64,000 nt of DNA. It comes from Nitrospinota bacterium. GTDB lineage: Bacteria; Nitrospinota_A; UBA7883; JACRGQ01. The notes under the pieces are model-generated. The model had not been told where the DNA came from and searched no databases. It worked only from the letters and a program-made list of their open reading frames with translations. This document shows positions 1 to 64,000 of this stretch, piece by piece (positions within the stretch are counted from its first letter, which is position 1; each line of letters begins with the position of its first letter). The DNA is taken from assembly GCA_029881495.1 (NCBI GenBank), contig JAOUMJ010000007.1:1-64000 (forward strand), in the 5' to 3' direction. A program made the translations under genes and the position numbers.

Positions 1-807
1 GCTCTTGGCTTTTTCGATCAGCTCAAAAACCTTGTCGAGCTTGTGCCAGTTGTCCTTCCCCGCCGTTTTGAGGTGGGATATCTGAAGCCTCGCCCCCGAT
101 CTTCTGGCAATCTCGATCGCCTCTTCTATCGATTCAACAAGCGTTTGACCCTCCGAGCGGATATGCGTGGCGAAGATCTTCCCGCTATCCTTGAGTACGG
201 AGGTTACCTCTGCAACCTCCTCAACGGTGGAGAAGCAGGCTGGAGGGTATACGAGACCGATGCTCATACCTGCCGCCCCCTGGTCGAGGCTTTCTTTCAG
301 CCTCCTTTTCATCTCCGCGATATGCTCTTTGGTGACTTTTACGTTCTGCGTGCCGACAACAGAGGCTCTAAGCGTGTTATATCCGACCAAGCCGACGTAG
401 TTCACCGACGAACCTTTTTCGGCGAGCCTTTGCCAGTATTCATCGAATGTTTTCCAGTTCAGGTCGAGGCCGAACTGCTCCTTGTACGATTCGCGTCTTA
501 TTTTCAGTATCTCGCCATCTATCGGAGCGGAGGAGTAGCCGCAGTTTCCCCCTATCTCCGTTGTTACCCCCTGCATTATCTTCCCCTGCGCTTCGGGATC
601 GAACAGGAGGTAGTAGTCGGAATGTGAGTGGACGTCAACGAAACCGGGGAGAGTGTAAAGCCCCTCTCCGTCTATTTCAATCTTTGCTTCTTCGTCAATT
701 TTTCCGGTTTTGGCAATGATACCTTCTTTAATGCCGAGGTCTGTCTTGGCAGAGCCGCCGTTATCTAGGCCGAAGAGGGTGGAGTTCCTGATTACATAAT
801 CAAGCAT
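1..807 (-). CDS. N-acyl-D-amino-acid deacylase family amidohydrolase (partial, 3' end outside window)
   Basis: The frame is open from an ATG at 807 to the window edge: 269 codons, C-terminus missing. It begins MLDYVIRNSTLFG, and about 55 residues in has GFVDVHSHSDYYLL, the metal-binding HxH strand of amidohydrolases. This is followed by QGVTTEIGGNCGYS and, further on, QISHLKTAG, both typical of the D-aminoacylase branch. The family hydrolyses N-acyl-D-amino acids; related members are dihydroorotase- or hydantoinase-like, so the exact substrate is open. The start lies 9 bases after the stop of the lytic transglycosylase on the same strand, so it is probably the last gene of that leftward operon. 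Confidence 0.85.
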   Translation of the reverse strand, partial: MLDYVIRNSTLFGLDNGGSAKTDLGIKEGIIAKTGKIDEEAKIEIDGEGLYTLPGFVDVHSHSDYYLLFDPEAQGKIMQGVTTEIGGNCGYSSAPIDGEILKIRRESYKEQFGLDLNWKTFDEYWQRLAEKGSSVNYVGLVGYNTLRASVVGTQNVKVTKEHIAEMKRRLKESLDQGAAGMSIGLVYPPACFSTVEEVAEVTSVLKDSGKIFATHIRSEGQTLVESIEEAIEIARRSGARLQISHLKTAGKDNWHKLDKVFELIEKAKS

Positions 808-816
808 TGGGGTCGG

Positions 817-3048
817 TTATCTGGCGGAGAGCCTGTCGGCGCCGAAGTGCTGTTCATATATGCTTCTGTAAATTCCGTAGTTCCGCAGTACCTGTTTCAC
901 ATACCCCCTTGTTTCGGGATACGGTATCTGTTCGATGAACTCCTCGATATCGTCGTAGGAGTACCTTTTGAACCATTCGGTAACCTTGCTTTTTCCCGCG
1001 TTGTAGGAGGCGATTGCCGGTATGATATCGCCGTCGGAATCCTTCAGGAGGAAGGCGAGGTAGAAAGCGCCCATCTTGATGTTTGTATCGGGGTCATGAA
1101 GCGTTTCTGCCTTGAAATTCTCGATGCTAAGCGCTCTGGAGATCCTTTTTCCGGTAGCGGGGATTATCTGCATGAGGCCGCGCGCGTTGGCAGGGGAGAT
1201 CGATCTTGTATTGAAACTGCTCTCCTGCCTTATTATCGAGAGAATAAGAAAGGGATCGATCCCGTTTCTGTCCGCTTCATTGAGGATCGTTTCCCAATGC
1301 GAGAGGGGGAACATCAGCATGGTGACCAGTCCGCGCGCTTTAGCCGCTTTCTCGTTGTCGCCCCAGAGTTTCCAGAACTGTCTCAGTACGGAGGGGTAGT
1401 CGTCTATGCTGAAGTATACATAGCTGAGCCAGATGTTGTTTTCGGTGGTTTCTTCCAGGTTAACCGCGATCCGGTTGACAAGTTTTTGTCCATGCTTGGG
1501 AAATCCAAGTTTTCCCCAGTTCTGGGCGGCATTCAGATACCATTTCTGGCGGGCGTCGAGCTTCGGTTTATATTTCATTTTGGAAAAGGAGTCGTCAAGC
1601 TCCTTCTGAACCAGTTCTCTCAGCTTGAAACCGTCCGGGTGAGCAAGCGACGCCTGGGCGTAAACAGGTTTTGCATATCCGGATGAAGCGGAATGAGTGT
1701 AGTAGGAGAATGGGAATTTCTTTTTAAGTGTCGCGTAATAATTTTCGCCGCTCTTTCCCATCTTTTCCTGGTTTCGGCCAAGCCAATAGTAGACCTTCGA
1801 CAGTTCGTCCGAATATGGATAGGAGTAGACATACCGCAAAAATGTTTTATCCGCGTCCTCATGCTGTCCAAGTTTGTAGTAGAGCCAGCCGAGGTGCCAC
1901 AGGCAGTCTTCTGCGATTTCAGTCCGCGGGAAATTCTTCACGGCAAGATTGAAGTTTTTGATGGCGGAGTCGTACTTTTTCTCCTTCTCTTCGATCCTCG
2001 CGGATATGTAGTAGGCCAGAGCTGTATGGGGATGGTTTGGATACTCCCTTATCATCTCGGACAGAATGTGATGCGCCTGCATATCTTTCCCCTGGTTCCA
2101 GAGGAGTCGCGATAGATGATACATCGCCTGCGGGCTCTCTTTTGTTACCGGGCGGAGATTAATGATCTTATTGTACTGAGTTATGGACCTGTCGATCTTG
2201 CCAAGCCGCTTGAGGCAGATCGCCAGTTTTAACATAAGCTCCGAACGCTCTTCATATGTGGTTCCCCGGTCACGTATCAGCCTCAATAGATAGTCCTCGG
2301 CGTCCTTGAACATGCCGTTCCTCATAAGTACCTGGACCCTTCTGTACTTCAGCCTGTAACTTGCCGTTGGGAAACCGCCGGGATACTCTTTTTGCATTCT
2401 GGCGGTCTGCTTGAATGCCGTTTGTGAGATAGGCGAATGAGGAAACATGTAGTAGATCTTCTGGTACGTTCTGTACGCATCTTCAGAGTCGCCGGTTATT
2501 TCGAGATATTGGGCATATTCCCAAAGGGCGTCCTCGGTCTGGTCGGGTCCCTGGCTTAAATGATTCTTTATAAGAACCATCGCATCCTTCACGTTGCCGC
2601 GTTTTACCAAGCCTTTTGCCTTGTAAATGACCATCCTTGAGTAGAGGGGGGAGAAGGGGAACTCAGCCAGAAATCTGTCGGCGATATTTACCAGCTCTTC
2701 ATAATCCTCCCTGTCTAGCAACATCTGTGCGATATTGAATAGCGCGTAATCACCCACCAGGTCGTTTTTACCCGCCTTTCGGAAATGCCTTTCCGCTTCG
2801 ATATTGTTATTCAGTTTGGAGTAGGCATGCCCTCTCAGGTAGGCAACGTTCGCAGCGTCCTGGCTTCTGATAAACGTGTGGATATTGTCGAGTTCCGCAA
2901 GAGCAGAGGGATAATCTTCAATGTCGAAATATTTTATTACATTCCCAAAAGGGTTGGGCGTGGTGGCGTATGCAGGTTTACTGGTGAATAAAAAAGGTAC
3001 AATGATGGCAATTATTAAAAGAGCGTTCCCCCTTACATCTTTATCCAT
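817..3048 (-). CDS. periplasmic soluble lytic transglycosylase with TPR domain (Slt70-like)
   Basis: 743 residues. It cleaves the MurNAc-GlcNAc bond of peptidoglycan, leaving 1,6-anhydro ends. I chose the ATG at 3048 because it gives a signal peptide (ALLIIAIIVPFLF, cleavage after AYA). A longer frame reaches 3183 but would overlap miaA by about 100 bases. Residues about 30-550 are TPR-like helical repeats (paired W/Y-A-Y patterns). The C-terminal SLT domain has the catalytic glutamate (about residue 609) in RQESSFNTRS, then ARGLMQIIPATG and ASYNAGKSKV, the classic GLMQ and AYNAG motifs. It lies 29 bases after miaA and so is probably co-transcribed with it. Confidence 0.93.
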   Translation of the reverse strand: MDKDVRGNALLIIAIIVPFLFTSKPAYATTPNPFGNVIKYFDIEDYPSALAELDNIHTFIRSQDAANVAYLRGHAYSKLNNNIEAERHFRKAGKNDLVGDYALFNIAQMLLDREDYEELVNIADRFLAEFPFSPLYSRMVIYKAKGLVKRGNVKDAMVLIKNHLSQGPDQTEDALWEYAQYLEITGDSEDAYRTYQKIYYMFPHSPISQTAFKQTARMQKEYPGGFPTASYRLKYRRVQVLMRNGMFKDAEDYLLRLIRDRGTTYEERSELMLKLAICLKRLGKIDRSITQYNKIINLRPVTKESPQAMYHLSRLLWNQGKDMQAHHILSEMIREYPNHPHTALAYYISARIEEKEKKYDSAIKNFNLAVKNFPRTEIAEDCLWHLGWLYYKLGQHEDADKTFLRYVYSYPYSDELSKVYYWLGRNQEKMGKSGENYYATLKKKFPFSYYTHSASSGYAKPVYAQASLAHPDGFKLRELVQKELDDSFSKMKYKPKLDARQKWYLNAAQNWGKLGFPKHGQKLVNRIAVNLEETTENNIWLSYVYFSIDDYPSVLRQFWKLWGDNEKAAKARGLVTMLMFPLSHWETILNEADRNGIDPFLILSIIRQESSFNTRSISPANARGLMQIIPATGKRISRALSIENFKAETLHDPDTNIKMGAFYLAFLLKDSDGDIIPAIASYNAGKSKVTEWFKRYSYDDIEEFIEQIPYPETRGYVKQVLRNYGIYRSIYEQHFGADRLSAR

Positions 3049-3077
3049 CCATATATTATAACCATAAAATGAAATTA

Positions 3078-4007
3078 CTAAAGCCCCCTGTAACAATTTG
3101 AAATAAAATCCGATATCTCTTCGGAATGATTGCCGGATGAGACGCTGTCTATCCAAACGGATCCCTTTACCTGGTTGAACCATGTTATCTGGCGCTTGGC
3201 GTAGCGCCTTGTCTCCTGCTGAATTTCGGATGTGAGCCGCTCAAGGGGGAGTTCCCCGTCAATATGTTTCACTATCTGCTTATATCCAACGCTCTGGAAC
3301 GGTTTGCACCCCTTTGAAAAGCCTTTATTGAATATTCCGGCGGTCTCCTCAATCCATCCGCCAGCGATCATATCCTCAACCCTCCTGTTTATACGGTCAT
3401 ATACCTTTTCTCTAGGCCCACAGAGGACGAAATAATCGGCGTCGTACATGGGGGCTTCTCTGGTTTCGCCGTTATTTTCCTTTGGTAGGAGAGCGTTCTC
3501 GATTCCCCTGATGATGCGGTGCGTATCGTTTGGGTGTATTTTTGAGGCTCTTTTCGGGTCGAGACGTATCAGCCACTGGTAGAGCGCCTCTGTCCCTTCT
3601 TCTTTCATGTTTTGCAGGAGCGAATCCCGCAGTTCCGGGTTTTTGGCCGCACCCCCTTCGAGATTCTGCAGAACCGATCTTATGTATAGCCCGGTGCCGC
3701 CGGTCAGTATCGGTACGTTTCCGCGCGAAAATATTTCCTCAATGATCCTCTGGGCATCCTCCCTGAAGTTCCAGAGGGAGTATTCGGCGTCAGGCTCCAG
3801 GATGTCTATAAGATGGTGCGGAACTCGTTCGCGAAACTCCCTGACCGGCTTGCCGGAGCCGATGTCGAAATACCGGTATATCTGCACCGAGTCAGCGCTG
3901 ACTATCTCCCCAGAGATCCTCTCGGCAACCCTCACGGCGGTTTCGCTTTTTCCGACGCCAGTCGGTCCTGCAATGACGATTATTTTTCGTCTGGGGGTTT
4001 CAGGCAT
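3078..4007 (-). CDS. miaA: tRNA dimethylallyltransferase MiaA
   Basis: 309 residues, the normal length. It transfers a dimethylallyl group to N6 of A37 in tRNAs that read codons starting with U. The N-terminal P-loop is GPTGVGKSETA, followed by SADSVQIYRYFDIGSGKP (substrate and tRNA-contacting region) and LTGGTGLYIRSVL. The C-terminal FQSVGYKQ and RRYAKRQITWF stretches are family signatures. It overlaps the upstream methyltransferase gene by 8 bases, so two enzymes that modify the base next to the anticodon may be translationally coupled. Confidence 0.97.
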   Translation of the reverse strand: MPETPRRKIIVIAGPTGVGKSETAVRVAERISGEIVSADSVQIYRYFDIGSGKPVREFRERVPHHLIDILEPDAEYSLWNFREDAQRIIEEIFSRGNVPILTGGTGLYIRSVLQNLEGGAAKNPELRDSLLQNMKEEGTEALYQWLIRLDPKRASKIHPNDTHRIIRGIENALLPKENNGETREAPMYDADYFVLCGPREKVYDRINRRVEDMIAGGWIEETAGIFNKGFSKGCKPFQSVGYKQIVKHIDGELPLERLTSEIQQETRRYAKRQITWFNQVKGSVWIDSVSSGNHSEEISDFISNCYRGL

Positions 4008-4716
4008 TGCGGCCTGCCGGCGCTTTTATCTTCAGTTTGGCGTAGAGGGAAGACATCTCACTGGTGTAACTCTCTCCATCGGTATAAACGGTCAAAGGGG
4101 GGAGAAGCGCCTTTGAGCACTCTCCCCCCTTGACCGCCTGAAACATGACGAGGAAGGGGGTTTCTCCGTTTCTGCTCTGAACAAACCTGGTTCTTTTTAA
4201 CCCGAATCCCGATTTTTTCAATTCTCCTTCTGCTTCCGCGCTTCTTCCGGCAAGATGGCAGAAATAGAAAACCCCACCATCCTTCAGAAGATGCGAGGCG
4301 GAGTCTATAAGCTCGGCCAGAGTCAGTTTGATCTCATGCCTTGCGATGGCGACCTCCTCCAAGTGGTTGATCCTCCCGGACCTGAGTTTCCGGTATGGTG
4401 GATTGCTCACCGCCATATCGAAGCTCTCCCCCCTGAGGATGGATCGCGCCTCCCGGATATCGGCATGGAGGAAGGTCGCGAAAGGTGCATTGCTCTTGCC
4501 GAAAATGAGGGGAGGGCGCTGGATGTCGATGCCGACGAACAGGGCGTCAGGAAACGATTTTGCAAGGAGGAGGGGGATTATCCCGTTTCCGGTGCCAAGG
4601 TCGACTATTCGCCCATGATCCCCCGGCTCCACGAATCCCGCGAGGAGGAACGGGTCGAGCGAGTACCTGTACCCTTTTGCAGGCTGTAATATTTCAATGT
4701 TTTCTGATTCGGACAT
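4000..4716 (-). CDS. TrmN6-like class I SAM-dependent N6-adenine methyltransferase
   Basis: 238 residues from the ATG at 4716, which begins MSESENIEILQPAKGYRYS; a further in-frame ATG at 4758 would add 14 residues that do not resemble the family. Motif I is DLGTGNGIIPLLL and the N6-adenine catalytic motif is NPPY (SNPPYRKLRSG). The QPAKGYRYSLDPFLL opening matches the YfiC/TrmN6 family, which methylates A37 of tRNA-Val. The neighbouring miaA also acts at position 37, which supports a tRNA target. An rRNA or protein-glutamine target is less likely. Confidence 0.85.
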   Translation of the reverse strand: MSESENIEILQPAKGYRYSLDPFLLAGFVEPGDHGRIVDLGTGNGIIPLLLAKSFPDALFVGIDIQRPPLIFGKSNAPFATFLHADIREARSILRGESFDMAVSNPPYRKLRSGRINHLEEVAIARHEIKLTLAELIDSASHLLKDGGVFYFCHLAGRSAEAEGELKKSGFGLKRTRFVQSRNGETPFLVMFQAVKGGECSKALLPPLTVYTDGESYTSEMSSLYAKLKIKAPAGRNA

Positions 4717-4827
4717 CTGTTGATTATAGCGGTATTGGAAAATTCGTTGGGGGGTCAAAAAAATAAATATTTTTCCTAAAGTTTAAAGGTTTGCCGACGA
4801 TAAGACGAGATGGAGGGGTGGATGAGG

Positions 4828-5088
4828 TCAGGCGACTACGGTGATCTTATTCCCCTTCCCGGCATACTTGTGCGCCAGGTTTTCGGCCCTCTGGGCGTCG
4901 AATTCCCATGCCGGCATTGCGATATTTTCGGTGACAGGCTTTCTCGATACAGGCTTGCCTACGCGCTTGGCGCTCTCAGGGGGAGCTACGCCCTTTTTTT
5001 CCGCCGGCGACCTGTGAGGCGGTGCCGCCAGAGGTTCTATACCAACCATTTCGCATTCCTCAATCCATGAAGAAATATCTCCCGCCAT
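4828..5088 (-). CDS. small conserved-looking protein of unknown function
   Basis: 86 residues, with no recognised domain, signal peptide or membrane segment. The middle is rich in Pro, Lys and Ala (about residues 20-55) and looks disordered. The C-terminus is more ordered (AWEFDAQRAENLAHKYAGKG). Codon third positions favour G and C as in the neighbours, supporting real coding. It lies 14 bases after the glycosyltransferase stop and is probably in its operon. A hairpin covers the start codon (5080-5098). A later ATG, 13 codons in, is an alternative start. No function can be assigned. Confidence 0.6.
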   Translation of the reverse strand: MAGDISSWIEECEMVGIEPLAAPPHRSPAEKKGVAPPESAKRVGKPVSRKPVTENIAMPAWEFDAQRAENLAHKYAGKGNKITVVA

Positions 5089-5098
5089 CCCGGCGGGA
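5080..5098 (-). promoter_or_regulatory. hairpin over the start codon of the small gene
   Basis: TCCCGCC and GGCGGGA form a perfect 7-bp GC-rich stem around a 5-base loop. On the minus strand it lies 4 bases after the glycosyltransferase stop and encloses the start codon (5086-5088) of the 86-residue gene. It could lower translation of that gene or act as a weak processing or termination site. It lacks the T-run of an intrinsic terminator. Confidence 0.4.
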
Positions 5099-5102
5099 AT
5101 GC

Positions 5103-5897
5103 CTAAAACATCCTGATTAAAGTATATACGAGGAGGACGGTTATTGACAATGGCACGGCAATTTCACCTGTGGAAAGGCCGAGTTTAGACAGATGGATTA
5201 GGAAAAGGATGTCCTGCCAGAGGGTCATCTTGCTCTTTCCGACGTTTCGCTGGCTGAAAACGTATCCTACCTCCCTCACCTTGTTAAATTTTCCGCGTGC
5301 GAGGGTTTCCAGGAAAATCTTGAAGCCGACGGGGGAGAGTTTGCCGAAATCCACTTTTGTCCTGTCGAACATGAAGCATCCTGTGGTGGCGTCCCTGACG
5401 TGCCAGAGGGTTACAGGGAGGAAGAATCTTGCAATCCATGTGGCAACAACCGAAACGATCACGCGGCTAAGTTCCCAGTCGGAGGTCCCCCCCCCTTCAG
5501 CCTTCCTGCTGGCGACAGCCATATCGAGGCCGTCGTCCTTGATCGCCTTGTACAGTTTATAGATCACCTCGGGCGGGTGCTGAAGGTCGCCGTCGATAAC
5601 GGAGAGGAGAGGCCCCTTGGCGCTCTTCCATCCTGCAAGGACAGCCGTTGCGAGGCCGCGCTCTTCCTGCCTCACGATGAGCTGCAGGTCGACATATGGA
5701 GGGAGGATGTTGGAATCCTGCAGAGCTTCAACCATATCGGCGGTTCCGTCGGGCGAATTGTCATCTACGACAATGATCTCGATGTGCGCCCCGCTGTCGC
5801 GGAACCCTTCCGCTATCTGTTTGACGAGCGAGACGATGTTCTCCGACTCCTTGTAGGTCGGGATAACTATCGATACTTCCGGCGTGGGTTTTTCCAT
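5103..5897 (-). CDS. family 2 glycosyltransferase, polyprenyl-phosphate mannose synthase type
   Basis: 264 residues. The GT-A fold begins with EVSIVIPTYKESENI, then VVDDNSPDGTADM (nucleotide-sugar binding) and SVIDGDLQHPPEVI, where DGDLQHPP is the DxD-like metal site of DPM1/Ppm1-type enzymes. RDATTGCFMFDR and GFKIFLE continue the family pattern. A single hydrophobic segment at the C-terminus (IAVPLSITVLLVYTLI) may anchor it to the inner membrane. The likely product is a polyprenyl-phosphate sugar used as donor by GT-C enzymes, of which there are candidates elsewhere in this window. The sugar cannot be read from the sequence. Confidence 0.88.
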   Translation of the reverse strand: MEKPTPEVSIVIPTYKESENIVSLVKQIAEGFRDSGAHIEIIVVDDNSPDGTADMVEALQDSNILPPYVDLQLIVRQEERGLATAVLAGWKSAKGPLLSVIDGDLQHPPEVIYKLYKAIKDDGLDMAVASRKAEGGGTSDWELSRVIVSVVATWIARFFLPVTLWHVRDATTGCFMFDRTKVDFGKLSPVGFKIFLETLARGKFNKVREVGYVFSQRNVGKSKMTLWQDILFLIHLSKLGLSTGEIAVPLSITVLLVYTLIRMF

Positions 5898-6102
5898 CGG
5901 TGAAGTTTACCAGAAAAGTTGCCGGGCGGTATAGCCGGTTGTGACGTTTTGGAAAAGAGGTAAAGAGCGCGGCGCTGGGAGTCGAGAGGAGAGGAGTCGA
6001 GAGGATGAGAGGGTATCAAGACGGCAAGAGCTGATGGCTCCCAATCGCCCCACCTCAAGGGGGAGCGAAGGGGAGCGGCAATCCGCGGCGGTTGAGCCTC
6101 CT

Positions 6103-9100
6103 CTATTTGTAGAAGCTCTTGAATATCTGGTTGCACCCCATCATCATCATTCCGCATTCGTTTGTGGTGCTGTTATCGTCCTGCGCCCAGATGACGATAC
6201 CGTGCCTTACCCCTGTCGCGGATGATCCGAGGGCGGTAAACGGACCTCCATAAGTGTTCACTCCGCTTGCGCTTATATAGCTGGAAAGCGCTGGCGGGCT
6301 CTGCCAGGTTTTGGAGCCGATACCGTGGTCCTTATACTCGTTCATGTATACCTGCGTGCAGGAGTAGCCGTTAAGACAGTTGGTCGAACCGTCGGATTGT
6401 GTCCAGCCTATGACAGCATTCCCTCCCTGGTCGAGCGAAGCATTTGGGCTGTTGGCATGGGCTCCACTCACGCTTAGGGCATCACCCGTAAGGCTCGAAG
6501 GGAAGGACCATGACGTTCCGTTGAAATGCGCCTTGTATATTCGCGAACAAGCCTGCCAGTTGGAGCAGTTTGTCGTTCCATCCCCCTGGGTCCATGCGAT
6601 CAGGGCGTTTCCGTTCTTTACTGCCACAACCGGGATGCTTGAAGTTGATTGATTGTCAGGGCTTATGTTGTCGAGCAGGCTTGCGTTGTTCGGATGTGTC
6701 CATGCCCCGGCGGACGTAATACCGAAGTCGCTTTTGAATATCTGGAGGCATGACTGGCTGTTGCAGTTTTTAGTGCCGTCTAGCTGTGACCATGCGATGA
6801 CGGTTTTCCCTGTCTCATCCATCGCGACCCTGGGATCTTCCGCAAACTGTCCGTCCGGGCTAATGTTGTCGGTTAGGCTTGCAGGGCCTGTCCATCCCCA
6901 TACGCCGCTGCTTCCCGGTACGGTCTCGCGGTACTCCCTCTTGAATATCTGGTTGCAGGCGTACGAAGGGGTGGGGGAACCGCAGTTCGGTGTGCCGTCC
7001 GACTGGTACCATGCAATAACGGCGTCGCCATTATCTCCCATAGCTACATCCGGGCTTATGCCAGCTGTAGTTGGATAGCTTATATATGCGGTAAGGTCGG
7101 CAGGGAAGGTCCATACGGTAGCCGATGTTATATTGTAATCGGCCATATAAATCCTAGATAGAGTCGTTTGGACTTGTTGCCATACGATAATTGTTTTACC
7201 GCTTGCGTTCATCGCCACATTCGCGGAATATACTCCGCCAGTTCCGGTTGCGTCCGGGTTTACGATGCTGGCAACGGTGTTGTCAGCAGGGTGCGCCCAT
7301 GTTCCCCCTCGGCGCTCGCTCATGAATAGCTGGTTGCAGGGACCATAACCGCTATTACAGTTTTTTGTATTATCTTCCTGCACCCAGATGATAACCGCGT
7401 CGCCGTTGTCGCTTATGGCCACCTTCGGATTTTGCGCATCGGAAGATATCACTGTAACGCCGTCGCCAGCGAACAGGCTTCCGACCGGGCTTATTGAGTC
7501 AGCCGCATTCGCGGGGTATGTCCATGTCTTTGTAGTGGAGTTGTACTCCGCCTTGTATACATGCATGCACGGCCCGCTACATGTAAGGTTCGAAGTATTA
7601 TCCTCCACCCAGACGACTATAGCGTTGCCGTTCTTGTCCATCGCGACGTCCATCTGCGAGGCGACCTCGCTTTCAAATCCTCTGATGCCGAAAAAGTCGT
7701 TCCTGTCTACAGGGTGCATCCAGCCGGGGGCGGTGGTGAAGCTCCAAGGGTAGGGGGAGAGCATCGCGTTGCCGACAGAATCCCAAATACCGGTCGTGAG
7801 GTTCGCGCTGACAGTTTCGCTACCCGGCATGTTTGCAGACGGGGTGAAGATGGCGGTATTCCCGGAAAGGGAGACAGTACCCGATATTGCACCTCCGTTC
7901 AGTGTGAAGGTGCTTGTCGTAAGCGTCGCGGCATCCATGTCGTCATCGAAGGTCGCAGTAACGGTTGAATCGACAGCCACGCTTGTGGCGGTATCGACCG
8001 GCGAGGTGCTTGATACTGATGGCGCAAGAGTATCAACTTCGAAACTTCTAATTGAGGATCTCACACCGGTCGCTCCGTTTGTGTCGACAGGCGTTACCCC
8101 CCAGTAGTACATCTGTCCCGCTCCGCCGGATAGCGCGGAGGTGAGGGTCTTTGACGTGGTTGCGATCCCGGTGATCGTCTGGTCCGGGGCCGAGAGGTCG
8201 GCATTCTTTGATACCTCAAGTTTGTATGTTGTAGCGTTTGAGTTCGAGCCCCACGCAAAGGAGGGGAGAGTGCTCTTGGTCGAGAAACCGTTTGAAGGGG
8301 ATGAGAGCGTTACCGTGCCGAGGCTTATGTCGAACGAGCCGCTACTGCTCCATGTCGCGGCCTGCACGTTGTTCTCGTCTATCACCGCCACGCGGTAGTA
8401 GTATGTCGTCAGGTTTTGAAGCGTAGTCCCGGCTACGGTGTGCGCGGAAGTTGAGATCGGCGTCGTGGCATCCTCGACCGTCGTACCGAAACCGGGATCG
8501 GTCGATACCTGCACCCTGTATTTCGCGTTTACAAGTGAGCTGTCTGTCCAGTCGATCGTCGGTTTTGTGGCGACAATGGTTCCCGACGGCGAGAGGGGGG
8601 AGACTTTCCCAAGGTTAGTATTGAAAGAGCCTTTCGCGCTCCATGCCCCCTGCATTCCGTTCGCGTCAACAACGGCTACACGGTAGTGATAGGTCGTCAG
8701 GTCGGCAAGGGGGGTTAGTACGGTATGAATGGAGCTGGAGGGCGTAGCTACCTGAGTTGTTCCGCCGGTCGGGAACGCCGGGTTGGCAGAGACCTCCACG
8801 ATATACGAGGCGTTTGTAAGAGTGCTGTCTGTCCAGTCGATAACCGGCTTGGTATCGCTTATCGTCCCTGACGGGCTCAGGAGGCTCACCGCGCCAAGGT
8901 TAATGCTAATAGATTTTGAACCGCTCCACGCTCCCGGTACGCCGTTTTCGTCCACCACCGCGACCTGGTAGTAGTACGAATTCAGGTTGGTCAATGCGGA
9001 AGTGAGCGGGTAGGAAGCAGAAGCGGCGTTACCCGATTCGAATACCGCTTTTGTAATTGAGTCGACAACCTGCACCTTGTATGAAGCTCCCGGAAGCGGG

Positions 9101-10575
9101 CTGGCGGTCCATTCAAGGGTAGGTTTGGTCTCGGAGATAACGCCGGACGGGCCGGTGGGGGTCACGGTACCGATATCTGTGGTGAATGACCCCGACACCC
9201 ACGACCACTGGGTCGCGCTTGCATCAACGATGGCAACGCGCCAGTAGTAGGTTGTTGCGTTCGCCAGCGCGACAGTAGGCGTATGCGTCGACGCGGTCAG
9301 CCCGGGTTTGTCGATAACGTGTGTCCCGGTGAAATCCGCCTTTGTGGAGACCTGAAGTTTGTAAGTGGCGGACGGCAGGGCGGTGTCGCTCCAGTCGAAC
9401 GCCGGTTTTGTATTGCTTATCGTGTCTGTGTTCGCGGGGTAGGCGAGCACGCTTTTCGGATTCGCCTGCACGTTTATGGTTGCGGAGACAGGCGAACTTT
9501 CGAGGCCGTTTGCATCGGCGAATTTTATGTATAGCGTATGAAGTCCGTCATTGGCAAATGTGTAGCTGGAGGTAGACTGCAAAGACTCCCATGCGGCATT
9601 CAGGAAAATGCTTGATTCGGAGATCATCATTAGAACTGCGTTAGTTGACGCGGCGATAGAAAGGTCGACTGTTGCCGAGGTTGATACCGTAGCGCCGGAG
9701 TTTATCAGTATCTTTCCCTCCGCGCCGGTAGAGATAATGAGCTTCATGCTGTCCGCGGTTGTTGTGGCCCCGGATTCAACCGCTATGTTTGAAAGCATCG
9801 CGTAGTTGTAGCCATCCTTTTCCGCGCGAAGGAATGTGTAGTCACCTTCCGGTACGTTGCTGATAGTGTAGTTGCCGGTCGCATCGGTTGTTGCCATGAA
9901 TGATGTGCCGGGTATGTATACGAGTATGCCGGTATGGTCGGTCTGCCCATGAAGCTTAACACTGCCCGATATAGCGCCGACAGGGGTAATGACAGTATCC
10001 GGGAGCGTCTTTGATTCCCCTTCGGTCACGGAAAGATTAAGTTTTTTACCATACAGGTTTGAATTACTGATGCTGATAAGACCGACCTGGGCGGTTTTCT
10101 TTGTCGCATAAGATTTGATATCGCCATTTGCCAAGTTTGGTTTTCCGGCAAGTGTCTGGGAGAGGATGGATATCTGTTCGGCGGATGTCATGTTCACTGG
10201 AAGAGAGTAGTTTCCGTTCTCATCAGTGGTAACAGCATCCCCCTCCTGTCCAACCACATAAACTTTTGCAGATTTGAATTCTCCAACATCAACACCGGCA
10301 GGGGTGGTCAGTTTACCGGTAATGATGGTAAGACTTTCTCCATTATTATTACTTAAAGAAGTATTTGTTGAGGTGTCGGTTAACGTGCTTGTGGATGTGC
10401 TTGTGGATGTGCTTGTGGATGTGCTTGTGGATGTGCTTGTGGATGTGCTTGTGACCGTAATGGTGACCGTAGTCACTTCGCCCGGAGGTCCGGGGGGGCC
10501 TGGTTGGGGGTTTCCGCAGGAGATAATCGTTGAAGATAAGATCAGTGATAGTGCCAGCCCCTTGATGCGCATCAT
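6103..10575 (-). CDS. giant surface lipoprotein: Ser/Thr linker, FnIII-like repeats, Big_5-like domain, Cys-pair C-terminal repeats
   Basis: 1490 residues. The N-terminal signal has a lipobox (TIISC, lipidated Cys20), followed by a short GPPGPPG stretch and a (Ser-Thr)n linker from a 12-bp DNA repeat. Next are carboxypeptidase-regulatory-like beta domains (GNYTISNVPEGDYTFL) and about five FnIII-like repeats, each with a TKPxxDW...YxVQVS...YYRVAVVD pattern. A Big_5-type Ig domain follows (SSTSPVDTATSVAVDS). The last 550 residues hold about eight repeats of the form (A/V)VIxWxQxDGTxNC...CxQIFKxxY, most with a cysteine pair. It is probably exposed on the outer membrane and may be adhesive or sugar-binding, but no ligand is evident. 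An SD-like GGAG lies upstream of the MM start. Confidence 0.85.
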   Translation of the reverse strand: MMRIKGLALSLILSSTIISCGNPQPGPPGPPGEVTTVTITVTSTSTSTSTSTSTSTSTSTSTSTLTDTSTNTSLSNNNGESLTIITGKLTTPAGVDVGEFKSAKVYVVGQEGDAVTTDENGNYSLPVNMTSAEQISILSQTLAGKPNLANGDIKSYATKKTAQVGLISISNSNLYGKKLNLSVTEGESKTLPDTVITPVGAISGSVKLHGQTDHTGILVYIPGTSFMATTDATGNYTISNVPEGDYTFLRAEKDGYNYAMLSNIAVESGATTTADSMKLIISTGAEGKILINSGATVSTSATVDLSIAASTNAVLMMISESSIFLNAAWESLQSTSSYTFANDGLHTLYIKFADANGLESSPVSATINVQANPKSVLAYPANTDTISNTKPAFDWSDTALPSATYKLQVSTKADFTGTHVIDKPGLTASTHTPTVALANATTYYWRVAIVDASATQWSWVSGSFTTDIGTVTPTGPSGVISETKPTLEWTASPLPGASYKVQVVDSITKAVFESGNAASASYPLTSALTNLNSYYYQVAVVDENGVPGAWSGSKSISINLGAVSLLSPSGTISDTKPVIDWTDSTLTNASYIVEVSANPAFPTGGTTQVATPSSSIHTVLTPLADLTTYHYRVAVVDANGMQGAWSAKGSFNTNLGKVSPLSPSGTIVATKPTIDWTDSSLVNAKYRVQVSTDPGFGTTVEDATTPISTSAHTVAGTTLQNLTTYYYRVAVIDENNVQAATWSSSGSFDISLGTVTLSSPSNGFSTKSTLPSFAWGSNSNATTYKLEVSKNADLSAPDQTITGIATTSKTLTSALSGGAGQMYYWGVTPVDTNGATGVRSSIRSFEVDTLAPSVSSTSPVDTATSVAVDSTVTATFDDDMDAATLTTSTFTLNGGAISGTVSLSGNTAIFTPSANMPGSETVSANLTTGIWDSVGNAMLSPYPWSFTTAPGWMHPVDRNDFFGIRGFESEVASQMDVAMDKNGNAIVVWVEDNTSNLTCSGPCMHVYKAEYNSTTKTWTYPANAADSISPVGSLFAGDGVTVISSDAQNPKVAISDNGDAVIIWVQEDNTKNCNSGYGPCNQLFMSERRGGTWAHPADNTVASIVNPDATGTGGVYSANVAMNASGKTIIVWQQVQTTLSRIYMADYNITSATVWTFPADLTAYISYPTTAGISPDVAMGDNGDAVIAWYQSDGTPNCGSPTPSYACNQIFKREYRETVPGSSGVWGWTGPASLTDNISPDGQFAEDPRVAMDETGKTVIAWSQLDGTKNCNSQSCLQIFKSDFGITSAGAWTHPNNASLLDNISPDNQSTSSIPVVAVKNGNALIAWTQGDGTTNCSNWQACSRIYKAHFNGTSWSFPSSLTGDALSVSGAHANSPNASLDQGGNAVIGWTQSDGSTNCLNGYSCTQVYMNEYKDHGIGSKTWQSPPALSSYISASGVNTYGGPFTALGSSATGVRHGIVIWAQDDNSTTNECGMMMMGCNQIFKSFYK
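10385..10456. repeat. 12-bp tandem repeat coding the Ser-Thr linker
   Basis: Unit GTGCTTGTGGAT on the plus strand, five exact copies plus a sixth ending in ACC. It lies inside the lipoprotein gene and reads as alternating Ser-Thr on the minus strand. Because the unit is a multiple of three, gain or loss of copies would change linker length but not frame. Confidence 0.9.
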
Positions 10576-10601
10576 TTTATTAACATCTCCAAATAAAATT
10601 G

Positions 10602-10713
10602 TTACGCGATTATTGTTCCGCGATCGTAATCACGCGGTTATTGTTTCGCGATCATCGTTCCGCGATTGTTATTTCGCGGATATTGTTTCGCGATTGTTAT
10701 TTCGCGACTTCTT
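10602..10713. repeat. array of eight 14-bp direct repeats upstream of the giant lipoprotein gene
   Basis: Eight consecutive 14-bp units with consensus TTTCGCGATTATTG start at 10602, 10616, 10630, 10644, 10658, 10672, 10686 and 10700. Every copy keeps a CGCG core, and most keep TCGCGA or CCGCGA; the last is degenerate after TTTCGCGA. The array ends about 27 bases before the lipoprotein start and is non-coding. The full gene-free stretch is 10576-10940. The rest of it holds only a promoter for the rightward gene and a CGTAACGCGTAACG doublet near 10780. A regulatory or protein-binding role is inference. Confidence 0.85.
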
Positions 10714-10845
10714 ATAGTTCATCCCATTAATAGACATTTTAATATAGAGGGGCAAAAATACGAAACGGTACAGTAACTGAATACGTAACGCGTAACGATG
10801 CAAGGCGTTCATTGCAGGCTGACAGGTCTTTATTTGCCATCTCTG

Positions 10846-10873
10846 TTGCTCCACGCGCGATTCAAGCTATAAT
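10846..10873 (+). promoter_or_regulatory. likely sigma-70 promoter of the MetH-activation-domain gene
   Basis: A perfect -10 box TATAAT at 10868-10873 with a weak -35 TTGCTC at 10846-10851 and 16-base spacing. It lies 67 bases upstream of the ATG at 10941, which has GGGAG as ribosome binding site. Confidence 0.5.
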
Positions 10874-10940
10874 CAAACGATAGACACAGTCCATAGAGTG
10901 AAAGAGTAAAACCTGAACCACATTTTTCCCGGGAGATATT

Positions 10941-11594
10941 ATGGCGGCACAGTTCGAGAGCCTTAAAAAGCATGTTTTGTTAACGAATATGCCGTTTGAG
11001 ATAGAAGAGGTGCGTGTGATGCGCGAGCTGAAAATAGCGAAAGCGAAATCTCTTGCGGAGATACCGGAGAAGAATATCGCCGCATACATAAAGAAGGCGA
11101 TCGATACCGGCTATACGCTGATAGAACCAAAGGCGATCTACCGTACATATCCGCTTGTGAAAGAGGAGGGACAGCCCCCGGGTTTCGAGGAGAGTCCCCG
11201 CCTCTTTTTCGGGAAGAAGCTGGCGGAGACGCTCAACAACTGCGATTATGCCACCGTGCTGATGACGACTATCGGGCCGGGGATCCCCGACAGGGCGGAT
11301 GAGCTGATAAAGAGCGAGCCGACGGACGGTTTCTACCTAGAGCATGTGGGGGGATGGATGGCCGACTACTTCGCCGAGCGGGTCGATGAGAGGATACAGG
11401 TGGAGATGAAAAAGAACGGATACATCGGGACGTTCCGATATGCCCCCGGGTATGGCGACTGGTCGCTGGACGCGCAACCGGAGATGATGAGGCTCACTCA
11501 GGGGGAGAGGATAGGGGTCCACCTCACCGAGACCAATATCATGATCCCGAGGAAGTCGGTCTCTGCGGTCATAGGCTGGCAACCGCGGGAGTAG
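10941..11594 (+). CDS. stand-alone MetH-type cobalamin reactivation (AdoMet-binding) domain protein
   Basis: 217 residues. The C-terminal RYAPGYGDWSLDAQPEM and SAVIGWQP match the MetH activation domain, which binds SAM and reductively remethylates cob(II)alamin. In most bacteria it is the last domain of methionine synthase; here it is a separate protein with a short helical N-terminal extension. That implies a split MetH or service to another corrinoid protein, whose gene is not in the window. Mid-domain TTIGPGIPDRADELI is also family-like. RBS GGGAG lies 8 bases before the ATG. Confidence 0.85.
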   Translation: MAAQFESLKKHVLLTNMPFEIEEVRVMRELKIAKAKSLAEIPEKNIAAYIKKAIDTGYTLIEPKAIYRTYPLVKEEGQPPGFEESPRLFFGKKLAETLNNCDYATVLMTTIGPGIPDRADELIKSEPTDGFYLEHVGGWMADYFAERVDERIQVEMKKNGYIGTFRYAPGYGDWSLDAQPEMMRLTQGERIGVHLTETNIMIPRKSVSAVIGWQPRE

Positions 11595-11722
11595 CCCCTT
11601 CAACACCAGGTTATTTACGGGTTTACAGCAAAAATATTCCTCCGTATCGAAAATAATTGACATGTCGAAATCCTACTGAAACAATAAGGTATAGCGCAAA
11701 ACATATTTTTAGGAGATTGCAA

Positions 11723-11944
11723 ATGAGAGAACGAGTTGCTGAAGTTTTGGAAAAGGTTAGGCCGGCCCTTCAGGCCGATGGCGGAGACATTGAGCTTGTG
11801 GATGTTCAGGACGGGATCGTATCGGTGCGTCTTATGGGGGCTTGCGGCTCGTGCCCGAGCTCGACCATGACTCTGAGAATGGGGGTAGAGAGAGCCCTTC
11901 AGAACGAGATACCGGAAGTAAAAGCAGTACAGCAGGTAATGTGA
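11723..11944 (+). CDS. NifU-like C-terminal domain Fe-S scaffold protein
   Basis: 73 residues from the ATG at 11723, chosen because AGGAG sits 7 bases upstream. A longer frame exists but adds a non-family leader. It consists only of the NifU C-terminal domain: LQADGGDIELVDV then the cluster-binding MGACGSCPSSTMTL (CxxC). Such proteins assemble or carry [4Fe-4S] clusters. Its TGA overlaps the GTG start of the following thioredoxin gene. Confidence 0.93.
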   Translation: MRERVAEVLEKVRPALQADGGDIELVDVQDGIVSVRLMGACGSCPSSTMTLRMGVERALQNEIPEVKAVQQVM

Positions 11945-12531
11945 ACAGAAAGAAGATACTGTTCAACTGGCGAAGCCTGACCGTCTTCGGCGTGGTCTTT
12001 CTGGTCGGCTACTTCATAACGGTAGCCTCCATTAACGGCGGTCACAGGGATCTGCATGCCGACGCCGCGACCGGCAACGAGCCTTCGCTTATCGCTCCCG
12101 ACGTAACGCTGAAGAAGCTGGGGGGCGGGAAGATAGATCTCAAGGCGTACCGCGGGCAGTGGGTGCTTATCAACTTCTGGGCAACGTGGTGTCCTCCATG
12201 TATAGAGGAGATGCCATCGCTTGAGCTTTTCTACCGCAAGTACCAGAAGGAGAACATGACCGTTCTCGCGGTATCTATCGACAAGGGATCGCCAGACAAG
12301 GTAGCGGACTTTGTGAAGAGTTACGGCCTTACGTTCCAGATATTCCACGACCCTGCGGCAGAAGCGGCGAGCAAGTTCAACGTATCGAGCCTCCCCGCCA
12401 CGTTCGTATTGAATCCAGAGGGTGAGATAGTCTCACATGCCCTCGGCGGAAGGGACTGGATGGATCCGGTGATACAGGATTATTTTGCCGAGCTGATGTC
12501 GATAACAAAAGACAAAAAGAAAAAAGGGTAA
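11941..12531 (+). CDS. membrane-anchored TlpA-family thioredoxin
   Basis: 196 residues from a GTG that overlaps the nifU-like stop (GTGA). One N-terminal membrane segment (TVFGVVFLVGYFITVASI) leads to a periplasmic thioredoxin fold with active site FWATWCPPC. The later DPAAEAASKFNVSSLPATFVLNP includes the cis-proline region. It probably reduces periplasmic disulfides, for example in cytochrome c maturation. Its active-site region is identical in DNA over about 27 bases to that of the next gene, and both end in a shared (R)DWMDPV segment, so the two are paralogues. Confidence 0.9.
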   Translation: MNRKKILFNWRSLTVFGVVFLVGYFITVASINGGHRDLHADAATGNEPSLIAPDVTLKKLGGGKIDLKAYRGQWVLINFWATWCPPCIEEMPSLELFYRKYQKENMTVLAVSIDKGSPDKVADFVKSYGLTFQIFHDPAAEAASKFNVSSLPATFVLNPEGEIVSHALGGRDWMDPVIQDYFAELMSITKDKKKKG

Positions 12532-12623
12532 CAAAAGTCAGAAATGAAAACGGGGTTTATCCCGAAAGGCGTCTTGCAATAAGGAAGAGGCTCTTCGGGT
12601 ATTCCGCGGATTCCAAACCAATC

Positions 12624-13505
12624 CTGAATAACCTTTCATTTCCGATATTTCTCCTCTCCGTTCTTCTTGGCTCCTGTGCCACAGTTGATACCTCCGACCT
12701 CTACAAAAGGGGGAAGGCGTATTACGATCATGGCAGATATGAGGAGGCATACCCACTGATCCGCGACGCGGCAAAGGGGGGGAGCATGGAAGCGGAGTTC
12801 CAGTTCGGAAGGATGCACGACTGGGGGATAGGGGCAGAACAGGATTACGGCGAAGCGGCATACTGGTATGGAAAGTCGGCGGGAAAAGGTTATCCGAAGG
12901 CGCAGTTGGCGCTGGGGAAACTCTATGAAAACGGAAAAGGGGTGGAGAAGGACCGTTCCAGGGCGGAGTCGCTCTATATAAAAGCGAACGCTTACGTCGA
13001 GCTGTTGAACCTTCGTGGCGAAGGGGCGATACCTTCCACCGGTCTTGAGAGCACCGCCATGCCAGCAGGAGAGGGGGTTGTGCTTCCCGAGTTGAGCTTT
13101 ATTACGCTTGACGGGAGGAGCGAGGAACTTTCATCGCTGGCGGGAAAGTGGGTTATATTGAACTTCTGGGCAACGTGGTGTCCTCCATGCAAAAAAGAGA
13201 TGCCCTCGCTTGAGAGTTTCCTTCAGGAGAAGGGGGATAAGGATGTCGTTGTCGTGCTTGTTTCCATCGACCGGTCGCCTGAAATGGTGCGGGATTTCGT
13301 CGGGAAGATCGGCATAAGGGAGACGATCTATCACGACCCGGAGATGAAGCTTGGAGAGAAATTTATGCTCGACGCTGTTCCGACAACGTTCGTAATAAAT
13401 CCCGGCGGCAGGCTGGTAGCTTACGCCAAAGGGTACCGCGACTGGATGGACCCGGTAGTGAAGATCTATATGGAGAAGCTGATAACGAAGGCAAACCGGA
13501 AATGA
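12624..13505 (+). CDS. Sel1-repeat/TlpA thioredoxin fusion lipoprotein with unclear start
   Basis: The first ATG (12786) falls inside a Sel1/TPR repeat, but the frame stays open upstream and codes a clear lipoprotein signal (SFPIFLLSVLLGSCA). No ATG, GTG or TTG exists in that upstream frame after 12540; a CTG at 12624 would fit. An ATG at 12544 lies in the wrong frame and stops after 12 codons, so a missing base is possible. The mature protein has about two Sel1-like repeats (AYYDHGRYEEAYPLIRDAAK, YWYGKSAGKGYPKAQLALG), then a TlpA thioredoxin domain with FWATWCPPC. It is probably a periplasmic membrane-anchored oxidoreductase paired with the preceding TlpA. Confidence 0.8.
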   Translation: MNNLSFPIFLLSVLLGSCATVDTSDLYKRGKAYYDHGRYEEAYPLIRDAAKGGSMEAEFQFGRMHDWGIGAEQDYGEAAYWYGKSAGKGYPKAQLALGKLYENGKGVEKDRSRAESLYIKANAYVELLNLRGEGAIPSTGLESTAMPAGEGVVLPELSFITLDGRSEELSSLAGKWVILNFWATWCPPCKKEMPSLESFLQEKGDKDVVVVLVSIDRSPEMVRDFVGKIGIRETIYHDPEMKLGEKFMLDAVPTTFVINPGGRLVAYAKGYRDWMDPVVKIYMEKLITKANRK

Positions 13506-14578
13506 AAAAAAATCCCTGCAATGTCGTTACATCATGGCCGCTCAAGTCCGGCATAGGTAGCGGCGTCGCCGTTGTTGCGGAAGCGGTCCACAGACTGCTG
13601 AGGGAAGAAGGGTATGACGCGGAACTGATAAACCCCGACTTCAGATCGGAGGGGTACTTTGCCTCTTCGCTCAAGAGGGTGATGTTCAATCGTTCCATAA
13701 ACGCCAAGATAGCCCTTTCCGGGCGCCGGTGCGTGGCGTTCGATATCGACGGTTTCTCATTTCCCCATCAGGTCCGCTTTGCATCGATAAACGGCGGGAC
13801 GCTGAGGGACATAGTGAGGTTTGAGACAGGCGTGGTGCGGAGGGTGCTGGAGACTCTCGCGTTGCTGGAGAAAAAGGCGTGCGAAAGGGCGGAGGTGGTA
13901 TTCGCGCCAAGCCTCTACGCCAGGGAGAAGATATGCTCCATGTACGGCATAGATCCGGAAAAGGTGAAGCTGATGCACAACGGGATATTCTTCGATGAAT
14001 TCCGCAGTAGCATAGAAAGAGCCGCGATAAAAAAGGAGAGGCCGCCAACCGTAGTTGCCGTTGCCAGGCTATATAAAAGGAAGGGGATAGATGCCTTGAT
14101 AGATATCTGGCCCGAAGTCCTTTCCCGCTTCCCGACGGCGCTGTTGAGGATCGCGGGTGGGGGCCTGGAATATGAAGCGCTTCAAAAGCTGATAAAGGAA
14201 AAGCGCCTCGCGGATTCAGTTATTCTGGAGGGGGAGGTGCTGGACCAGGAAAAGCTAGCTTCACTGTATGCCAACTGCGATGTATTCTGTCTGCCGAGCC
14301 TTCATGAGACTTTCGGAATAGTTTACCTGGAGGCTATGGCGGCGGAAAAACCTGTTGTAGCGTTGAACTGCACGGCAGTGCCGGAAGTGGTGCGTGACGG
14401 CACGGACGGTTTCCTGGTGGAACCGGGCGATATGAAGAGCCTCACGGAAAGGATTATACTGCTCCTTGGCGACAGGGATCTCTCGATGAAAATGGGTCTT
14501 GCTGGTATGGAGCGAGTAAAGAGGAATTTCGACTGGCGCGACGTAGTAAAACCGTTGACCGGGTGGCTTGAGTCGTGA
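13502..14578 (+). CDS. family 4 (GT-B) glycosyltransferase
   Basis: 358 residues; the ATG overlaps the previous stop (ATGA). The N-terminal domain opens with a Gly-rich acceptor loop (GIGSGVAVVAEAV). The C-terminal domain has VVAVARLYKRKGID, LRIAGGGLEYEAL and the E-x7-E donor site HETFGIVYLEAM, typical of GT4 retaining transferases. It is probably cytoplasmic or peripheral, acting in lipopolysaccharide or other glycan assembly. The acceptor is unknown. Confidence 0.9.
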   Translation: MKKNPCNVVTSWPLKSGIGSGVAVVAEAVHRLLREEGYDAELINPDFRSEGYFASSLKRVMFNRSINAKIALSGRRCVAFDIDGFSFPHQVRFASINGGTLRDIVRFETGVVRRVLETLALLEKKACERAEVVFAPSLYAREKICSMYGIDPEKVKLMHNGIFFDEFRSSIERAAIKKERPPTVVAVARLYKRKGIDALIDIWPEVLSRFPTALLRIAGGGLEYEALQKLIKEKRLADSVILEGEVLDQEKLASLYANCDVFCLPSLHETFGIVYLEAMAAEKPVVALNCTAVPEVVRDGTDGFLVEPGDMKSLTERIILLLGDRDLSMKMGLAGMERVKRNFDWRDVVKPLTGWLES

Positions 14579-14606
14579 GCGCGCCATTAAGAGTGGAGGA
14601 AGATAA

Positions 14607-15323
14607 ATGCTGAAGGGGAAGATAGCGCTGGTAACCGGCGGTGGAAGAGGAATAGGGGCGCATACTGCCATGCTCATGGCAAGGAACGGAGCACACGTAT
14701 ATATCTGCTCACGCTCCGGGCAGGAGCTTGATGAAACGGGAAAGCTGGTCGAGAAGGCCGGCGGAAAAGTGGAGAAGATAATCTGCGACCTGCAGGTCGA
14801 AAGCCAGATAGTGAGCATGTTCAAGATGGTCGATAGAGGGAGCGGCAGGCTGGATGTGCTGGTGAACGCCGCCGGCGAATTCAAGGCCGGGAAGATGGAA
14901 GGGATGTCGACCGCTGAATTCAGGAGAGCGATCGACGTAAACTGCACGGCGACTTTCATATGTTGCCGCGAGGCGTTTCCGCTGATGAAGCAGAACGGAG
15001 GCTCGATAATAAACATATCCTCGCTCTCCGGCGTGAAAGGTTCGGAAAAATTCCCGGGATTCGGACCGTACATAGTTTCAAAGCATGGCGTGGTCGGCAT
15101 CACGGAGGCGCTCGCCGTTGAGTGGAAGAACTTCGGGATAAGGGTGAACTGCATCGCGCCCGGCGCGGTCGATACCGCAATGTTGCAGGATGCGGCGCCG
15201 AATCTTTATCCGAGGCTTTCGCCTGAGCAGGTGGCGGAGACGATTCTTTATTTCGCGAGCAGTATGTCGTCAGGCGTAAACGGTTCCGTCCTGGAGATGT
15301 TCTCACATTTACAGCAACAGTAA
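14607..15323 (+). CDS. short-chain dehydrogenase/reductase
   Basis: 238 residues, classical SDR length. TGGGRGIGAHTA is the NAD(P)-binding TGxxxGIG motif, VNAAGEF matches the NAG region, INISSLSG carries the catalytic serine and YIVSKHG is the YxxxK pair. The closest functional type is 3-oxoacyl-ACP reductase (FabG-like), but the substrate is not fixed by sequence. AGGAAGA precedes the start. Confidence 0.9.
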   Translation: MLKGKIALVTGGGRGIGAHTAMLMARNGAHVYICSRSGQELDETGKLVEKAGGKVEKIICDLQVESQIVSMFKMVDRGSGRLDVLVNAAGEFKAGKMEGMSTAEFRRAIDVNCTATFICCREAFPLMKQNGGSIINISSLSGVKGSEKFPGFGPYIVSKHGVVGITEALAVEWKNFGIRVNCIAPGAVDTAMLQDAAPNLYPRLSPEQVAETILYFASSMSSGVNGSVLEMFSHLQQQ

Positions 15324-15336
15324 AAGCTCCGAACGG

Positions 15337-16686
15337 ATGAGAGGGAAGAGCGCCCGCTTGATAGAGGGGGACGTAGGTAAAACCCTTATGGATCTGACGC
15401 TCCCAATGCTCTATGGGGTCGCGGGGATGGTCATTTTCAATCTTGCTGATACATTTTTCCTCGGTATGCTCGGAACGGATGAACTCGCCGCGATAACCTT
15501 TACGTTTCCGGTCGTGCTGGTAATAGGGAGCCTCGCGATGGGACTTGGGATAGGAGCCTCCGCCGTGATATCCCGCGCCGTGGGGGAGGGGGATCATGGA
15601 AAGGTCACGCGCCTCACCACCGATTCGTTAATACTCGCTCTTTGCGTAGTAGGGATTTTCGTGACCGCGGGGTTTTTAACCATAGAACCGATGTTCCGGC
15701 TTCTTGGAGCTGATGGTGAAATTCTTGAGCTTGTAAAAAAGTATATGGTCATCTGGTACGCGGGCATCGGTTTTCTCATCGTTCCTATGGTAGGAAACAA
15801 TGCGATTCGCGCGATGGGGGATACGAAGACCCCCAGCCTGATAATGATGGTGGCGGCTATCGTGAATGTGGCGCTCGACCCGCTCTTGATCTTTGGCTAC
15901 GGCCCGATACCGAGGATGGAGATGGAAGGGGCCGCGATAGCGACCATCATAGCGCGGGCGATCACATTCGTTGTCGCTATATATGTCCTTTACTGGCGCG
16001 AGTCCGTTCTCTCGTTCAAGCTTGCTTCTTTGAGCGACATGCTCGAATCATGGAAACAGATTCTCCATATCGGTCTCCCCGCGGCAGGGTCGAGGATGGT
16101 GGTCCCTGTCGCAACGGGGATCATCACAATGTTGGTTGCTACCTACGGACCCGAAGCTGTGGCGGCATATGGAGTTGCGTCCCGTATAGAGTTCTTTGGG
16201 ATGATAATGGTGTTCGCTCTCTCCGTCGTTCTTGGTCCGTTCATAGGACAAAATCTTGGCGCGGGGAAAGGGGAGCGGGTCAGAGAAGGGGTGAGCTATA
16301 GCAAAAGATTTTCAATCTGGTGGGGCGCGGGGATTTTTCTGCTCATGCTGGCAGTCGCCGGTCCGGTAGCTTCCGCGTTTACCGATAATCCCGATGTGCA
16401 GAGCAAGGTGGTGTTATATCTTATGGTTGTTCCGGTTGGGTACGGTTTTTTCGGGATCATTCAGATATCAATGTCTGTGCTGAATGTTCTCAACAGGCCG
16501 TACCACGCGTCGCTCTTGCCGATATCGCACGCGTTTATTTTCTATCTGCCGCTGGCGTATGCCGGGTCGGCCTGGTTTGGTCTTCCGGGAATATTTTACG
16601 CGCTGACGATTTCGTATTTCCTTGCCGGTACGCTCGCACACTATCTTCTCGAAGCGGCGTTGAGATCGGAAATATCACATTCCTGA
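15337..16686 (+). CDS. MATE-family multidrug/cation antiporter
   Basis: 449 residues with about 12 membrane segments in two homologous halves. PMLYGVAGMVIFNLADTFFLGMLG opens the first half, and LPAAGSRMVVPVATGIITMLV the second. GNNAIRAMGDTKTPSLIMM matches the conserved MatE loop. It would export cationic compounds or intermediates by Na+ or H+ exchange. It starts 14 bases after the SDR. Confidence 0.92.
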   Translation: MRGKSARLIEGDVGKTLMDLTLPMLYGVAGMVIFNLADTFFLGMLGTDELAAITFTFPVVLVIGSLAMGLGIGASAVISRAVGEGDHGKVTRLTTDSLILALCVVGIFVTAGFLTIEPMFRLLGADGEILELVKKYMVIWYAGIGFLIVPMVGNNAIRAMGDTKTPSLIMMVAAIVNVALDPLLIFGYGPIPRMEMEGAAIATIIARAITFVVAIYVLYWRESVLSFKLASLSDMLESWKQILHIGLPAAGSRMVVPVATGIITMLVATYGPEAVAAYGVASRIEFFGMIMVFALSVVLGPFIGQNLGAGKGERVREGVSYSKRFSIWWGAGIFLLMLAVAGPVASAFTDNPDVQSKVVLYLMVVPVGYGFFGIIQISMSVLNVLNRPYHASLLPISHAFIFYLPLAYAGSAWFGLPGIFYALTISYFLAGTLAHYLLEAALRSEISHS

Positions 16687-16746
16687 ATGTCTATAGACTG
16701 AAGATTGCCCCCTTCTCCGGGGTCTTTTATTTGCTGGTTTTTTCGT

Positions 16747-17634
16747 TTACGGCCAGCCGACGGCGAGGACTGCCGACCTTAGGTCTGTTTTGGGATTGAT
16801 GGTGTCGCTACTGCCTGAGTTATTGAAGGTGAACATCACATCAAGAGGTATTTCACAGCTTGCAAGTTTTCCCCCGCCGGAATCTATTTCCTGCTGAACT
16901 TCACGGATAAGATCGACTCCGCTTTGGCTGATCGATTTCGTCAATTCAAAATTTAGGACAAATTTTGAGATCCCCCTTTTTTGAAAGCTCTTTATGTGTT
17001 CTATCAAATCGCCCTTCAACTCCTTGTCAAGCTGTTCGGGCATCTGGAGTATCGCCAGATTGCCGGTTGTTTTTACTTTCATAACCTGCTTTTTAACGGG
17101 AGCGGACTCCTTCGGTGCCGGTTTGGGCGTCGCCTTGGTGGGAGGTTTTGCCTTTGACCCGGTTTTTGCCGGTGGAGCGGCCTGGACTATGTTATAGCTC
17201 TCCTTGAATTCCTTGATGCTCTTTATTAAAGCTGTAGGATTAGCGACAGGTTTTCCTGTGTCCTCGATTTCCGCGACCATTTTTTTCAGCATGTCTACGG
17301 ATGAGAGGATAATGTCTGCCACTCTGGGAGACATGACCATTTCCCCGCTCCTGAACTGCCCGATGACACTTTCGACGATATGGGCAAGGTCCCTGACGTT
17401 ATCAAACCCCACAAGCGCGGAGTTTCCCTTTATGGTGTGATATGCCCTGAAAAGCCGATCCACGTCCCCCCTGCCGAGCGTTCTCTCCTTTTCGAGTGTA
17501 ACGACAAGATTTTCAATAGTATCGATATGTTCCTTGGCATCGAGAACGTATTCCTTCCGTAGTTCCTCTGCTATTTCATCGAAAGAATCGTCCATATCAT
17601 TATCAGGCATATCCAAAAGTTCCTCCTCGGCCAA
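16747..17634 (-). CDS. Hpt-STAS two-domain signalling protein
   Basis: 295 residues. The N-terminal Hpt domain has the phosphoacceptor His in FRAYHTIKGNSALVGF (about residue 67). A Pro/Lys/Ala-rich linker (about 155-190) follows. The C-terminal half (VKTTGNLAILQMPEQLD ... SISQSGVDLIREVQQEI) resembles a STAS domain of the anti-sigma-antagonist type. There is no kinase or receiver domain, so it probably takes phosphate from a response regulator encoded elsewhere and relays it to a STAS partner switch. It is divergent from the M16 peptidase genes. Confidence 0.78.
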   Translation of the reverse strand: MAEEELLDMPDNDMDDSFDEIAEELRKEYVLDAKEHIDTIENLVVTLEKERTLGRGDVDRLFRAYHTIKGNSALVGFDNVRDLAHIVESVIGQFRSGEMVMSPRVADIILSSVDMLKKMVAEIEDTGKPVANPTALIKSIKEFKESYNIVQAAPPAKTGSKAKPPTKATPKPAPKESAPVKKQVMKVKTTGNLAILQMPEQLDKELKGDLIEHIKSFQKRGISKFVLNFELTKSISQSGVDLIREVQQEIDSGGGKLASCEIPLDVMFTFNNSGSSDTINPKTDLRSAVLAVGWP

Positions 17635-17712
17635 AATATGGTACAGACAGCATTATATATTCAATTTTTGGCAGGGGACAAATACTATTTGACTTCCAAT
17701 ATATCCAAGATT

Positions 17713-19296
17713 ATGATTTTAAAGAGTGTTTACAGAAATGATACCGTTAATCCAGTTTTGAGAAGCGATACAATACCCCCCAGTTCTGCGCGCATTTTTG
17801 CGTATGTAGCGGCACTCCTTCTTCTTGCCTCCTCTCACGCCTTCGCTCAGGAGACGCTTGAGAAAAGGGTAAAGGAGTACACGCTGGATAACGGACTTCG
17901 GATAATCGTACTTCAGCGTGCGGGATCACCTTCCTTTGCCGCGTATATCCGTTTTCTTGTCGGAGGTATCGATGAGGAGGCTGGGCAGAGCGGAACCGCG
18001 CATATCCTCGAACATATGCTTTTCAAGGGGAGCGAAAACATAGGCACCCTGGACTTCAAAAAGGAAGAGCCGCTGATGAAGAAAGCGGAGGAGATCGGAA
18101 GAAACATCGATACTGAAGTGCGAAAAGGGGATAAGGGGGACAGCGAAAAGATCAAGCGGCTGAAAGATGAGCTTGGCAAAACGCTTGAAGAACAGCGTAA
18201 ATACATAATCAAGGACGAGATCAGCTCGATATACCAGAGGGGCGGGGGTTCCGGTTTCAACGCGTTTACGAGCCAGGACACAACGACCTATCTTGTGAAG
18301 CTCCCGTCAAACAAGTTTGAGCTTTGGGCATGGATAGAATCCGACAGGCTGAGATCCCCCGTGCTCCGGGAGTACTATTCGGAGCGGGATGTGGTTCTTG
18401 AAGAGCGGAGAAGGAGCGTGGACAACTCGCCAAGCGGTACTCTATACGAGCAGTATGGGGCGGCGGCATTCCAGGCGCATCCATACGGAAATCCTATCAT
18501 CGGATGGAGCAGCGACATATCGCTGTTGCCGAAGGACAAGGTGAGGAAGTTCCTGCAGACATATTACTCTCCGGGGAATATGGTCATCTGCATAGTGGGG
18601 GACATTGAGCCCGACTATGCCTACAACACGATAAGGAGATATTTTGGCGATATTCCCCGACAGGAAATCCCCGACAGGGTGGGGACCAAAGAGCCGATGC
18701 AAAAAGGTGAACGGAGAATAATGGTAGAGTTTGACGCGAATCCGGAAGCGATGATCGGCTTCCATAAACCTCCCGTGCCGCACAAGGATGATTATGTCTT
18801 TGACGTTATAAATTACATCCTTACGTCGGGACGCACAGGGCGGCTATACAGGTCGCTTGTTCTTGAAAAAGGGATCGCGGTATCGGTCGACGCGTGGACA
18901 GGTCCCGGAGACAGGGGAGGGAACCTTTTTAATTTCCATGCCGTTCCCCGCTCGCCTCATACTGTGGCAGAGGTGGAAAAGGCCATATACGACGAGCTTG
19001 AAAAACTGAAAACAGAGCCGGTTTCCCTGCGTGAGCTTGAAAAGATCACCAACAATGTGGAGGCGGACTATATTCGCAAACTGAAATCGAATTCCGGCCT
19101 GGCCCATTATATCTCTTCATATGCGATCCTGCTGGGGGACTGGCGGTACATGACGACCTATAGCGACAGGATAAAGGAGATCACAGCCGAGGACATCATG
19201 GCGGTCGCGACGAAATATTTCACCAAGAACAACCGCACGGTGGCGATCCTAGTGCGTCCGGAAGGTAAGACGCCGGAGAAGAAGGCCAGCAAATGA
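17713..19296 (+). CDS. secreted M16 zinc peptidase, catalytic subunit
   Basis: 527 residues from the ATG at 17713. A longer frame to 17638 runs almost into the divergent Hpt gene, and a TTG at 17758 is also possible. The signal segment FAYVAALLLLASSHAFA ends with an AxA site. The inverted zinc motif HILEH (His97, Glu100, His101) is the M16 catalytic signature, with a distal Glu in ERDVVLEERRRSVDN. It is probably periplasmic. The next gene encodes its non-catalytic partner, as is usual for bacterial M16B pairs. Confidence 0.92.
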   Translation: MILKSVYRNDTVNPVLRSDTIPPSSARIFAYVAALLLLASSHAFAQETLEKRVKEYTLDNGLRIIVLQRAGSPSFAAYIRFLVGGIDEEAGQSGTAHILEHMLFKGSENIGTLDFKKEEPLMKKAEEIGRNIDTEVRKGDKGDSEKIKRLKDELGKTLEEQRKYIIKDEISSIYQRGGGSGFNAFTSQDTTTYLVKLPSNKFELWAWIESDRLRSPVLREYYSERDVVLEERRRSVDNSPSGTLYEQYGAAAFQAHPYGNPIIGWSSDISLLPKDKVRKFLQTYYSPGNMVICIVGDIEPDYAYNTIRRYFGDIPRQEIPDRVGTKEPMQKGERRIMVEFDANPEAMIGFHKPPVPHKDDYVFDVINYILTSGRTGRLYRSLVLEKGIAVSVDAWTGPGDRGGNLFNFHAVPRSPHTVAEVEKAIYDELEKLKTEPVSLRELEKITNNVEADYIRKLKSNSGLAHYISSYAILLGDWRYMTTYSDRIKEITAEDIMAVATKYFTKNNRTVAILVRPEGKTPEKKASK

Positions 19297-20711
19297 AAAG
19301 CGGATTATTCAGGATAGCAACGATTGCCGTATTGATATCGGCCTGCGCCACTGCGGGAGGCGTCAAGAGAAGCGACCTTGAAAAAATAAAATATCCGGAA
19401 CTTCAGTTCAAGCCCCCCGTTACGGAACGGGTTGTGCTGAAAAACGGAATGGTGCTCCACCTGCTCGAGAATCATGAGCTTCCGATGGTCGACATCGTTT
19501 CACTTGTGCGTGTTGGAGAGATATTCGAGCCTCTTGACAAAAGAGGGCTGGCGGCGATCACAGGGGGAACGTGGCGTAGCGGCGGGACTGAATCCATGCC
19601 GCCTGACATTCTGGATGAAAACCTTGAGTTCATCGCCGCTTCCATAGAAACATCAATAAGCAGTAAATCTGGTTCCATAAGCATGTCGGTCATGAAAAAG
19701 GACCTTGAAGAGGGATTAGGGATATTGGCGGAAATTATAAGGAAGCCGGCCTTCAACGAAAAAAGGTTCGAAGTTGTAAAGAACAACATGCTCGAAAGCA
19801 TCAAGCGCGAGAACGACGACCCGCAGGAGATAAGCACTCGCGAGTTCATGCGTATGCTCCTCCCCGAACACCACTACGGCAATCCGGCAACGGTCGAGAC
19901 GGTAAGCGGAATCACCAGGAACGACTGCATCAAATTTTACAGGGATTATATCGGAGCGGACAGTTTCATATTCGGTATCACGGGTGATTTCGACTCAAAG
20001 GAAATTGTGGCGAAATTTGAAAAACTGTTTGGCGACATGGGGAGTGCCCCCAGGAAACTGCCGCCGATACCGCAATTCCCGGAAAAAATAAAACCTGGAA
20101 ACTACATTATCGACAAGAAACTTCCGCAGTCCGTTATCAAGATGGGGCACCTTGGAGTAGGGAGAAACGATCCCGATTACTATCCAGTGAGGGTAATGAA
20201 TTACATTGTTGGAGGTGGCGGGTTCTCTTCAAGAATGGTGCAGGACATCCGCTCAACGAGAGGGTTGGCCTACTCGGTATATTCCTATTACTCGGGGGGC
20301 AACTGGGACCAGGGGGTGTTCATAGCCGGCGGTGAGACGAAGGCCGCAAGCGCTTATGAGCTTATCGAGGCGAGCAGGGAGATTTTCCGTGAGGTTATCA
20401 AGAACGGGGTTTCCGATGAAGAGCTCTCCATGGCGAAGGAATCGATAATCAATTCCTATGTGTTTGATTTCGATAAGGATATTGAGATAGTTTCCAACTA
20501 TATAAATCTTGAATATTTTGAATTACCCAAGGATTATATTGAGAAATTCCGCGAGAATATCGATATGGTGACAAGGGAGAAAATACTGGAGGTCGCGTCG
20601 AAGTATCTCCACCCCGATGAAATGGTCATTATGGCTGTCGGTGACAGGAGTGGTATGGGGGAAAATATGATGAAACTTGGCGAAGTAAAAGAGATTAAAC
20701 TGAAAAAATGA
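19293..20711 (+). CDS. M16 peptidase family lipoprotein, non-catalytic partner
   Basis: 472 residues; it overlaps the catalytic subunit gene by 4 bases. The signal has a lipobox LISAC. The HxxEH position is replaced (GLAAITGGTWRSGG), so it cannot bind zinc the same way. It keeps the Arg...Tyr substrate-binding motif in FSSRMVQDIRSTRGLAYSVYS, as non-catalytic M16 partners do. It is likely to form a heterodimer with the preceding protein at the membrane. Confidence 0.9.
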   Translation: MKSGLFRIATIAVLISACATAGGVKRSDLEKIKYPELQFKPPVTERVVLKNGMVLHLLENHELPMVDIVSLVRVGEIFEPLDKRGLAAITGGTWRSGGTESMPPDILDENLEFIAASIETSISSKSGSISMSVMKKDLEEGLGILAEIIRKPAFNEKRFEVVKNNMLESIKRENDDPQEISTREFMRMLLPEHHYGNPATVETVSGITRNDCIKFYRDYIGADSFIFGITGDFDSKEIVAKFEKLFGDMGSAPRKLPPIPQFPEKIKPGNYIIDKKLPQSVIKMGHLGVGRNDPDYYPVRVMNYIVGGGGFSSRMVQDIRSTRGLAYSVYSYYSGGNWDQGVFIAGGETKAASAYELIEASREIFREVIKNGVSDEELSMAKESIINSYVFDFDKDIEIVSNYINLEYFELPKDYIEKFRENIDMVTREKILEVASKYLHPDEMVIMAVGDRSGMGENMMKLGEVKEIKLKK

Positions 20712-21178
20712 AATGGTCGTTTGATACGGTAAAGAACCTTGTAAAAAAGGTGATCCATTCGGATGGAGAACCAGGCCGGATAGCCTCGGCTGTGGCGGTA
20801 GGCGTATTTATCGCGTGGTTTCCGATTGTCGGAACCCATACGGTAATGGCAATCGGGGCGGCCTGGATTTTTAGGCTGAGTACAGCGCTTGTTTTCGTAG
20901 GCAATTTCCTGAACAATCCTTTTACCATGATTCCGATGTTTCTAAGCGGATTCTGGGTCGGGCTTGCGGTCACAGGAACGGAGGACGTAAGCATTGATTG
21001 GACCATGAACATGGAGACACTTATTGAGATTGGCAAGGTGTTTTTCATTCCGTTCTGTATAGGGAACATTCTGCTTGGGATTGTCGGAGGGGTGATCACC
21101 TATTTCCTTATTCTGCACGCGGTGAGGAAATACCGCGCCCTGCATGCGGCGCAACTGAACGAAGAAAACCGTGCGTAA
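20708..21178 (+). CDS. DUF2062 membrane protein
   Basis: 156 residues, ATG overlapping the previous stop. It has the DUF2062 pattern: ASAVAVGVFIAWFPIVGTHT, then GNFLNNPFTMIPMF, with three or four membrane segments. Family members lie in the inner membrane and are often next to glycosyltransferases; their molecular role is not established. Here it follows an M16 pair and precedes two CorC-type proteins. Confidence 0.85.
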   Translation: MKWSFDTVKNLVKKVIHSDGEPGRIASAVAVGVFIAWFPIVGTHTVMAIGAAWIFRLSTALVFVGNFLNNPFTMIPMFLSGFWVGLAVTGTEDVSIDWTMNMETLIEIGKVFFIPFCIGNILLGIVGGVITYFLILHAVRKYRALHAAQLNEENRA

Positions 21179-21208
21179 CAGAGGAGAGCAGGTTTAACCG
21201 CTATATAT

Positions 21209-22510
21209 ATGGAAGTTTGGTTATTAGTCCGTTTTTTATCCCTGTTTTTCCTCTTATTCTTTTCCGCGGTATTCTCGGGCGCCGAAGTCGCATATTTTTC
21301 GCTTAGTCCCGTACAGGTGGATATGCTGAGGGAGAGGGAAGGGAAACGCGGACGTCTTGTGGCGGAACTGCTGTCGTCTCCGAGGCGGCTCCTTGTCACC
21401 ATATATATCGGCAACGAGCTGATAAACGTCGCGATAGCGGCTGTAACAACCATCATTGCATTCCATTATTTCGGGGAACACGGGCTTTCTATCGGCGTCG
21501 GTATCGGCACCTTCGTGCTCCTGATATTCGGCGAGATCACTCCCAAGACATTTGCCTTAAAGAACGCCCAGAAGTACGCGCTCTTTGTGGCGCGGTTCAT
21601 TTACGTCTTTTCAAAGGTTATCTCCCCAGTTCAGGGGGTAGTGACCTGGCTGACAAACCGCCTCATATCCCTAACCGGCGAGTCTGAAAACGAGGAGAGA
21701 AGGCTCATCACCGAGGATGAGATAAAAACGGTTCTTGAGCATGGCAAGGACAAGGGGATCATCAAGGCCGATGAGAAGGAGATGATCTTCAATATCTTTG
21801 AGCTGGGGGATACGCTGGTAACCGACATAATGACTCCGCGCACGGAGATATTCTCTCTTCCCCTGGAAGATGGGATAGAGACGCTTATTCAAAAGGCTGT
21901 GCTTTCGAATTTCTCCAGGATACCGGTATACAGAAAGAATCCCGACGACATCGTGGGGATACTGTTTGCCAAGGATCTTTTAAAGGACGATGTGCAAAAG
22001 AACTTCGAAAAGGTGGAAGACCTTCTGCATGACGCCTATCAGGTGCCGGTGACGAAAAAGATTGACGAGCTTTTCCGCGAGTTCCAGAAAAAACATTTCC
22101 ACATGGCGATTGTGCGGGACGAATACGGCGGCGTAGACGGACTGGTAACGATGGACGATATTCTGGAGGAGGTAGTAGGGGAAGCGCCGGACAGAAAGAA
22201 CCTTACAGGGATAAAGGAGATCGAAGGGGGGCGCTACCTTGTGCCGGGAAGACTGTCGATAGAAGATTTCAACGAGTATTTCAAAACAAATTTCGAGAAC
22301 GAGGAGATCGATACCGTCGGCGGACTTGTTTTTCATCTCTTCGGCAGGATGCCGGGGTGGGGAGAATCAATTACGGCTGAAGGAATCAACTTCACTGTCG
22401 ACAGGTTGAAAGGGGCAAACATCTGGCGCCTGGCGATAAAGGCCGAAGAAACAAGGAACTTGGATGACGCCGATAAGATAATCAACTCTGATTCATCGGA
22501 GAAAAGGTAA
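21209..22510 (+). CDS. CNNM/CorC-type transporter-like protein (DUF21, CBS pair, CorC_HlyC)
   Basis: 433 residues. An N-terminal DUF21 domain with three or four membrane segments (FFSAVFSGAEVAYFSLSP, FGEITPKTFALKNA) is followed by two CBS domains (about 205-330; DIMTPRTEIF, RIPVYRKNPDDIVGIL, DEYGGVDGLVTMDDILEEVVG) and a C-terminal CorC_HlyC domain. The family is linked to Mg2+ or Co2+ efflux. The next gene is a paralogue, and the two may form a heteromeric unit. Confidence 0.92.
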   Translation: MEVWLLVRFLSLFFLLFFSAVFSGAEVAYFSLSPVQVDMLREREGKRGRLVAELLSSPRRLLVTIYIGNELINVAIAAVTTIIAFHYFGEHGLSIGVGIGTFVLLIFGEITPKTFALKNAQKYALFVARFIYVFSKVISPVQGVVTWLTNRLISLTGESENEERRLITEDEIKTVLEHGKDKGIIKADEKEMIFNIFELGDTLVTDIMTPRTEIFSLPLEDGIETLIQKAVLSNFSRIPVYRKNPDDIVGILFAKDLLKDDVQKNFEKVEDLLHDAYQVPVTKKIDELFREFQKKHFHMAIVRDEYGGVDGLVTMDDILEEVVGEAPDRKNLTGIKEIEGGRYLVPGRLSIEDFNEYFKTNFENEEIDTVGGLVFHLFGRMPGWGESITAEGINFTVDRLKGANIWRLAIKAEETRNLDDADKIINSDSSEKR

Positions 22511-22513
22511 AAG

Positions 22514-23782
22514 ATGGAACTTGTTACTACTATAATAATTGTCGTTGTATGCGTCTTTATGGAGGCGTTCTTTTCCGGCTCCGAACTCGCACTTATCTCG
22601 ATCAGCAGGCATAAGCTCTCGCTGTACGTCGAACAGGGAAAGAGGGGGGCTCTTCTTCTGCAGGAACTCTTCAAGTCGCCCTCGGGCCTGTACGGTACAA
22701 CGTCGCTCGGCACGAACATGTTTGTCGTCGCCGCCACCGCCGTAACAACCGCGTACTTCACCAAGATAATTCCGGGAGAGGCCGACCTCTGGACGATACT
22801 GATAATGGCACCCTTGACCCTCCTTTTCGGAGAGATCTTCCCGAAGGCGCTTTTCCAGCGGTACACCGACACGATCAGCTATGTGGTCGTCTACCCGCTT
22901 TCGTTTTTCAAGAAAGTTTTCGCTCCGTTACTCTGGGTCGCTTCCGGGATAGTTCGCGTCCTCTTGAGGCAGAAGAAGGAAGACGAGATACACGATATGA
23001 AGACCGTCTCCCAGGAGGAGATCCGAAGGCTCTTTACAATGGGGCAAAAGGAGTTCGATCTGCATCCGGAAGAGATGAAGATGATCCACAATATTTTCGA
23101 ACTGCGACACACTACTGTGGAGCAGTGCATGGTGCCGTTGATAAATACCTACGGAGTCGGCGAAAACGAGCCGATAGGCTCGGTGCGCGCGATGCTCCTT
23201 GATACAGGATTTTCGCGGCTCCCGATATATTCGGGAAAGATTTACAATGTCATTGGAATAGTGACCGCGTTTGACATTCTCAGAAGTTCCAAGGGAGCGG
23301 TCAAGGCAAAGGATCTCATCCGTCCGGCCTACTATGTTTACAGAAAGAAAAAGATAAGCAACCTGCTGTCGGAAATGCAGAAGGCCGACGTGCAGATGGC
23401 CGTAGTGGTGGACGAATACTCCGGCGCGATCGGTGTTGTTACCAGGGAAGATCTGTTCGAAGAGATATTCGGCGAAATAGCGGATGAATATGATTCTCCG
23501 ATGTCCCACGTGGAAGTTTTGGAACCGAACCGATGGCTTATTCATGCGCATACAGAAATAGATATGGTCAAGGATCGTCTTGGGTGGGACATCCCGGAGG
23601 GTGATTACGAAACGATATCGGGATATATTCTCAGCCACCTTGAAAGGATTCCAGTAAAAGGTGAAAATATCACAATCGGCGGTTTTACATTCATAGTAAG
23701 GGAGTGCGACAACCGAGGGTTGATAAAGCTGGAAGTTTTGCAAAAAGGCGAGAAGGATGAAAAACAGGATAACCTCAAGTAA
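22514..23782 (+). CDS. CNNM/CorC-type transporter-like protein, paralogue
   Basis: 422 residues, starting 3 bases after its paralogue. Same architecture: DUF21 membrane domain (EAFFSGSELALISISRHKLS, FGEIFPKALFQR), CBS pair (QCMVPLINTYGVG, RLPIYSGKIYNVIGIV, DEYSGAIGVVTREDLFEEIFGE) and a CorC_HlyC C-terminus. The adjacent but diverged copies suggest an old tandem duplication with specialisation. The end overlaps mqnC by 26 bases. Confidence 0.92.
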   Translation: MELVTTIIIVVVCVFMEAFFSGSELALISISRHKLSLYVEQGKRGALLLQELFKSPSGLYGTTSLGTNMFVVAATAVTTAYFTKIIPGEADLWTILIMAPLTLLFGEIFPKALFQRYTDTISYVVVYPLSFFKKVFAPLLWVASGIVRVLLRQKKEDEIHDMKTVSQEEIRRLFTMGQKEFDLHPEEMKMIHNIFELRHTTVEQCMVPLINTYGVGENEPIGSVRAMLLDTGFSRLPIYSGKIYNVIGIVTAFDILRSSKGAVKAKDLIRPAYYVYRKKKISNLLSEMQKADVQMAVVVDEYSGAIGVVTREDLFEEIFGEIADEYDSPMSHVEVLEPNRWLIHAHTEIDMVKDRLGWDIPEGDYETISGYILSHLERIPVKGENITIGGFTFIVRECDNRGLIKLEVLQKGEKDEKQDNLK

Positions 23783-24845
23783 GGCGGAAGAGCTTTACGG
23801 CTCCAACGATCTTTTATCTCTCGGCAGAGTGGCCGACGATGTAAGGAAGAGGCTTCATCCCGAAGGGATCGTCACATACATAATCGACCGTAACATCAAC
23901 TACACGAATATATGCACCTCCGGCTGCCGTTTTTGCGCCTTCTACAGGAAACCGGGGCGCGCGGATGGATATCTCCTCTCTTACGAAGAGATATCCCAGA
24001 AAATACAGGAAACGAAAGAACTCGACGGCGTGCAGATACTGATGCAGGGGGGGCTACACCCGACATGGAAGATAGAGGATTATGAAAAGCTTCTAATGAA
24101 GATCAAGGGGGATTTCGACATTCATCTTCACGCTTTCTCACCCCCAGAAGTGGTTCACATGTCAAAACTGAGCAATATCGGAATAGAGGAGACCTTGAAG
24201 AGGCTTATTGACGCCGGTCTTGATTCAATACCGGGAGGGGGAGCTGAAATACTTGTCGACCGTGTCCGTGGGGAATTGAGCCCCGGCAAATGTTCCGCGG
24301 ATATGTGGATCGAGGTGATGAGAACAGCTCATTGTCTTGGATTGAAGACAACCGCGACAATGATGTATGGCCACATCGAAACCAGGTCCGAGCGGATACG
24401 GCACATGGAGAGGATAAGGGAACTGCAGGACGAGACTGGAGGCTTCACGGCGTTTATCCCGTGGCCCTTTCAGCCGGGCAATACCGATCTAGAAAAGAAT
24501 CCCGAAATAGCCGGCAGGGGGGACGAAGGTCTTGAATACCTGAGGACCGTGGCGATAAGCAGGCTGTTTCTAGACAATATTCCGAACATACAGGCGTCGT
24601 GGGTGACCCAGGGGGCGAAGATGGCCCAGATGGCGCTCTATTTCGGCGCAAACGATATGGGGAGCACAATGATCGAAGAGAACGTCGTGAAAGCGGCGGG
24701 GGTCGGGTTCAGACTGAATGAAAAAGATATCAGGAGGATAATCACAGATGCAGGCTTTGAGGCGCGGAGGCGCAGGCAGGACTACAGCCTGATAGTTGAT
24801 GAAGAAACAGCAGGGAAAGATGGGGCGGCAATTCCTGCAAGGTGA
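23757..24845 (+). CDS. mqnC: cyclic dehypoxanthinyl futalosine synthase MqnC
   Basis: 362 residues. Radical SAM enzyme of the futalosine route to menaquinone, cyclising dehypoxanthine futalosine. The cluster motif is CTSGCRFCAFYR (CxxxCxxC). INYTNIC, QGGLHPTWKIEDYE and DSIPGGGAEIL separate MqnC from the related MqnE and CofH enzymes, though CofH-like activity cannot be wholly excluded. The other mqn genes are not in the window. It overlaps the preceding CorC gene by 26 bases. Confidence 0.9.
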   Translation: MKNRITSSKAEELYGSNDLLSLGRVADDVRKRLHPEGIVTYIIDRNINYTNICTSGCRFCAFYRKPGRADGYLLSYEEISQKIQETKELDGVQILMQGGLHPTWKIEDYEKLLMKIKGDFDIHLHAFSPPEVVHMSKLSNIGIEETLKRLIDAGLDSIPGGGAEILVDRVRGELSPGKCSADMWIEVMRTAHCLGLKTTATMMYGHIETRSERIRHMERIRELQDETGGFTAFIPWPFQPGNTDLEKNPEIAGRGDEGLEYLRTVAISRLFLDNIPNIQASWVTQGAKMAQMALYFGANDMGSTMIEENVVKAAGVGFRLNEKDIRRIITDAGFEARRRRQDYSLIVDEETAGKDGAAIPAR

Positions 24846-24878
24846 TTTGCAGGCGGAAAAAGCAGGAATGAGGCATAT

Positions 24879-25421
24879 ATGATGAAGAGAGCTCTTTTTA
24901 TATTTTTTGGTTTAACGTTCCTTTCCCCGTTCGCGTTTGCCTGGGGGAACAAGAAGATGGAAGGGACAGTTATATATATTAGCGATGGTGATACGTTTGT
25001 CGTTAAACCGGTAAAGCAGAAGCATGAGATAAAGTGCAGGCTGTACGGCATCGATGCGCCGGAAGTGGCACATGAAGGGAAGCCTGGTCAGCCGTTTGGC
25101 GAAGAGGCGGCGGATGAGCTCGAAAAAATGTCTCTTGGAAAGAGCGTAAAGGTGGAGCTGACAGGGGAGCGCTCATACGACAGGGAGATATGCATAGTGA
25201 CGGTGGATGGCTGGGACCTGAACCGGGAGATGATACGTCGCGGTTTCGCATGGGCCTATGAAAAGCATCTGAAAGGATCGTACAGGAAATCGTATATGGC
25301 CGCCGAGGAAGAAGCGAGGAAAAGCGGTATCGGCATATGGTCGGCAGTGGATGCTCTCCCTCCGTGGGAATTCAAGAAAGAGTATTGGCATCTGGATCCC
25401 GCGCCAAGCATAAAGGAGTAG
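24879..25421 (+). CDS. secreted thermonuclease-like (SNase) protein
   Basis: 180 residues. Signal peptide FIFFGLTFLSPFAFA. The SNase OB-fold domain includes YISDGDTFVV, CRLYGIDAPE (catalytic Arg), TGERSYDREICIV (catalytic region with Glu/Arg) and MIRRGFAWAYEKH. It would cut DNA or RNA in the periplasm or medium, and many such bacterial proteins also have a Ca2+ site. Two adjacent ATGs (24879 and 24882) are both possible starts. Confidence 0.88.
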   Translation: MMKRALFIFFGLTFLSPFAFAWGNKKMEGTVIYISDGDTFVVKPVKQKHEIKCRLYGIDAPEVAHEGKPGQPFGEEAADELEKMSLGKSVKVELTGERSYDREICIVTVDGWDLNREMIRRGFAWAYEKHLKGSYRKSYMAAEEEARKSGIGIWSAVDALPPWEFKKEYWHLDPAPSIKE

Positions 25422-25515
25422 TTCGTCCATCCGTAGTGGATTGTCATCCTGAAATAAATTTGCTCTAATTGACCAAGGGTTGGTTTGATTGATATTTCAT
25501 CAAGGGGGATTTGTT

Positions 25516-26058
25516 ATGCGCCTATCAACAATAGCTGTCCGTTGCATGACGATTGGTTTCATGTTTCTGTTGCTTTCAGCGGATTATTCACACAGCGAAT
25601 CACGAAAGGAGATGCAGGTGTCACTTGGAGCAAATCCTCTTGGTACCATGTATGGCGTCGGTGTTGAATTCGAATCAGGTGAAAAAAACTCTCTGTTGGT
25701 ACGCGGGGGAGGGTTCTCATATTATTATGAAACTGACGGATATACGGAAGAGGGGGGCGGCTCCATCTTTGGCGTATACGGAAAATTCTATTCTGGAAAG
25801 TCGATGGAAGGGATGTACTTTGGTTTTGGCATAGACAGGATTTCGGTATCAGTCGATTGGTGGGAATATGTTTATCAGGGCGATCTGTATGGGCATATTG
25901 AAGCCGAAGGGTTTGCTCCAGGTGTGATGATAGGAAACAAGATGGACATGGGGGAAACAAAAGTAGAACCTTTTCTGTTTGTCAGCATGTTGCCGGGGGA
26001 TCTGGAGAACAATACCATTTTCGCCTTTGGCGTAAACGTCGGTTTCCCTCTCAAGTAG
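25516..26058 (+). CDS. secreted or outer-membrane protein of unknown function, beta-rich
   Basis: 180 residues from the ATG at 25516, chosen for its GGGGG ribosome binding site and the signal peptide it opens (TIGFMFLLLSADYSHS). The mature part has alternating hydrophobic strands with many Gly and aromatic residues (LVRGGGFSYYYETDGYTE, GKSMEGMYFGFGIDRISV), as in small outer-membrane beta-barrels. No family is recognised. It is convergent with the histidine kinase that follows. Confidence 0.7.
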   Translation: MRLSTIAVRCMTIGFMFLLLSADYSHSESRKEMQVSLGANPLGTMYGVGVEFESGEKNSLLVRGGGFSYYYETDGYTEEGGGSIFGVYGKFYSGKSMEGMYFGFGIDRISVSVDWWEYVYQGDLYGHIEAEGFAPGVMIGNKMDMGETKVEPFLFVSMLPGDLENNTIFAFGVNVGFPLK

Positions 26059-26067
26059 GCGGCATTT

Positions 26068-27584
26068 TCAAGAATAAGGTTTTGCAAGTTTAAGAAGTAT
26101 CGTTGCCTTTGTACCCTTATCCTTCCCTTCGCTTTCAAGAAGGATGGTCCCATCATGGTATTCGATCACCAGTTTGGCGATTGTGAGACCGAGGCCGATC
26201 CCCCCACCTTTGAACTTGTATGCGCCGGTCGAATGTTCAAGTATGTTTTCGACTGAATAATACGGGTCAAAAAGGAAATTCTGTTCATTCTCAGCAATTC
26301 CGATCCCTTCATCAATAATTTCAATTACCAGTGAACCGCGATCAATTGATGTTTTAAGGTCAACTCGTTTTCCGTCCTGAGTATATTTTATCGCGTTTGA
26401 AAGTATCTCATTGATCGCGCGGCCAAGTATCTCCCCGTTGCCGAAAATCAAGGTTTCCTCGGGTAGCCGCTCCAGATCAATAGACAGTGATATGTCACGA
26501 TTTTCGGATTTGACGACTTTCACTGTCTCAAGGAAGAGGTTCTCCAGGAACGGCACAACCTTGAATTTGTGAAACGGAATCTCTCTCTTTGACGATATGT
26601 CAAGGTGCAGGCTGGTGGCAGAAACGATCCTCTCCAGATTGTTAAAAAGAATGTCGGCCAGGTTGCATGACTTTTTCGCTTCTTCGCTGTCAGGATATTT
26701 TTCGCGGAGTTTTGATGTCAGCAGTTGAAGAGCTTTCAGATGTGTCAGGGGAGTTCGCAGTTCATGTGAGGTTGCGTGGGTGAAGAATTCCCTGGCCCTG
26801 TTCAGGTTTTGCTCCCTGGATACGTCCCGTTTGCTTGCGACAAAAGATATTATCCTGCCGTCGGAGTTGAAGACGGGTGAGATAGTAGCCAACTCTTCGT
26901 ACAGGGTGCCGTCCTTCCTCTTATTTGTAAAAAAGCCTTCCCAGACATTGCCCCCCTTTATGGTATCCCACAGATTTTTATAGAAAGCCTCATCATGTTT
27001 GCCGCTTTTGATAATGCGCGGATTCTGTCCTATTGCCTCCGCAGTGGTGAATCCGGTGGCCTTCTCGAATGCCCTGTTTGCATATTCGATCTTCCCGTCA
27101 GGGTCTGTAATTACAATTGTATCGGGGGACTGCTCGACGGCTGTCAACAGACGGCTCCTTTCATCCTCCCTGTTCTTGCGGTCGGTAATATCCTGAACCG
27201 TTCCTGGTATCTGGGTTGCCTTCCCGTCATCATCCAGCATCGGTTCACCCATTGCCTGTACCCATTTAATGGCGTCGTCTCTCATCAGAAGCCGATGTTC
27301 GATGTTCCAGGGCTCACCAAAATCGATCCCCCGCTGGATGGTTTTAAGGTCGAATTCCCTGTCATCCGGGTGTACGACGTCGGCAAAAGCCGGGAGTGTC
27401 GCTTGGTCTCTGAAAAGGCCGAAGATATTGAAAAGTTCGGTTGAGCCTTCAACATTGCCTGTTGCGGGATCCAGTTTCCAGTGACCCAGCCTGGTGATGG
27501 CCTGCGCCTTTTCGAGGCAAATATGACAACGCCCTCAGACGTAAAATCAGAGACATTTTCAAATCGCTTTAGAACACTGTCCAT
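26068..27584 (-). CDS. PAS-PAS sensor histidine kinase with disrupted 5' end
   Basis: From the ATG at 27285 the frame gives 405 residues: the tail of one PAS domain (WVQAMGEPMLDDDGKATQ), a second PAS domain (EQSPDTIVITDPDGKIEYAN), a HisKA domain with phospho-acceptor in TSHELRTPLTHL, and HATPase_c with NEILSNAIKYT, DEGIGI and GGGIGLGLTIAK. The same frame continues upstream to 27534 and codes the missing first half of the PAS (ITRLGHWKLDPATG ... HPDDREFDL) but contains no ATG, GTG or TTG. An ATG at 27584 with an SD-like GGTGA opens MDSVLKRFENVSDF in another frame. A frameshift near 27500-27534 would join them, either as a real mutation or a sequence error. Confidence 0.8.
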
Positions 27585-27653
27585 TTCGTTTGTTCACCAA
27601 AATTATGTTTTTTTCTGGGCAGTTTTCATAGAAAGCATCGCGCACCCTCTATT

Positions 27654-27670
27654 ATGTTACTGTGTAACAT
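27654..27670. promoter_or_regulatory. 17-bp inverted repeat upstream of the histidine kinase
   Basis: ATGTTAC and GTAACAT are perfect 7-bp arms around TGT. The site is 70 bases upstream of the kinase ATG in an AT-rich stretch. Its form suits a dimeric repressor operator. The gap 27585-27842 holds nothing else I can name. Confidence 0.35.
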
Positions 27671-27842
27671 CTGCAATAACAAGAAATATAATGTTAAAAT
27701 AAGTTACTTATCGATTTCTCAACTGGTGGATAAACAGTGAGTATTGACGCTCCTGTTGTCAGCAGTATATTGCAGTTCTGCTAAATGTAAAATTGCTTGG
27801 GGGTAACGAGCGATGTTTTGTTGAGAGGAGAGTTAGGGGGTA

Positions 27843-28793
27843 TTAAAACATCCAGCCGAAATATTTTACCCGGTAGAGCGTCGGCATCAGAACATGGTCT
27901 ATGAATAGTCCGTTCCTTTCGTCATCCTCCATATTTAGAATCCCCGTAATGAAGCCGTTCTCGGTAGGGACGCGGGAAAGAGACTGGACATAGTAGGCGA
28001 GGGCGAGCATCTCATCAGGTTTCAGCGATTTTGCGAACGACTGCATCGGCGTGCCGGCAAGTCCGGTTGCGATGGAGAGGTATATCTCATCGATATCCTT
28101 GCCACGCTTTAATCCTCTCTCTTTCAGATTTGCAGGTTTGATGGGGCGTTGCCAGTCGTCTTTAAGTTCGCCGGCTTTTTCGCCGTCCCCTTTCCCTTCG
28201 TGTCCGTGACACTCGTAGCATTTCGCCTTGCTGTAGATCTCCGCCCCGAACTTCATGTATTGAGGTCTGCTCATTATCGGGGAAGGGATGTATACCTTCT
28301 CAGGTTTGTCAGCCCCCTCGAACAGGTCGGAAAAAGTCTTTACATAGTAGGTCAATTGCCACTTTTCAGTCGTGGTAAGGCCGGGCCATGCAAGCATACC
28401 CGTGCCGTGAAGACCGCGCGAAATGGTTTTGAAAATATCAAGATTGTCAGGTACCGCTCCTTTGGTAGAGCGGAACTTGAAAACGCCGGTGGTGAAATCG
28501 GTCGGCCTTGTTTTGAGTCTTTCTGCTTTGCTCCCTCTCCCGTCCCCCATGGTTCCATGGCAAACCGCGCATCGCAATTCATAGTTCACCCTTCCGACCC
28601 GGATGTTCTCCGCATCCTCAGTGGGGCGCTCTGTTTTGAGGTCAAGCGGAACGGTTTTACCGTTCATCCACAATGTGATGGTTTCTATCCCCTGTATGCC
28701 CCCCACGCTGTTATAGCCGAGATTTGCCAGGGCGCCCAGGGAGATGACGGCGGCGATTATCAGAGCCGCGATGATTATGTTTTTAGTTTTCAA
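27843..28793 (-). CDS. membrane-anchored dihaem cytochrome c
   Basis: 316 residues. One N-terminal membrane segment (NIIIAALIIAAVISLGALA) anchors two cytochrome c domains in the periplasm. The haem motifs are CAVCH (residues 75-79) and CYECH (192-196), each followed by a GDG turn. Distal Met candidates are in GTGMLAWPGL and GTPMQSFAKSL. It resembles small electron-transfer or oxidase-linked cytochromes of the CccA/CycA type. There is no partner oxidoreductase gene nearby, so its donor and acceptor are unknown. Confidence 0.9.
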   Translation of the reverse strand: MKTKNIIIAALIIAAVISLGALANLGYNSVGGIQGIETITLWMNGKTVPLDLKTERPTEDAENIRVGRVNYELRCAVCHGTMGDGRGSKAERLKTRPTDFTTGVFKFRSTKGAVPDNLDIFKTISRGLHGTGMLAWPGLTTTEKWQLTYYVKTFSDLFEGADKPEKVYIPSPIMSRPQYMKFGAEIYSKAKCYECHGHEGKGDGEKAGELKDDWQRPIKPANLKERGLKRGKDIDEIYLSIATGLAGTPMQSFAKSLKPDEMLALAYYVQSLSRVPTENGFITGILNMEDDERNGLFIDHVLMPTLYRVKYFGWMF

Positions 28794-28992
28794 TGTATTT
28801 TCTGTTTTGTAGTCTGCATTGTAGAGTCGCCTTGGGTAATATTTTATATCTATTCGTCCGGTTCTTCCATGTTTATCGGGAAAAACCGTTTCACCGGGAT
28901 GTTTGCGCCCGCCGCGCTTGCGGTTTCGCTTCAGCGATTGCCCGGCTAAAAAACAGCGAAGCCACCCGGCGGGAATTCTTCTTTTCTTGGTG

Positions 28993-29574
28993 CTAGGCTT
29001 TGAGTTTTACGAAAACACCTTCCTGAATGCAGAATTCTATGAAGAATGCTTTCATGCTTGGGGTAAGTATCTGCGACCGGACAAAGAAAAAGCCTCTCGC
29101 GTCAACAGGCGAAAGGTTCAGCTGCGTATTTACGAGCATGGTCATAGGCGTGCCAGATGTCGCCTGGAACCCGTATTTTCTCTCAAGATTCTTCCTGAAG
29201 CTCCCGACAACCTGGTTGCAAATCTCGCCGAGGGTATTTGTCACCTCTTCGGCTATGACCTTTGGTGTATCTTCAGGGCCCATCCCCATCCCCTTCATGA
29301 ATTCCGAAACGACGTCGATTGCCGCCTCTTCGGGGTAGTTTATGATTACGAGGCCGTTTATGCCACCTGTGAAATCGAGGAGGGATGCGACGCGATGGCG
29401 CGTCTGGGCAGAGTTGATAAGGTAGTAAGAGGGGGATACGGTAAACTTCCCTTTTCCGCCAAGCTTGTTGAACGCTTCAATATAGCTCTCGGAAAAAAGT
29501 TTTGTCATCTTGATAGCGTTTGCCGCTTCGGGTGATGACGAGCGGTGTACCCCTTCAGCATGTGCCTGATCCAT
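28993..29574 (-). CDS. CheX-like chemotaxis phosphatase family protein
   Basis: 193 residues. EEVTNTLGEICNQVVG matches the E-x2-N acidic/asparagine motif by which CheX/CheC/FliY proteins dephosphorylate CheY-P. The flanking GLVIINYPEEAAIDVVSEF is also CheX-like. No other chemotaxis gene adjoins it, although an Hpt-STAS protein and two kinases are within the window. Function as a CheY-P phosphatase is inferred from the motif only. Confidence 0.72.
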   Translation of the reverse strand: MDQAHAEGVHRSSSPEAANAIKMTKLFSESYIEAFNKLGGKGKFTVSPSYYLINSAQTRHRVASLLDFTGGINGLVIINYPEEAAIDVVSEFMKGMGMGPEDTPKVIAEEVTNTLGEICNQVVGSFRKNLERKYGFQATSGTPMTMLVNTQLNLSPVDARGFFFVRSQILTPSMKAFFIEFCIQEGVFVKLKA

Positions 29575-29990
29575 TTATAAACCTCCTGCTCTGCAAGTAA
29601 TTCAGTTCCGAATTTTTCGGCATTCGTAGATCTGTCCGCTTCGTAATATGCTGGGCGGACGTTTTTCTCCTCTATGGTATATCGGCCAAATCGGCATATA
29701 CCTTAGCCTTCCAATTTAAATAATATCCGATTTTTCAGCGCTCATGCGATCGACTTTTGCGGTATCAGCGATTGTTTGGAGAATAAAATCGGCTTTTCGA
29801 GAGCTTTCTACCAAAAAGGCAAAACGGAGAACTCTTGCGTGCTGGCTGTAACTAATTGAATAAATGGCATATGCAAGAAGACGCTAACCGCCTATCGCTT
29901 CTCTTTTCATCGGAACGATTCTGGTTGTTTATTACCGGATCGGCTGGCAATTCATTTGAAATAGGTTGGTTCACAACGTAGAATTCCGGC
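29575..29990. other. gene-free stretch with one inverted repeat
   Basis: This divergent intergenic region is AT-rich and has no convincing gene. At 29676-29702 GGTATAT and ATATACC form 7-bp arms around a 13-base centre containing a smaller GCC/GGC pair. This could be an operator for either flanking gene. I see no tRNA, riboswitch or clear sigma-70 promoter. Confidence 0.4.
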
Positions 29991-31103
29991 ATGACCTTTA
30001 TCGCCGGGATTTGCCGATTTCCATTTCTCTTTTTCGTATTGATGATCGTTGTTCCACATACGAACAATGCTGAAGGGGCGACCATCACCGTACCCCAGGA
30101 TGAAAAGACCTGGATGGCGCATACACCGTTAAAGGTGGATAAAGGGGTCGTATTGTTCGATGTCGACAAGAGGGAAAACCTGATGCTTGCCATGCCGAAC
30201 GTCGCGGCAGTTTCATTTGAATACGAGACTGACGGGAATTTCCTGGTTTCATCTTCTTCTCTGACACCGGGTGGCGAGCAGATTGACTATCTCTTCAGCG
30301 AACGGAAGAAGATATGGAGCGGGACAGGGCGGGTTGAGTTTGATCTCAGGCGAACGATAGGGTGGTCGCCCGGCAGCAGGCCTATGCTGATATTTGAGGG
30401 GACGGGGAATTTCAGAATTAGAAATCTGGCAGTTACCACGCCGGCAAACCTGCGGGATTACAGCGCGGAAAAAGGATCCGCTTTTTTCTGGAAACCGATA
30501 AGCATCTGGCATACGACTATCAACTTTATTACGCCGGCATATTGGGATGTAAACAGGAATATCAGTTTTTCCTTAATGCTTGGAGTTTCATATCTCGTTT
30601 TGGTCGTTGTTCTGATTTTCGCACGGCTTTATTCGAAAAAGATAAAGACGGAAAAGTTTGCGGTATTGATATCCCTGACGGGGGTCTGCATATTTGCGCT
30701 TCACTTTGCTTTCAGGCTTGCCCCTTCCGTCAATTACAATATTCTCGATTCAAACGAAGAGAAAATTAAACTCAATTACTATTATCCCGAGTTCGGCATT
30801 CTTGTCTCAAAGGCAAGAGAGATAATTGGAACCGGCGATACAGTAGTGGTGATGTACGAAAGCGGGGATTGGTTCTCGCCTGAGGCCTTCTGCTTTAACA
30901 TTGTTCCCGAAAGGTGCGTTTTTTATGAACCTGACAATGATACGCTTTTTGGAAATCCATGGCCGGGTCTTCCGACATACGTAAAGGCGGACATCAACAG
31001 CGTGAACGCGATCGTTTCATACAATTCGGCGTATCCGCTCCCCGTAGGCTTCAGGAAGGTGTATGAGCTCAACAGGAATGTTTTCATAGCGAGGAAAGAG
31101 TGA
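29991..31103 (+). CDS. membrane protein of unknown function, partner of the next gene
   Basis: 370 residues. It opens with a hydrophobic signal or anchor (FPFLFFVLMIVVPHT). A beta-rich extracytoplasmic domain (about 25-170; GNFRIRNLAVTTP) is followed by two membrane segments (LMLGVSYLVLVVVLIFARLY and AVLISLTGVCIFALHFAF). The soluble C-terminal part (GTGDTVVVMYESGDWFSPEAF) resembles the periplasmic tail of some GT-C proteins. Its TGA overlaps the GTG of the next gene, so the two are coupled and likely to form a unit. No family is named with confidence. Confidence 0.7.
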   Translation: MTFIAGICRFPFLFFVLMIVVPHTNNAEGATITVPQDEKTWMAHTPLKVDKGVVLFDVDKRENLMLAMPNVAAVSFEYETDGNFLVSSSSLTPGGEQIDYLFSERKKIWSGTGRVEFDLRRTIGWSPGSRPMLIFEGTGNFRIRNLAVTTPANLRDYSAEKGSAFFWKPISIWHTTINFITPAYWDVNRNISFSLMLGVSYLVLVVVLIFARLYSKKIKTEKFAVLISLTGVCIFALHFAFRLAPSVNYNILDSNEEKIKLNYYYPEFGILVSKAREIIGTGDTVVVMYESGDWFSPEAFCFNIVPERCVFYEPDNDTLFGNPWPGLPTYVKADINSVNAIVSYNSAYPLPVGFRKVYELNRNVFIARKE

Positions 31104-32491
31104 TCTACCTCATAAGCGCAACGCTTACAGCGGTTTCAGGCTATGTCATAGGCCATCACGCCCGGTTGTTGCGGAAAAACCTGGCGTACGATATTGCCCT
31201 CGGCTGGTTTATCGGTTCCGGATACTTTTCTCTTGCGTATCTTGCGGTTCAACATGTTACGGGGGTGGCACCGATGGCATCCATCTCAGTCGGCATAGTC
31301 GCCTTACCGCTTTTATCGGCGGGGTACAGGTGGAGGGAGTTTAGCGGCTTTGTAGCAGAGACTTTATCGCGCCATAAACTGCGGCAGGAAAAGATATCTT
31401 TTTCCGCGTTCGAAGCGATATTGGTCGCCGTTGTGGTCGCGGTAGTCCTGCTCGCTGTTTTTCACGGGATCAGTACGCCTACCAATGGAGATGACGCGCT
31501 GAGGTCGCGCGGATACCACCCGCTACTGGTGCATGCGGGCGTTGTGGACATAAATAATTCCATCTTTCATAACGGGATCTGGCCAAACTATGCCCCGCTG
31601 TTATCGTGGCACCTGAATGGGAGCGCGGATCATTTTTATCTGAATTACGGTGTTTTAACTTTGGCCGTATTCTTTATGGTGCTTGTCTATACTTCGCCTG
31701 CGCAAAAAAGGAATACGCGTCAGGGGCTTTATTCCCTTTTCCTTGTAGTTTCGATCCCGCTTTTCGTCTTTCATATGACATCAACGTACATCGACATATT
31801 CCTGATAGTTGCGGTAGCGCTTGGATATTTATTCTTTTCTTTATATATCAGGGACGGCGATGAGACCGATCTGAATACATCCATCATCTTTTTTACGCTT
31901 GTATCTTTTGCCAAAACGAAGGGGATAATAACAGGCCTTACCGGATTCGGTTTTATCGGGATGTATCTTGTCCGGGAATTTTGGGAAAACAGGCGTCTCC
32001 CGTCCATTAGGGTAGCCGGATTCGGTGTTCCCTTCCTGCTATTTTTGGCAATAAAGGAGTATCACGATCCTATGCTATCAGGTCTTTTCCGCATGGCGGC
32101 CGGCGCGCCAGCGGACATTATCCGGCAGAGTAATGAAGTAATGCCTGATAATACGGTAGGGGAAAAGAGCGCGGCTTTTTGGCACTCTCTTTTTATAAGC
32201 GGCAATTTCGGCATTCATTTTTACCTTTTGATCGGGGCGACTGTTGCGTATTTCAGGAGGATTTTCAGCACGAAACTTGTATGGGATTTCCTATTTCTTT
32301 CAGCAATATTTTTTGAGACGTATTATTTCATGGTCTATTGGTACGTAAACATGCCATACCATCAGTCGATCCTTCACAGGGTTGTTATGATGCTTTCCGT
32401 GATTTGCGCCCTTTTTCTTGCCACATGTTTCGCCAGGGGGGAGGACGAAGGAGAGATTGGCGAAACAGGGGGGCGGCAAGGGCCTGTTTGA
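31100..32491 (+). CDS. polytopic membrane protein, possible GT-C glycosyltransferase
   Basis: 463 residues with about ten membrane segments, GTG start overlapping the previous stop. After the first helices the extracytoplasmic loop STPTNGDDALRSRGYHPLL contains an Asp pair, as in the first loop of polyprenyl-phosphate-dependent GT-C enzymes (PMT/ArnT-like). This is structural resemblance only. The small soluble partner and the polyprenyl-phosphate sugar synthase at 5103-5897 make a role in extracytoplasmic glycosylation plausible. Confidence 0.65.
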   Translation: MIYLISATLTAVSGYVIGHHARLLRKNLAYDIALGWFIGSGYFSLAYLAVQHVTGVAPMASISVGIVALPLLSAGYRWREFSGFVAETLSRHKLRQEKISFSAFEAILVAVVVAVVLLAVFHGISTPTNGDDALRSRGYHPLLVHAGVVDINNSIFHNGIWPNYAPLLSWHLNGSADHFYLNYGVLTLAVFFMVLVYTSPAQKRNTRQGLYSLFLVVSIPLFVFHMTSTYIDIFLIVAVALGYLFFSLYIRDGDETDLNTSIIFFTLVSFAKTKGIITGLTGFGFIGMYLVREFWENRRLPSIRVAGFGVPFLLFLAIKEYHDPMLSGLFRMAAGAPADIIRQSNEVMPDNTVGEKSAAFWHSLFISGNFGIHFYLLIGATVAYFRRIFSTKLVWDFLFLSAIFFETYYFMVYWYVNMPYHQSILHRVVMMLSVICALFLATCFARGEDEGEIGETGGRQGPV

Positions 32492-32578
32492 CGAAAAATT
32501 TGTTTTTTCGGTTTTTCTTGAACTTTTCATCCGGTTAGGTTTTAATCTATCCTTTTGATTTTATTAAATAGGAGTTAA

Positions 32579-32911
32579 TTGATGTTTTCGCTGGTAGACA
32601 ACGCCTTCGCTATGGCACCACCTACGGGGGCCGAGGTATCGACGGTCGACACTATTATGAGTTTCGCTCCGCTGATACTACTTCTGTTTATCTTTTATGT
32701 GTTTATTATTCGCCCGCAGGGAAAGAAACAGCAGGAGACAAAACAGATGATAGAAAACCTGAAGGAAGGGGACAGGGTGCTAACCTCCGGCGGTATCATC
32801 GGGACTATTGTGAAGGTCAAGGATGACGAACTTACTGTTGAGATAGCGAAAGAGGTTAAAGTGAAAATAAATAAAAATTACGTTTCATCACTGGTGACGA
32901 AAAGCATATGA
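32579..32911 (+). CDS. yajC: Sec translocase accessory subunit YajC
   Basis: 110 residues. A single membrane segment (FAPLILLLFIFYVFIIRPQGKKQQE) carries the family signature ending in RPQ, followed by a charged beta domain (LKEGDRVLTSGGIIGTIVKV). YajC binds SecDF at the inner membrane. The ATG follows TAGGAG, and secD overlaps its end by 4 bases. Confidence 0.97.
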   Translation: MMFSLVDNAFAMAPPTGAEVSTVDTIMSFAPLILLLFIFYVFIIRPQGKKQQETKQMIENLKEGDRVLTSGGIIGTIVKVKDDELTVEIAKEVKVKINKNYVSSLVTKSI

Positions 32912-34458
32912 ACAAACCTCTTCTTTGGCGTTTTGGATTGACCGCGGTTGTGCTTATAACCGCGCTTTACTCAGCTCTTCCGCTGGAAAAGAAGATCAAG
33001 CTCGGACTGGATCTCCAGGGGGGGATGTACCTCGTGTATGAGGTCGAAACAGACAAGGCAATTCAACTGAAGCTTGAAAGGCTCAGGAACGAAATAAAGG
33101 ATGCACTTGAGAACGACGGCATTGGCGTCGGGCATATGGATACCGAGGGGGGCAACTCTCTGAGGGTGGTTCTTGCCAATCCTGACGATACAGTATCGGC
33201 TAAGAGGATTTTTTCTGAATTTTCCGATCTGAGCGAAGATTCCGGCCAGCCGCAAGGGGAGCTTGTTTATACATTCAGCGAATACAAGGCCAAAACGCTG
33301 AGACAGAATTCAGTCGACCAGGCGCTTGAAACCCTGCGGAACAGGATAGACGCGTTTGGCGTTTCGGAACCTGGCATTCAGAGGCAGGGGGAGAACAGGA
33401 TACTTATAATGCTTCCGGGGGTACAGGATCCCGATCGGGCGAAATCGCTCATCAAAACCACCGCAATGCTTGAGTTCAAGATGGTAGATGAAGATGCGAG
33501 CATCGAGAAGGCCGTGGCGGGTGATATCCCTGCTGGCCGAGAGGTACTCTGGAGATACGAAATAGATCCCAACACCGGAAAGAATGAGAAAAGAAACGCG
33601 TATGTATTGATGAAGAACGCTCTCCTTACAGGCGAATCGATCGAGGACGCCGACGTGCGTATTGATCAGAGTTACAACGAACCATACGTACTTCTGGTTT
33701 TCGACAGCGAAGGGGGACGGAGGTTCGCCGAGATAACGGAAAAGAACGTGAACAAGAGGTTTGCCATTATTCTGGACGGGAAGGTGCATTCCGCTCCTGT
33801 CATTCAGGAGCGCATCGGAGGTGGTAGGGCGCAGATCTCGGGCGGATTCTCGACCGAAGAGGCCCACGATCTTGCGATAGTACTGAAGGCCGGTGCGTTG
33901 CCGGCACCGTTGCATCTCCTTGAAGAGCGAACTGTTGGCCCCACTCTCGGCGCGGACAGCGTAGCAAAAGGGGTAAAATCGATTATTTTTGGATTGGTCA
34001 CCGTAATACTCTTTATGCTTGCCTACTACAGGATAGGGGGGATAATCGCCGACTTTGCGCTCATTTTGAACCTTGTGGTCATCGCGGGGATAATGGGCTA
34101 TCTCGAAGCTACGCTTACACTCCCGGGCATCGCGGGAATTATCCTCACAGTCGGTATGGCGGTGGATGCGAACGTTCTGGTCTTTGAGCGAATTCGCGAG
34201 GAGGTCGCGAACGGGAAAACGATACGCGCGGCGGTTGAGGCCGGCTTTTCAAAGGCGTTCCTCACGATTATCGATGCGAACATTACGACTCTTATCGCGG
34301 CGATAGTGCTGTTTCAGTTCGGTACCGGTCCTTTGAAAGGGTTTGCCGTGACCCTGACCATCGGCATATTGGCATCAATGTTTACCGCGGTTTTTGTTTC
34401 GCGGACAGTTTTTAACCTGATACTTTCCAGCCGGAAAGTTACAAGTGTGAGCATCTGA
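32908..34458 (+). CDS. secD: protein translocase subunit SecD
   Basis: 516 residues. RND-type protein using the proton gradient to pull exported proteins through SecYEG. It has an N-terminal membrane helix, the signature GLDLQGGMYLVYEV, a periplasmic P1 domain (about 40-330), then membrane segments 2-6 with GMAVDANVLVFERIREE and AFLTIIDANITTLI, carrying the conserved Asp of the proton path. Confidence 0.97.
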   Translation: MNKPLLWRFGLTAVVLITALYSALPLEKKIKLGLDLQGGMYLVYEVETDKAIQLKLERLRNEIKDALENDGIGVGHMDTEGGNSLRVVLANPDDTVSAKRIFSEFSDLSEDSGQPQGELVYTFSEYKAKTLRQNSVDQALETLRNRIDAFGVSEPGIQRQGENRILIMLPGVQDPDRAKSLIKTTAMLEFKMVDEDASIEKAVAGDIPAGREVLWRYEIDPNTGKNEKRNAYVLMKNALLTGESIEDADVRIDQSYNEPYVLLVFDSEGGRRFAEITEKNVNKRFAIILDGKVHSAPVIQERIGGGRAQISGGFSTEEAHDLAIVLKAGALPAPLHLLEERTVGPTLGADSVAKGVKSIIFGLVTVILFMLAYYRIGGIIADFALILNLVVIAGIMGYLEATLTLPGIAGIILTVGMAVDANVLVFERIREEVANGKTIRAAVEAGFSKAFLTIIDANITTLIAAIVLFQFGTGPLKGFAVTLTIGILASMFTAVFVSRTVFNLILSSRKVTSVSI

Positions 34459-34460
34459 AC

Positions 34461-35384
34461 ATGAGATTTTCGATTAGCAATTTAAACTATAAGTTTCTTG
34501 ATTTTAGAAAGACCGGGTATATATTCTCCGCAGTATTGATCACTATTTCATTGCTCAGCGTGGCTTTGCACGGGGGATTGAAATACGGGATAGATTTTGC
34601 CGGCGGCACACTGATACAGATCAAATTCAAGGAGCCTGTCGACATCAGAGAGGTAAGGAAGATCGTGAATGCCCTTGATGCAAACGGCGGGGACATTCAG
34701 GAATTTGGCGAGCCTGAGGTCATTATCATCAATCTCCACTCCGAAGACGGGGCGCATGATAAAACAGTACAGATGGTTAAAGAAAGTCTGGTTGGCAAGT
34801 ATGGGGAGGACGGTTTTATCATTGAAAGGGTCGAGATGGTTGGACCAAAGGTTGGAAGCGATCTTTCAACAAAGGCCATTATGTCTATCCTTTACTCCTT
34901 GATAGGGATACTTATTTATGTTTCATACAGGTTCGAATTCCGCTTTGCCGTCGCGGCGGTAGTAGCGCTGGCGCACGATACGATCATTACGGTTGGCGCC
35001 TTTTCCATCGCGGACAAGGAGTTCGCGCTGCCGGTTGTTGCCGCGTTGCTTACGGTGATCGGTTACTCGCTCAATGATACGATAGTCGTGTTCGACCGCA
35101 TCAGGGAGGACCTGAGGCTGAAGAGGTCTTTGCCGATAAACGACTTGATCAACGGTAGCATAAACGCCACGTTGAGCCGTACCGTTATTACATCCGGCAC
35201 CACGCTCCTTGTTGTTTTGGCGATCTTTATCTTCGGCGGTTCGGTTATTCATGATTTCGCCTTTGCGCTCCTGGTTGGTATCGGGATTGGTACCTACTCA
35301 TCGATATTCATTGCGTCTCCGCTACTTCTGTTCTGGCCCGGGACTACAACCCAGACGCTAAGTCTTGCTGTAAAAAAGAAATAG
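34461..35384 (+). CDS. secF: protein translocase subunit SecF
   Basis: 307 residues, 2 bases after secD. YGIDFAGGTLIQIKF is the SecF D1-type signature; GYSLNDTIVVFDRIRED and LSRTVITSGTTLLVVLAIF are the TM4-TM5 motifs. It completes yajC-secD-secF in the standard order. Confidence 0.97.
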   Translation: MRFSISNLNYKFLDFRKTGYIFSAVLITISLLSVALHGGLKYGIDFAGGTLIQIKFKEPVDIREVRKIVNALDANGGDIQEFGEPEVIIINLHSEDGAHDKTVQMVKESLVGKYGEDGFIIERVEMVGPKVGSDLSTKAIMSILYSLIGILIYVSYRFEFRFAVAAVVALAHDTIITVGAFSIADKEFALPVVAALLTVIGYSLNDTIVVFDRIREDLRLKRSLPINDLINGSINATLSRTVITSGTTLLVVLAIFIFGGSVIHDFAFALLVGIGIGTYSSIFIASPLLLFWPGTTTQTLSLAVKKK

Positions 35385-35401
35385 GATAGAGACGCGTACA
35401 T

Positions 35402-35435
35402 AGGCGCAACTTCAGGCCTACTGGCCACAGCGCCT
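35402..35435. terminator. stem-loop after secF, possible terminator
   Basis: AGGCGC and GCGCCT form an outer stem and GGCC-TACT-GGCC an inner one. There is no T-run, so Rho-independent termination is uncertain. It lies in the gap between secF and the convergent kinase gene. Confidence 0.3.
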
Positions 35436-35540
35436 GGTATTATTGACATCCCTTTCTCGAACTGCAATCAGGCAAATTGCGAATTTGGCTGGGCCAACAC
35501 AAACCTTGGCATGATGATTACTTTGGAGGGAGTCAGTTCC

Positions 35541-37259
35541 TTACGGCACGCTGAAAGGGAGTATCCAATGGAAGGTGGTTCCGGCTCCCGCTACGCTTTC
35601 GAACCATAGCCTCCCGCCCATCAGCTCCGCGAACTGTTTCGACGTTGACGCCCCAATACCGATACCCTCGAATTTTCGGGATATCGATCCGTCGACCTGT
35701 TTGAAGTTTTCAAACACCAGCGACTTCTTGTCTTCCGGTATTCCGATGCCGGTGTCTTTCACCGCGAAATGTATCCAGGCGCGCTTGTCTTTCTGTTCAT
35801 CATCGAGGTATATTTTCATATTCAGCTCCCCTTTTTGCGTGAACTTAATGGCGTTGTTCAGTATGTTTTTCGATATCTGCATCAGCTTGTCGCAATCCCC
35901 TATGAGGATGGCGGGAACATTGGGTGATATCTGATATATGAAACCAAGGCCTTTCGCTTCCGCGCTCTTTTTTGGGATTTCTATGGTCATCTCCATGAAT
36001 TCAATGAAATTGAACGGCGTTTCGTCCAGCTCGGCTATTCCATGTTCTACTGTTCCGGCATCCAGAAGCGTGTTTATCAGGTGAAGAAGTTTTTCGGATG
36101 AATCCTGAATGATCTTGAGCGGTTTCCTCTGTTCCTCTGTAATTTCGGTTTTTAACAGGTGCCTTGAAAAACCCATAATGCTGTTCAGGGGTGTACGCAG
36201 TTCGTGGCTCGTGTTGGCGAGCATCTCGGTTTTCATCCTGTTCGCTCTCTCAGCCTGCTCCTTGGCGTGTCTCAGGCTGTCTTCCATCTTTTTTCTTTCT
36301 GCAAGCTCCCTGGATAGTTCCTCTGTCCGAAGTTTCACCTGGTTTTTAAGCGAACGGTTCCATGTCAGCACGAATCCTATTCCCAGCCCGCCGCCAATGA
36401 TGAGGATGAGGGCTGTCAGCTCACCGCGTGTCAGCCACGGTTCCTTGAATTCTATGATATGTTTTCGGACGATATTGCTTTTTTCAGCTCCGGTGAGTGT
36501 TGCAAGCGCTTTCTCAAGTATCCCTGCAAGCTCGGGCCAGTCCTTTCTTACGGCAAAGGAGAGCTGGTATATAAAACCGGTTTCACCGGCAACATGGAGA
36601 TTCATTATGGCTTCCTTTTCGATGTAGTACGATGCCGTGGCGATGTTTGCGATAAAGGCGTCAAGCCCGCCAAAAGCAAGTTTTCGCAGACCGCTGACCA
36701 CGTCAGGCATTGGGGTGATCTCAAGTTCGGGATAATTCTCCATGAGATAATCGTGGACCGCGTAACCGAAAGTGACCCCGACTTTCTTCCCCTTGAGGCT
36801 TTCCAGTGTATGTTTCCTTAGCTTGTCGCTTCTCACGATAATGACCGCCGGAAGCCGAAGGTATGGCGAGGTGAAACGCATATACTTTTCCCGTTCCGGA
36901 TTTTTTGCCGCCGCGCTCCATACATCGACCTCTTTTGCTCTTGTTTTATCAAGCACGGTCTCCCATGATTCCAGTTTTACAATAGTAAATTTCAGCCCGG
37001 TCCTGTCCTGGATAATTTCAAGATATTCAGCGGCGATACCATCAAGTTCCCCCTTTTTATCGAACCACTCTATTGGCGGGAAGGCAGGGTCGGGACCGAC
37101 TCGAATGACCGGATGTTGCTTTAGCCATTCCGTCTCAGTGGCAGATAGATTTACCTTTATTCCGTTTTGTGGGCTTATCTTTTGAGATGATTCAGCTTTT
37201 TGGGCGTGTACGAGAATCACAAACGCCGTAAAAATTAGTATGTAAGTTCTTGAGATCAT
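35541..37259 (-). CDS. hybrid sensor: periplasmic SBP3-type domain plus histidine kinase
   Basis: 572 residues from the ATG at 37259; in-frame ATGs at 37331 and 37355 would add a non-signal leader. A signal (YILIFTAFVILVHA) precedes a family 3 solute-binding fold (VIRVGPDPAFPPIEWFDKKG, then LKGKKVGVTFGYAVHDYL, about residues 45-280). One membrane segment (LILIIGGGLGIGFVL), a coiled coil, HisKA with SHELRTPLNSIMGFS, and HATPase_c with NNAIKFTQKG, DTGIGIPEDK and FEGIGIGAS follow. It senses a small molecule directly in the periplasm. It has no receiver domain and no adjacent regulator gene. GIGIGAS replaces the usual GLGLGLS. Confidence 0.9.
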   Translation of the reverse strand: MISRTYILIFTAFVILVHAQKAESSQKISPQNGIKVNLSATETEWLKQHPVIRVGPDPAFPPIEWFDKKGELDGIAAEYLEIIQDRTGLKFTIVKLESWETVLDKTRAKEVDVWSAAAKNPEREKYMRFTSPYLRLPAVIIVRSDKLRKHTLESLKGKKVGVTFGYAVHDYLMENYPELEITPMPDVVSGLRKLAFGGLDAFIANIATASYYIEKEAIMNLHVAGETGFIYQLSFAVRKDWPELAGILEKALATLTGAEKSNIVRKHIIEFKEPWLTRGELTALILIIGGGLGIGFVLTWNRSLKNQVKLRTEELSRELAERKKMEDSLRHAKEQAERANRMKTEMLANTSHELRTPLNSIMGFSRHLLKTEITEEQRKPLKIIQDSSEKLLHLINTLLDAGTVEHGIAELDETPFNFIEFMEMTIEIPKKSAEAKGLGFIYQISPNVPAILIGDCDKLMQISKNILNNAIKFTQKGELNMKIYLDDEQKDKRAWIHFAVKDTGIGIPEDKKSLVFENFKQVDGSISRKFEGIGIGASTSKQFAELMGGRLWFESVAGAGTTFHWILPFSVP

Positions 37260-37398
37260 CGTCAATAGATTAAACGATTTTATAAGTTTTGCCGAAATTC
37301 TTTTAGATGCGAATGCAGGGCTTAACGGCATATTCTTCCGGACCAAGTGCGGCACTTTGATGTTTTTCAGGGTGCCTTAGTATGGCAGGAATTGATGG

Positions 37399-37818
37399 GT
37401 TTGATATTGGGAAATGGTGGAGCTGAGGGGGATCGGTCACTCTCACGCTGCTCCTGCAACGCTCGCTCGACCCCGATTCGTTTTCTCGCAAAACGTCCTG
37501 TTTTGCGTTGCTCCTTGTTCGGTCGCAAACGAAAACTCACTTTCGATCCCCGGATGAATTTCGAGAGGCCGTTATCACGCAGAATGTGGGGTTTGATATG
37601 GGGAAATGGTGGAGCTGAGGGGGATCGGTCACTCTCGCGCTGCTCCTGCAACGCTCGCTCGACCCGATTCGTTTTCTCGCAAAACGTCCTGTTTTGCGTT
37701 GCTCCCTGTTCGGTCGCAAACGAAAACTCACTTTCGATCCCCGGATGAATTTCGAGAGGCCGTTATCACGCAGAATGTGGGGTTTGATATGGGGAAATGG
37801 TGGAGCTGAGGGGGATCG
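37399..37818. repeat. 191-bp tandem repeat carrying the 3' end of tRNA-Ala
   Basis: A 37-bp core occurs at 37399-37435, 37591-37627 and 37782-37818 with at most one mismatch. It consists of the 3'-most 18 bases of tRNA-Ala(GGC), the CCA and 16 bp of flank. The third copy is the real tRNA end. Spacing is 192 and 191 bp; the two full units (37399-37590, 37591-37781) are nearly identical. Each contains a hairpin with GCAAAAC and GTTTTGC arms (first copy 37488-37506). The pattern resembles serial att-type duplication at a tRNA 3' end, but no integrase is present. The whole stretch 37374-37797 has no real gene. Confidence 0.9.
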
Positions 37819-37873
37819 AACCCCTGACCTCTTCACTGCCAGTGAAGCGCGCTCCCAGCTGCGCCACAGCCCC
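37798..37873 (-). tRNA. tRNA-Ala(GGC)
   Basis: Full cloverleaf on the minus strand: acceptor GGGGCTG pairs with CAGCTCC; D-arm GCGCAGCTGGGAGCGC; anticodon stem CTTCA/TGAAG around loop CTGGCAG, giving anticodon GGC (Ala, codon GCC); T-arm with GGTTCGATCC; CCA encoded. 76 nt with CCA. A sigma-70 promoter lies 20 bases upstream. Confidence 0.97.
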
Positions 37874-37892
37874 GTTTAATCCAGAATAAGAG

Positions 37893-37920
37893 AATATATA
37901 CGACTTTCCGGCAAAGTCAA
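37893..37920 (-). promoter_or_regulatory. sigma-70 promoter of tRNA-Ala
   Basis: On the minus strand, TTGACT (37915-37920), 16-base spacer and TATATT (37893-37898). The -10 ends 19 bases before the tRNA 5' end. The spacer contains a GACTTT/AAAGTC palindrome. Confidence 0.7.
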
Positions 37921-38036
37921 TTCCTTTAATTATGCAACGGAACCCTTGCACATGAGGTTTAAATAAGTAACAATACTGGTTCACCGTATATTTTTACTAA
38001 CTTAATCAATCTTTAGCTTCAAAAGGAGTAACAATA

Positions 38037-39125
38037 ATGGGTTGGGAAGACAAATGGAGGCCGCCTGGCGGTCAGCAACCCCCGATAAACATCCCTGATA
38101 TCAAGCTCCCGGATCTTCCGCCTTTGAACAAGAGCACGATAATCTCGGCTCTTATGATAGCTTTCGGTATTTGGGTACTTACGGGAATTTACAAGGTTGA
38201 GCTTAATGAAAGAGGAATTGTCCTCCTTTTCGGAAAGTACATGAAGGTCTCCGAGCCGGGACTCAACTGGTTTGTGCCATCCCCGATCGGCGATGTCATA
38301 AAAGTCAGGGTTGAGGAGATAAAGAGGGTAGAGATAGGTTTCCGTTCATCGACCAGGGAACGTCAGCCGAATCCGAACGCTTTCCTCGAAGAATCCTTGA
38401 TGCTTACCAAGTCGGTGAACATCGTGGATATCGACATGGTAGTGCAGTACCAGGTATCGGATCCGATCAACTACCTCTTCAAGGTAGCCGACGACGATTC
38501 CAGGGAGCTGTATGACCGCGGCCTGGAAGGGACCGTCAGGAGTGTGGCAGAATCCGCGCTCAGGGAATCGGTTGGACGAACCGAGATAGATATGCTTCTT
38601 ACCACCGACAAGGGGCGCGTCCAGGAAGAGGTCCGTCAGCTTATACAGAAAATACTCGACAAGTATGAAAGCGGCATCCATGTCGGACTTGTGCAGTTTC
38701 AGGACATACACCCACCTCAGGAGGTTAGAGAGGCATTCAAGGATGTAAACAACGCTGAAGAGGATAAGAACAGGCTTATCCGAGAGGCTGAAGGATATCT
38801 GAATTCAATCATCCCGGTAACAAGGGGTAAGGTCGAGCAGATATTGAAAGAGGCCGAAGCGTATCGCGAACAGAAAGAGAAAAGGGCTGAAGGCGATGCA
38901 TCCCGCTTTACCCAGCAGTTGGAAGAGTACAGGAAGGGGAAGGATGTTACACGAAAGAGGCTTTATCTTGAGACTGTCGAAGCTGTGCTTGAGAATTCCA
39001 AAAAGATTCTTGTCGATAAACAGACAGCCGAGAAGATGATGCCGATCCTTTCATTTGGTCAGGATCAAGCGTTGATGCCCCCTGGCTCGGCCGGGGCGCC
39101 TACCGGAGCGGGAGGTGTGAAATGA
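38037..39125 (+). CDS. hflK: FtsH protease modulator HflK
   Basis: 362 residues. A Pro-rich N-terminus (PGGQQPPINIPDIKLPDLPP) leads into one membrane segment (TIISALMIAFGIWVLTGIY) and the SPFH/band 7 domain (VELNERGIVLLFGKYMKV-like opening, about residues 60-240), then a coiled coil with EAYREQKEKRAEG. HflK and HflC form a large inner-membrane complex that encloses FtsH. It starts after AAGGAG and overlaps hflC by 4 bases. Confidence 0.93.
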   Translation: MGWEDKWRPPGGQQPPINIPDIKLPDLPPLNKSTIISALMIAFGIWVLTGIYKVELNERGIVLLFGKYMKVSEPGLNWFVPSPIGDVIKVRVEEIKRVEIGFRSSTRERQPNPNAFLEESLMLTKSVNIVDIDMVVQYQVSDPINYLFKVADDDSRELYDRGLEGTVRSVAESALRESVGRTEIDMLLTTDKGRVQEEVRQLIQKILDKYESGIHVGLVQFQDIHPPQEVREAFKDVNNAEEDKNRLIREAEGYLNSIIPVTRGKVEQILKEAEAYREQKEKRAEGDASRFTQQLEEYRKGKDVTRKRLYLETVEAVLENSKKILVDKQTAEKMMPILSFGQDQALMPPGSAGAPTGAGGVK

Positions 39126-40000
39126 TGAGCGAAGTAAAAAATCTGGTTTTTGGAATTCTGCTGGTTGTCGCGCTATTCCTTGCAGGGAGTTCCTTTTATG
39201 TCGTGCAGGAGTTCGAGCAGGCGGTAGTCCTCCGGTTCGGAAAGTTCGTAACGGCGGTTTCTGAGCCGGGCCTGCATACAAAGATACCGATAATCCTGCA
39301 GGTAACGAAATACGATAAAAGACTTCTTGATTACGATATTACCCCTACGGAAATAGTAACGAAGGACAAGAGGACGCTTGTCGTCGATTCTTTCTCGAAA
39401 TGGAAGATCACCGACCCGGAGCTCTTTTACAAGAGAGTGAGGACGGAGATAAAGGCTCGTGGACGTATCAAGGACATCATCTACTCCGAGCTGTGGCAGG
39501 AGTTCGGCTCCCACACTCTCGAAGAGATAGTTTCTGTTAACAGGCAGGTATTCATGGAGAACGTTACCATGCGCGCAAACCAGAAGGCCGAGCAGATGGA
39601 GATGGGTATTGCCATCATAGACGTAAGGATAAAAAGGGCGGACTTGCCGGAGGAGAACAAGAATTCCGTTTTCCGCCGAATGAGGGAAGAGCGAAAAAGG
39701 ATAGCTTCGCAGTTCCGAGCCGAGGGTGAAGAAGAGGCGAACAAGATACGGGCAAATGCCGATAAGGAGAAGACCGTTATGCTTGCCGAGGCCTACAAGA
39801 AAGAGCAGATTATCCGCGGTGAGGCCGACTCGGTCGCCATTAAGATCTACGCGGATGCTTTCAAAAAGGATCCGGAGTTTTATGAGTTCCAGAGGTCGCT
39901 TGAGGCTTATCGCAAGGCTTTAACGAGCAACAACGCGGTAATTCTTTCCGACAGGTCGGAGTTCATGAAATATTTCAACGCTTCCGACGAAAAGAAATAG
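39122..40000 (+). CDS. hflC: FtsH protease modulator HflC
   Basis: 292 residues. N-terminal signal-anchor (LVFGILLVVALFLAGSSFYVV), SPFH domain beginning EQAVVLRFGKFVTAVSEPGL, and the HflC-specific RRMREERKRIASQFRAEGEEEANKIRA region split here by its coiled coil into shorter blocks. The YEFQRSLEAYRKAL C-terminus is typical. It is the last gene before a strong terminator. Confidence 0.95.
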   Translation: MMSEVKNLVFGILLVVALFLAGSSFYVVQEFEQAVVLRFGKFVTAVSEPGLHTKIPIILQVTKYDKRLLDYDITPTEIVTKDKRTLVVDSFSKWKITDPELFYKRVRTEIKARGRIKDIIYSELWQEFGSHTLEEIVSVNRQVFMENVTMRANQKAEQMEMGIAIIDVRIKRADLPEENKNSVFRRMREERKRIASQFRAEGEEEANKIRANADKEKTVMLAEAYKKEQIIRGEADSVAIKIYADAFKKDPEFYEFQRSLEAYRKALTSNNAVILSDRSEFMKYFNASDEKK

Positions 40001-40012
40001 CTTTCTTTGCCG

Positions 40013-40049
40013 GGGCGGCCTTTGATAGTCAAAGGCCGCCCTTTCTTTT
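40013..40049 (+). terminator. Rho-independent terminator of hflKC
   Basis: GGGCGGCCTTTGA and TCAAAGGCCGCCC form a perfect 13-bp stem with a TAG loop, followed by TTTCTTTT. It starts 13 bases after the hflC stop. Confidence 0.93.
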
Positions 40050-40161
40050 AAGTCCCATACCTTGCGAGGTCAACTTTATCCAGATAGCTGAAATCCGTTT
40101 TCAATGTCACTCTATTGTGCTTGGCCAGAAATACTCGACGTGGAAAGCGCGGTTATAGGAA

Positions 40162-41067
40162 TTATTTTGACGATATTTTGAAAAGTTCGGCGGCGTTGCC
40201 GCCAAGGATTTTTTCGGCGTCGGCAGGATCAGGGGAGAGCGATCTAACTATCGCCTTCTGCTCTTCCATTATCGCTTTTCTGTATCCGCTGTCTGGTCTC
40301 ATCACGGTATCGGTGCCGAACAGGATTCTCGATGCTCCCATTATGTCGATCGCCCTTCTGAACACTTCCATAAGCTCCATCCTCTCAGGGGTGTAATCTC
40401 GCCAGTTGTTGGTGCCGGATGTATCGACATACAGATTGTCGGTGTGATAGGCGATGAGGCATACCTCGCGGAAAAAGCCGGCTCCGAAATGGGCGATGAT
40501 GAAGTTCAGGTCGGGGAAAAGCCGTAGCGGGAGCTGGAGGTCGAGCGGATTTGTATACCGGTAATCGGATGCAGGGGCGTGCGTTATCCCCATGTGGAAG
40601 GTTATCGGAACCCCGAGGCTCTGCGCCTCTTCGTATAATGGGAAGACCTTTTCGTCGTACGCATGAAAAAGCTGAAGGCAGGGGTAGAGCTTCAGCCCGC
40701 GAAAACCGTACTGCGTGACTTGGTTGCGAAGCCTTTCGGGGGCGTCTTTTGCCAGCGGGTCGTTCAGGTAGGCGTAACCCGCAAACCTCTCGGGAGCAAG
40801 GGCTACGAAGTCGCGCACCTGCTCCGGTTGCTCTGAAATGGGGAAAAAGAGCGCTCTATCTATCCCGTTTGCGTCCATCTCGGAGAGCCACTGCTTGGCG
40901 TGATCTTCCAGCGTTCTCTCCTTGAGGAAATTTATGAATTTCTGGTTTATCAGATGTGATGCCTTCTTTATTAGCATATCCGCCGAACCGGGGTAATTCT
41001 TCTCGAAGCGGAACCTGGAATCCTCGACCATTTCGGCCGTAAGGAGGTGTACATGACAATCAATCAT
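40162..41067 (-). CDS. amidohydrolase family 2 (TIM-barrel metal-dependent hydrolase)
   Basis: 301 residues. The N-terminal MIDCHVHLL carries the HxH metal site. ITFHMGITHAP supplies another His, and ASRILFGTDTVMRP the metal-binding Asp of amidohydrolase_2 proteins (the ACMSD/gamma-resorcylate decarboxylase group). These hydrolyse or decarboxylate small aromatic or lactone substrates, and the actual one is unknown. It is convergent with hflC. Confidence 0.85.
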   Translation of the reverse strand: MIDCHVHLLTAEMVEDSRFRFEKNYPGSADMLIKKASHLINQKFINFLKERTLEDHAKQWLSEMDANGIDRALFFPISEQPEQVRDFVALAPERFAGYAYLNDPLAKDAPERLRNQVTQYGFRGLKLYPCLQLFHAYDEKVFPLYEEAQSLGVPITFHMGITHAPASDYRYTNPLDLQLPLRLFPDLNFIIAHFGAGFFREVCLIAYHTDNLYVDTSGTNNWRDYTPERMELMEVFRRAIDIMGASRILFGTDTVMRPDSGYRKAIMEEQKAIVRSLSPDPADAEKILGGNAAELFKISSK

Positions 41068-41149
41068 ATGCCGACATGATAGCGTATTTATACCGGAGGC
41101 GGAGAACGGTTTTTAAAATGCCCGGTTTTTCATTTATACTGTTCTGCTC

Positions 41150-41809
41150 ATGAATACAATAGAAGCAAATCTGATAATTTTCGATCTTGACGGCACGCTG
41201 ATCGACTCGAAAAAGGATATCGCCGACGCGGTGAACAGCACACTAGCCGCGATGGGGCAGAGAGAGATTCCGGTTGAGCATCTCTATTCCTTCGTCGGCA
41301 ACGGCGTCCGTCCACTCATCGAAAAGAGCATGATCGAATCCGGCAACGCCGAAAGATTGCCGGAGGCTATCAAACATTTTCAGGATACATATATAGAGAC
41401 GCTCCTCGATACGACAGTAATGTTCGACGGGATTCCCGAGGTGCTTGAGCATTTCGCATCACTGGGAAAGAAGATGGCTGTTGCGTCGAACAAACCGTTC
41501 CGTTACGTAGACAAGATAATCGACGGGCTTGATATGAGGCGCTATTTCCTCTCCGTAAAGGGGGGGGATTCGTATCAAACAAGCAAGCCGGAGCCGGAAA
41601 TGATACTTTCAATAATTGAAGAGGCTTCCTCTTCAAGGAAGGAATCGGTGATAGTCGGGGACAGCAGGGTTGATATAAAGGCCGGGATAAACTCCGGGAT
41701 AAGGACAGTCGGTGTGACCTATGGATTCAGGGAGAGGGAAGAGATAATCGAAGCGAAGCCCGATGCCATGATAGAAACTCCGATAGAGCTGAAAAAAGTA
41801 ATTGTATGA
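41150..41809 (+). CDS. HAD-family phosphoglycolate phosphatase-like hydrolase
   Basis: 219 residues. Motif I FDLDGTLIDSKKD (nucleophile Asp), motif II VASNKP, motif III with KPEPEMIL, and motif IV VGDSRVDIKAG. The helical cap (about 20-90) places it in subfamily IA with Gph. It probably salvages 2-phosphoglycolate, but HAD substrate ranges are broad. The following gene overlaps it by 4 bases. Confidence 0.87.
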   Translation: MNTIEANLIIFDLDGTLIDSKKDIADAVNSTLAAMGQREIPVEHLYSFVGNGVRPLIEKSMIESGNAERLPEAIKHFQDTYIETLLDTTVMFDGIPEVLEHFASLGKKMAVASNKPFRYVDKIIDGLDMRRYFLSVKGGDSYQTSKPEPEMILSIIEEASSSRKESVIVGDSRVDIKAGINSGIRTVGVTYGFREREEIIEAKPDAMIETPIELKKVIV

Positions 41810-42156
41810 GAAGGAAAATAGTGCGCGAAGGGGAATGCGTTTCATGCGGTGAATGCTGCAAAAAGCTTCGGATCACCGGGATATTGAGCAATATCGTAAG
41901 GCAACATGGAACACTGGAGGATGCGGAGGCCTATTACTCTTATCATGGCGTGAAACTCGTAGATGCGGACAAGATATCGGACAGGGCGCTCCTTGAGATT
42001 GACAGGAAATGCGACCAGCTTTCTGAAGATAACATATGCCTGCTTCATGAAATGGACAAAAAGCCGTTCATCTGCCGGAAATACCCATGGTTCAAGGATG
42101 ATATCGAAACATGCGGATTCACATTTCGGGAAGAGGGGGGCTTGTTCGGATTTTAA
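41806..42156 (+). CDS. YkgJ-family cysteine-cluster protein
   Basis: 116 residues. The cysteines ECVSCGECCKKL, a C in DRKCDQL, C in NICLLH and FICRKYPWF match the zinc- or iron-binding YkgJ (CxxCxxCC ... C) family. The function of the family is not known. It overlaps the phosphatase gene by ATGA. Confidence 0.85.
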   Translation: MRRKIVREGECVSCGECCKKLRITGILSNIVRQHGTLEDAEAYYSYHGVKLVDADKISDRALLEIDRKCDQLSEDNICLLHEMDKKPFICRKYPWFKDDIETCGFTFREEGGLFGF

Positions 42157-42194
42157 CGGATCGGCGCTATTTCTTCTCTGGCCGGGAAAAATTA

Positions 42195-42251
42195 TTCGCC
42201 TGTCCGGAAGTGGGAGTTCTATAAAAATAGAAAAGAATCCGGACAGGCGAA
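42195..42251 (+). terminator. long inverted repeat after the YkgJ gene, possible terminator or RNA structure
   Basis: Perfect 14-bp arms TTCGCCTGTCCGGA and TCCGGACAGGCGAA, separated by 29 bases that hold a second hairpin (TTCTAT/ATAGAA). It begins 39 bases after the YkgJ stop. There is no U-run, so it might stabilise the transcript 3' end rather than terminate. Confidence 0.5.
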
Positions 42252-42387
42252 AGGACGGGGAGAGACTCGACGTATAAACCAAGCACGAATGCTTTCTGCC
42301 CTAGAATAAAGCACCTTTTATGCCAAAAATGTTAAGGTATTAATATCAAACTGTTACGAAAGTCCAGGGCATTAAAAATACTCTATA

Positions 42388-42483
42388 TGCGAAAACAAAT
42401 GCACAGTATAATTCTCCTCAGATTTAAAAAAGTCAATAAAACAATGAGTTATGCGCGCATAAAGTGCGAAAATAAATGCGCAG
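42388..42483. repeat. 19-bp direct repeat pair flanking a palindrome in a 0.5-kb gene-free gap
   Basis: The gap 42157-42668 has no gene. Besides the hairpin at 42195 it has two near-identical 19-mers starting TGCGAAAA at 42388-42406 and 42465-42483 (two mismatches). A perfect 14-bp palindrome TTATGCGCGCATAA lies at 42449-42462. The set lies 190 bases upstream of the nucleotidyltransferase and could be a regulator-binding region. No sigma-70 promoter is clear. Confidence 0.5.
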
Positions 42484-42668
42484 AGCTTGTTCATATATAT
42501 CTAAAATTTACGCATTCAAATTCATTTTGGTACGAACTAACGCCTTCCATTTAATTCTCTGTCGTTTTTTTCCCCTTTGGATGTAACATGAGCAGGGTAA
42601 TTCCTGCTAATGGAATTTATTGATGATAAATTTTTCCCGAAATGCTATTCAGCCAGGGGTAAACAAGA

Positions 42669-43664
42669 GTGAGCAGTAACATTGATTCCATAGACGCCGT
42701 AATTCTTGCGGGGGGTAAGGAGTCGCGTTTCGGGATTTTGCCGATAAACAAGAACATGCTCCTCGTCAAGAACCGCCCCCTTTTCATCCATATTCTTTTT
42801 GCACTTCTGGAGGTGAAGAGGATAGGGAGGATTTTCATAACCGGCCCGGCGGACGAGATCAAAAGGATCCTCAAGGAGCATGGAGGGGATATCCCTTCGG
42901 GGAAGGTTTTTCCCGTGCAGGAGAGTACCGACATTGTGGCAAATGTCTGGATAGCATTTATTCACTCTCTTGTGAAATACAAGCCGGGAGACGAGGATAA
43001 TGATGAAGAGCTTCGCGAGAAACTGTTTTTTGCCTGTGCCGGGGATATGCCGCTCGCCACGCCGATGGAGATAGACGAGTTCCTCGATGGATGCAAGGCG
43101 GCTGGCGACTACGACTGGTTCATGGGGATGACGAGGAAAGAGACGCTCGATTTTTACAAGCCGAAGAAGAGGAGAAGGGGGATAAGGATGGCCTACTCGC
43201 ATTTCGCGGAAGGGCTTTACAGGATAAACAATCTTCACCTCTTTAAACCGTTCAAGATAAAAAACAAAAACGAGTTCACCGAATTCTACAGGGTCAGATA
43301 CCTTAGGCGCTTCTCCAATATCCTCAAAAGCGGAATCGGGATTTTGAGAAGGAACGTCGGCCTCGAAGGGCTTTTCGGTTGGGCGTTCATGATCCTAGCC
43401 ATGAAACTGTACAGGATGGGATTTATCTCGGCGTCCGATTATTTCAGGAAATTCGTCCCGATAGAGAGAGGGGAAAAGGTGGTAAGCAGGCTGATAGGGG
43501 GGAGGAGCAAAACTGTCATCACCACATATGGCGGATGTGCGCTTGATGTAGACAGGAAAGGGAACAGGGCCCTTTTTGAGAGACAGTACGATCAATGGAT
43601 GGAGCACCAGTACAAGCTCGCCGATAAACGGGGTCTTTCAAAAAAGATCCCGAAGATAACCTGA
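42669..43664 (+). CDS. MobA-like nucleotidyltransferase family protein
   Basis: 331 residues with a GTG start. AVILAGGKESRFG is the nucleotide-binding loop of the NTP_transf_3 (MobA/IspD-like) superfamily, RIFITGPADEIKRIL follows, and ACAGDMPLATPMEIDEF has the GDMP metal site. After about 190 residues there is a C-terminal region (RNVGLEGLFGWAFMI ... VVSRLIGGRSKTVITTYGG) that ends with GGCALDVDRKGNR. The substrate (a sugar phosphate, molybdopterin or lipid head group) is unclear. Confidence 0.78.
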   Translation: MSSNIDSIDAVILAGGKESRFGILPINKNMLLVKNRPLFIHILFALLEVKRIGRIFITGPADEIKRILKEHGGDIPSGKVFPVQESTDIVANVWIAFIHSLVKYKPGDEDNDEELREKLFFACAGDMPLATPMEIDEFLDGCKAAGDYDWFMGMTRKETLDFYKPKKRRRGIRMAYSHFAEGLYRINNLHLFKPFKIKNKNEFTEFYRVRYLRRFSNILKSGIGILRRNVGLEGLFGWAFMILAMKLYRMGFISASDYFRKFVPIERGEKVVSRLIGGRSKTVITTYGGCALDVDRKGNRALFERQYDQWMEHQYKLADKRGLSKKIPKIT

Positions 43665-43680
43665 AGGCTACTGCTATCAG

Positions 43681-44613
43681 CTATACCGCCTCAAGCTCGG
43701 CCTTCAACTCCTCCGACAGCGGTTTTAAAAGCGCCTTTGCGTTCTGCCTCAGCTGGTTGCCGTCCTTTACCCCGACAAGCGCGGCTGTTACCGTTTTGTT
43801 GGACAAGACCCAGTTGAGCGCGAGATGCAGGAGGTTTTCCCCCCTCTCTTCGGCTATTTTCGAAAGTTTGCCGACTCTCCTGAAAGCTTCATCGATCTTA
43901 TCTTTTTTAAATAGCCCCATGTTCCCCTTCCCCCGCCAGTCGTTGAATGCGGAAGAGCTGTTGTATTTTCCAGAGAGAAGGCCGGACGCGAGCGGGCTGT
44001 AGGCAAGGACGCCGATACCCTCCTGGGCGCAAAATGGAAGAAGCTCATCTTCGATCTCTCTTTCCAGAAGGTTGTACTTCGGCTGGATTGAATCGATCGG
44101 AGCTATTCCCGACGCTTCGCGTAGAAGCGGGAGGTTGAAGTTGCTCACCCCTATCGCCATGATCTTCTGTTCCTCTTTCAGTTTGGCAAGTTCTTCCATG
44201 GTAGGTCCGACAGGATCGTCGGCGGAGGGCCAATGTATCTGGTACAGGTCTATCCTGTCGGTTTGCAGTCTCCGCAGGGAAAGTTCCACCTCTTCGCGGA
44301 TCGACTTCGGTTTCAGGTCGCGGTAAAGGGTGGCGAGATCTTCCTTCTTCCATCGAAGTCCGCATTTCGTCGCGATGAAGATATTGTCGCGATATGGCTT
44401 CAACGCTTTGCCTATCAACTCTTCACTCCTGCCGAATCCATAGACAGGTGCGGTATCGAAAATATTTATGTTGGCTTCCAAAGCCGCCGAGATCGCCTCC
44501 ATGGAGGCCTTTTCCCCCTTTGATTCCCAGAACGGAGCGCCCCCTATCTGCCAGGCGCCGAAAGCGATCTCCGAAAATTTCATTCCGGTTCTTCCAAGTT
44601 CACGATATTTCAT
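43681..44613 (-). CDS. aldo/keto reductase
   Basis: 310 residues from the ATG at 44613, chosen for GGGAG 5 bases upstream; an in-frame ATG at 44709 adds a non-family leader that overlaps the next divergent gene. FGAWQIGG, FDTAPVYGFGRSEELIGKAL (Asp and Tyr of the catalytic tetrad), and IDLYQIHWPS (His) mark the family. It is an NADPH-dependent reductase of aldehydes or ketones. It is convergent with the nucleotidyltransferase. Confidence 0.92.
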   Translation of the reverse strand: MKYRELGRTGMKFSEIAFGAWQIGGAPFWESKGEKASMEAISAALEANINIFDTAPVYGFGRSEELIGKALKPYRDNIFIATKCGLRWKKEDLATLYRDLKPKSIREEVELSLRRLQTDRIDLYQIHWPSADDPVGPTMEELAKLKEEQKIMAIGVSNFNLPLLREASGIAPIDSIQPKYNLLEREIEDELLPFCAQEGIGVLAYSPLASGLLSGKYNSSSAFNDWRGKGNMGLFKKDKIDEAFRRVGKLSKIAEERGENLLHLALNWVLSNKTVTAALVGVKDGNQLRQNAKALLKPLSEELKAELEAV

Positions 44614-44699
44614 AAAAACTCCCTGCATCTGTTTACGCGAAAAAGGGGGCGAAAAAAAAACGCGCCGAACCTCTCTTTTCCCTATAATCACACCTGAAT

Positions 44700-46256
44700 A
44701 TGAAAACAATAATGGAACGTCCCCTTATTCTAACCGTTTCTGCGGGTTTCATTCTCTCACTATTTCAAATTGTTTCATACGATGTCTGGTGGCACATCGC
44801 TTCCGGCAGATGGATGGTGGAAAATCTCGGTTTCCCCTTCAAGGATCCTTTTTCGTTTACCACTGCGGGGGCGAAATGGGTTTTTCACAACTGGCTTTTC
44901 GATCTACCGCTGTTCGCAGTACATCAAATATCCGGCGTTGATGGACTGGTTGTATTCCGGGCCATCCTCGTCGCGCTCTTTTCGGCCTCGCTTTATTTCC
45001 TATTCAGGTTAAAGGTCCCCGCCTGGCAATCTGCCCTTCTCGCAATCGCCGTTATTGCGTCACTGCGCCTAAGGTTTTTTCTACGGCCGATCCTTGCGTC
45101 CGACATTCTTTTCGTCCTTGTCCTTTTTCAGCTAGTCCGGCTTTACGGCAGGGAGAGATTAAGCATGAGCGTCAGGGATCTTTACAAGGTGCCTCTGCTT
45201 ATTTTTTTCTGGTCGAATCTTCACGCTGGTGTTGTATTCGGCCTTATCACCGCAGGAACTTTTCTGCTTTCATCGATAGTTGAGAGGCGGAACTGGAAAC
45301 CTTTTGCCGCCCTGTTCGGGGCTTCATTTATCGCCGGACTTGTAAATCCGAATCACATTCATATCTATCTTTATTCGTTCAGATACCTCCTTTTTAAAAA
45401 GGAGGTCGCCTTTCTGAACGCTGAACACGCTCCCCCTCCGCTTCCATGGGAGCTTCCCCAGCTTACTATTTACTGGCTGGTGATCTTCGCCGCGATGGTT
45501 TTGATATTCGCGAGAGCGAGGAAAGCTCCGCCGTATGCCGTCATGCTGGTCGCCGGCTTCGGCTATCTTGGCCTCACCTCGTTTAGAGGGATGGAGCCGT
45601 TTTGCATAGTTTCGCTCTTTACCGTCGTCACCCTCTGGCAGAACCGCATCGAAAATATCCGGCTGAAACAGGTCGTCTATTTAGCAATTATGGCAATCGT
45701 TTCCATAGCGGCGGTATACTCCCAGCCCTTGGATACGGGACGAGGGATCGCAATGGACCGCATCCCGGTATCGGCGGTTGATTTTATTGAGAAGGTGCCC
45801 ATGGAAGGGGAGATGTTCAATTCGCACCCCTTTGGCGGCTACCTCATCTACCGTTTATATCCATCGCGCAAGGTATTCATCGACGGGCGGGACCTCCTTC
45901 ACGCGAACACGATAAGGAGGCTGGAGGATTTCGGATACGCAAAAATGCTCGATCTCTACAAAGTCGAATGGGTTATCGCCGGATACAGGGACGCCGTTTT
46001 GAAAAACCTGCCGATGGAAGAGTGGAGCGTTGTTTACTTCGACGATATTTCCGTGATCCTTGCAAGGAGAGGGGGGAGAAACAGCGGGGTGATAGAAAAG
46101 TACGGCTACCGTCAGATCACCCCTTTCAACCTGGAAGAGAAGGTGAGCGCTTCATCCGGTGCCGAGAGGGAAGAGGTAAAAAATGAGCTTGAAAGGGCGG
46201 TCAATTCCAGCCGGCAGACATCAGGACTGGGAACGTATCTCGAAAGGCTGAGGTAG
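44700..46256 (+). CDS. polytopic membrane protein of unknown function
   Basis: 518 residues with about ten membrane segments in the first 360, then a soluble C-terminal domain (about 370-518) containing FNSHPFGGYLIYRLYPS and VFIDGRDLLH. The first extracytoplasmic loop reads YDVWWHIASGRWMVENLGFP. That arrangement (a DxWWH-type loop, many helices, soluble tail) resembles GT-C-like or O-antigen-ligase-like proteins in outline. I cannot name a family. It is divergent from the aldo/keto reductase with 86 bases between. Confidence 0.7.
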   Translation: MKTIMERPLILTVSAGFILSLFQIVSYDVWWHIASGRWMVENLGFPFKDPFSFTTAGAKWVFHNWLFDLPLFAVHQISGVDGLVVFRAILVALFSASLYFLFRLKVPAWQSALLAIAVIASLRLRFFLRPILASDILFVLVLFQLVRLYGRERLSMSVRDLYKVPLLIFFWSNLHAGVVFGLITAGTFLLSSIVERRNWKPFAALFGASFIAGLVNPNHIHIYLYSFRYLLFKKEVAFLNAEHAPPPLPWELPQLTIYWLVIFAAMVLIFARARKAPPYAVMLVAGFGYLGLTSFRGMEPFCIVSLFTVVTLWQNRIENIRLKQVVYLAIMAIVSIAAVYSQPLDTGRGIAMDRIPVSAVDFIEKVPMEGEMFNSHPFGGYLIYRLYPSRKVFIDGRDLLHANTIRRLEDFGYAKMLDLYKVEWVIAGYRDAVLKNLPMEEWSVVYFDDISVILARRGGRNSGVIEKYGYRQITPFNLEEKVSASSGAEREEVKNELERAVNSSRQTSGLGTYLERLR

Positions 46257-46267
46257 GAGAACCTCTT

Positions 46268-47056
46268 TTACAGAAGGTGGTAATTCAGCTGATGCGCTTT
46301 GGTGAAATACTTCCCTTTCAGAAGGTTGATAAGTATCAGGGCGGTCAACAGCACAGTGCTTGAAATCATGAACATCACGATTATCTGATATTTTGCCGCA
46401 ACTACCGGCGACGCCCCTCCAAGGATCTGTCCGGTCATCATGCCGGGGAGATGCACAAAACCGACAGTGAACATCGCGTTGAACGTCGGTATGAGGGTTG
46501 CCCGAACTGCGGATCTTTTCATCTCTATGCAGGCCCGCGTGGAGGAGTGGCCGAGTATCAGCATAGTCTCCACCTCCGCTTTCCTGTTCTTCAATTCGGA
46601 GAGGAACCGCTCTCCAGCCATTGAGCCGGAGTTCAGCGCGTTCCCCATTATCATTCCGGCAAGCGGGAGAAGGTACCGGGGATCGTACCACGGCTCTATC
46701 TTCAGGATAACTTCTGTAACAATGAAGGTGTTCACTATCGTCCCGGTGAATATCGCGAACCAGACGTATAGGCCGACATTCTTGACGCGAGAGGTCATCC
46801 TTTGCGATCCCGCTGTCGCGGCGATAACGCTCATCGTGATTATCAGTAGCACAACAAAATACCATCGGTTCAGGGCGAAGATATATTCGATGATGTAACC
46901 GACCAGAAGGAGTTGGACGACGCATCGTACCGCGGCATGGAGGAAGGTCTTTTCAATGCCGAGCTGTTCCTTAATGGAGAGTGCAATAACTATCCCGAAC
47001 AGGAGGGCGACCATCGCCAGATCGAGCGCTGAGGGATCGATCACGACACTGTTCAT
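46268..47056 (-). CDS. fetB: FetB-type ABC transporter permease (UPF0014)
   Basis: 262 residues, about seven membrane segments. AVRCVVQLLLVGYIIEYIF, MGNALNSGSMAGERF and GFVHLPGMMTGQILGG are hallmarks of the FetB/YbbM (UPF0014) family, which with FetA exports iron and raises oxidative-stress resistance. It overlaps the ATPase gene by 4 bases. Confidence 0.9.
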   Translation of the reverse strand: MNSVVIDPSALDLAMVALLFGIVIALSIKEQLGIEKTFLHAAVRCVVQLLLVGYIIEYIFALNRWYFVVLLIITMSVIAATAGSQRMTSRVKNVGLYVWFAIFTGTIVNTFIVTEVILKIEPWYDPRYLLPLAGMIMGNALNSGSMAGERFLSELKNRKAEVETMLILGHSSTRACIEMKRSAVRATLIPTFNAMFTVGFVHLPGMMTGQILGGASPVVAAKYQIIVMFMISSTVLLTALILINLLKGKYFTKAHQLNYHLL

Positions 47057-47733
47057 ATGAACCCACCTTTATCAAGGCGCATCTGCCTCCCTTTTCCGTT
47101 TGCGATCTTCAGTTCGTCGTGCGTGACCCATACCGCGGAGAGCCCCCCCTCCCCATGGAGGCGGAGGAACGATTCCTGGAACCTCTCCCGGTTGTCCGGA
47201 TCGAGCGCGGCTGTCGGTTCATCGAGGAGTATCACGTCGGGTTTCATCAGTAGCGCGCGAATAACGGAAAACCGCTGAGACTGCCCTACCGATATACGGG
47301 AGCCGGAGTTTTCAAGGAGATTGTGCGGAAGGTTGAATGCGTCCATCAGGTGGACGATCTTCTCTTCCCCCGCATCCGGCGCGGCAAAGAGCAGGTTCTC
47401 TCTTACCGTCATCTCCGGCATGAGGAATGTGGTTTGCGGCACCAGCTGTATTTTCCGTCTCAGTTCCATTACGTCAATGGAGTGGTACTCCTTCCCGTTA
47501 AATTCCATTCTGCCGGTGTCGGGATCTATGAGGCGGTTAAGGAGTTTCAGGAAGGTGCTTTTTCCGCAACCCGATTCCCCCTTGATAAATATAATTTCAC
47601 CGCTATTAAGGGTAAAATGGATATTGTGTAGCAGGGGTCTTCCTGCCGGGTCAGCAGAGCCATCTTTGGCAGATTTAAACTCCCCTGTCGGGAATTTGTA
47701 AGTTACGCCAGCCGCATCAATAATGGAAATCAT
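47053..47733 (-). CDS. fetA: FetA-type ABC transporter ATPase
   Basis: 226 residues. Walker A GESGCGKSTFL, Q-loop QLVPQTTFLM, signature ISVGQSQRFSVIRALL, Walker B VILLDEPTAALD and switch His WVTHD are all intact. It pairs with the FetB permease immediately downstream. The signature SVGQS is a variant of LSGGQ, as is common in this subfamily. Confidence 0.9.
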   Translation of the reverse strand: MISIIDAAGVTYKFPTGEFKSAKDGSADPAGRPLLHNIHFTLNSGEIIFIKGESGCGKSTFLKLLNRLIDPDTGRMEFNGKEYHSIDVMELRRKIQLVPQTTFLMPEMTVRENLLFAAPDAGEEKIVHLMDAFNLPHNLLENSGSRISVGQSQRFSVIRALLMKPDVILLDEPTAALDPDNRERFQESFLRLHGEGGLSAVWVTHDELKIANGKGRQMRLDKGGFI

Positions 47734-47805
47734 ATCAAGTAATTATTGCATTTTTCCGAAACAAAGGTAGTTAGCTTTTGAGGCAAAAAAGGAAAGAAAA
47801 ATATA

Positions 47806-47834
47806 TTGACAAGGGTATCTAATTTACATACAAT
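47806..47834 (+). promoter_or_regulatory. sigma-70 promoter of the J-domain gene
   Basis: TTGACA (47806-47811), 17-base spacer, TACAAT (47829-47834); 30 bases before the ATG at 47865. Confidence 0.8.
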
Positions 47835-47864
47835 TAGCCCTAATTTGGGGGTAAACGCTGGTAA

Positions 47865-48692
47865 ATGAAAAGGTGCTTTGACATACTTAATGTAAAACCT
47901 GGCGCCGATATGAGCGAGGTTAAAAAGGCCTATAGAAAGGCTGTTCAGAAATATCATCCCGATACAAATAATGGGATAGGTAACACCTATAAATTCAAAG
48001 AGGTAGTAAAGGCATACCGAGCGATACAGGACCATTACAAGGTTTTAGGGATAAAGCCTGCAGAGCCCCACGGGGTTTTTTCGTTCAACATCTTTGCCAT
48101 GCTGTTTCGCCCGTCGAGGCCGGTTGCCGTGAAGGGACTACGGAAAAAAAGGCTATATGACCATACCTATGTTGATCCGGTTCTCATGGATCTTCCGCTT
48201 GAAGAGCTCGCGCTTAGACTTACGGAATCGAGCAACGATTTTGTAAGGAAGCAGGGTGCCAGGGCGATGGCGGTAGTTTATGGCGCCGACGCGATTCCGA
48301 TATTGGGGAAGGAGCTTGAAACGGCACCTGCGGATCTGGCGGAGGAGATCATTTTCAGTCTCGGCTTAATTGATCATTTTGAATCTGCCAAGGTGCTTGA
48401 AAAGTATATGAGGCATCACAATGTGAAGATTGCCTGCACCGCGGTGAACGCGCTTGCTAATATCAACAGGCACTACTCGAGAAAACCTCTCAAGAGGATC
48501 GAGAGGGAGGGGCGCTCCCTGTTGCAACGCATTAGGGGGATGTTTGACAACAAGAACCTGTTACAGCTCGTGCGGGATGGGCTTATTGAAAAATCTGAAT
48601 TCTACATTGCGCAGGCGATACGAAGGACCACGAGGGAATCGCTCCCGATCATTCTTCGCGAACTTGGTTGGGTTTTGCCGGAATCGATCTGA
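47865..48692 (+). CDS. J-domain protein with HEAT-like repeats
   Basis: 275 residues. The N-terminal J domain has KCFDILNV-type opening, AYRKAVQKYHPDTNN with the HPD motif that stimulates DnaK ATPase (His-Pro-Asp about residue 33). It lacks the G/F and zinc regions of DnaJ. From about 105 to 215, repeating helices (DFVRKQGARAMAVVYGADAI, NVKIACTAVNALANI) look like HEAT repeats, suggesting protein binding. It is probably a co-chaperone with a specific client. Despite being just upstream of the ribosomal cluster it is separated by 619 bp. Confidence 0.82.
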   Translation: MKRCFDILNVKPGADMSEVKKAYRKAVQKYHPDTNNGIGNTYKFKEVVKAYRAIQDHYKVLGIKPAEPHGVFSFNIFAMLFRPSRPVAVKGLRKKRLYDHTYVDPVLMDLPLEELALRLTESSNDFVRKQGARAMAVVYGADAIPILGKELETAPADLAEEIIFSLGLIDHFESAKVLEKYMRHHNVKIACTAVNALANINRHYSRKPLKRIEREGRSLLQRIRGMFDNKNLLQLVRDGLIEKSEFYIAQAIRRTTRESLPIILRELGWVLPESI

Positions 48693-48715
48693 CGCAATTT
48701 CCTGGTTCCTTTTTT

Positions 48716-48752
48716 TCTCCTCTCCTCTCCTCTCCTCTCCTCTCCTCTCCTC
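48716..48752. repeat. TCTCC pentanucleotide microsatellite
   Basis: Seven exact TCTCC units plus TC, directly after a T-run and 24 bases after the J-domain stop. It is non-coding. The remaining gap to 49311 is AT-rich with A-runs at about 49062-49082 and holds only the rplV promoter. Confidence 0.9.
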
Positions 48753-49223
48753 AAGTTTTTCCCATAAACATCCATTGATTTGTCAGATCTGAAAAACCTT
48801 ATTTTTAGTCGACAGTAATGAAGATATCGCAGGCCTTTACAGGTAAATCCTTGCAACGGGTGAAGTAGTTAATAAGGGACCAGTGTTGCGTGGAGAAGCT
48901 CTTCAGCGGTACGCTTGCTATGTTTACAAAGTTCTGGTTCGGCAAAAAATAGCCCACATGATCGTAAAATGCCGCCCCTTATATTCAAATATCACCGACT
49001 TTTTGAACAATGAGCGGACAATATTTATCGGCTGTTTGCCTCCGATTTTAGCCTTTAAAAAAACATAAAAAAAATAAAAAAAAAGATTAGGTTTCACGCG
49101 TACATCGTGTATACTTCGTACTTCGCTTCCTGGATTTTGCGGCGCCGGTAACGGCGAGCAGGACAAGGGGATTCGGAAAACCGTTTTCGATAGGGAAAGC
49201 AGGTTCTGAATGCAAGAAACTTC

Positions 49224-49252
49224 TTGACATTCCTTCCCTTCGAAAATAAACT
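49224..49252 (+). promoter_or_regulatory. strong sigma-70 promoter of the ribosomal cluster
   Basis: TTGACA (49224-49229), 17-base spacer, TAAACT (49247-49252). It lies 60 bases before the rplV ATG and is preceded by no ribosomal gene, so the cluster starts here. The gap 48693-49311 contains no rpsS, rplB or other S10-operon remnant that I can find. Confidence 0.8.
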
Positions 49253-49311
49253 TACGTGCTTTCGTGCCATTTAGTGGTGCGGCAGAGAAATTGTTGAATT
49301 TAAAGGAAGAT

Positions 49312-49941
49312 ATGGAAGCCAGCGCTAAACTGAGATTTGTAAGGATGTCACCCCAGAAGGGACGGCTGATCGCGGACATGGTTCGCGGCAAAAAAGTCGG
49401 TGACGCGCTAAATATGCTTCATTTCACGAACACGAAACCTGCGAAGATTATCGAGAAGCTTTTAAAAAGCGCCCGCGCAAATGCGGAAGAAAAAAATGTG
49501 GGCGATCCTGATGCGATGATCATCAAGACAATATTGGTCGACAAGGGACCGGTTATGAAGCGTCAGCTTCCGAGGGCAAGGGGGCGCGTGGATGTTCTTC
49601 ACAAACCTTTCAGTCACATTACCCTGATACTCGAATCGCATGAAGAGGAAGGGGCCAAGAGAAAGGCGCCTCCAGCGAAAAAAGGAGTTGTCAAAAAGGG
49701 CGCAGAGGTGAAGACCGAAAAGAAGAGCGAGGCCGTAAAAGGCGAGGCCGAAAAGGCGCCAGCCAAGAAGGCCACGGTTAAAAAGACTTCCACGAAGAAA
49801 CCGGTAGCAAAGAAAACGGCTGATGCCAAGAAGGGCACAGCGAAGAAGGCGGCAGCCAAGAAGGCTGTCGCGAAAAAGACCGTTGCCAAGAAGAGCGCGG
49901 CAAAGAAGACAACCGCGAAGAAAAGCGCGAAGAAGAAATAA
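49312..49941 (+). CDS. rplV: ribosomal protein L22 with Lys/Ala-rich tail
   Basis: 209 residues from the ATG at 49312 (AAAGGAAGA upstream). Residues 1-112 are normal L22 ([39 protein letters not shown]). The last 95 residues are made of repeating (A/V)AKK units ([18 protein letters not shown]) like the histone H1 C-terminus. Normal L22 is about 110-120 residues. The tail is strongly basic and probably unstructured, and would extend outside the ribosome or bind RNA or DNA. It is the first gene of the cluster. Confidence 0.95.
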
Positions 49942-49955
49942 AGGAAGGAGCAGCT

Positions 49956-50669
49956 TTGGGTCAGAAAACGCATCCAATTGGTTTCAGGCTTGGTGTCAAC
50001 AAGTCTTGGCTTTCGAACTGGTATGCCGAGGCTGATTACGCGAAGCAGTTGCATCACGACTTGGCTCTCAGGAAATACATACACAAGCAACTCTCTCACG
50101 CAGGCGTAGCCAGGGTCGAGATTGAGAGGCGCTCAAAACAGCTCAAGATAAATATTCATACATCAAGGCCGGGGATCATCATCGGTAAAAAGGGTTCGGA
50201 GGTCGATGCGCTGAAGAAGACCCTGCAGAAGATGGTCGGGGGTAAGATGGAGATATCTCTTAACATTAAAGAGGTTCGCCGCCCGGAAATTAACGCTCAG
50301 CTTGTGGCGGAAAATATCGCCATGCAGCTTGAGAGGCGAATCGCATACAGGCGGGCTATGAAGAAATCGCTCTCGACAGCGATGAGGTTTGGCGCGAAGG
50401 GTATCCGCATAAACTGCTCAGGCAGGTTGAACGGGGCAGAGATAGCGCGCGTTGCATGGTATCGCGAAGGAAGGGTGCCGCTTCATACTCTCCGCGCGGA
50501 CATAGATTTTGGATTTGCGGAAGCCCAGACCACCTTTGGCGTTATCGGCGTAAAGGCATGGGTTTTTCATGGAGAGATTCTTAAGGTAAGAGATTCGTCG
50601 GTTGCCGCCAGCGACATGCTCGACGAAAAGATGGGCAAGGACAGCTCAAAAAGGGAAGATAATGCTTAG
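49956..50669 (+). CDS. rpsC: ribosomal protein S3
   Basis: 237 residues, TTG start at 49956 (GGAAGGAG upstream), beginning [17 protein letters not shown]. The KH domain GxxG is [15 protein letters not shown]-terminal [14 protein letters not shown] is intact. It overlaps rplP by 8 bases. Confidence 0.98.
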
Positions 50670-51087
50670 TCCTAAAAAGGTTAAACATAGAAAACGCCAA
50701 AAGGGGCGGAACAGAGGCGTCGCGTGGCGCGGTTCCAGCATCTCATTTGGAAGCTACGCGCTCCAGGTTACAGAGCCGGGCTGGATCACTGACAGGCAGA
50801 TCGAAGCTGCCCGTATCGCGATGACAAGGCATGTGAAGCGCGGCGGTCAGGTATGGATACGGATATTCCCTGATAAGCCGATTACAAAGAAACCGCTTGA
50901 GGTCAGAATGGGTAAAGGTAAGGGTTCCCCAGAACAGTGGATAGCCCGCGTAAAGCAGGGAAGGATACTGTTTGAAATGGATGGGGTGGATCTGTCGACT
51001 GCGGAAGAGGCTTTGAGGCTCGCCGCGATGAAGCTGCCGCTTGCCACCAGAATACTTTCAAAGGAAACGAGAGGTTGCCTGTCATGA
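50662..51087 (+). CDS. rplP: ribosomal protein L16
   Basis: 141 residues from the ATG at 50662 (AGGGAAGA upstream), beginning [41 protein letters not shown] is typical. It sits at the base of the central protuberance in the 50S subunit. Its stop overlaps the rpmC start (ATGA). Confidence 0.98.
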
Positions 51088-51296
51088 AGGCTTTGGAAAT
51101 AAGAGAACTGACGATAGAAGAGCTGTCGCTTAAGCTGGAAGAGTTGAGGAAAGAGTACCTTAACATGCGTTTCCAGAAGAGCACGCAGCAGTTGGAGAAA
51201 CCGCATCAGATATCGGTAGTAAAAAAGGATATCGCAAGGATGCTTACAGTATTAAATGAAAAGAAGAGGGTAAAAGATGTCAGCGCTTCCTCCTAG
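51084..51296 (+). CDS. rpmC: ribosomal protein L29
   Basis: 70 residues from the ATG at 51084 that overlaps the L16 stop; a TTG at 51075 is also possible. Two-helix hairpin with [19 protein letters not shown] and [17 protein letters not shown]. It lies near the peptide exit tunnel. Its end overlaps rpsQ by 20 bases. Confidence 0.96.
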
Positions 51297-51531
51297 ACGA
51301 AAAGTTCGCGTTGGCGAAGTAGTCAGCAACAAGATGGATAAGACCGTTGTGGTGAAGATCGAAAGGAAGATCATCCACCCTGTCTTCAAGAAGTTCATAA
51401 AGAAAACGAAAAAGCTTTACGCGCATGATGAAGACAACAAGTGCAAGATTGGGGACTTGGTCGAGATAGTTGAGACCCGCCCATTGAGCAAGACAAAGAG
51501 ATGGAAAGTATCTTCCATTGTTTCGGAATAG
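51277..51531 (+). CDS. rpsQ: ribosomal protein S17
   Basis: 84 residues. [21 protein letters not shown] opens the OB fold, [20 protein letters not shown] and [11 protein letters not shown] complete it. The start lies within the rpmC coding end, suggesting coupling. Confidence 0.97.
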
Positions 51532-51546
51532 GGTTGGGAAAACAGG

Positions 51547-51915
51547 ATGATTCAGCTTAGAACGGTATTGGAAGTGGCGGATAACTCCGGTGCCCGCGTA
51601 GTGCAGTGCATCAAGGTGCTAGGCGGCTCCACGCGGAGATACGCGAGGATCGGCGACGTCATAAAGGTTGCGGTTAAACAGGCGTCGCCAAACTCGAGCA
51701 TCAAAAAGGGCGAGGTGAAAAACGCCGTGATAGTGAGGACCAAGAAGGAGCGAAGGCGCTCGAACGGTTCATATATAAAGTTTGATACGAATGCGGCAGT
51801 GCTCATAAACGATGCCAGAGAGCCGCTCGGAACGCGTATTTTTGGCCCGGTAGGAAGGGAGCTGAGAGACAAGAGATTCATGAAAATCGTCTCGCTGGCC
51901 CCGGAGGTACTGTGA
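51547..51915 (+). CDS. rplN: ribosomal protein L14
   Basis: 122 residues, the normal length. [27 protein letters not shown] is the conserved opening (here the first half of the signature), with [24 protein letters not shown] mid-protein. It overlaps rplX by 4 bases. Confidence 0.98.
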
Positions 51916-52238
51916 TCGCCATGAAAATACGGAAGGACGATATAGTGGAATTGATTGCCGGCAAGGACAAGGGTCGGCGCGGGAAAGTGCTATCGGCAAA
52001 TCCGGTAGACGGTTTTGTTACCGTAGAGAAGCTGAACATGGTGAAAAAGCACCAGAAGCCGAATGCCCAGATGAGGCAGGGCGGCATTGTAGACAAGGAG
52101 AACAAGATCCGTGTCGACAACGTAAAGGTTGTTTGTTCAAAATGCGATAAAGCTGTTCGGGTGGGGAAGAAAGCCCTTGAAGATGGAAAAAAGACACGCA
52201 TCTGCCGTTCATGCGGCGAAGTACTGGATGCGGTATAG
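51912..52238 (+). CDS. rplX: ribosomal protein L24, zinc-ribbon form
   Basis: 108 residues from the GTG at 51912; the ATG at 51921 is an alternative. GGAGG at 51903-51907 fits the GTG better for spacing 4, or the ATG for 13. KOW motif DKGRRGKVL. The C-terminal [10 protein letters not shown] ... CRSCGE has two CxxC pairs, the zinc form seen in some lineages. Confidence 0.97.
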
Positions 52239-52256
52239 GGAGAAGTGATTAAGTAA

Positions 52257-52799
52257 ATGGCATCGAAGCTGCACGAGAAATACAAGAACGAGGTTGTTCA
52301 GGCTCTGATGAAAGAGCTTGGGCTTAAGAACTATTACCAGGTTCCGAAGCTGGAGAAGATAACCCTGAACATGGGGCTTGGTGAAGCGGTCTCCGACAGC
52401 AAGGTGATCGAAGGGGGCGTATACACGCTTTCCACGATAACCGGTCAGAAGCCCGTTGTTACCAGGTCGAAGAAGGCGATATCGAACTTCAAGCTGAGGG
52501 CGGGAATACCGATAGGCGTGAAGGTAACAGTACGCGGAGAGAGGATGTACGAATTCCTCGAGCGGCTGATAGTCGCCGCGCTTCCTCGTGTAAGGGACTT
52601 CCGCGGAGTATCTGGAAAGGGTTTCGACGGGTACGGCAACTACACGCTTGGGATAAAGGAACAGCTCATTTTCCCGGAAATAGACTACGACAAGATTTAT
52701 AAGGTTATGGGAATGAACATTTCCATTGGAACGACCGCAAGGAACGATGTGGAAGGCAAAGCATTGCTTAGATTGCTCGGCATGCCGTTTAGGAATTAG
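52257..52799 (+). CDS. rplE: ribosomal protein L5
   Basis: 180 residues. [42 protein letters not shown] and [20 protein letters not shown] are family blocks. Binds 5S rRNA in the central protuberance. Confidence 0.98.
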
Positions 52800-52811
52800 G
52801 AGGTATTAAAG

Positions 52812-52997
52812 TTGGCTAAAGCTTCAATGATGGCGAAGGCGAAAAAGAAGCCGAAGTTCAAGGTCAGGGCATACAACAGGTGTCCGCTTTGCGGGAGGCC
52901 AAGGGCGTTCCTCCGAAAATTCGAGATGTGCAGAATATGTTTTAGAAAACTGGCGCTGGAAGGAAAACTTCCTGGCGTAACAAAATCTAGCTGGTAA
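52812..52997 (+). CDS. rpsN: ribosomal protein S14, zinc-binding short form
   Basis: 61 residues with a TTG start at 52812 (GGAGG 8 bases upstream). [12 protein letters not shown] and CRICFRKLA give the CxxC-x12-CxxC zinc site, and GVTKSSW is the normal C-terminus. This is the short type Z variant. Confidence 0.96.
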
Positions 52998-53007
52998 GGA
53001 TAAAGAT

Positions 53008-53403
53008 ATGGTAACTGATCCTATTGCAGACATGTTAACGAGAATAAGGAACGCCATGATGGCGGGCCATGACAAGGTGGACATACCTTCGTCCAACATG
53101 CTTGTGAATATCGCCGAAATACTCCGCAAGGAAGGCTATATAAACGATTACAAGGTGGTGAAGGATCATAAGCAGGGGACGCTCAAGATATTCATTAAAT
53201 GGATAAGGCCGAAAGAGGCCGCCATAAAGGGTATCAGGAGAATAAGCACCCCGGGCAGAAGAACATACACAAAGGCAAAGGATCTACCCAAAGTCTTGCG
53301 CGGACTTGGGATAGCGATAATTTCAACAAACAAAGGGATATTAACCGACCACGAAGCGCGGCAACAAAATTGCGGTGGTGAAATCCTGTGCTACGTCTGG
53401 TGA
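53008..53403 (+). CDS. rpsH: ribosomal protein S8
   Basis: 131 residues. TDPIADMLTRIRNAMMAGH opens it. The C-terminal ISTNKGILTDHEARQQNCGGE is the RNA-binding signature region. It ends 1 base before the rplF ATG. Confidence 0.98.
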   Translation: MVTDPIADMLTRIRNAMMAGHDKVDIPSSNMLVNIAEILRKEGYINDYKVVKDHKQGTLKIFIKWIRPKEAAIKGIRRISTPGRRTYTKAKDLPKVLRGLGIAIISTNKGILTDHEARQQNCGGEILCYVW

Positions 53404-53404
53404 T

Positions 53405-53953
53405 ATGTCAAGAATAGGAAAAAAACCAATAACGATACCCGCGGGCGTTACCGTCTCTGTCAACGGTAATGTAATCGAGGTTAAAGGGCCTAAAGGTACG
53501 CTTAAGCAGACCGGAAGGGAGCCTATAACCGTCAAGATCGAAGGTTCTACCATCAATCTTGATCGTCCAAACGACAGCAAAACAAACAAGTCGCTCCACG
53601 GCCTGATGCGTTCCCTCATCGCGAACATGATAGAGGGGGTTACAAAAGGCTTTGAAAAAAAACTGGAGCTTCAGGGTGTTGGTTACAGAGCGACACTGCA
53701 GGGGAAGAACCTCGGCTTGGCGCTTGGCTTTTCACATCCTGTAGTGATCGAACCACCGGCTGGGATCTCGTTCGATGTAAGCAAAAAGCAGACGGATATA
53801 ACCGTTATCGGAATAGACAAGCAGGTTGTAGGCCAGGTGGCCGCCAATATCAGAAGTTGCAGGCCTGTTGAGCCATACAAGGGCAAAGGGGTTCGCTACC
53901 TCGGCGAGAGAGTAATCAAAAAGGCCGGTAAGTCGGTTTCGGCTGGAAAATAG
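53405..53953 (+). CDS. rplF: ribosomal protein L6
   Basis: 182 residues from the ATG at 53405 (MSRIGKKPITIPAGV); an in-frame start 30 bases upstream lies inside rpsH. The C-terminal PYKGKGVRYLGERVIKKAGK is the L6 signature. Confidence 0.98.
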   Translation: MSRIGKKPITIPAGVTVSVNGNVIEVKGPKGTLKQTGREPITVKIEGSTINLDRPNDSKTNKSLHGLMRSLIANMIEGVTKGFEKKLELQGVGYRATLQGKNLGLALGFSHPVVIEPPAGISFDVSKKQTDITVIGIDKQVVGQVAANIRSCRPVEPYKGKGVRYLGERVIKKAGKSVSAGK

Positions 53954-53964
53954 GGTAGACATCA

Positions 53965-54321
53965 ATGCAGGCAAAAAAAGATCTAAGGTTTAAAAGAAAG
54001 TTCCGCATCAGGAAAAAGATAAGGGGTAGCTCGGTCAGGCCGAGGCTTACAGTTTTCAAAAGCAACAGGCACTTTACCATTCAGGTAATAGATGATGACG
54101 CAGGCAAGACGATAGTATCGGCCAATTCCGTTGAAAAGGACCTCAGGTCGAAGTTCAAAAGCAATAACATCAAAGCTGCCGGTGAATTGGCGGCGATCGT
54201 TGCTGATAGAGCAAAATCCAAGGGAATAACAAAGATGGTCTTCGACCGGAACGGTTATGTCTATCATGGACGAGTCAAAAAGATCGCAGAAAGTTTGAGG
54301 GAAAACGGCATTGAAATTTGA
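53965..54321 (+). CDS. rplR: ribosomal protein L18
   Basis: 118 residues. [22 protein letters not shown] and [20 protein letters not shown] are typical of the 5S rRNA-binding protein. It overlaps rpsE by 11 bases. Confidence 0.97.
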
Positions 54322-54838
54322 AAAACCGGACATGAGGGATATGGCAGACTCCGAAATTGAACTCGAAGAACGGGTTATCTTTATCAACAGGGTCGCGAAG
54401 GTCGTAAAGGGCGGACGCAGATTCAGTTTCAGCGCCCTGGTAGTGGTAGGCGACAAGGCCGGTACGGTTGGTGTCGGCTATGGCAAGGCCGCGGAGGTTC
54501 CGGAATCTATTAAGAAGGCGATCTCAGTCGCTAAAAAGAATCTGAAAAAAATAGTAATTAAGGACGGAACGATCCCCTACGATGTAATAGGGAGATTTGG
54601 AGCGGGGCATGTAATCATGAGGCCGGCTTCAAAAGGTACAGGCGTTATCGCCGGCGGTCCGGTTCGCGCGGTTCTTGAGGTTCTAGGCATAAGCGATATC
54701 CTCACGAAATCGCTCGGAACCAGCAATCCGAACAATGTTGTTCACGCGACGATGGAAGCGTTGCTTGCGTTGAGGACTCCTGAAAGCATTAAAAAGATGC
54801 GTGAAACATCGATGGGTGGAGCGGAAGAAACAAAATGA
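54311..54838 (+). CDS. rpsE: ribosomal protein S5
   Basis: 175 residues from a TTG at 54311; a downstream ATG at 54332 would shorten it by 7. [21 protein letters not shown] and the [18 protein letters not shown] block identify it. The usual next gene, rpmD (L30), is absent, and rplO overlaps its end by ATGA. Confidence 0.97.
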
Positions 54839-55275
54839 GAATCCATACATTATCGCCAGGCGCTGGCGCAAAACGGAAAAGAAAACTGCTTGGCCGCGGA
54901 ACAGGCTCCGGTCTTGGAAAGACTGCGGGCAGGGGACACAAGGGGCAGAGAGCCAGGTCAGGCGGAAAATCGCACATACCCGGTTTCGAAGGTGGACAGA
55001 ATCCGATCCATCGAAGACTTCCGAAAAGAGGTTTTCGAAACATTCACAGAATAGAATTTACTCCTGTTAATCTAGATAGGCTGAACGGCGTTGAAGGGGT
55101 TAGCGAATTCACCCCGGGCGTTCTTGCTCAGCTCGGTATTGCAGGGAAAAGCGACAGAATTAAAATTTTGGGCACCGGTGATATAAAGAGATCCATCACC
55201 ATTACCGCTCACAAATTCAGCAAGACCGCAAAAGACAAAATAGAAGCCGCTGGCGGAAAAGTAACGGAGATCTAA
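54835..55275 (+). CDS. rplO: ribosomal protein L15
   Basis: 146 residues, [20 protein letters not shown] is the family signature, followed by [18 protein letters not shown]. It directly follows rpsE without the intervening L30 gene, and its TAA is adjacent to the secY TTG. Confidence 0.98.
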
Positions 55276-56586
55276 TTGGGCACCGAGAGTTTTGGAAATA
55301 TATTCCGGGTTCCCGAATTAAGAAACCGCATTTTTTTCACGCTGGCGATGCTGGCCGTTTACAGGCTCGGTTCCCACATCCCGGTTCCAGGCATTAACTC
55401 CTCCGTACTTGCGGAATTTTTTGCGAGCATGCAAGGGACCATTCTCGGCTTCTTCGATATGTTTTCCGGAGGCGCGCTCTCCAGGCTCACGATATTCGCG
55501 CTTGGCATTATGCCCTACATCAGTTCGTCAATTATTATCCAGCTCCTTACCGTAGCGGTTCCCCATCTTGAAAAACTTAAAAAAGAGGGTGAGCAGGGGC
55601 AGAAAAAGATTACCCAGTACACCAGGTACGGTACGATATTCCTCGCACTGATACAGGGTTCCGGTATTGCCTTCGGTCTTGAAGCGATGACCTCGCCAAC
55701 AGGCGTTCCCGTAGTCAACGACCCGGGGATGGCTTTCAAGATAATTACCGTCATAACCCTTACATCAGGAACAGCGTTCCTGATGTGGCTCGGCGAACAG
55801 ATCACGGAGCGCGGAGTTGGAAACGGGATTTCGCTTATCATCTTCGCGGGAATCGTGGCGAGCATGCCGAACGCCATAATAAACAGTCTGAGGCTACTTC
55901 AGACTGGTGAATTGACTCCGATAACCGCCCTGATAGCGCTTGCCATCATGGTGACTGTCGTCGGCGTGATAGTATTTGTCGAGACCGGACAGAGAAGGAT
56001 ACCTATCCAGTACGCAAAAAGAATGGTAGGGAGAAAGATGTACTCCGGGCAGTCGAGCCATCTCCCGTTGAAAATAAATACGTCAGGCGTTATCCCTCCG
56101 ATCTTTGCATCCTCGGTGATAATGTTTCCGGCTACAATAGCCAGCTTCATGCAGCATCCGGTGATGAACAAGATCGCGGACAGCCTTTCTCCAGGCACGC
56201 TTATCTACACCACCATATATGTAAGCACGATCATATTTTTCTGTTTCTTCTATACAGCCTTGGTTTTCAATCCGACTGACGTTGCTGAAAATATGAAGAA
56301 GAACGGCGGATTTGTGCCCGGCATCAGGCCAGGCAGGCCCACAGCCGAATACATAGATTACGTCCTTTCCAGGATAACTCTCGGTGGCGCTCTCTATCTT
56401 GCGATAGTCTGCGTCTTCCCGGATTTCATGATCCAGGCATTTTCAGTGCCGTTCTATTTTGGCGGAACAAGCGTACTTATTGTCGTGGGTGTTTCCATGG
56501 ATACCATGTCCCAGGTCGAATCGCATCTGGTTATGAGGCAATATTCCGGGTTTTTGAAAGAGGGTCGGATAAGGGGTCGAAGGTGA
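55276..56586 (+). CDS. secY: Sec translocase channel subunit SecY
   Basis: 436 residues with a TTG start immediately after the rplO stop. Ten membrane segments. FFDMFSGGALSRLTIFALGIMP and GIRPGRPTAEYIDYVLSRIT are conserved channel motifs; QRRIPIQYAKRMVG lies in the cytoplasmic loop. It works with the SecDF-YajC encoded at 32.6-35.4 kb. Confidence 0.98.
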   Translation: MGTESFGNIFRVPELRNRIFFTLAMLAVYRLGSHIPVPGINSSVLAEFFASMQGTILGFFDMFSGGALSRLTIFALGIMPYISSSIIIQLLTVAVPHLEKLKKEGEQGQKKITQYTRYGTIFLALIQGSGIAFGLEAMTSPTGVPVVNDPGMAFKIITVITLTSGTAFLMWLGEQITERGVGNGISLIIFAGIVASMPNAIINSLRLLQTGELTPITALIALAIMVTVVGVIVFVETGQRRIPIQYAKRMVGRKMYSGQSSHLPLKINTSGVIPPIFASSVIMFPATIASFMQHPVMNKIADSLSPGTLIYTTIYVSTIIFFCFFYTALVFNPTDVAENMKKNGGFVPGIRPGRPTAEYIDYVLSRITLGGALYLAIVCVFPDFMIQAFSVPFYFGGTSVLIVVGVSMDTMSQVESHLVMRQYSGFLKEGRIRGRR

Positions 56587-57242
56587 TCCTAATCCTTCTT
56601 GGTCCACCGGGGGCCGGAAAAGGGACACAGGCAAAGAAGATAATAGAAAAGTTTGAGATCCCCCAGATTTCCACAGGCGACATTCTCCGGGAAGCGGTAA
56701 AGAACGAGACCGAGATGGGGCTGAAGGCCAAGGAATTTATGGATCACGGGATGCTGGTTCCCGACGAGGTCGTGATTGAGATAATCTGCGACCGAACGAA
56801 TGAGGATGATTGCGGTGACGGGTTCATCCTTGACGGGTTCCCGAGGACGCTGAAACAGGGGCGGTCGCTGGATGATATGCTGAAGGCCAAGGGGCTTCAG
56901 ATTGACCATGTAATTGATTTTGAGATTGATCGGGAAACCGTTGTTACAAGGATAGCCGGAAGAAGGACTTGCAAAAGCTGTGGATTCGGGTATCATATAC
57001 GTTTTTCCCCACCTGAGAAGGATGGCGTCTGCGACAAGTGCGGAGGCGAGTTGTTCCAGAGGGGGGATGATAACGAGGCAACGGTAGGAAAACGTTACGA
57101 AGTATATAAGCAGCAATCGGAAGAGCTGAAGGGATATTACGGTAAAAAAGGTAGTTTCCACAGCATTAACGGGATGCTGGAGATTGATGATATTTACAGG
57201 AAAGTGGAAGAGATAATCGGCAAGGGGCATGATAATCCTTAA
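56583..57242 (+). CDS. adk: adenylate kinase, zinc LID form
   Basis: 219 residues with a GTG start overlapping secY by 4 bases. P-loop LLGPPGAGKGTQAKKI, DGFPRTLKQG, and a LID domain with CKSCGFGYH ... CDKCGGEL (four Cys, structural zinc). Interconverts AMP, ADP and ATP. It overlaps map by 14 bases. Confidence 0.98.
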   Translation: MILILLGPPGAGKGTQAKKIIEKFEIPQISTGDILREAVKNETEMGLKAKEFMDHGMLVPDEVVIEIICDRTNEDDCGDGFILDGFPRTLKQGRSLDDMLKAKGLQIDHVIDFEIDRETVVTRIAGRRTCKSCGFGYHIRFSPPEKDGVCDKCGGELFQRGDDNEATVGKRYEVYKQQSEELKGYYGKKGSFHSINGMLEIDDIYRKVEEIIGKGHDNP

Positions 57243-57984
57243 AACTGAAGAGGAAATCGAGAAGTTAAGGCGTGCCAACCAGATTGTCGCAAAGACGCTT
57301 TCCAGGATCGTTGAATTGGTTGAAGCCGGTATCACTACCGAGGAACTGGACCTTACCGCTGAAAGGATGATCCTGGCGGAAGGGGCAAAACCCTCGTTTA
57401 AGGGGTACAGGGGTTTCCCGAGTGCGCTTTGCGTTTCTATAAACGAGGAAGTGGTGCACGGGATCCCGGGTAAAAGAAAGTTGAAGAAGGGCGATGTTGT
57501 AAAACTCGACCTTGGCACGAATTACGAAGGATATTTCGGCGACAGCGCGGTGACTGTCCCCGTTGGCGACGTATCTGATGATGTGATGCATCTTCTCAGG
57601 TCGACGCGCGAGGCTCTTTACAAAGGTATTGAGCAGATGAAGGAAGGAAACTACCTTTCCGACATTTCGCACGCGATACAGAAGCATGCCGAGATGAATG
57701 GATTTTCGGTAGTTACCGACTTTGTCGGTCACGGCATAGGCAGGGCGCCGCATGAGGATCCGCAGGTTCCGAACTACGGACCTCCAGGGCAGGGGCCGAA
57801 ATTGAAGGCCGGCATGGTGCTGGCAGTTGAACCGATGGTTAACGTCGGGACGCACGAAGTAAAGGTGCTGTCCGATGACTGGACAGTGGTTACGCTGGAC
57901 GGAAAACTTTCCGCCCATTTTGAACATAGCGTAGCGGTTACGAAGAACGGCCCGGATATTTTAAGTGAATTGGTGCAGGAATGA
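57229..57984 (+). CDS. map: type I methionine aminopeptidase
   Basis: 251 residues. Removes the initiator Met. The metal ligands are in [22 protein letters not shown], split here as DLGTN and GDSAVTV, then [14 protein letters not shown] (His), VLAVEPMV (Glu) and FEHSVAV (Glu). Complete. Confidence 0.98.
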
Positions 57985-58202
57985 TGGCGAAAGAGTCAGC
58001 GATTGAGATGGAAGGAACGGTCATTGAGGCCCTCCCGAATGCGATGTTTCGCGTGGAGCTTGAGAACAAGCACACGGTGCTCGCGCATATTTCGGGAAAG
58101 ATGAGGAAGTATTACATACGTATCCTCGGCGGGGACAAGGTGAAGGTTGAACTCTCTCCGTATGACCTTTCAAAGGGAAGAATAACCTACCGGTATAAAT
58201 GA
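57981..58202 (+). CDS. infA: translation initiation factor IF-1
   Basis: 73 residues. S1/OB fold: [54 protein letters not shown] overlaps the map stop. Confidence 0.98.
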
Positions 58203-58212
58203 GAGGCTGGAA

Positions 58213-58326
58213 ATGAAAGTAAGAACATCGGTGAAACCGATTTGCGACAAGTGCAAGGTAGTGAGACGTAAAGGTGTTTTAAGGGTAATTTGCGAGAACC
58301 CCAAACATAAACAGAGACAGGGATAG
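58213..58326 (+). CDS. rpmJ: ribosomal protein L36
   Basis: 37 residues: begins [19 protein letters not shown] and ends [12 protein letters not shown]. The C-x2-C ... C ... H zinc site marks the zinc-binding form. It sits between infA and rpsM as usual. Confidence 0.97.
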
Positions 58327-58338
58327 GCGGGAGTATAC

Positions 58339-58719
58339 ATGGCTCGAATAGCTGGCATAGACATACCGAGACAGAAAAGGGTAGTAATAGCCCTAACATA
58401 TATTTACGGCATTGGCGAGACAACCAGCCGGAGGATACTTAAATCGGCGGGTATCGACGAGAGCACAAGGGTTAAGGATCTTACCGAACAGAACGTAAAT
58501 AAGCTGAGAACAATTATTGAAAAGAGCCATACGGTCGAAGGCGACCTTAGGCGTAACATACAGATGGATATTAAGCGCCTCATGGATATCGGCAGTTACC
58601 GGGGAATGAGGCACAAAAGGGGCCTGCCGGTTCGCGGACAGCGTACACAAACAAACGCGCGCACAAGGAAGGGTCCGAAGAGGACTGTTGCGGCGTCCAA
58701 AAAGGTAGCAAATAAATAA
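58339..58719 (+). CDS. rpsM: ribosomal protein S13
   Basis: 126 residues. [33 protein letters not shown] and [20 protein letters not shown] (signature) are intact, with a basic tail. Confidence 0.98.
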
Positions 58720-58736
58720 AAAGACGGGAATGAAAA

Positions 58737-59138
<402 letters not shown>

Positions 59139-59149
59139 AGGAGGAATAC

Positions 59150-59782
59150 TTGGCTAGATACACTGGACCCGCTTGTAGGCTGTGCCGCAGGGAAGGCACG
59201 AAACTTTTTCTTAAAGGCGATCGTTGCGTCACGGCGAAATGCTCGATAGACAGGAAAAACTATTTCCCTGGACAGCACGGGCCGAATGCAAGGCGCAAAA
59301 AAGAGACTGAATACGGAATACAGCTTCGTGAAAAACAGAAAGCCCGCAGGATATACGGTCTTCTCGAGAGGCAGTTCAAGAACACTTTCCAGAAAGCCCA
59401 GAAGAAGGATGGTATTACCGGCGAAGTGTTCCTTCAGATGCTTGAAAAAAGGCTCGACAATGTCATTTACCGCCTCGGTTTTGCCACCAGCAGACAGCAG
59501 GCAAGACAGTTCGTCGGCCATAACCACGTTGCGGTGAACGGAAAGAAGATCAACCTCCCCTCATACATGGTTAAAAAAGGGGATGTGATAGAGGTAAGGA
59601 AAAAGAGCCTGAAGAAAAAACTCTTCACGGAAACAGTGGACAGAAGATCGAAATTGCCGCTCGTTTCATGGCTTTCATGGGCCGAGGGAGAATTGAAAGG
59701 AACGGTTCTGGACGAGCCAAAAATTGAGGACTTCGGTCTGCCGGTTAAAGAACAGCTTATCGTTGAGTTTTACTCGAAGTAA
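59150..59782 (+). CDS. rpsD: ribosomal protein S4, zinc-binding form
   Basis: 210 residues from a TTG at 59150 (AAAGGAGG upstream), reading ARYTGPACRLCRREG; a longer frame runs into rpsK and is not used. CRLC ... CVTAKC is the four-Cys zinc cluster. The S4 RNA-binding domain is RLDNVIYRLGFATSRQQARQ. Confidence 0.97.
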   Translation: MARYTGPACRLCRREGTKLFLKGDRCVTAKCSIDRKNYFPGQHGPNARRKKETEYGIQLREKQKARRIYGLLERQFKNTFQKAQKKDGITGEVFLQMLEKRLDNVIYRLGFATSRQQARQFVGHNHVAVNGKKINLPSYMVKKGDVIEVRKKSLKKKLFTETVDRRSKLPLVSWLSWAEGELKGTVLDEPKIEDFGLPVKEQLIVEFYSK

Positions 59783-59796
59783 GGAGAAATGGTTTT

Positions 59797-60783
59797 ATGA
59801 GTATGGATTTGCAGGATATGGTGAGTCCCAAGCGTCTTGAGTGCGTGGAAAAAAGCGCAGACAAAACATTTGGTAGATTCGTCGCAGAGCCTCTCGAAAG
59901 GGGATTTGGCGCGACAATAGGTAACTCAATACGGAGGTATCTCCTATCCTCAATTAGGGGCGCGGCTGTTTACGCCATCAAGATAGAAGGCATACATCAC
60001 GAGTTCTCCACGCTTCCAAGCATTTACGAGGACGTTTCGGAGATCATTCTTAATTTCAAGGAACTGGTCATAAAGCATCAGGAAGGTACGGACAAGGCGG
60101 CTATTACGATAGATGAATCTGGGAAAAAAGAAATCACCGGCGACGACATTAAATGCCCTGCCAATGTTGAAGTAATAAACAAGGGGATACATATCGCGAG
60201 TCTGATGGATAAAAACTCCAATTTCAAGGCAGAGCTTTTCACCAGGATGGGGAGAGGATACGTCCCTTCCGAAGAGCAGGAAGTCGATTCCACCGATATA
60301 GCGCTTATCCCGCTCGATTCGAATTTTTCGCCGATATTAAAAGTAAACGTGATAGTCGAAAAAACAAGGGTAGGTCACTATTCAGACTACGATAAATTGA
60401 TCCTTGACGTATGGACCAACGGGACGATCGATCCCGAGGACGCGGTTTCGGACGCGGCCAAGATACAGCGCGACCATATGCTCCTTTTCATGAACAAGGA
60501 AGACGAAATTGAAATTCCGGTTAAGGAGAGCAAGGCAGAGAAAGTCAAGCAGCCGACGATCAACCTCAATAGAAGCGTTGAGGAGCTTGAACTTTCGGTG
60601 CGTTCATATAACTGCCTTCAGAAGGCAAACATCAAGACCATCGCCGAGCTGGTGGAAAAAACGGACAGCGAAATGCTCAAGACAAGGAATTTCGGCAGAA
60701 AATCCCTTAATGAGATAAAGGCAATCCTTACCGAGATGGGACTCAGGCTCGGCATGTCCAAAGAAGAAATTGAAGGCAACTAG
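59797..60783 (+). CDS. rpoA: RNA polymerase alpha subunit
   Basis: 328 residues. The assembly domain has [20 protein letters not shown]. The C-terminal domain after a linker (about 245 on) has [19 protein letters not shown] and [20 protein letters not shown], which contacts UP elements and activators. Confidence 0.98.
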
Positions 60784-60803
60784 GAAAACGGGAGAATAGG
60801 GTA

Positions 60804-61253
60804 ATGCGACACTTAAAAGACGGCAGAAAACTAAACCGGACGGCCAGCCACAGGAAGGCGCTGTTCAGGAATCTCGTAACCTCACTTCTGGAATTCGAGA
60901 GGATCACCACAACACTGCCGAAAGCAAAAGAGCTTAAACGCTACCTCGACAGGATGATCACACTCGGTAAGAAGGGTGATCTCGCCGCCCGCAGAAGGGC
61001 GCTCGAATTCGTCCAGAGCAAGGAAGTTGTTCAAAAACTATTCTCCACGCTTGCGGAGAGATACTCGGCTCGCAAAGGGGGCTACTCCCGCATTTTTCGA
61101 TCGGGCGTAAGGCATGGCGATAACGCGCCGATGGCCGTCATTGAGCTTGTAGACCGAGACGCATCGGCCCAGGCGAAACGACGCGTGAAAAGGGCGAAGG
61201 AAGAAGAGACCGCGGCCGTCGCACCGGCAGCCGAAAAGAAAAAATCCGCCTGA
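60804..61253 (+). CDS. rplQ: ribosomal protein L17 with basic tail
   Basis: 149 residues. [20 protein letters not shown] opens it, and [19 protein letters not shown] ends the core. About 30 extra residues ([15 protein letters not shown] ... KKKSA) follow, a milder version of the tail on L22. Last gene of the cluster, before a perfect terminator. Confidence 0.97.
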
Positions 61254-61291
61254 CCTCAAGGCTGGCGGACACCTGATAAGATTTTAAAGAC

Positions 61292-61320
61292 GGCAAGCCT
61301 TTTCAAAAGGCTTGCCTCTA
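61292..61320. terminator. bidirectional terminator after rplQ
   Basis: GGCAAGCCTTT and AAAGGCTTGCC form a perfect 11-bp stem with a TCA loop. It lies 38 bases after rplQ and at the 3' end of the convergent hydrolase, with T-rich or A-rich sequence on both sides. Confidence 0.88.
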
Positions 61321-62199
61321 TTTCCCATTCTGCGAGCCATTCAAAAATCGAATCGCATGATCCACTGTCTTTATATCCTTCAATAACCTGCTGTGTCCAA
61401 GGCCGTACGTTTTTATTATTTTGGAATGTTTAAGATATTTCCTGAGTATGGTTGCCTGGCTTATTGGTGTGATCTTGTCCAGTTCGTCATGGATTATCAG
61501 TGATTGAGAGGAAACCCTCTCAGAAAGCGTTGAGGGCGAGACGTCGGACAGGTTGAAACCATGTTTCAATTCAAGTTCCTCAATCACTTTCTTGTACGGC
61601 GCCTCGTAGAGGCCGAACATACGCGCATATTTATAGATCTCTTCCTCGAGATAGAAGATTGGCGAGATAAGGACAAGTTTTATATTTCCTTTTACCGCGT
61701 CATCAAGATTCAAGGCGGCCGCGGCACCAAAGGAGTGCGCTATCACTGCTTTGACGCCGTCAGTGGAGTCGTAAACCGCCTTAATAGTCTCTACGAATTC
61801 AAAATAGTTTGTATTTATTCCTCCTGAATCACCATGCGCAGGGTTGTCATAGGCAATCACCGAGTGTCCTGAATCAATTAGAGGGGAAATAAACTCGGAA
61901 AGCTGTATTCCTCTGCCTCCCCATCCATGGGCAAGAACAACAGCCGGGCCTTCGCCCCATTTCCATACCTTTACCGTTTTGTCTCTCAGAGTGATGTGAA
62001 ATACCTCGGCCTTTTGAAGCATAGTCTTTTGTGATTCGCTGGTTTTGAAACCTTTAGGTGAAAAAAACATCCTGAAAATGAATTGCGTTGTAAATCCAGG
62101 TGCGATCAGCCATATGAATTTGGTAAAAGTATATACAAGACGTTTTGATAAATTGCTTTGACCGTAGAAGCCATTACTATTAGCAGATGTTTTATTCAT
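61318..62199 (-). CDS. alpha/beta hydrolase
   Basis: 293 residues. An N-terminal hydrophobic stretch (FTKFIWLIAPGFTTQFIFRM) may attach it to the membrane. The oxyanion region is LAHGWGGRG, the nucleophile elbow VIAHSFGAAAALN (Ser), an Asp in IIHDELDKITP and a His in YGLGHSRLL complete the triad. The elbow is AHSFG, with Ala in place of the first Gly of GxSxG. It is 25 bases downstream of the TetR gene and so is probably its target. Confidence 0.85.
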   Translation of the reverse strand: MNKTSANSNGFYGQSNLSKRLVYTFTKFIWLIAPGFTTQFIFRMFFSPKGFKTSESQKTMLQKAEVFHITLRDKTVKVWKWGEGPAVVLAHGWGGRGIQLSEFISPLIDSGHSVIAYDNPAHGDSGGINTNYFEFVETIKAVYDSTDGVKAVIAHSFGAAAALNLDDAVKGNIKLVLISPIFYLEEEIYKYARMFGLYEAPYKKVIEELELKHGFNLSDVSPSTLSERVSSQSLIIHDELDKITPISQATILRKYLKHSKIIKTYGLGHSRLLKDIKTVDHAIRFLNGSQNGK

Positions 62200-62224
62200 G
62201 ATAAATCTCCCTGGATGTATTTAT

Positions 62225-62812
62225 TTATTGCCTGTTCTTTTCTATCAAATTATCTAAAGCTTTAGCGTGAAGTTCCTTCGCCTTTTTGTCGCCAAGCATT
62301 CTGAGATAGTGGTTGTATCCGAGCATTAAGGCGTTAAATTCAAATGCAAAAAGTTTACAGTCAGTTTCCTTTTTGAATTCCCCTGCCTCGACAGCCAGTT
62401 TGGCCGAATGAGCCAGCGTATCTATCCATTGCTGTTGAAGGGATTGAAGACGATCTCGTACTTTTCCGGGCCGATCGTCAAACTCCACCGAGGCGGAGAT
62501 AAAAGGACAGCCGCCAGGGAGGGAATTGGTATCCCACATGCGCCAATTTTCCGCAATTGCCCTGATTCGCCCAATGCCTCGTGGTTTTTTGATTGCCGGC
62601 ACCATAACGGTGTTAATGAAAACCTCAGAGGCATATTCGAGCATTGAAATTTGCATAGTCTCTTTTGATTTGAAATGCGCAAAGAGACCGCTTTTTGACA
62701 TTCCGACGATTTCAGACAATTTTCCGATTGTAAGCATTTCGATGCCGTATTCGCTGGCATAGAGGAGTGCGGCATCCAGGATTTTTAATTTAGTATCGCG
62801 CTCTTTTTTCAT
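62225..62812 (-). CDS. TetR/AcrR-family repressor
   Basis: 195 residues. The N-terminal helix-turn-helix includes LTIGKLSEIVGMSKSGLFAHF, the TetR signature. The C-terminal ligand and dimerisation domain has GGCPFISASVEFDDRPGKVR, close to the TetR_C members found with hydrolases. Its operator lies 9 bases before the start codon (62821-62844), so it is probably autoregulated and induced by a substrate of the adjacent hydrolase. Confidence 0.92.
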   Translation of the reverse strand: MKKERDTKLKILDAALLYASEYGIEMLTIGKLSEIVGMSKSGLFAHFKSKETMQISMLEYASEVFINTVMVPAIKKPRGIGRIRAIAENWRMWDTNSLPGGCPFISASVEFDDRPGKVRDRLQSLQQQWIDTLAHSAKLAVEAGEFKKETDCKLFAFEFNALMLGYNHYLRMLGDKKAKELHAKALDNLIEKNRQ

Positions 62813-62820
62813 GCCAGTAA

Positions 62821-62844
62821 TATAACACGAACGGTCGTGCTATA
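62821..62844 (-). promoter_or_regulatory. operator of the TetR-family repressor
   Basis: TATAACACGA and TCGTGCTATA form 10-bp arms with one mismatch around ACGG, a common TetR/AcrR operator form. It ends 9 bases upstream of the repressor ATG, where binding would block transcription or initiation. Confidence 0.82.
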
Positions 62845-62882
62845 CAACCGGGCTGAATTATTGAGCTTTTTCAGGAAATAAT

Positions 62883-62911
62883 AAAAGGGGAGGATGGGGT
62901 CCTCCCCTTTT
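62883..62911. terminator. bidirectional terminator hairpin
   Basis: AAAAGGGGAGGA and TCCTCCCCTTTT form a perfect 12-bp stem with a TGGGG loop. On the minus strand it lies 52 bases after the small gene at 62963 and 225 bases after the rsgA stop, so it probably ends the rsgA transcript and insulates the TetR operon. Confidence 0.8.
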
Positions 62912-62962
62912 AGGGGGTGCGCAACCGGGACATAGATATCCCGCATACGGGTTGGGCTAGCT

Positions 62963-63139
62963 TCAGACCATCGCCACGATTTCGTCTTTGAGTGGCCTAG
63001 TATGAATTCCGCATTCGCCGCCGCACTTGGAGGTTCCGGCCCAGCGTCCGTCTCTTTCGTTTTCAGACGTTGTGATAGCCGTACATGGCGCGCGAGCAAC
63101 GCATCGAATGGAATTTATGGGTTGGCGCCGATAAATCAC
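62963..63139 (-). CDS. possible 58-residue Cys-containing small protein after rsgA
   Basis: A GTG at 63139 overlaps the rsgA TGA (GTGA, as in coupled genes elsewhere in this window) and opens 58 codons. The product starts VIYRRQPINSIRCVARAPC and ends CGGECGIHTRPLKDEIVAMV, with about four Cys residues, two as CGGEC. It fills most of the gap between rsgA and a strong terminator. No family is known to me and no separate RBS is evident. It could be chance, but the codon use is ordinary. Confidence 0.35.
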   Translation of the reverse strand: MIYRRQPINSIRCVARAPCTAITTSENERDGRWAGTSKCGGECGIHTRPLKDEIVAMV

Positions 63140-64000
63140 TCTTTCTTTTTCTTCTTGTACGATTTGATAAACCGACCGAATGCCTTATCCTTTTTTCGCT
63201 TATCAAGGTATGACATTTCGTAGTACTCCGATTCCTTCTTCAGCTTGATATAGCTGGTATATCGGTCTTCGCTCAATTTATCGCTTTCGATCGCGGCCCG
63301 GATGGCACATCCCGGCTCATGCTCGTGGTTGCAATCCGCATAGCGGCAATTTGCAGATAGTCCCACAATGTCTTCGAAACCCGCATCGATACCGCCGCCG
63401 GTACTTAGAATGCCAAGCTCTCTCATGCCGGGGGTATCTATCAGCATCGCGCCCTGATCGAGAACAATGAGCTGCCGTCGCGAAGTCGTGTGGGTGCCTT
63501 CTCCCGTGACGCTTACCGGTTTTGTGTCGAAGGCTTCTCGTCCTACGAGGCGGTTGATGAGTGTCGTCTTTCCGACTCCAGATGAACCAAGGAGACAGTA
63601 TGTCCTTCCTGGATAGAGTGTCTGTTGGAATTCGCTAAATCCGCTCCCCGTGGTGCTGCTGAGAGCGAGTACCCTGGCTTTGGCGGCGGTGCTGAGGATC
63701 GCAAGCTTCTGCTCCAGTTCGTCATGGGTGATCAAGTCTGTTTTGGTAAGCAAGACTATTGGTTCAACGCCACCATCCGCTGCCATGACCATGTATCGAT
63801 CCAGGCGGCGGGGATTAAAATCGAAATGACATGACTGAACAATGAATGCGACATCTATGTTGGCCGCAATCATTTGGAAATCGATGTTCGCGCCCGCGCT
63901 CTTGCGGCGCAGAAATGTTTTTCGCGGAAAAACCCCATGGATGATAGCTGCCGTGTGATTGTCATAGTACTGTGCCGATACCCAATCTCCAACACACGGC
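63136..64000 (-). CDS. rsgA: ribosome small subunit-dependent GTPase RsgA (partial, 5' end outside window)
   Basis: The C-terminal 287 residues; the frame is open to the window edge. OB-fold part CVGDWVSAQYYDNH ... FPRKTFLRRKSAG, then IAANIDVAFIVQS. The circularly permuted GTPase has G4 LLTKTDL, G1 LGSSGVGKTTL and G3 LIDTPGMRELG. The zinc knuckle is NCRYADCNHEHEPGC. RsgA matures the 30S subunit. The C-terminus ends in a Lys-rich tail (SYKKKKKE). Confidence 0.95.
   Translation of the reverse strand, partial: PCVGDWVSAQYYDNHTAAIIHGVFPRKTFLRRKSAGANIDFQMIAANIDVAFIVQSCHFDFNPRRLDRYMVMAADGGVEPIVLLTKTDLITHDELEQKLAILSTAAKARVLALSSTTGSGFSEFQQTLYPGRTYCLLGSSGVGKTTLINRLVGREAFDTKPVSVTGEGTHTTSRRQLIVLDQGAMLIDTPGMRELGILSTGGGIDAGFEDIVGLSANCRYADCNHEHEPGCAIRAAIESDKLSEDRYTSYIKLKKESEYYEMSYLDKRKKDKAFGRFIKSYKKKKKE

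Follow-up and report, generated by a model that had tools for sequence, protein, structure and literature searches.

The window, a stretch of 64,000 nucleotides of contig JAOUMJ010000007.1 from a Nitrospinota bacterium (assembly GCA_029881495.1), carries behind its tRNA-Ala(GGC) gene two tandem copies of an RtT-like element whose ends are tailored to the host tRNA (Table 1). Read in the sense of the tRNA, each unit consists of a spacer, an inverted copy of the T-arm, a folded core of about 105 nt and a direct copy of the tRNA 3' end; in the window unit the 55-nt spacer is followed by GGGGATCGAA, the core and CGATCCCCCTCAGCTCCACCA, the last being the tRNA 3' end. The best explanation of the whole is probably an RtT-like tRNA 3'-trailer cassette with local recombination, seeding through the T-arm and re-tailoring of the ends.

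Table 1. Features of the tRNA-Ala(GGC) locus and its two-unit array. Positions are those of the window; CM, covariance model.
Feature	Position	Strand	Evidence
tRNA-Ala(GGC), host gene	37798..37873	-	ARAGORN; Rfam RF00005, 63 bits
Unit 1 spacer, 55 nt from tRNA CCA to inverted T-arm copy	37743..37797	-	
Unit 1 inverted T-arm copy GGGGATCGAA, reverse complement of tRNA nt 54-63; 5' strand of closing stem P1	37733..37742	-	
Unit 1 folded core (arms P2/P2a/P2b and P3, tandem G-A motifs)	37628..37732	-	Folds, covariation, CM match
Unit 1 CM match	37619-37743		133 bits
Unit 1 direct copy of tRNA-Ala nt 56-76 (P1 3' strand, acceptor 3' strand, CCA)	37607..37627	-	Exact 21-nt match
Unit 2 spacer	37552..37606	-	
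Unit 2 inverted T-arm copy	37542..37551	-	
Unit 2 folded core	37436..37541	-	CM match
Unit 2 CM match	37427-37552		131 bits
Unit 2 direct copy of tRNA-Ala nt 56-76	37415..37435	-	Exact 21-nt match
18-bp flank past last CCA copy, repeating the spacer start with 1 mismatch	37397..37414	-	
Promoter-like site TTGACT-16-TATATT upstream of tRNA-Ala	37893..37920	-	Consensus scan only

The complement of tRNA nt 56-76 including the CCA, TGGTGGAGCTGAGGGGGATCG, recurs at the direct copies of both units, and its copies are spaced 191 and 192 bp apart. The 37-bp core that the first-pass annotation had found three times at 191-192 bp spacing corresponds to this 21-nt copy of the tRNA end together with 16-19 bp of common flank. 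The two full units, described there as nearly identical, were measured as about 98% identical; a few substitutions and one indel distinguish them, which makes them separate copies. The GCAAAAC/GTTTTGC hairpin was confirmed, and several other helices accompany it in the unit. Two features had been overlooked: the inverted T-arm copy GGGGATCGAA on the minus strand of each unit, which pairs with the direct copy, and the many further copies in the genome, nearly all of them adjoining other tRNA genes. In line with the statement that no recombinase lies nearby, inspection by eye of the ORFs up to 4 kb from the window array revealed none, and a unit of this size could not code for one.

Strong selection maintains the folding of the core on the tRNA-sense strand, and the stem that closes it consists of the host tRNA's own sequence. 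This stem, P1, is formed by the inverted copy paired with the direct copy. Arm P2 bears the hairpins P2a (GCGACC-loop-GGGAGC) and P2b (loop around AGGAC), and arm P3 is formed by GGTCGAGCGAGC..GCGAGAGTGACC. By our reading of the sequences, tandem G-A mismatches appear to recur in P2, P2a and P3. The folding energy of the window unit was -54.7 kcal/mol, against -40.6 +/- 3.4 for shuffled sequences (z = -4.2). In an alignment of 76 elements, 90.8% of the pair cells were standard pairs (62.3 +/- 0.6 when shuffled), 35 of the 37 pairs had changed on both sides, and the covariation score was 0.668, compared with 0.182 +/- 0.007 for shuffled and at most 0.096 for slid controls; as this alignment was fitted to the covariance model, these counts lean towards structure. 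An unfitted alignment of 14 elements showed compensatory changes in 27 of the 37 pairs. The pairing of P1 is partly selected by the search, P1 being part of the model definition, while the acceptor-strand and CCA copy lie downstream of the model and are unaffected. Outside P1, G-T cells outnumbered A-C cells (113 vs 37), which indicates that it is the tRNA-sense strand that folds, either as RNA or as single-stranded DNA.

The P2b and P3 loops (alignment A3) often read ACAGGAYGU and resemble CsrA-binding hairpins, with GTGA and ACGA loops breaking the pattern. A role as CsrA sponge through AGGA in the loops was considered and kept as a lead only: ANGGA occurs at about twice the shuffled expectation, yet many P2b and P3 loops carry GTGA or ACGA instead.

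A DNA search of the same genome found the core at about ten further places, and copies adjoin the genes of tRNA-Arg(GCG), tRNA-Ser(GGA), tRNA-Ser(CGA), tRNA-Arg(TCT), tRNA-Gln(CTG) and tRNA-Lys(CTT) as well as the tmRNA gene. With the covariance model, 3-23 copies per genome were detected in all 11 genomes of the Nitrospinota family to which the window belongs (f1), among them 23 in G000, 18 in G008 and 12 in G006; 12 relatives belonging to other families of the class had no copy. Also the named pattern matches place this family in the Nitrospinota. The first-pass annotation had suggested the tRNA end as the target and proposed looking for copies beside other tRNA genes. The outcome was strongly positive: 102 of the 124 copies follow a tRNA or tmRNA gene on the same strand at a distance of less than 600 bp, covering most amino-acid types; by our estimate, based on some 40 tRNA genes in a genome of 2-3 Mb, chance would produce fewer than one such copy. 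The remaining 22 copies are mostly situated at contig ends or behind 3'-half tRNA remnants.

The first unit starts 45-73 nt after the tRNA in 65 of 86 cases and 20-30 nt after it in 12. Where no further unit follows, the extent of the repeat beyond the CCA varies between 0 and about 45 bp. Presence of the element varies within genus g6: at tRNA-Val(TAC) it is found in G005 and G008 and is absent from G009, and for several more tRNA loci at which G009 lacks an element, the orthologue in G005 or G008 carries one.

The ends of the elements follow the tRNA beside which they lie. In 24 elements the right copy reproduces the adjacent tRNA exactly over 21 nt. Among the 58 different tRNA tails of the set, that of the element's own tRNA fitted the right copy best in 58 of 102 cases and the left inverted copy best in 41 of 102. 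At tRNA-Gly(TCC) and tRNA-Glu(CTC) of the spirochaete G107 the inverted copies are about 20 nt long and correspond in each case to the local tRNA; matches of this length are unlikely to arise through stepwise mutation, which suggests copying. The inverted repeat thus differs between loci according to the host tRNA and is not a common terminal inverted repeat of the kind found in a MITE.

Several Nitrospinota loci depart from the simple plan. At many loci of the family (e.g. L134, L126, L107 and L161) a long, near-perfect hairpin of variable sequence begins directly after the CCA. Such hairpins were considered as native tRNA terminators and rejected for the Nitrospinota: the element-free tRNAs of g6 mostly lack them and show CCATTTTT, and the hairpin is therefore treated as part of many elements in this phylum. 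In E. coli proK and some spirochaetes, where the post-CCA hairpin is duplicated with the unit, it may be native. On the reverse strand of L042 (G007 C104), at about 450, a tRNA-Ala(GGC) gene is split in the T-loop, reading ...CCAGGGGTTC/GGGGAGTCGAA-core-CTACCCC/CTCAGCTCCACCA; this may be a true disruption, a snapshot of an insertion or an assembly error. In L040, L055, L085 and L088 the elements stand behind tRNA 3' halves whose 5' part is lost or was not recognised by ARAGORN; these halves resemble remains of former tRNA genes. L031 (G000 C1) includes two elements about 2 kb apart (2462-2591 and 4408-4537), in which the 5' halves have been replaced by a common foreign stretch, GTGCACGCGAGGGTAGGCGAATCC...

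Tandem arrays of like architecture are present in complete E. coli genomes. The 178-bp tyrT repeats (RtT, RF00391, rttR) have the inverted T-arm copy GGGGAAGGAT, a folded core with the tandem G-A hairpin CTCGAGCGCCAGCGAGAG and then AATCCTTCCCCCACCACCA; the tandem GA motif of RtT RNA has been noted independently (PMC7657543). Of the E. coli genomes, 5,426 in number, 4,708 carried RtT, and the median was three places. It is found also behind proK, where the direct copy is that of tRNA-Pro, AATCCTCTATCACCGACCA, and the inverted strand is GAGGAT. A separate RtT lineage occurs behind the first tRNA-Tyr gene in 1,922 genomes. In L215 three identical 175-bp units stand at this gene exactly between the CCA and the flank TCTCAAG, while in L217 and L218 TCTCAAG follows directly after the CCA; the second tRNA-Tyr gene has 0, 1, 3 or 6 units depending on the strain. 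Units are accordingly gained and lost precisely at the CCA boundary, insertion and precise loss being indistinguishable at any single E. coli site. Copy-number variation of RtT has been described in Salmonella Paratyphi A (PMC2658671) and an RtT sRNA is mentioned in an RNA-seq study of Thioalkalivibrio (PMC8092127), and beyond these and PMC7657543 little on RtT was found in the open-access literature. In the E. coli genome collection, 18 RtT places were on plasmid-classed records, and in the phage collection RtT matched only one record, a 515-kb Salmonella sequence.

The window family shares with RtT the position behind a tRNA gene on the same strand, a spacer of about 50-67 nt, the inverted T-arm copy, a folded core with a tandem G-A hairpin, the direct copy of the tRNA 3' end with the CCA, and tandem units of 170-190 bp. 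All the components of the RtT architecture, i.e. location downstream of the tRNA, inverted T-arm, core, direct copy and tandem units, were thus found in it. The two differ in that RtT is annotated as a tyrT product, whereas members of the window family lie behind most types of tRNA and behind tmRNA and reach 23 copies in one genome. At E<=1 the RtT model matched neither the window element nor any of eight further loci; it gave no match in the genome search of G000-G010 and none on the f1 loci scanned, and the covariance models R1 and R2 had no significant matches on the E. coli RtT loci, R2 scoring RtT at only 9-11 bits. Because these matches were insignificant, homology of the cores is not claimed, and the window element is filed as RtT-like in architecture and not as a member of RF00391. 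No other Rfam family provided a candidate, as only tRNA and tmRNA gave real matches in the window and related loci, leaving the element uncovered. In another Nitrospinota family, L223 (G019 C196) has at 1501-1652, behind tRNA-Ser(CGA), an RtT match of 37.5 bits, which is below the threshold of 45; the element there has RtT-type junctions, and its ends are fitted to tRNA-Ser(CGA). The elements appear to represent the wider family to which the E. coli tyrT repeats belong.

The same architecture was detected in 8 of 198 genomes of Spirochaetota at E<=1e-5, and in two of the eight the matches were on the first contig, a long one. The second model, run on a broad sample of 385 genomes, matched three that are outside the family; two of the three had an ARAGORN tRNA in the fetched stretch, with the element directly behind it. 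One copy, in a Clostridiales MAG, was behind a tRNA-Leu-like end, and the assignment to Clostridiales may be a binning error. In L210 (G107 C15) the tRNA-Gly element is followed by a second, broken unit with several similar inserts of about 70 bp (ATGAGGCCGCCCGCCGAAGGCGGGCACGTCAATCCATTCC...).

Integrative elements with a tRNA 3'-end attB resemble the present ones in carrying the tRNA end, restoring the gene and leaving the native flank after the last copy. They differ from the elements described here, which have no evident integrase and no cargo, measure only about 190 bp and contain an inverted gene-specific T-arm copy and a structured core. MITEs and REP/BIME sequences are likewise short, non-coding and repeated and have inverted ends or hairpins, but in the present family the ends follow the host tRNA, the copies are almost exclusively at tRNA or tmRNA 3' ends, and no partner transposase was found. 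Of the MITE-like element proposed in the first-pass annotation, the inverted repeat at the ends remains; its sequence, however, is that of the host tRNA and not of a transposase, and no tested partner enzyme tracks the elements. Casposons insert at the 3' end of a tRNA gene and duplicate that end, as is seen here, but they are far larger; the present element, which at about 191 bp cannot encode a Cas1-type gene, has neither such a gene nor cargo, and it contains an inverted copy of its target.

In the trailer-cassette reading, which is preferred here, the unit would be read through from the tRNA promoter. P1 would rebuild a helix ending in the tRNA 3' end and resembling the acceptor and T-stem, and on account of this resemblance the enzymes of tRNA processing would be expected to excise the unit as a separate small RNA, by analogy with what is reported for the rtT RNA of E. 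coli; P1 might also hide the anti-T-arm strand from the upstream tRNA. In E. coli the rtT RNA is presumably released from the tyrT transcript. The RefSeq note describes RtT as processed from that transcript, and together with the strand-specific folding and the mention in the Thioalkalivibrio RNA-seq study (PMC8092127) this favours an RNA cassette. At the window the same is favoured by the promoter-like site before the tRNA and by the consensus scan of this locus, which gave no terminator-like site between tRNA-Ala and the units. At many other loci, including the tmRNA gene of G000, most spirochaete cases and E. coli proK, a terminator-like hairpin stands between the CCA and the element, so that read-through should be limited; this argues for a DNA-level or purely selfish element there. 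Within one locus, copies would multiply and vanish by recombination between the identical tRNA-end repeats, and such expansion and loss of arrays through the repeated tRNA ends is well supported. The conserved T-arm (TTCRANTCC) may allow copies to seed a further tRNA gene, and both ends would then acquire the sequence of the new tRNA, either in a templated event at insertion or through palindrome-correcting template switching; for this transfer with re-tailoring a route is proposed only, and an enzyme that would carry copies between tRNA genes was not found.

The principal alternative is a selfish DNA element, in which a folded single strand is inserted at the T-loop or 3' end by a host or phage enzyme acting on tRNA attB sites, the carried end restores the gene and any RNA is incidental. 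It is considered rather unlikely, although several observations suit it: insertion leaves the tRNA intact with the native flank after the last copy, as at the three-unit site of E. coli; elements are often behind terminators; in L042 the tRNA-Ala gene is split by an element precisely in the T-loop; and the strand-specific folding is compatible also with single-stranded DNA. On the other hand, no linked recombinase was seen, the inverted gene-specific T-arm copy is not explained by integrase attachment, the window element had no match in the phage and plasmid collections, and the unit of 150-200 bp is far below the size of the integrase-dependent elements, all of which are, to our knowledge, far larger. 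A retroelement-like process would explain both the gene-specific inverted copies of about 20 nt and the combination of a constant junction at nt 56/57 with a left side that varies: a reverse transcriptase, priming at the end of the tRNA or at a nick in the T-loop, would copy the core RNA and then snap back onto the tRNA to produce the inverted copy. This reading is already strongly weakened and appears improbable, as RVT_1 was found in only one of the 11 element-bearing f1 genomes and was absent from G000 with its 23 copies.

Hairpins with an adjoining guide sequence form the ends of IS200/IS605. The hairpins, the strand specificity and the guide-like sequence by a hairpin in the present elements resemble these ends, and the unit could then be a hairpin element of the REP/RAYT or IS200/IS605 type, which a Y1 transposase would move using the inverted T-arm copy as the guide. 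That is very unlikely: the unit encodes no transposase, and Y1_Tnp was detected in 7 of the 11 f1 genomes against 5 of the 12 element-free relatives, so it does not track the elements, with no match in G002, G006 (12 copies), G008 (18 copies) and G009. Least credible is a plain local tandem duplication of the tRNA end and its flank by slippage, without wider meaning. The units at one locus are near identical and the copy number varies in E. coli, and tandem duplication by slippage or recombination, as also put forward in the first-pass annotation, does account for the number of units per locus, but it leaves unaccounted for the element itself, its presence at many tRNA genes and its tailored ends. 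The same folded core stands behind many tRNA genes and in other phyla with compensatory changes, and the copies found by the covariance model across the family refute slippage as the whole story.

The tyrT repeats have for decades been an oddity of one operon. The window family is a large extension of this known but unexplained kind and more than a local curiosity: the tyrT-type repeats are now placed in a wider class that stands behind most kinds of tRNA and tmRNA in Nitrospinota, that occurs in Spirochaetota and that uses more than one tRNA in E. coli, with one common rule, the building of the closing stem from the T-arm and 3' end of the host tRNA itself. A bolder proposal, put forward tentatively and with more doubt than confidence, is that of a cross-phylum class of mobile, gene-less elements of tRNA and tmRNA 3' ends which would rewrite both ends from the new host tRNA at insertion, in a templated manner without an RVT_1 reverse transcriptase or a Y1 transposase, and of which the E. 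coli tyrT repeats would be one lineage. As thousands of complete E. coli genomes include presence/absence and copy-number variants, the old puzzle can now be tested, and a new question is how an element without genes rewrites its ends for a new tRNA. The finding is also a caution that repeats of tRNA 3' ends are not always the footprints of integrases.
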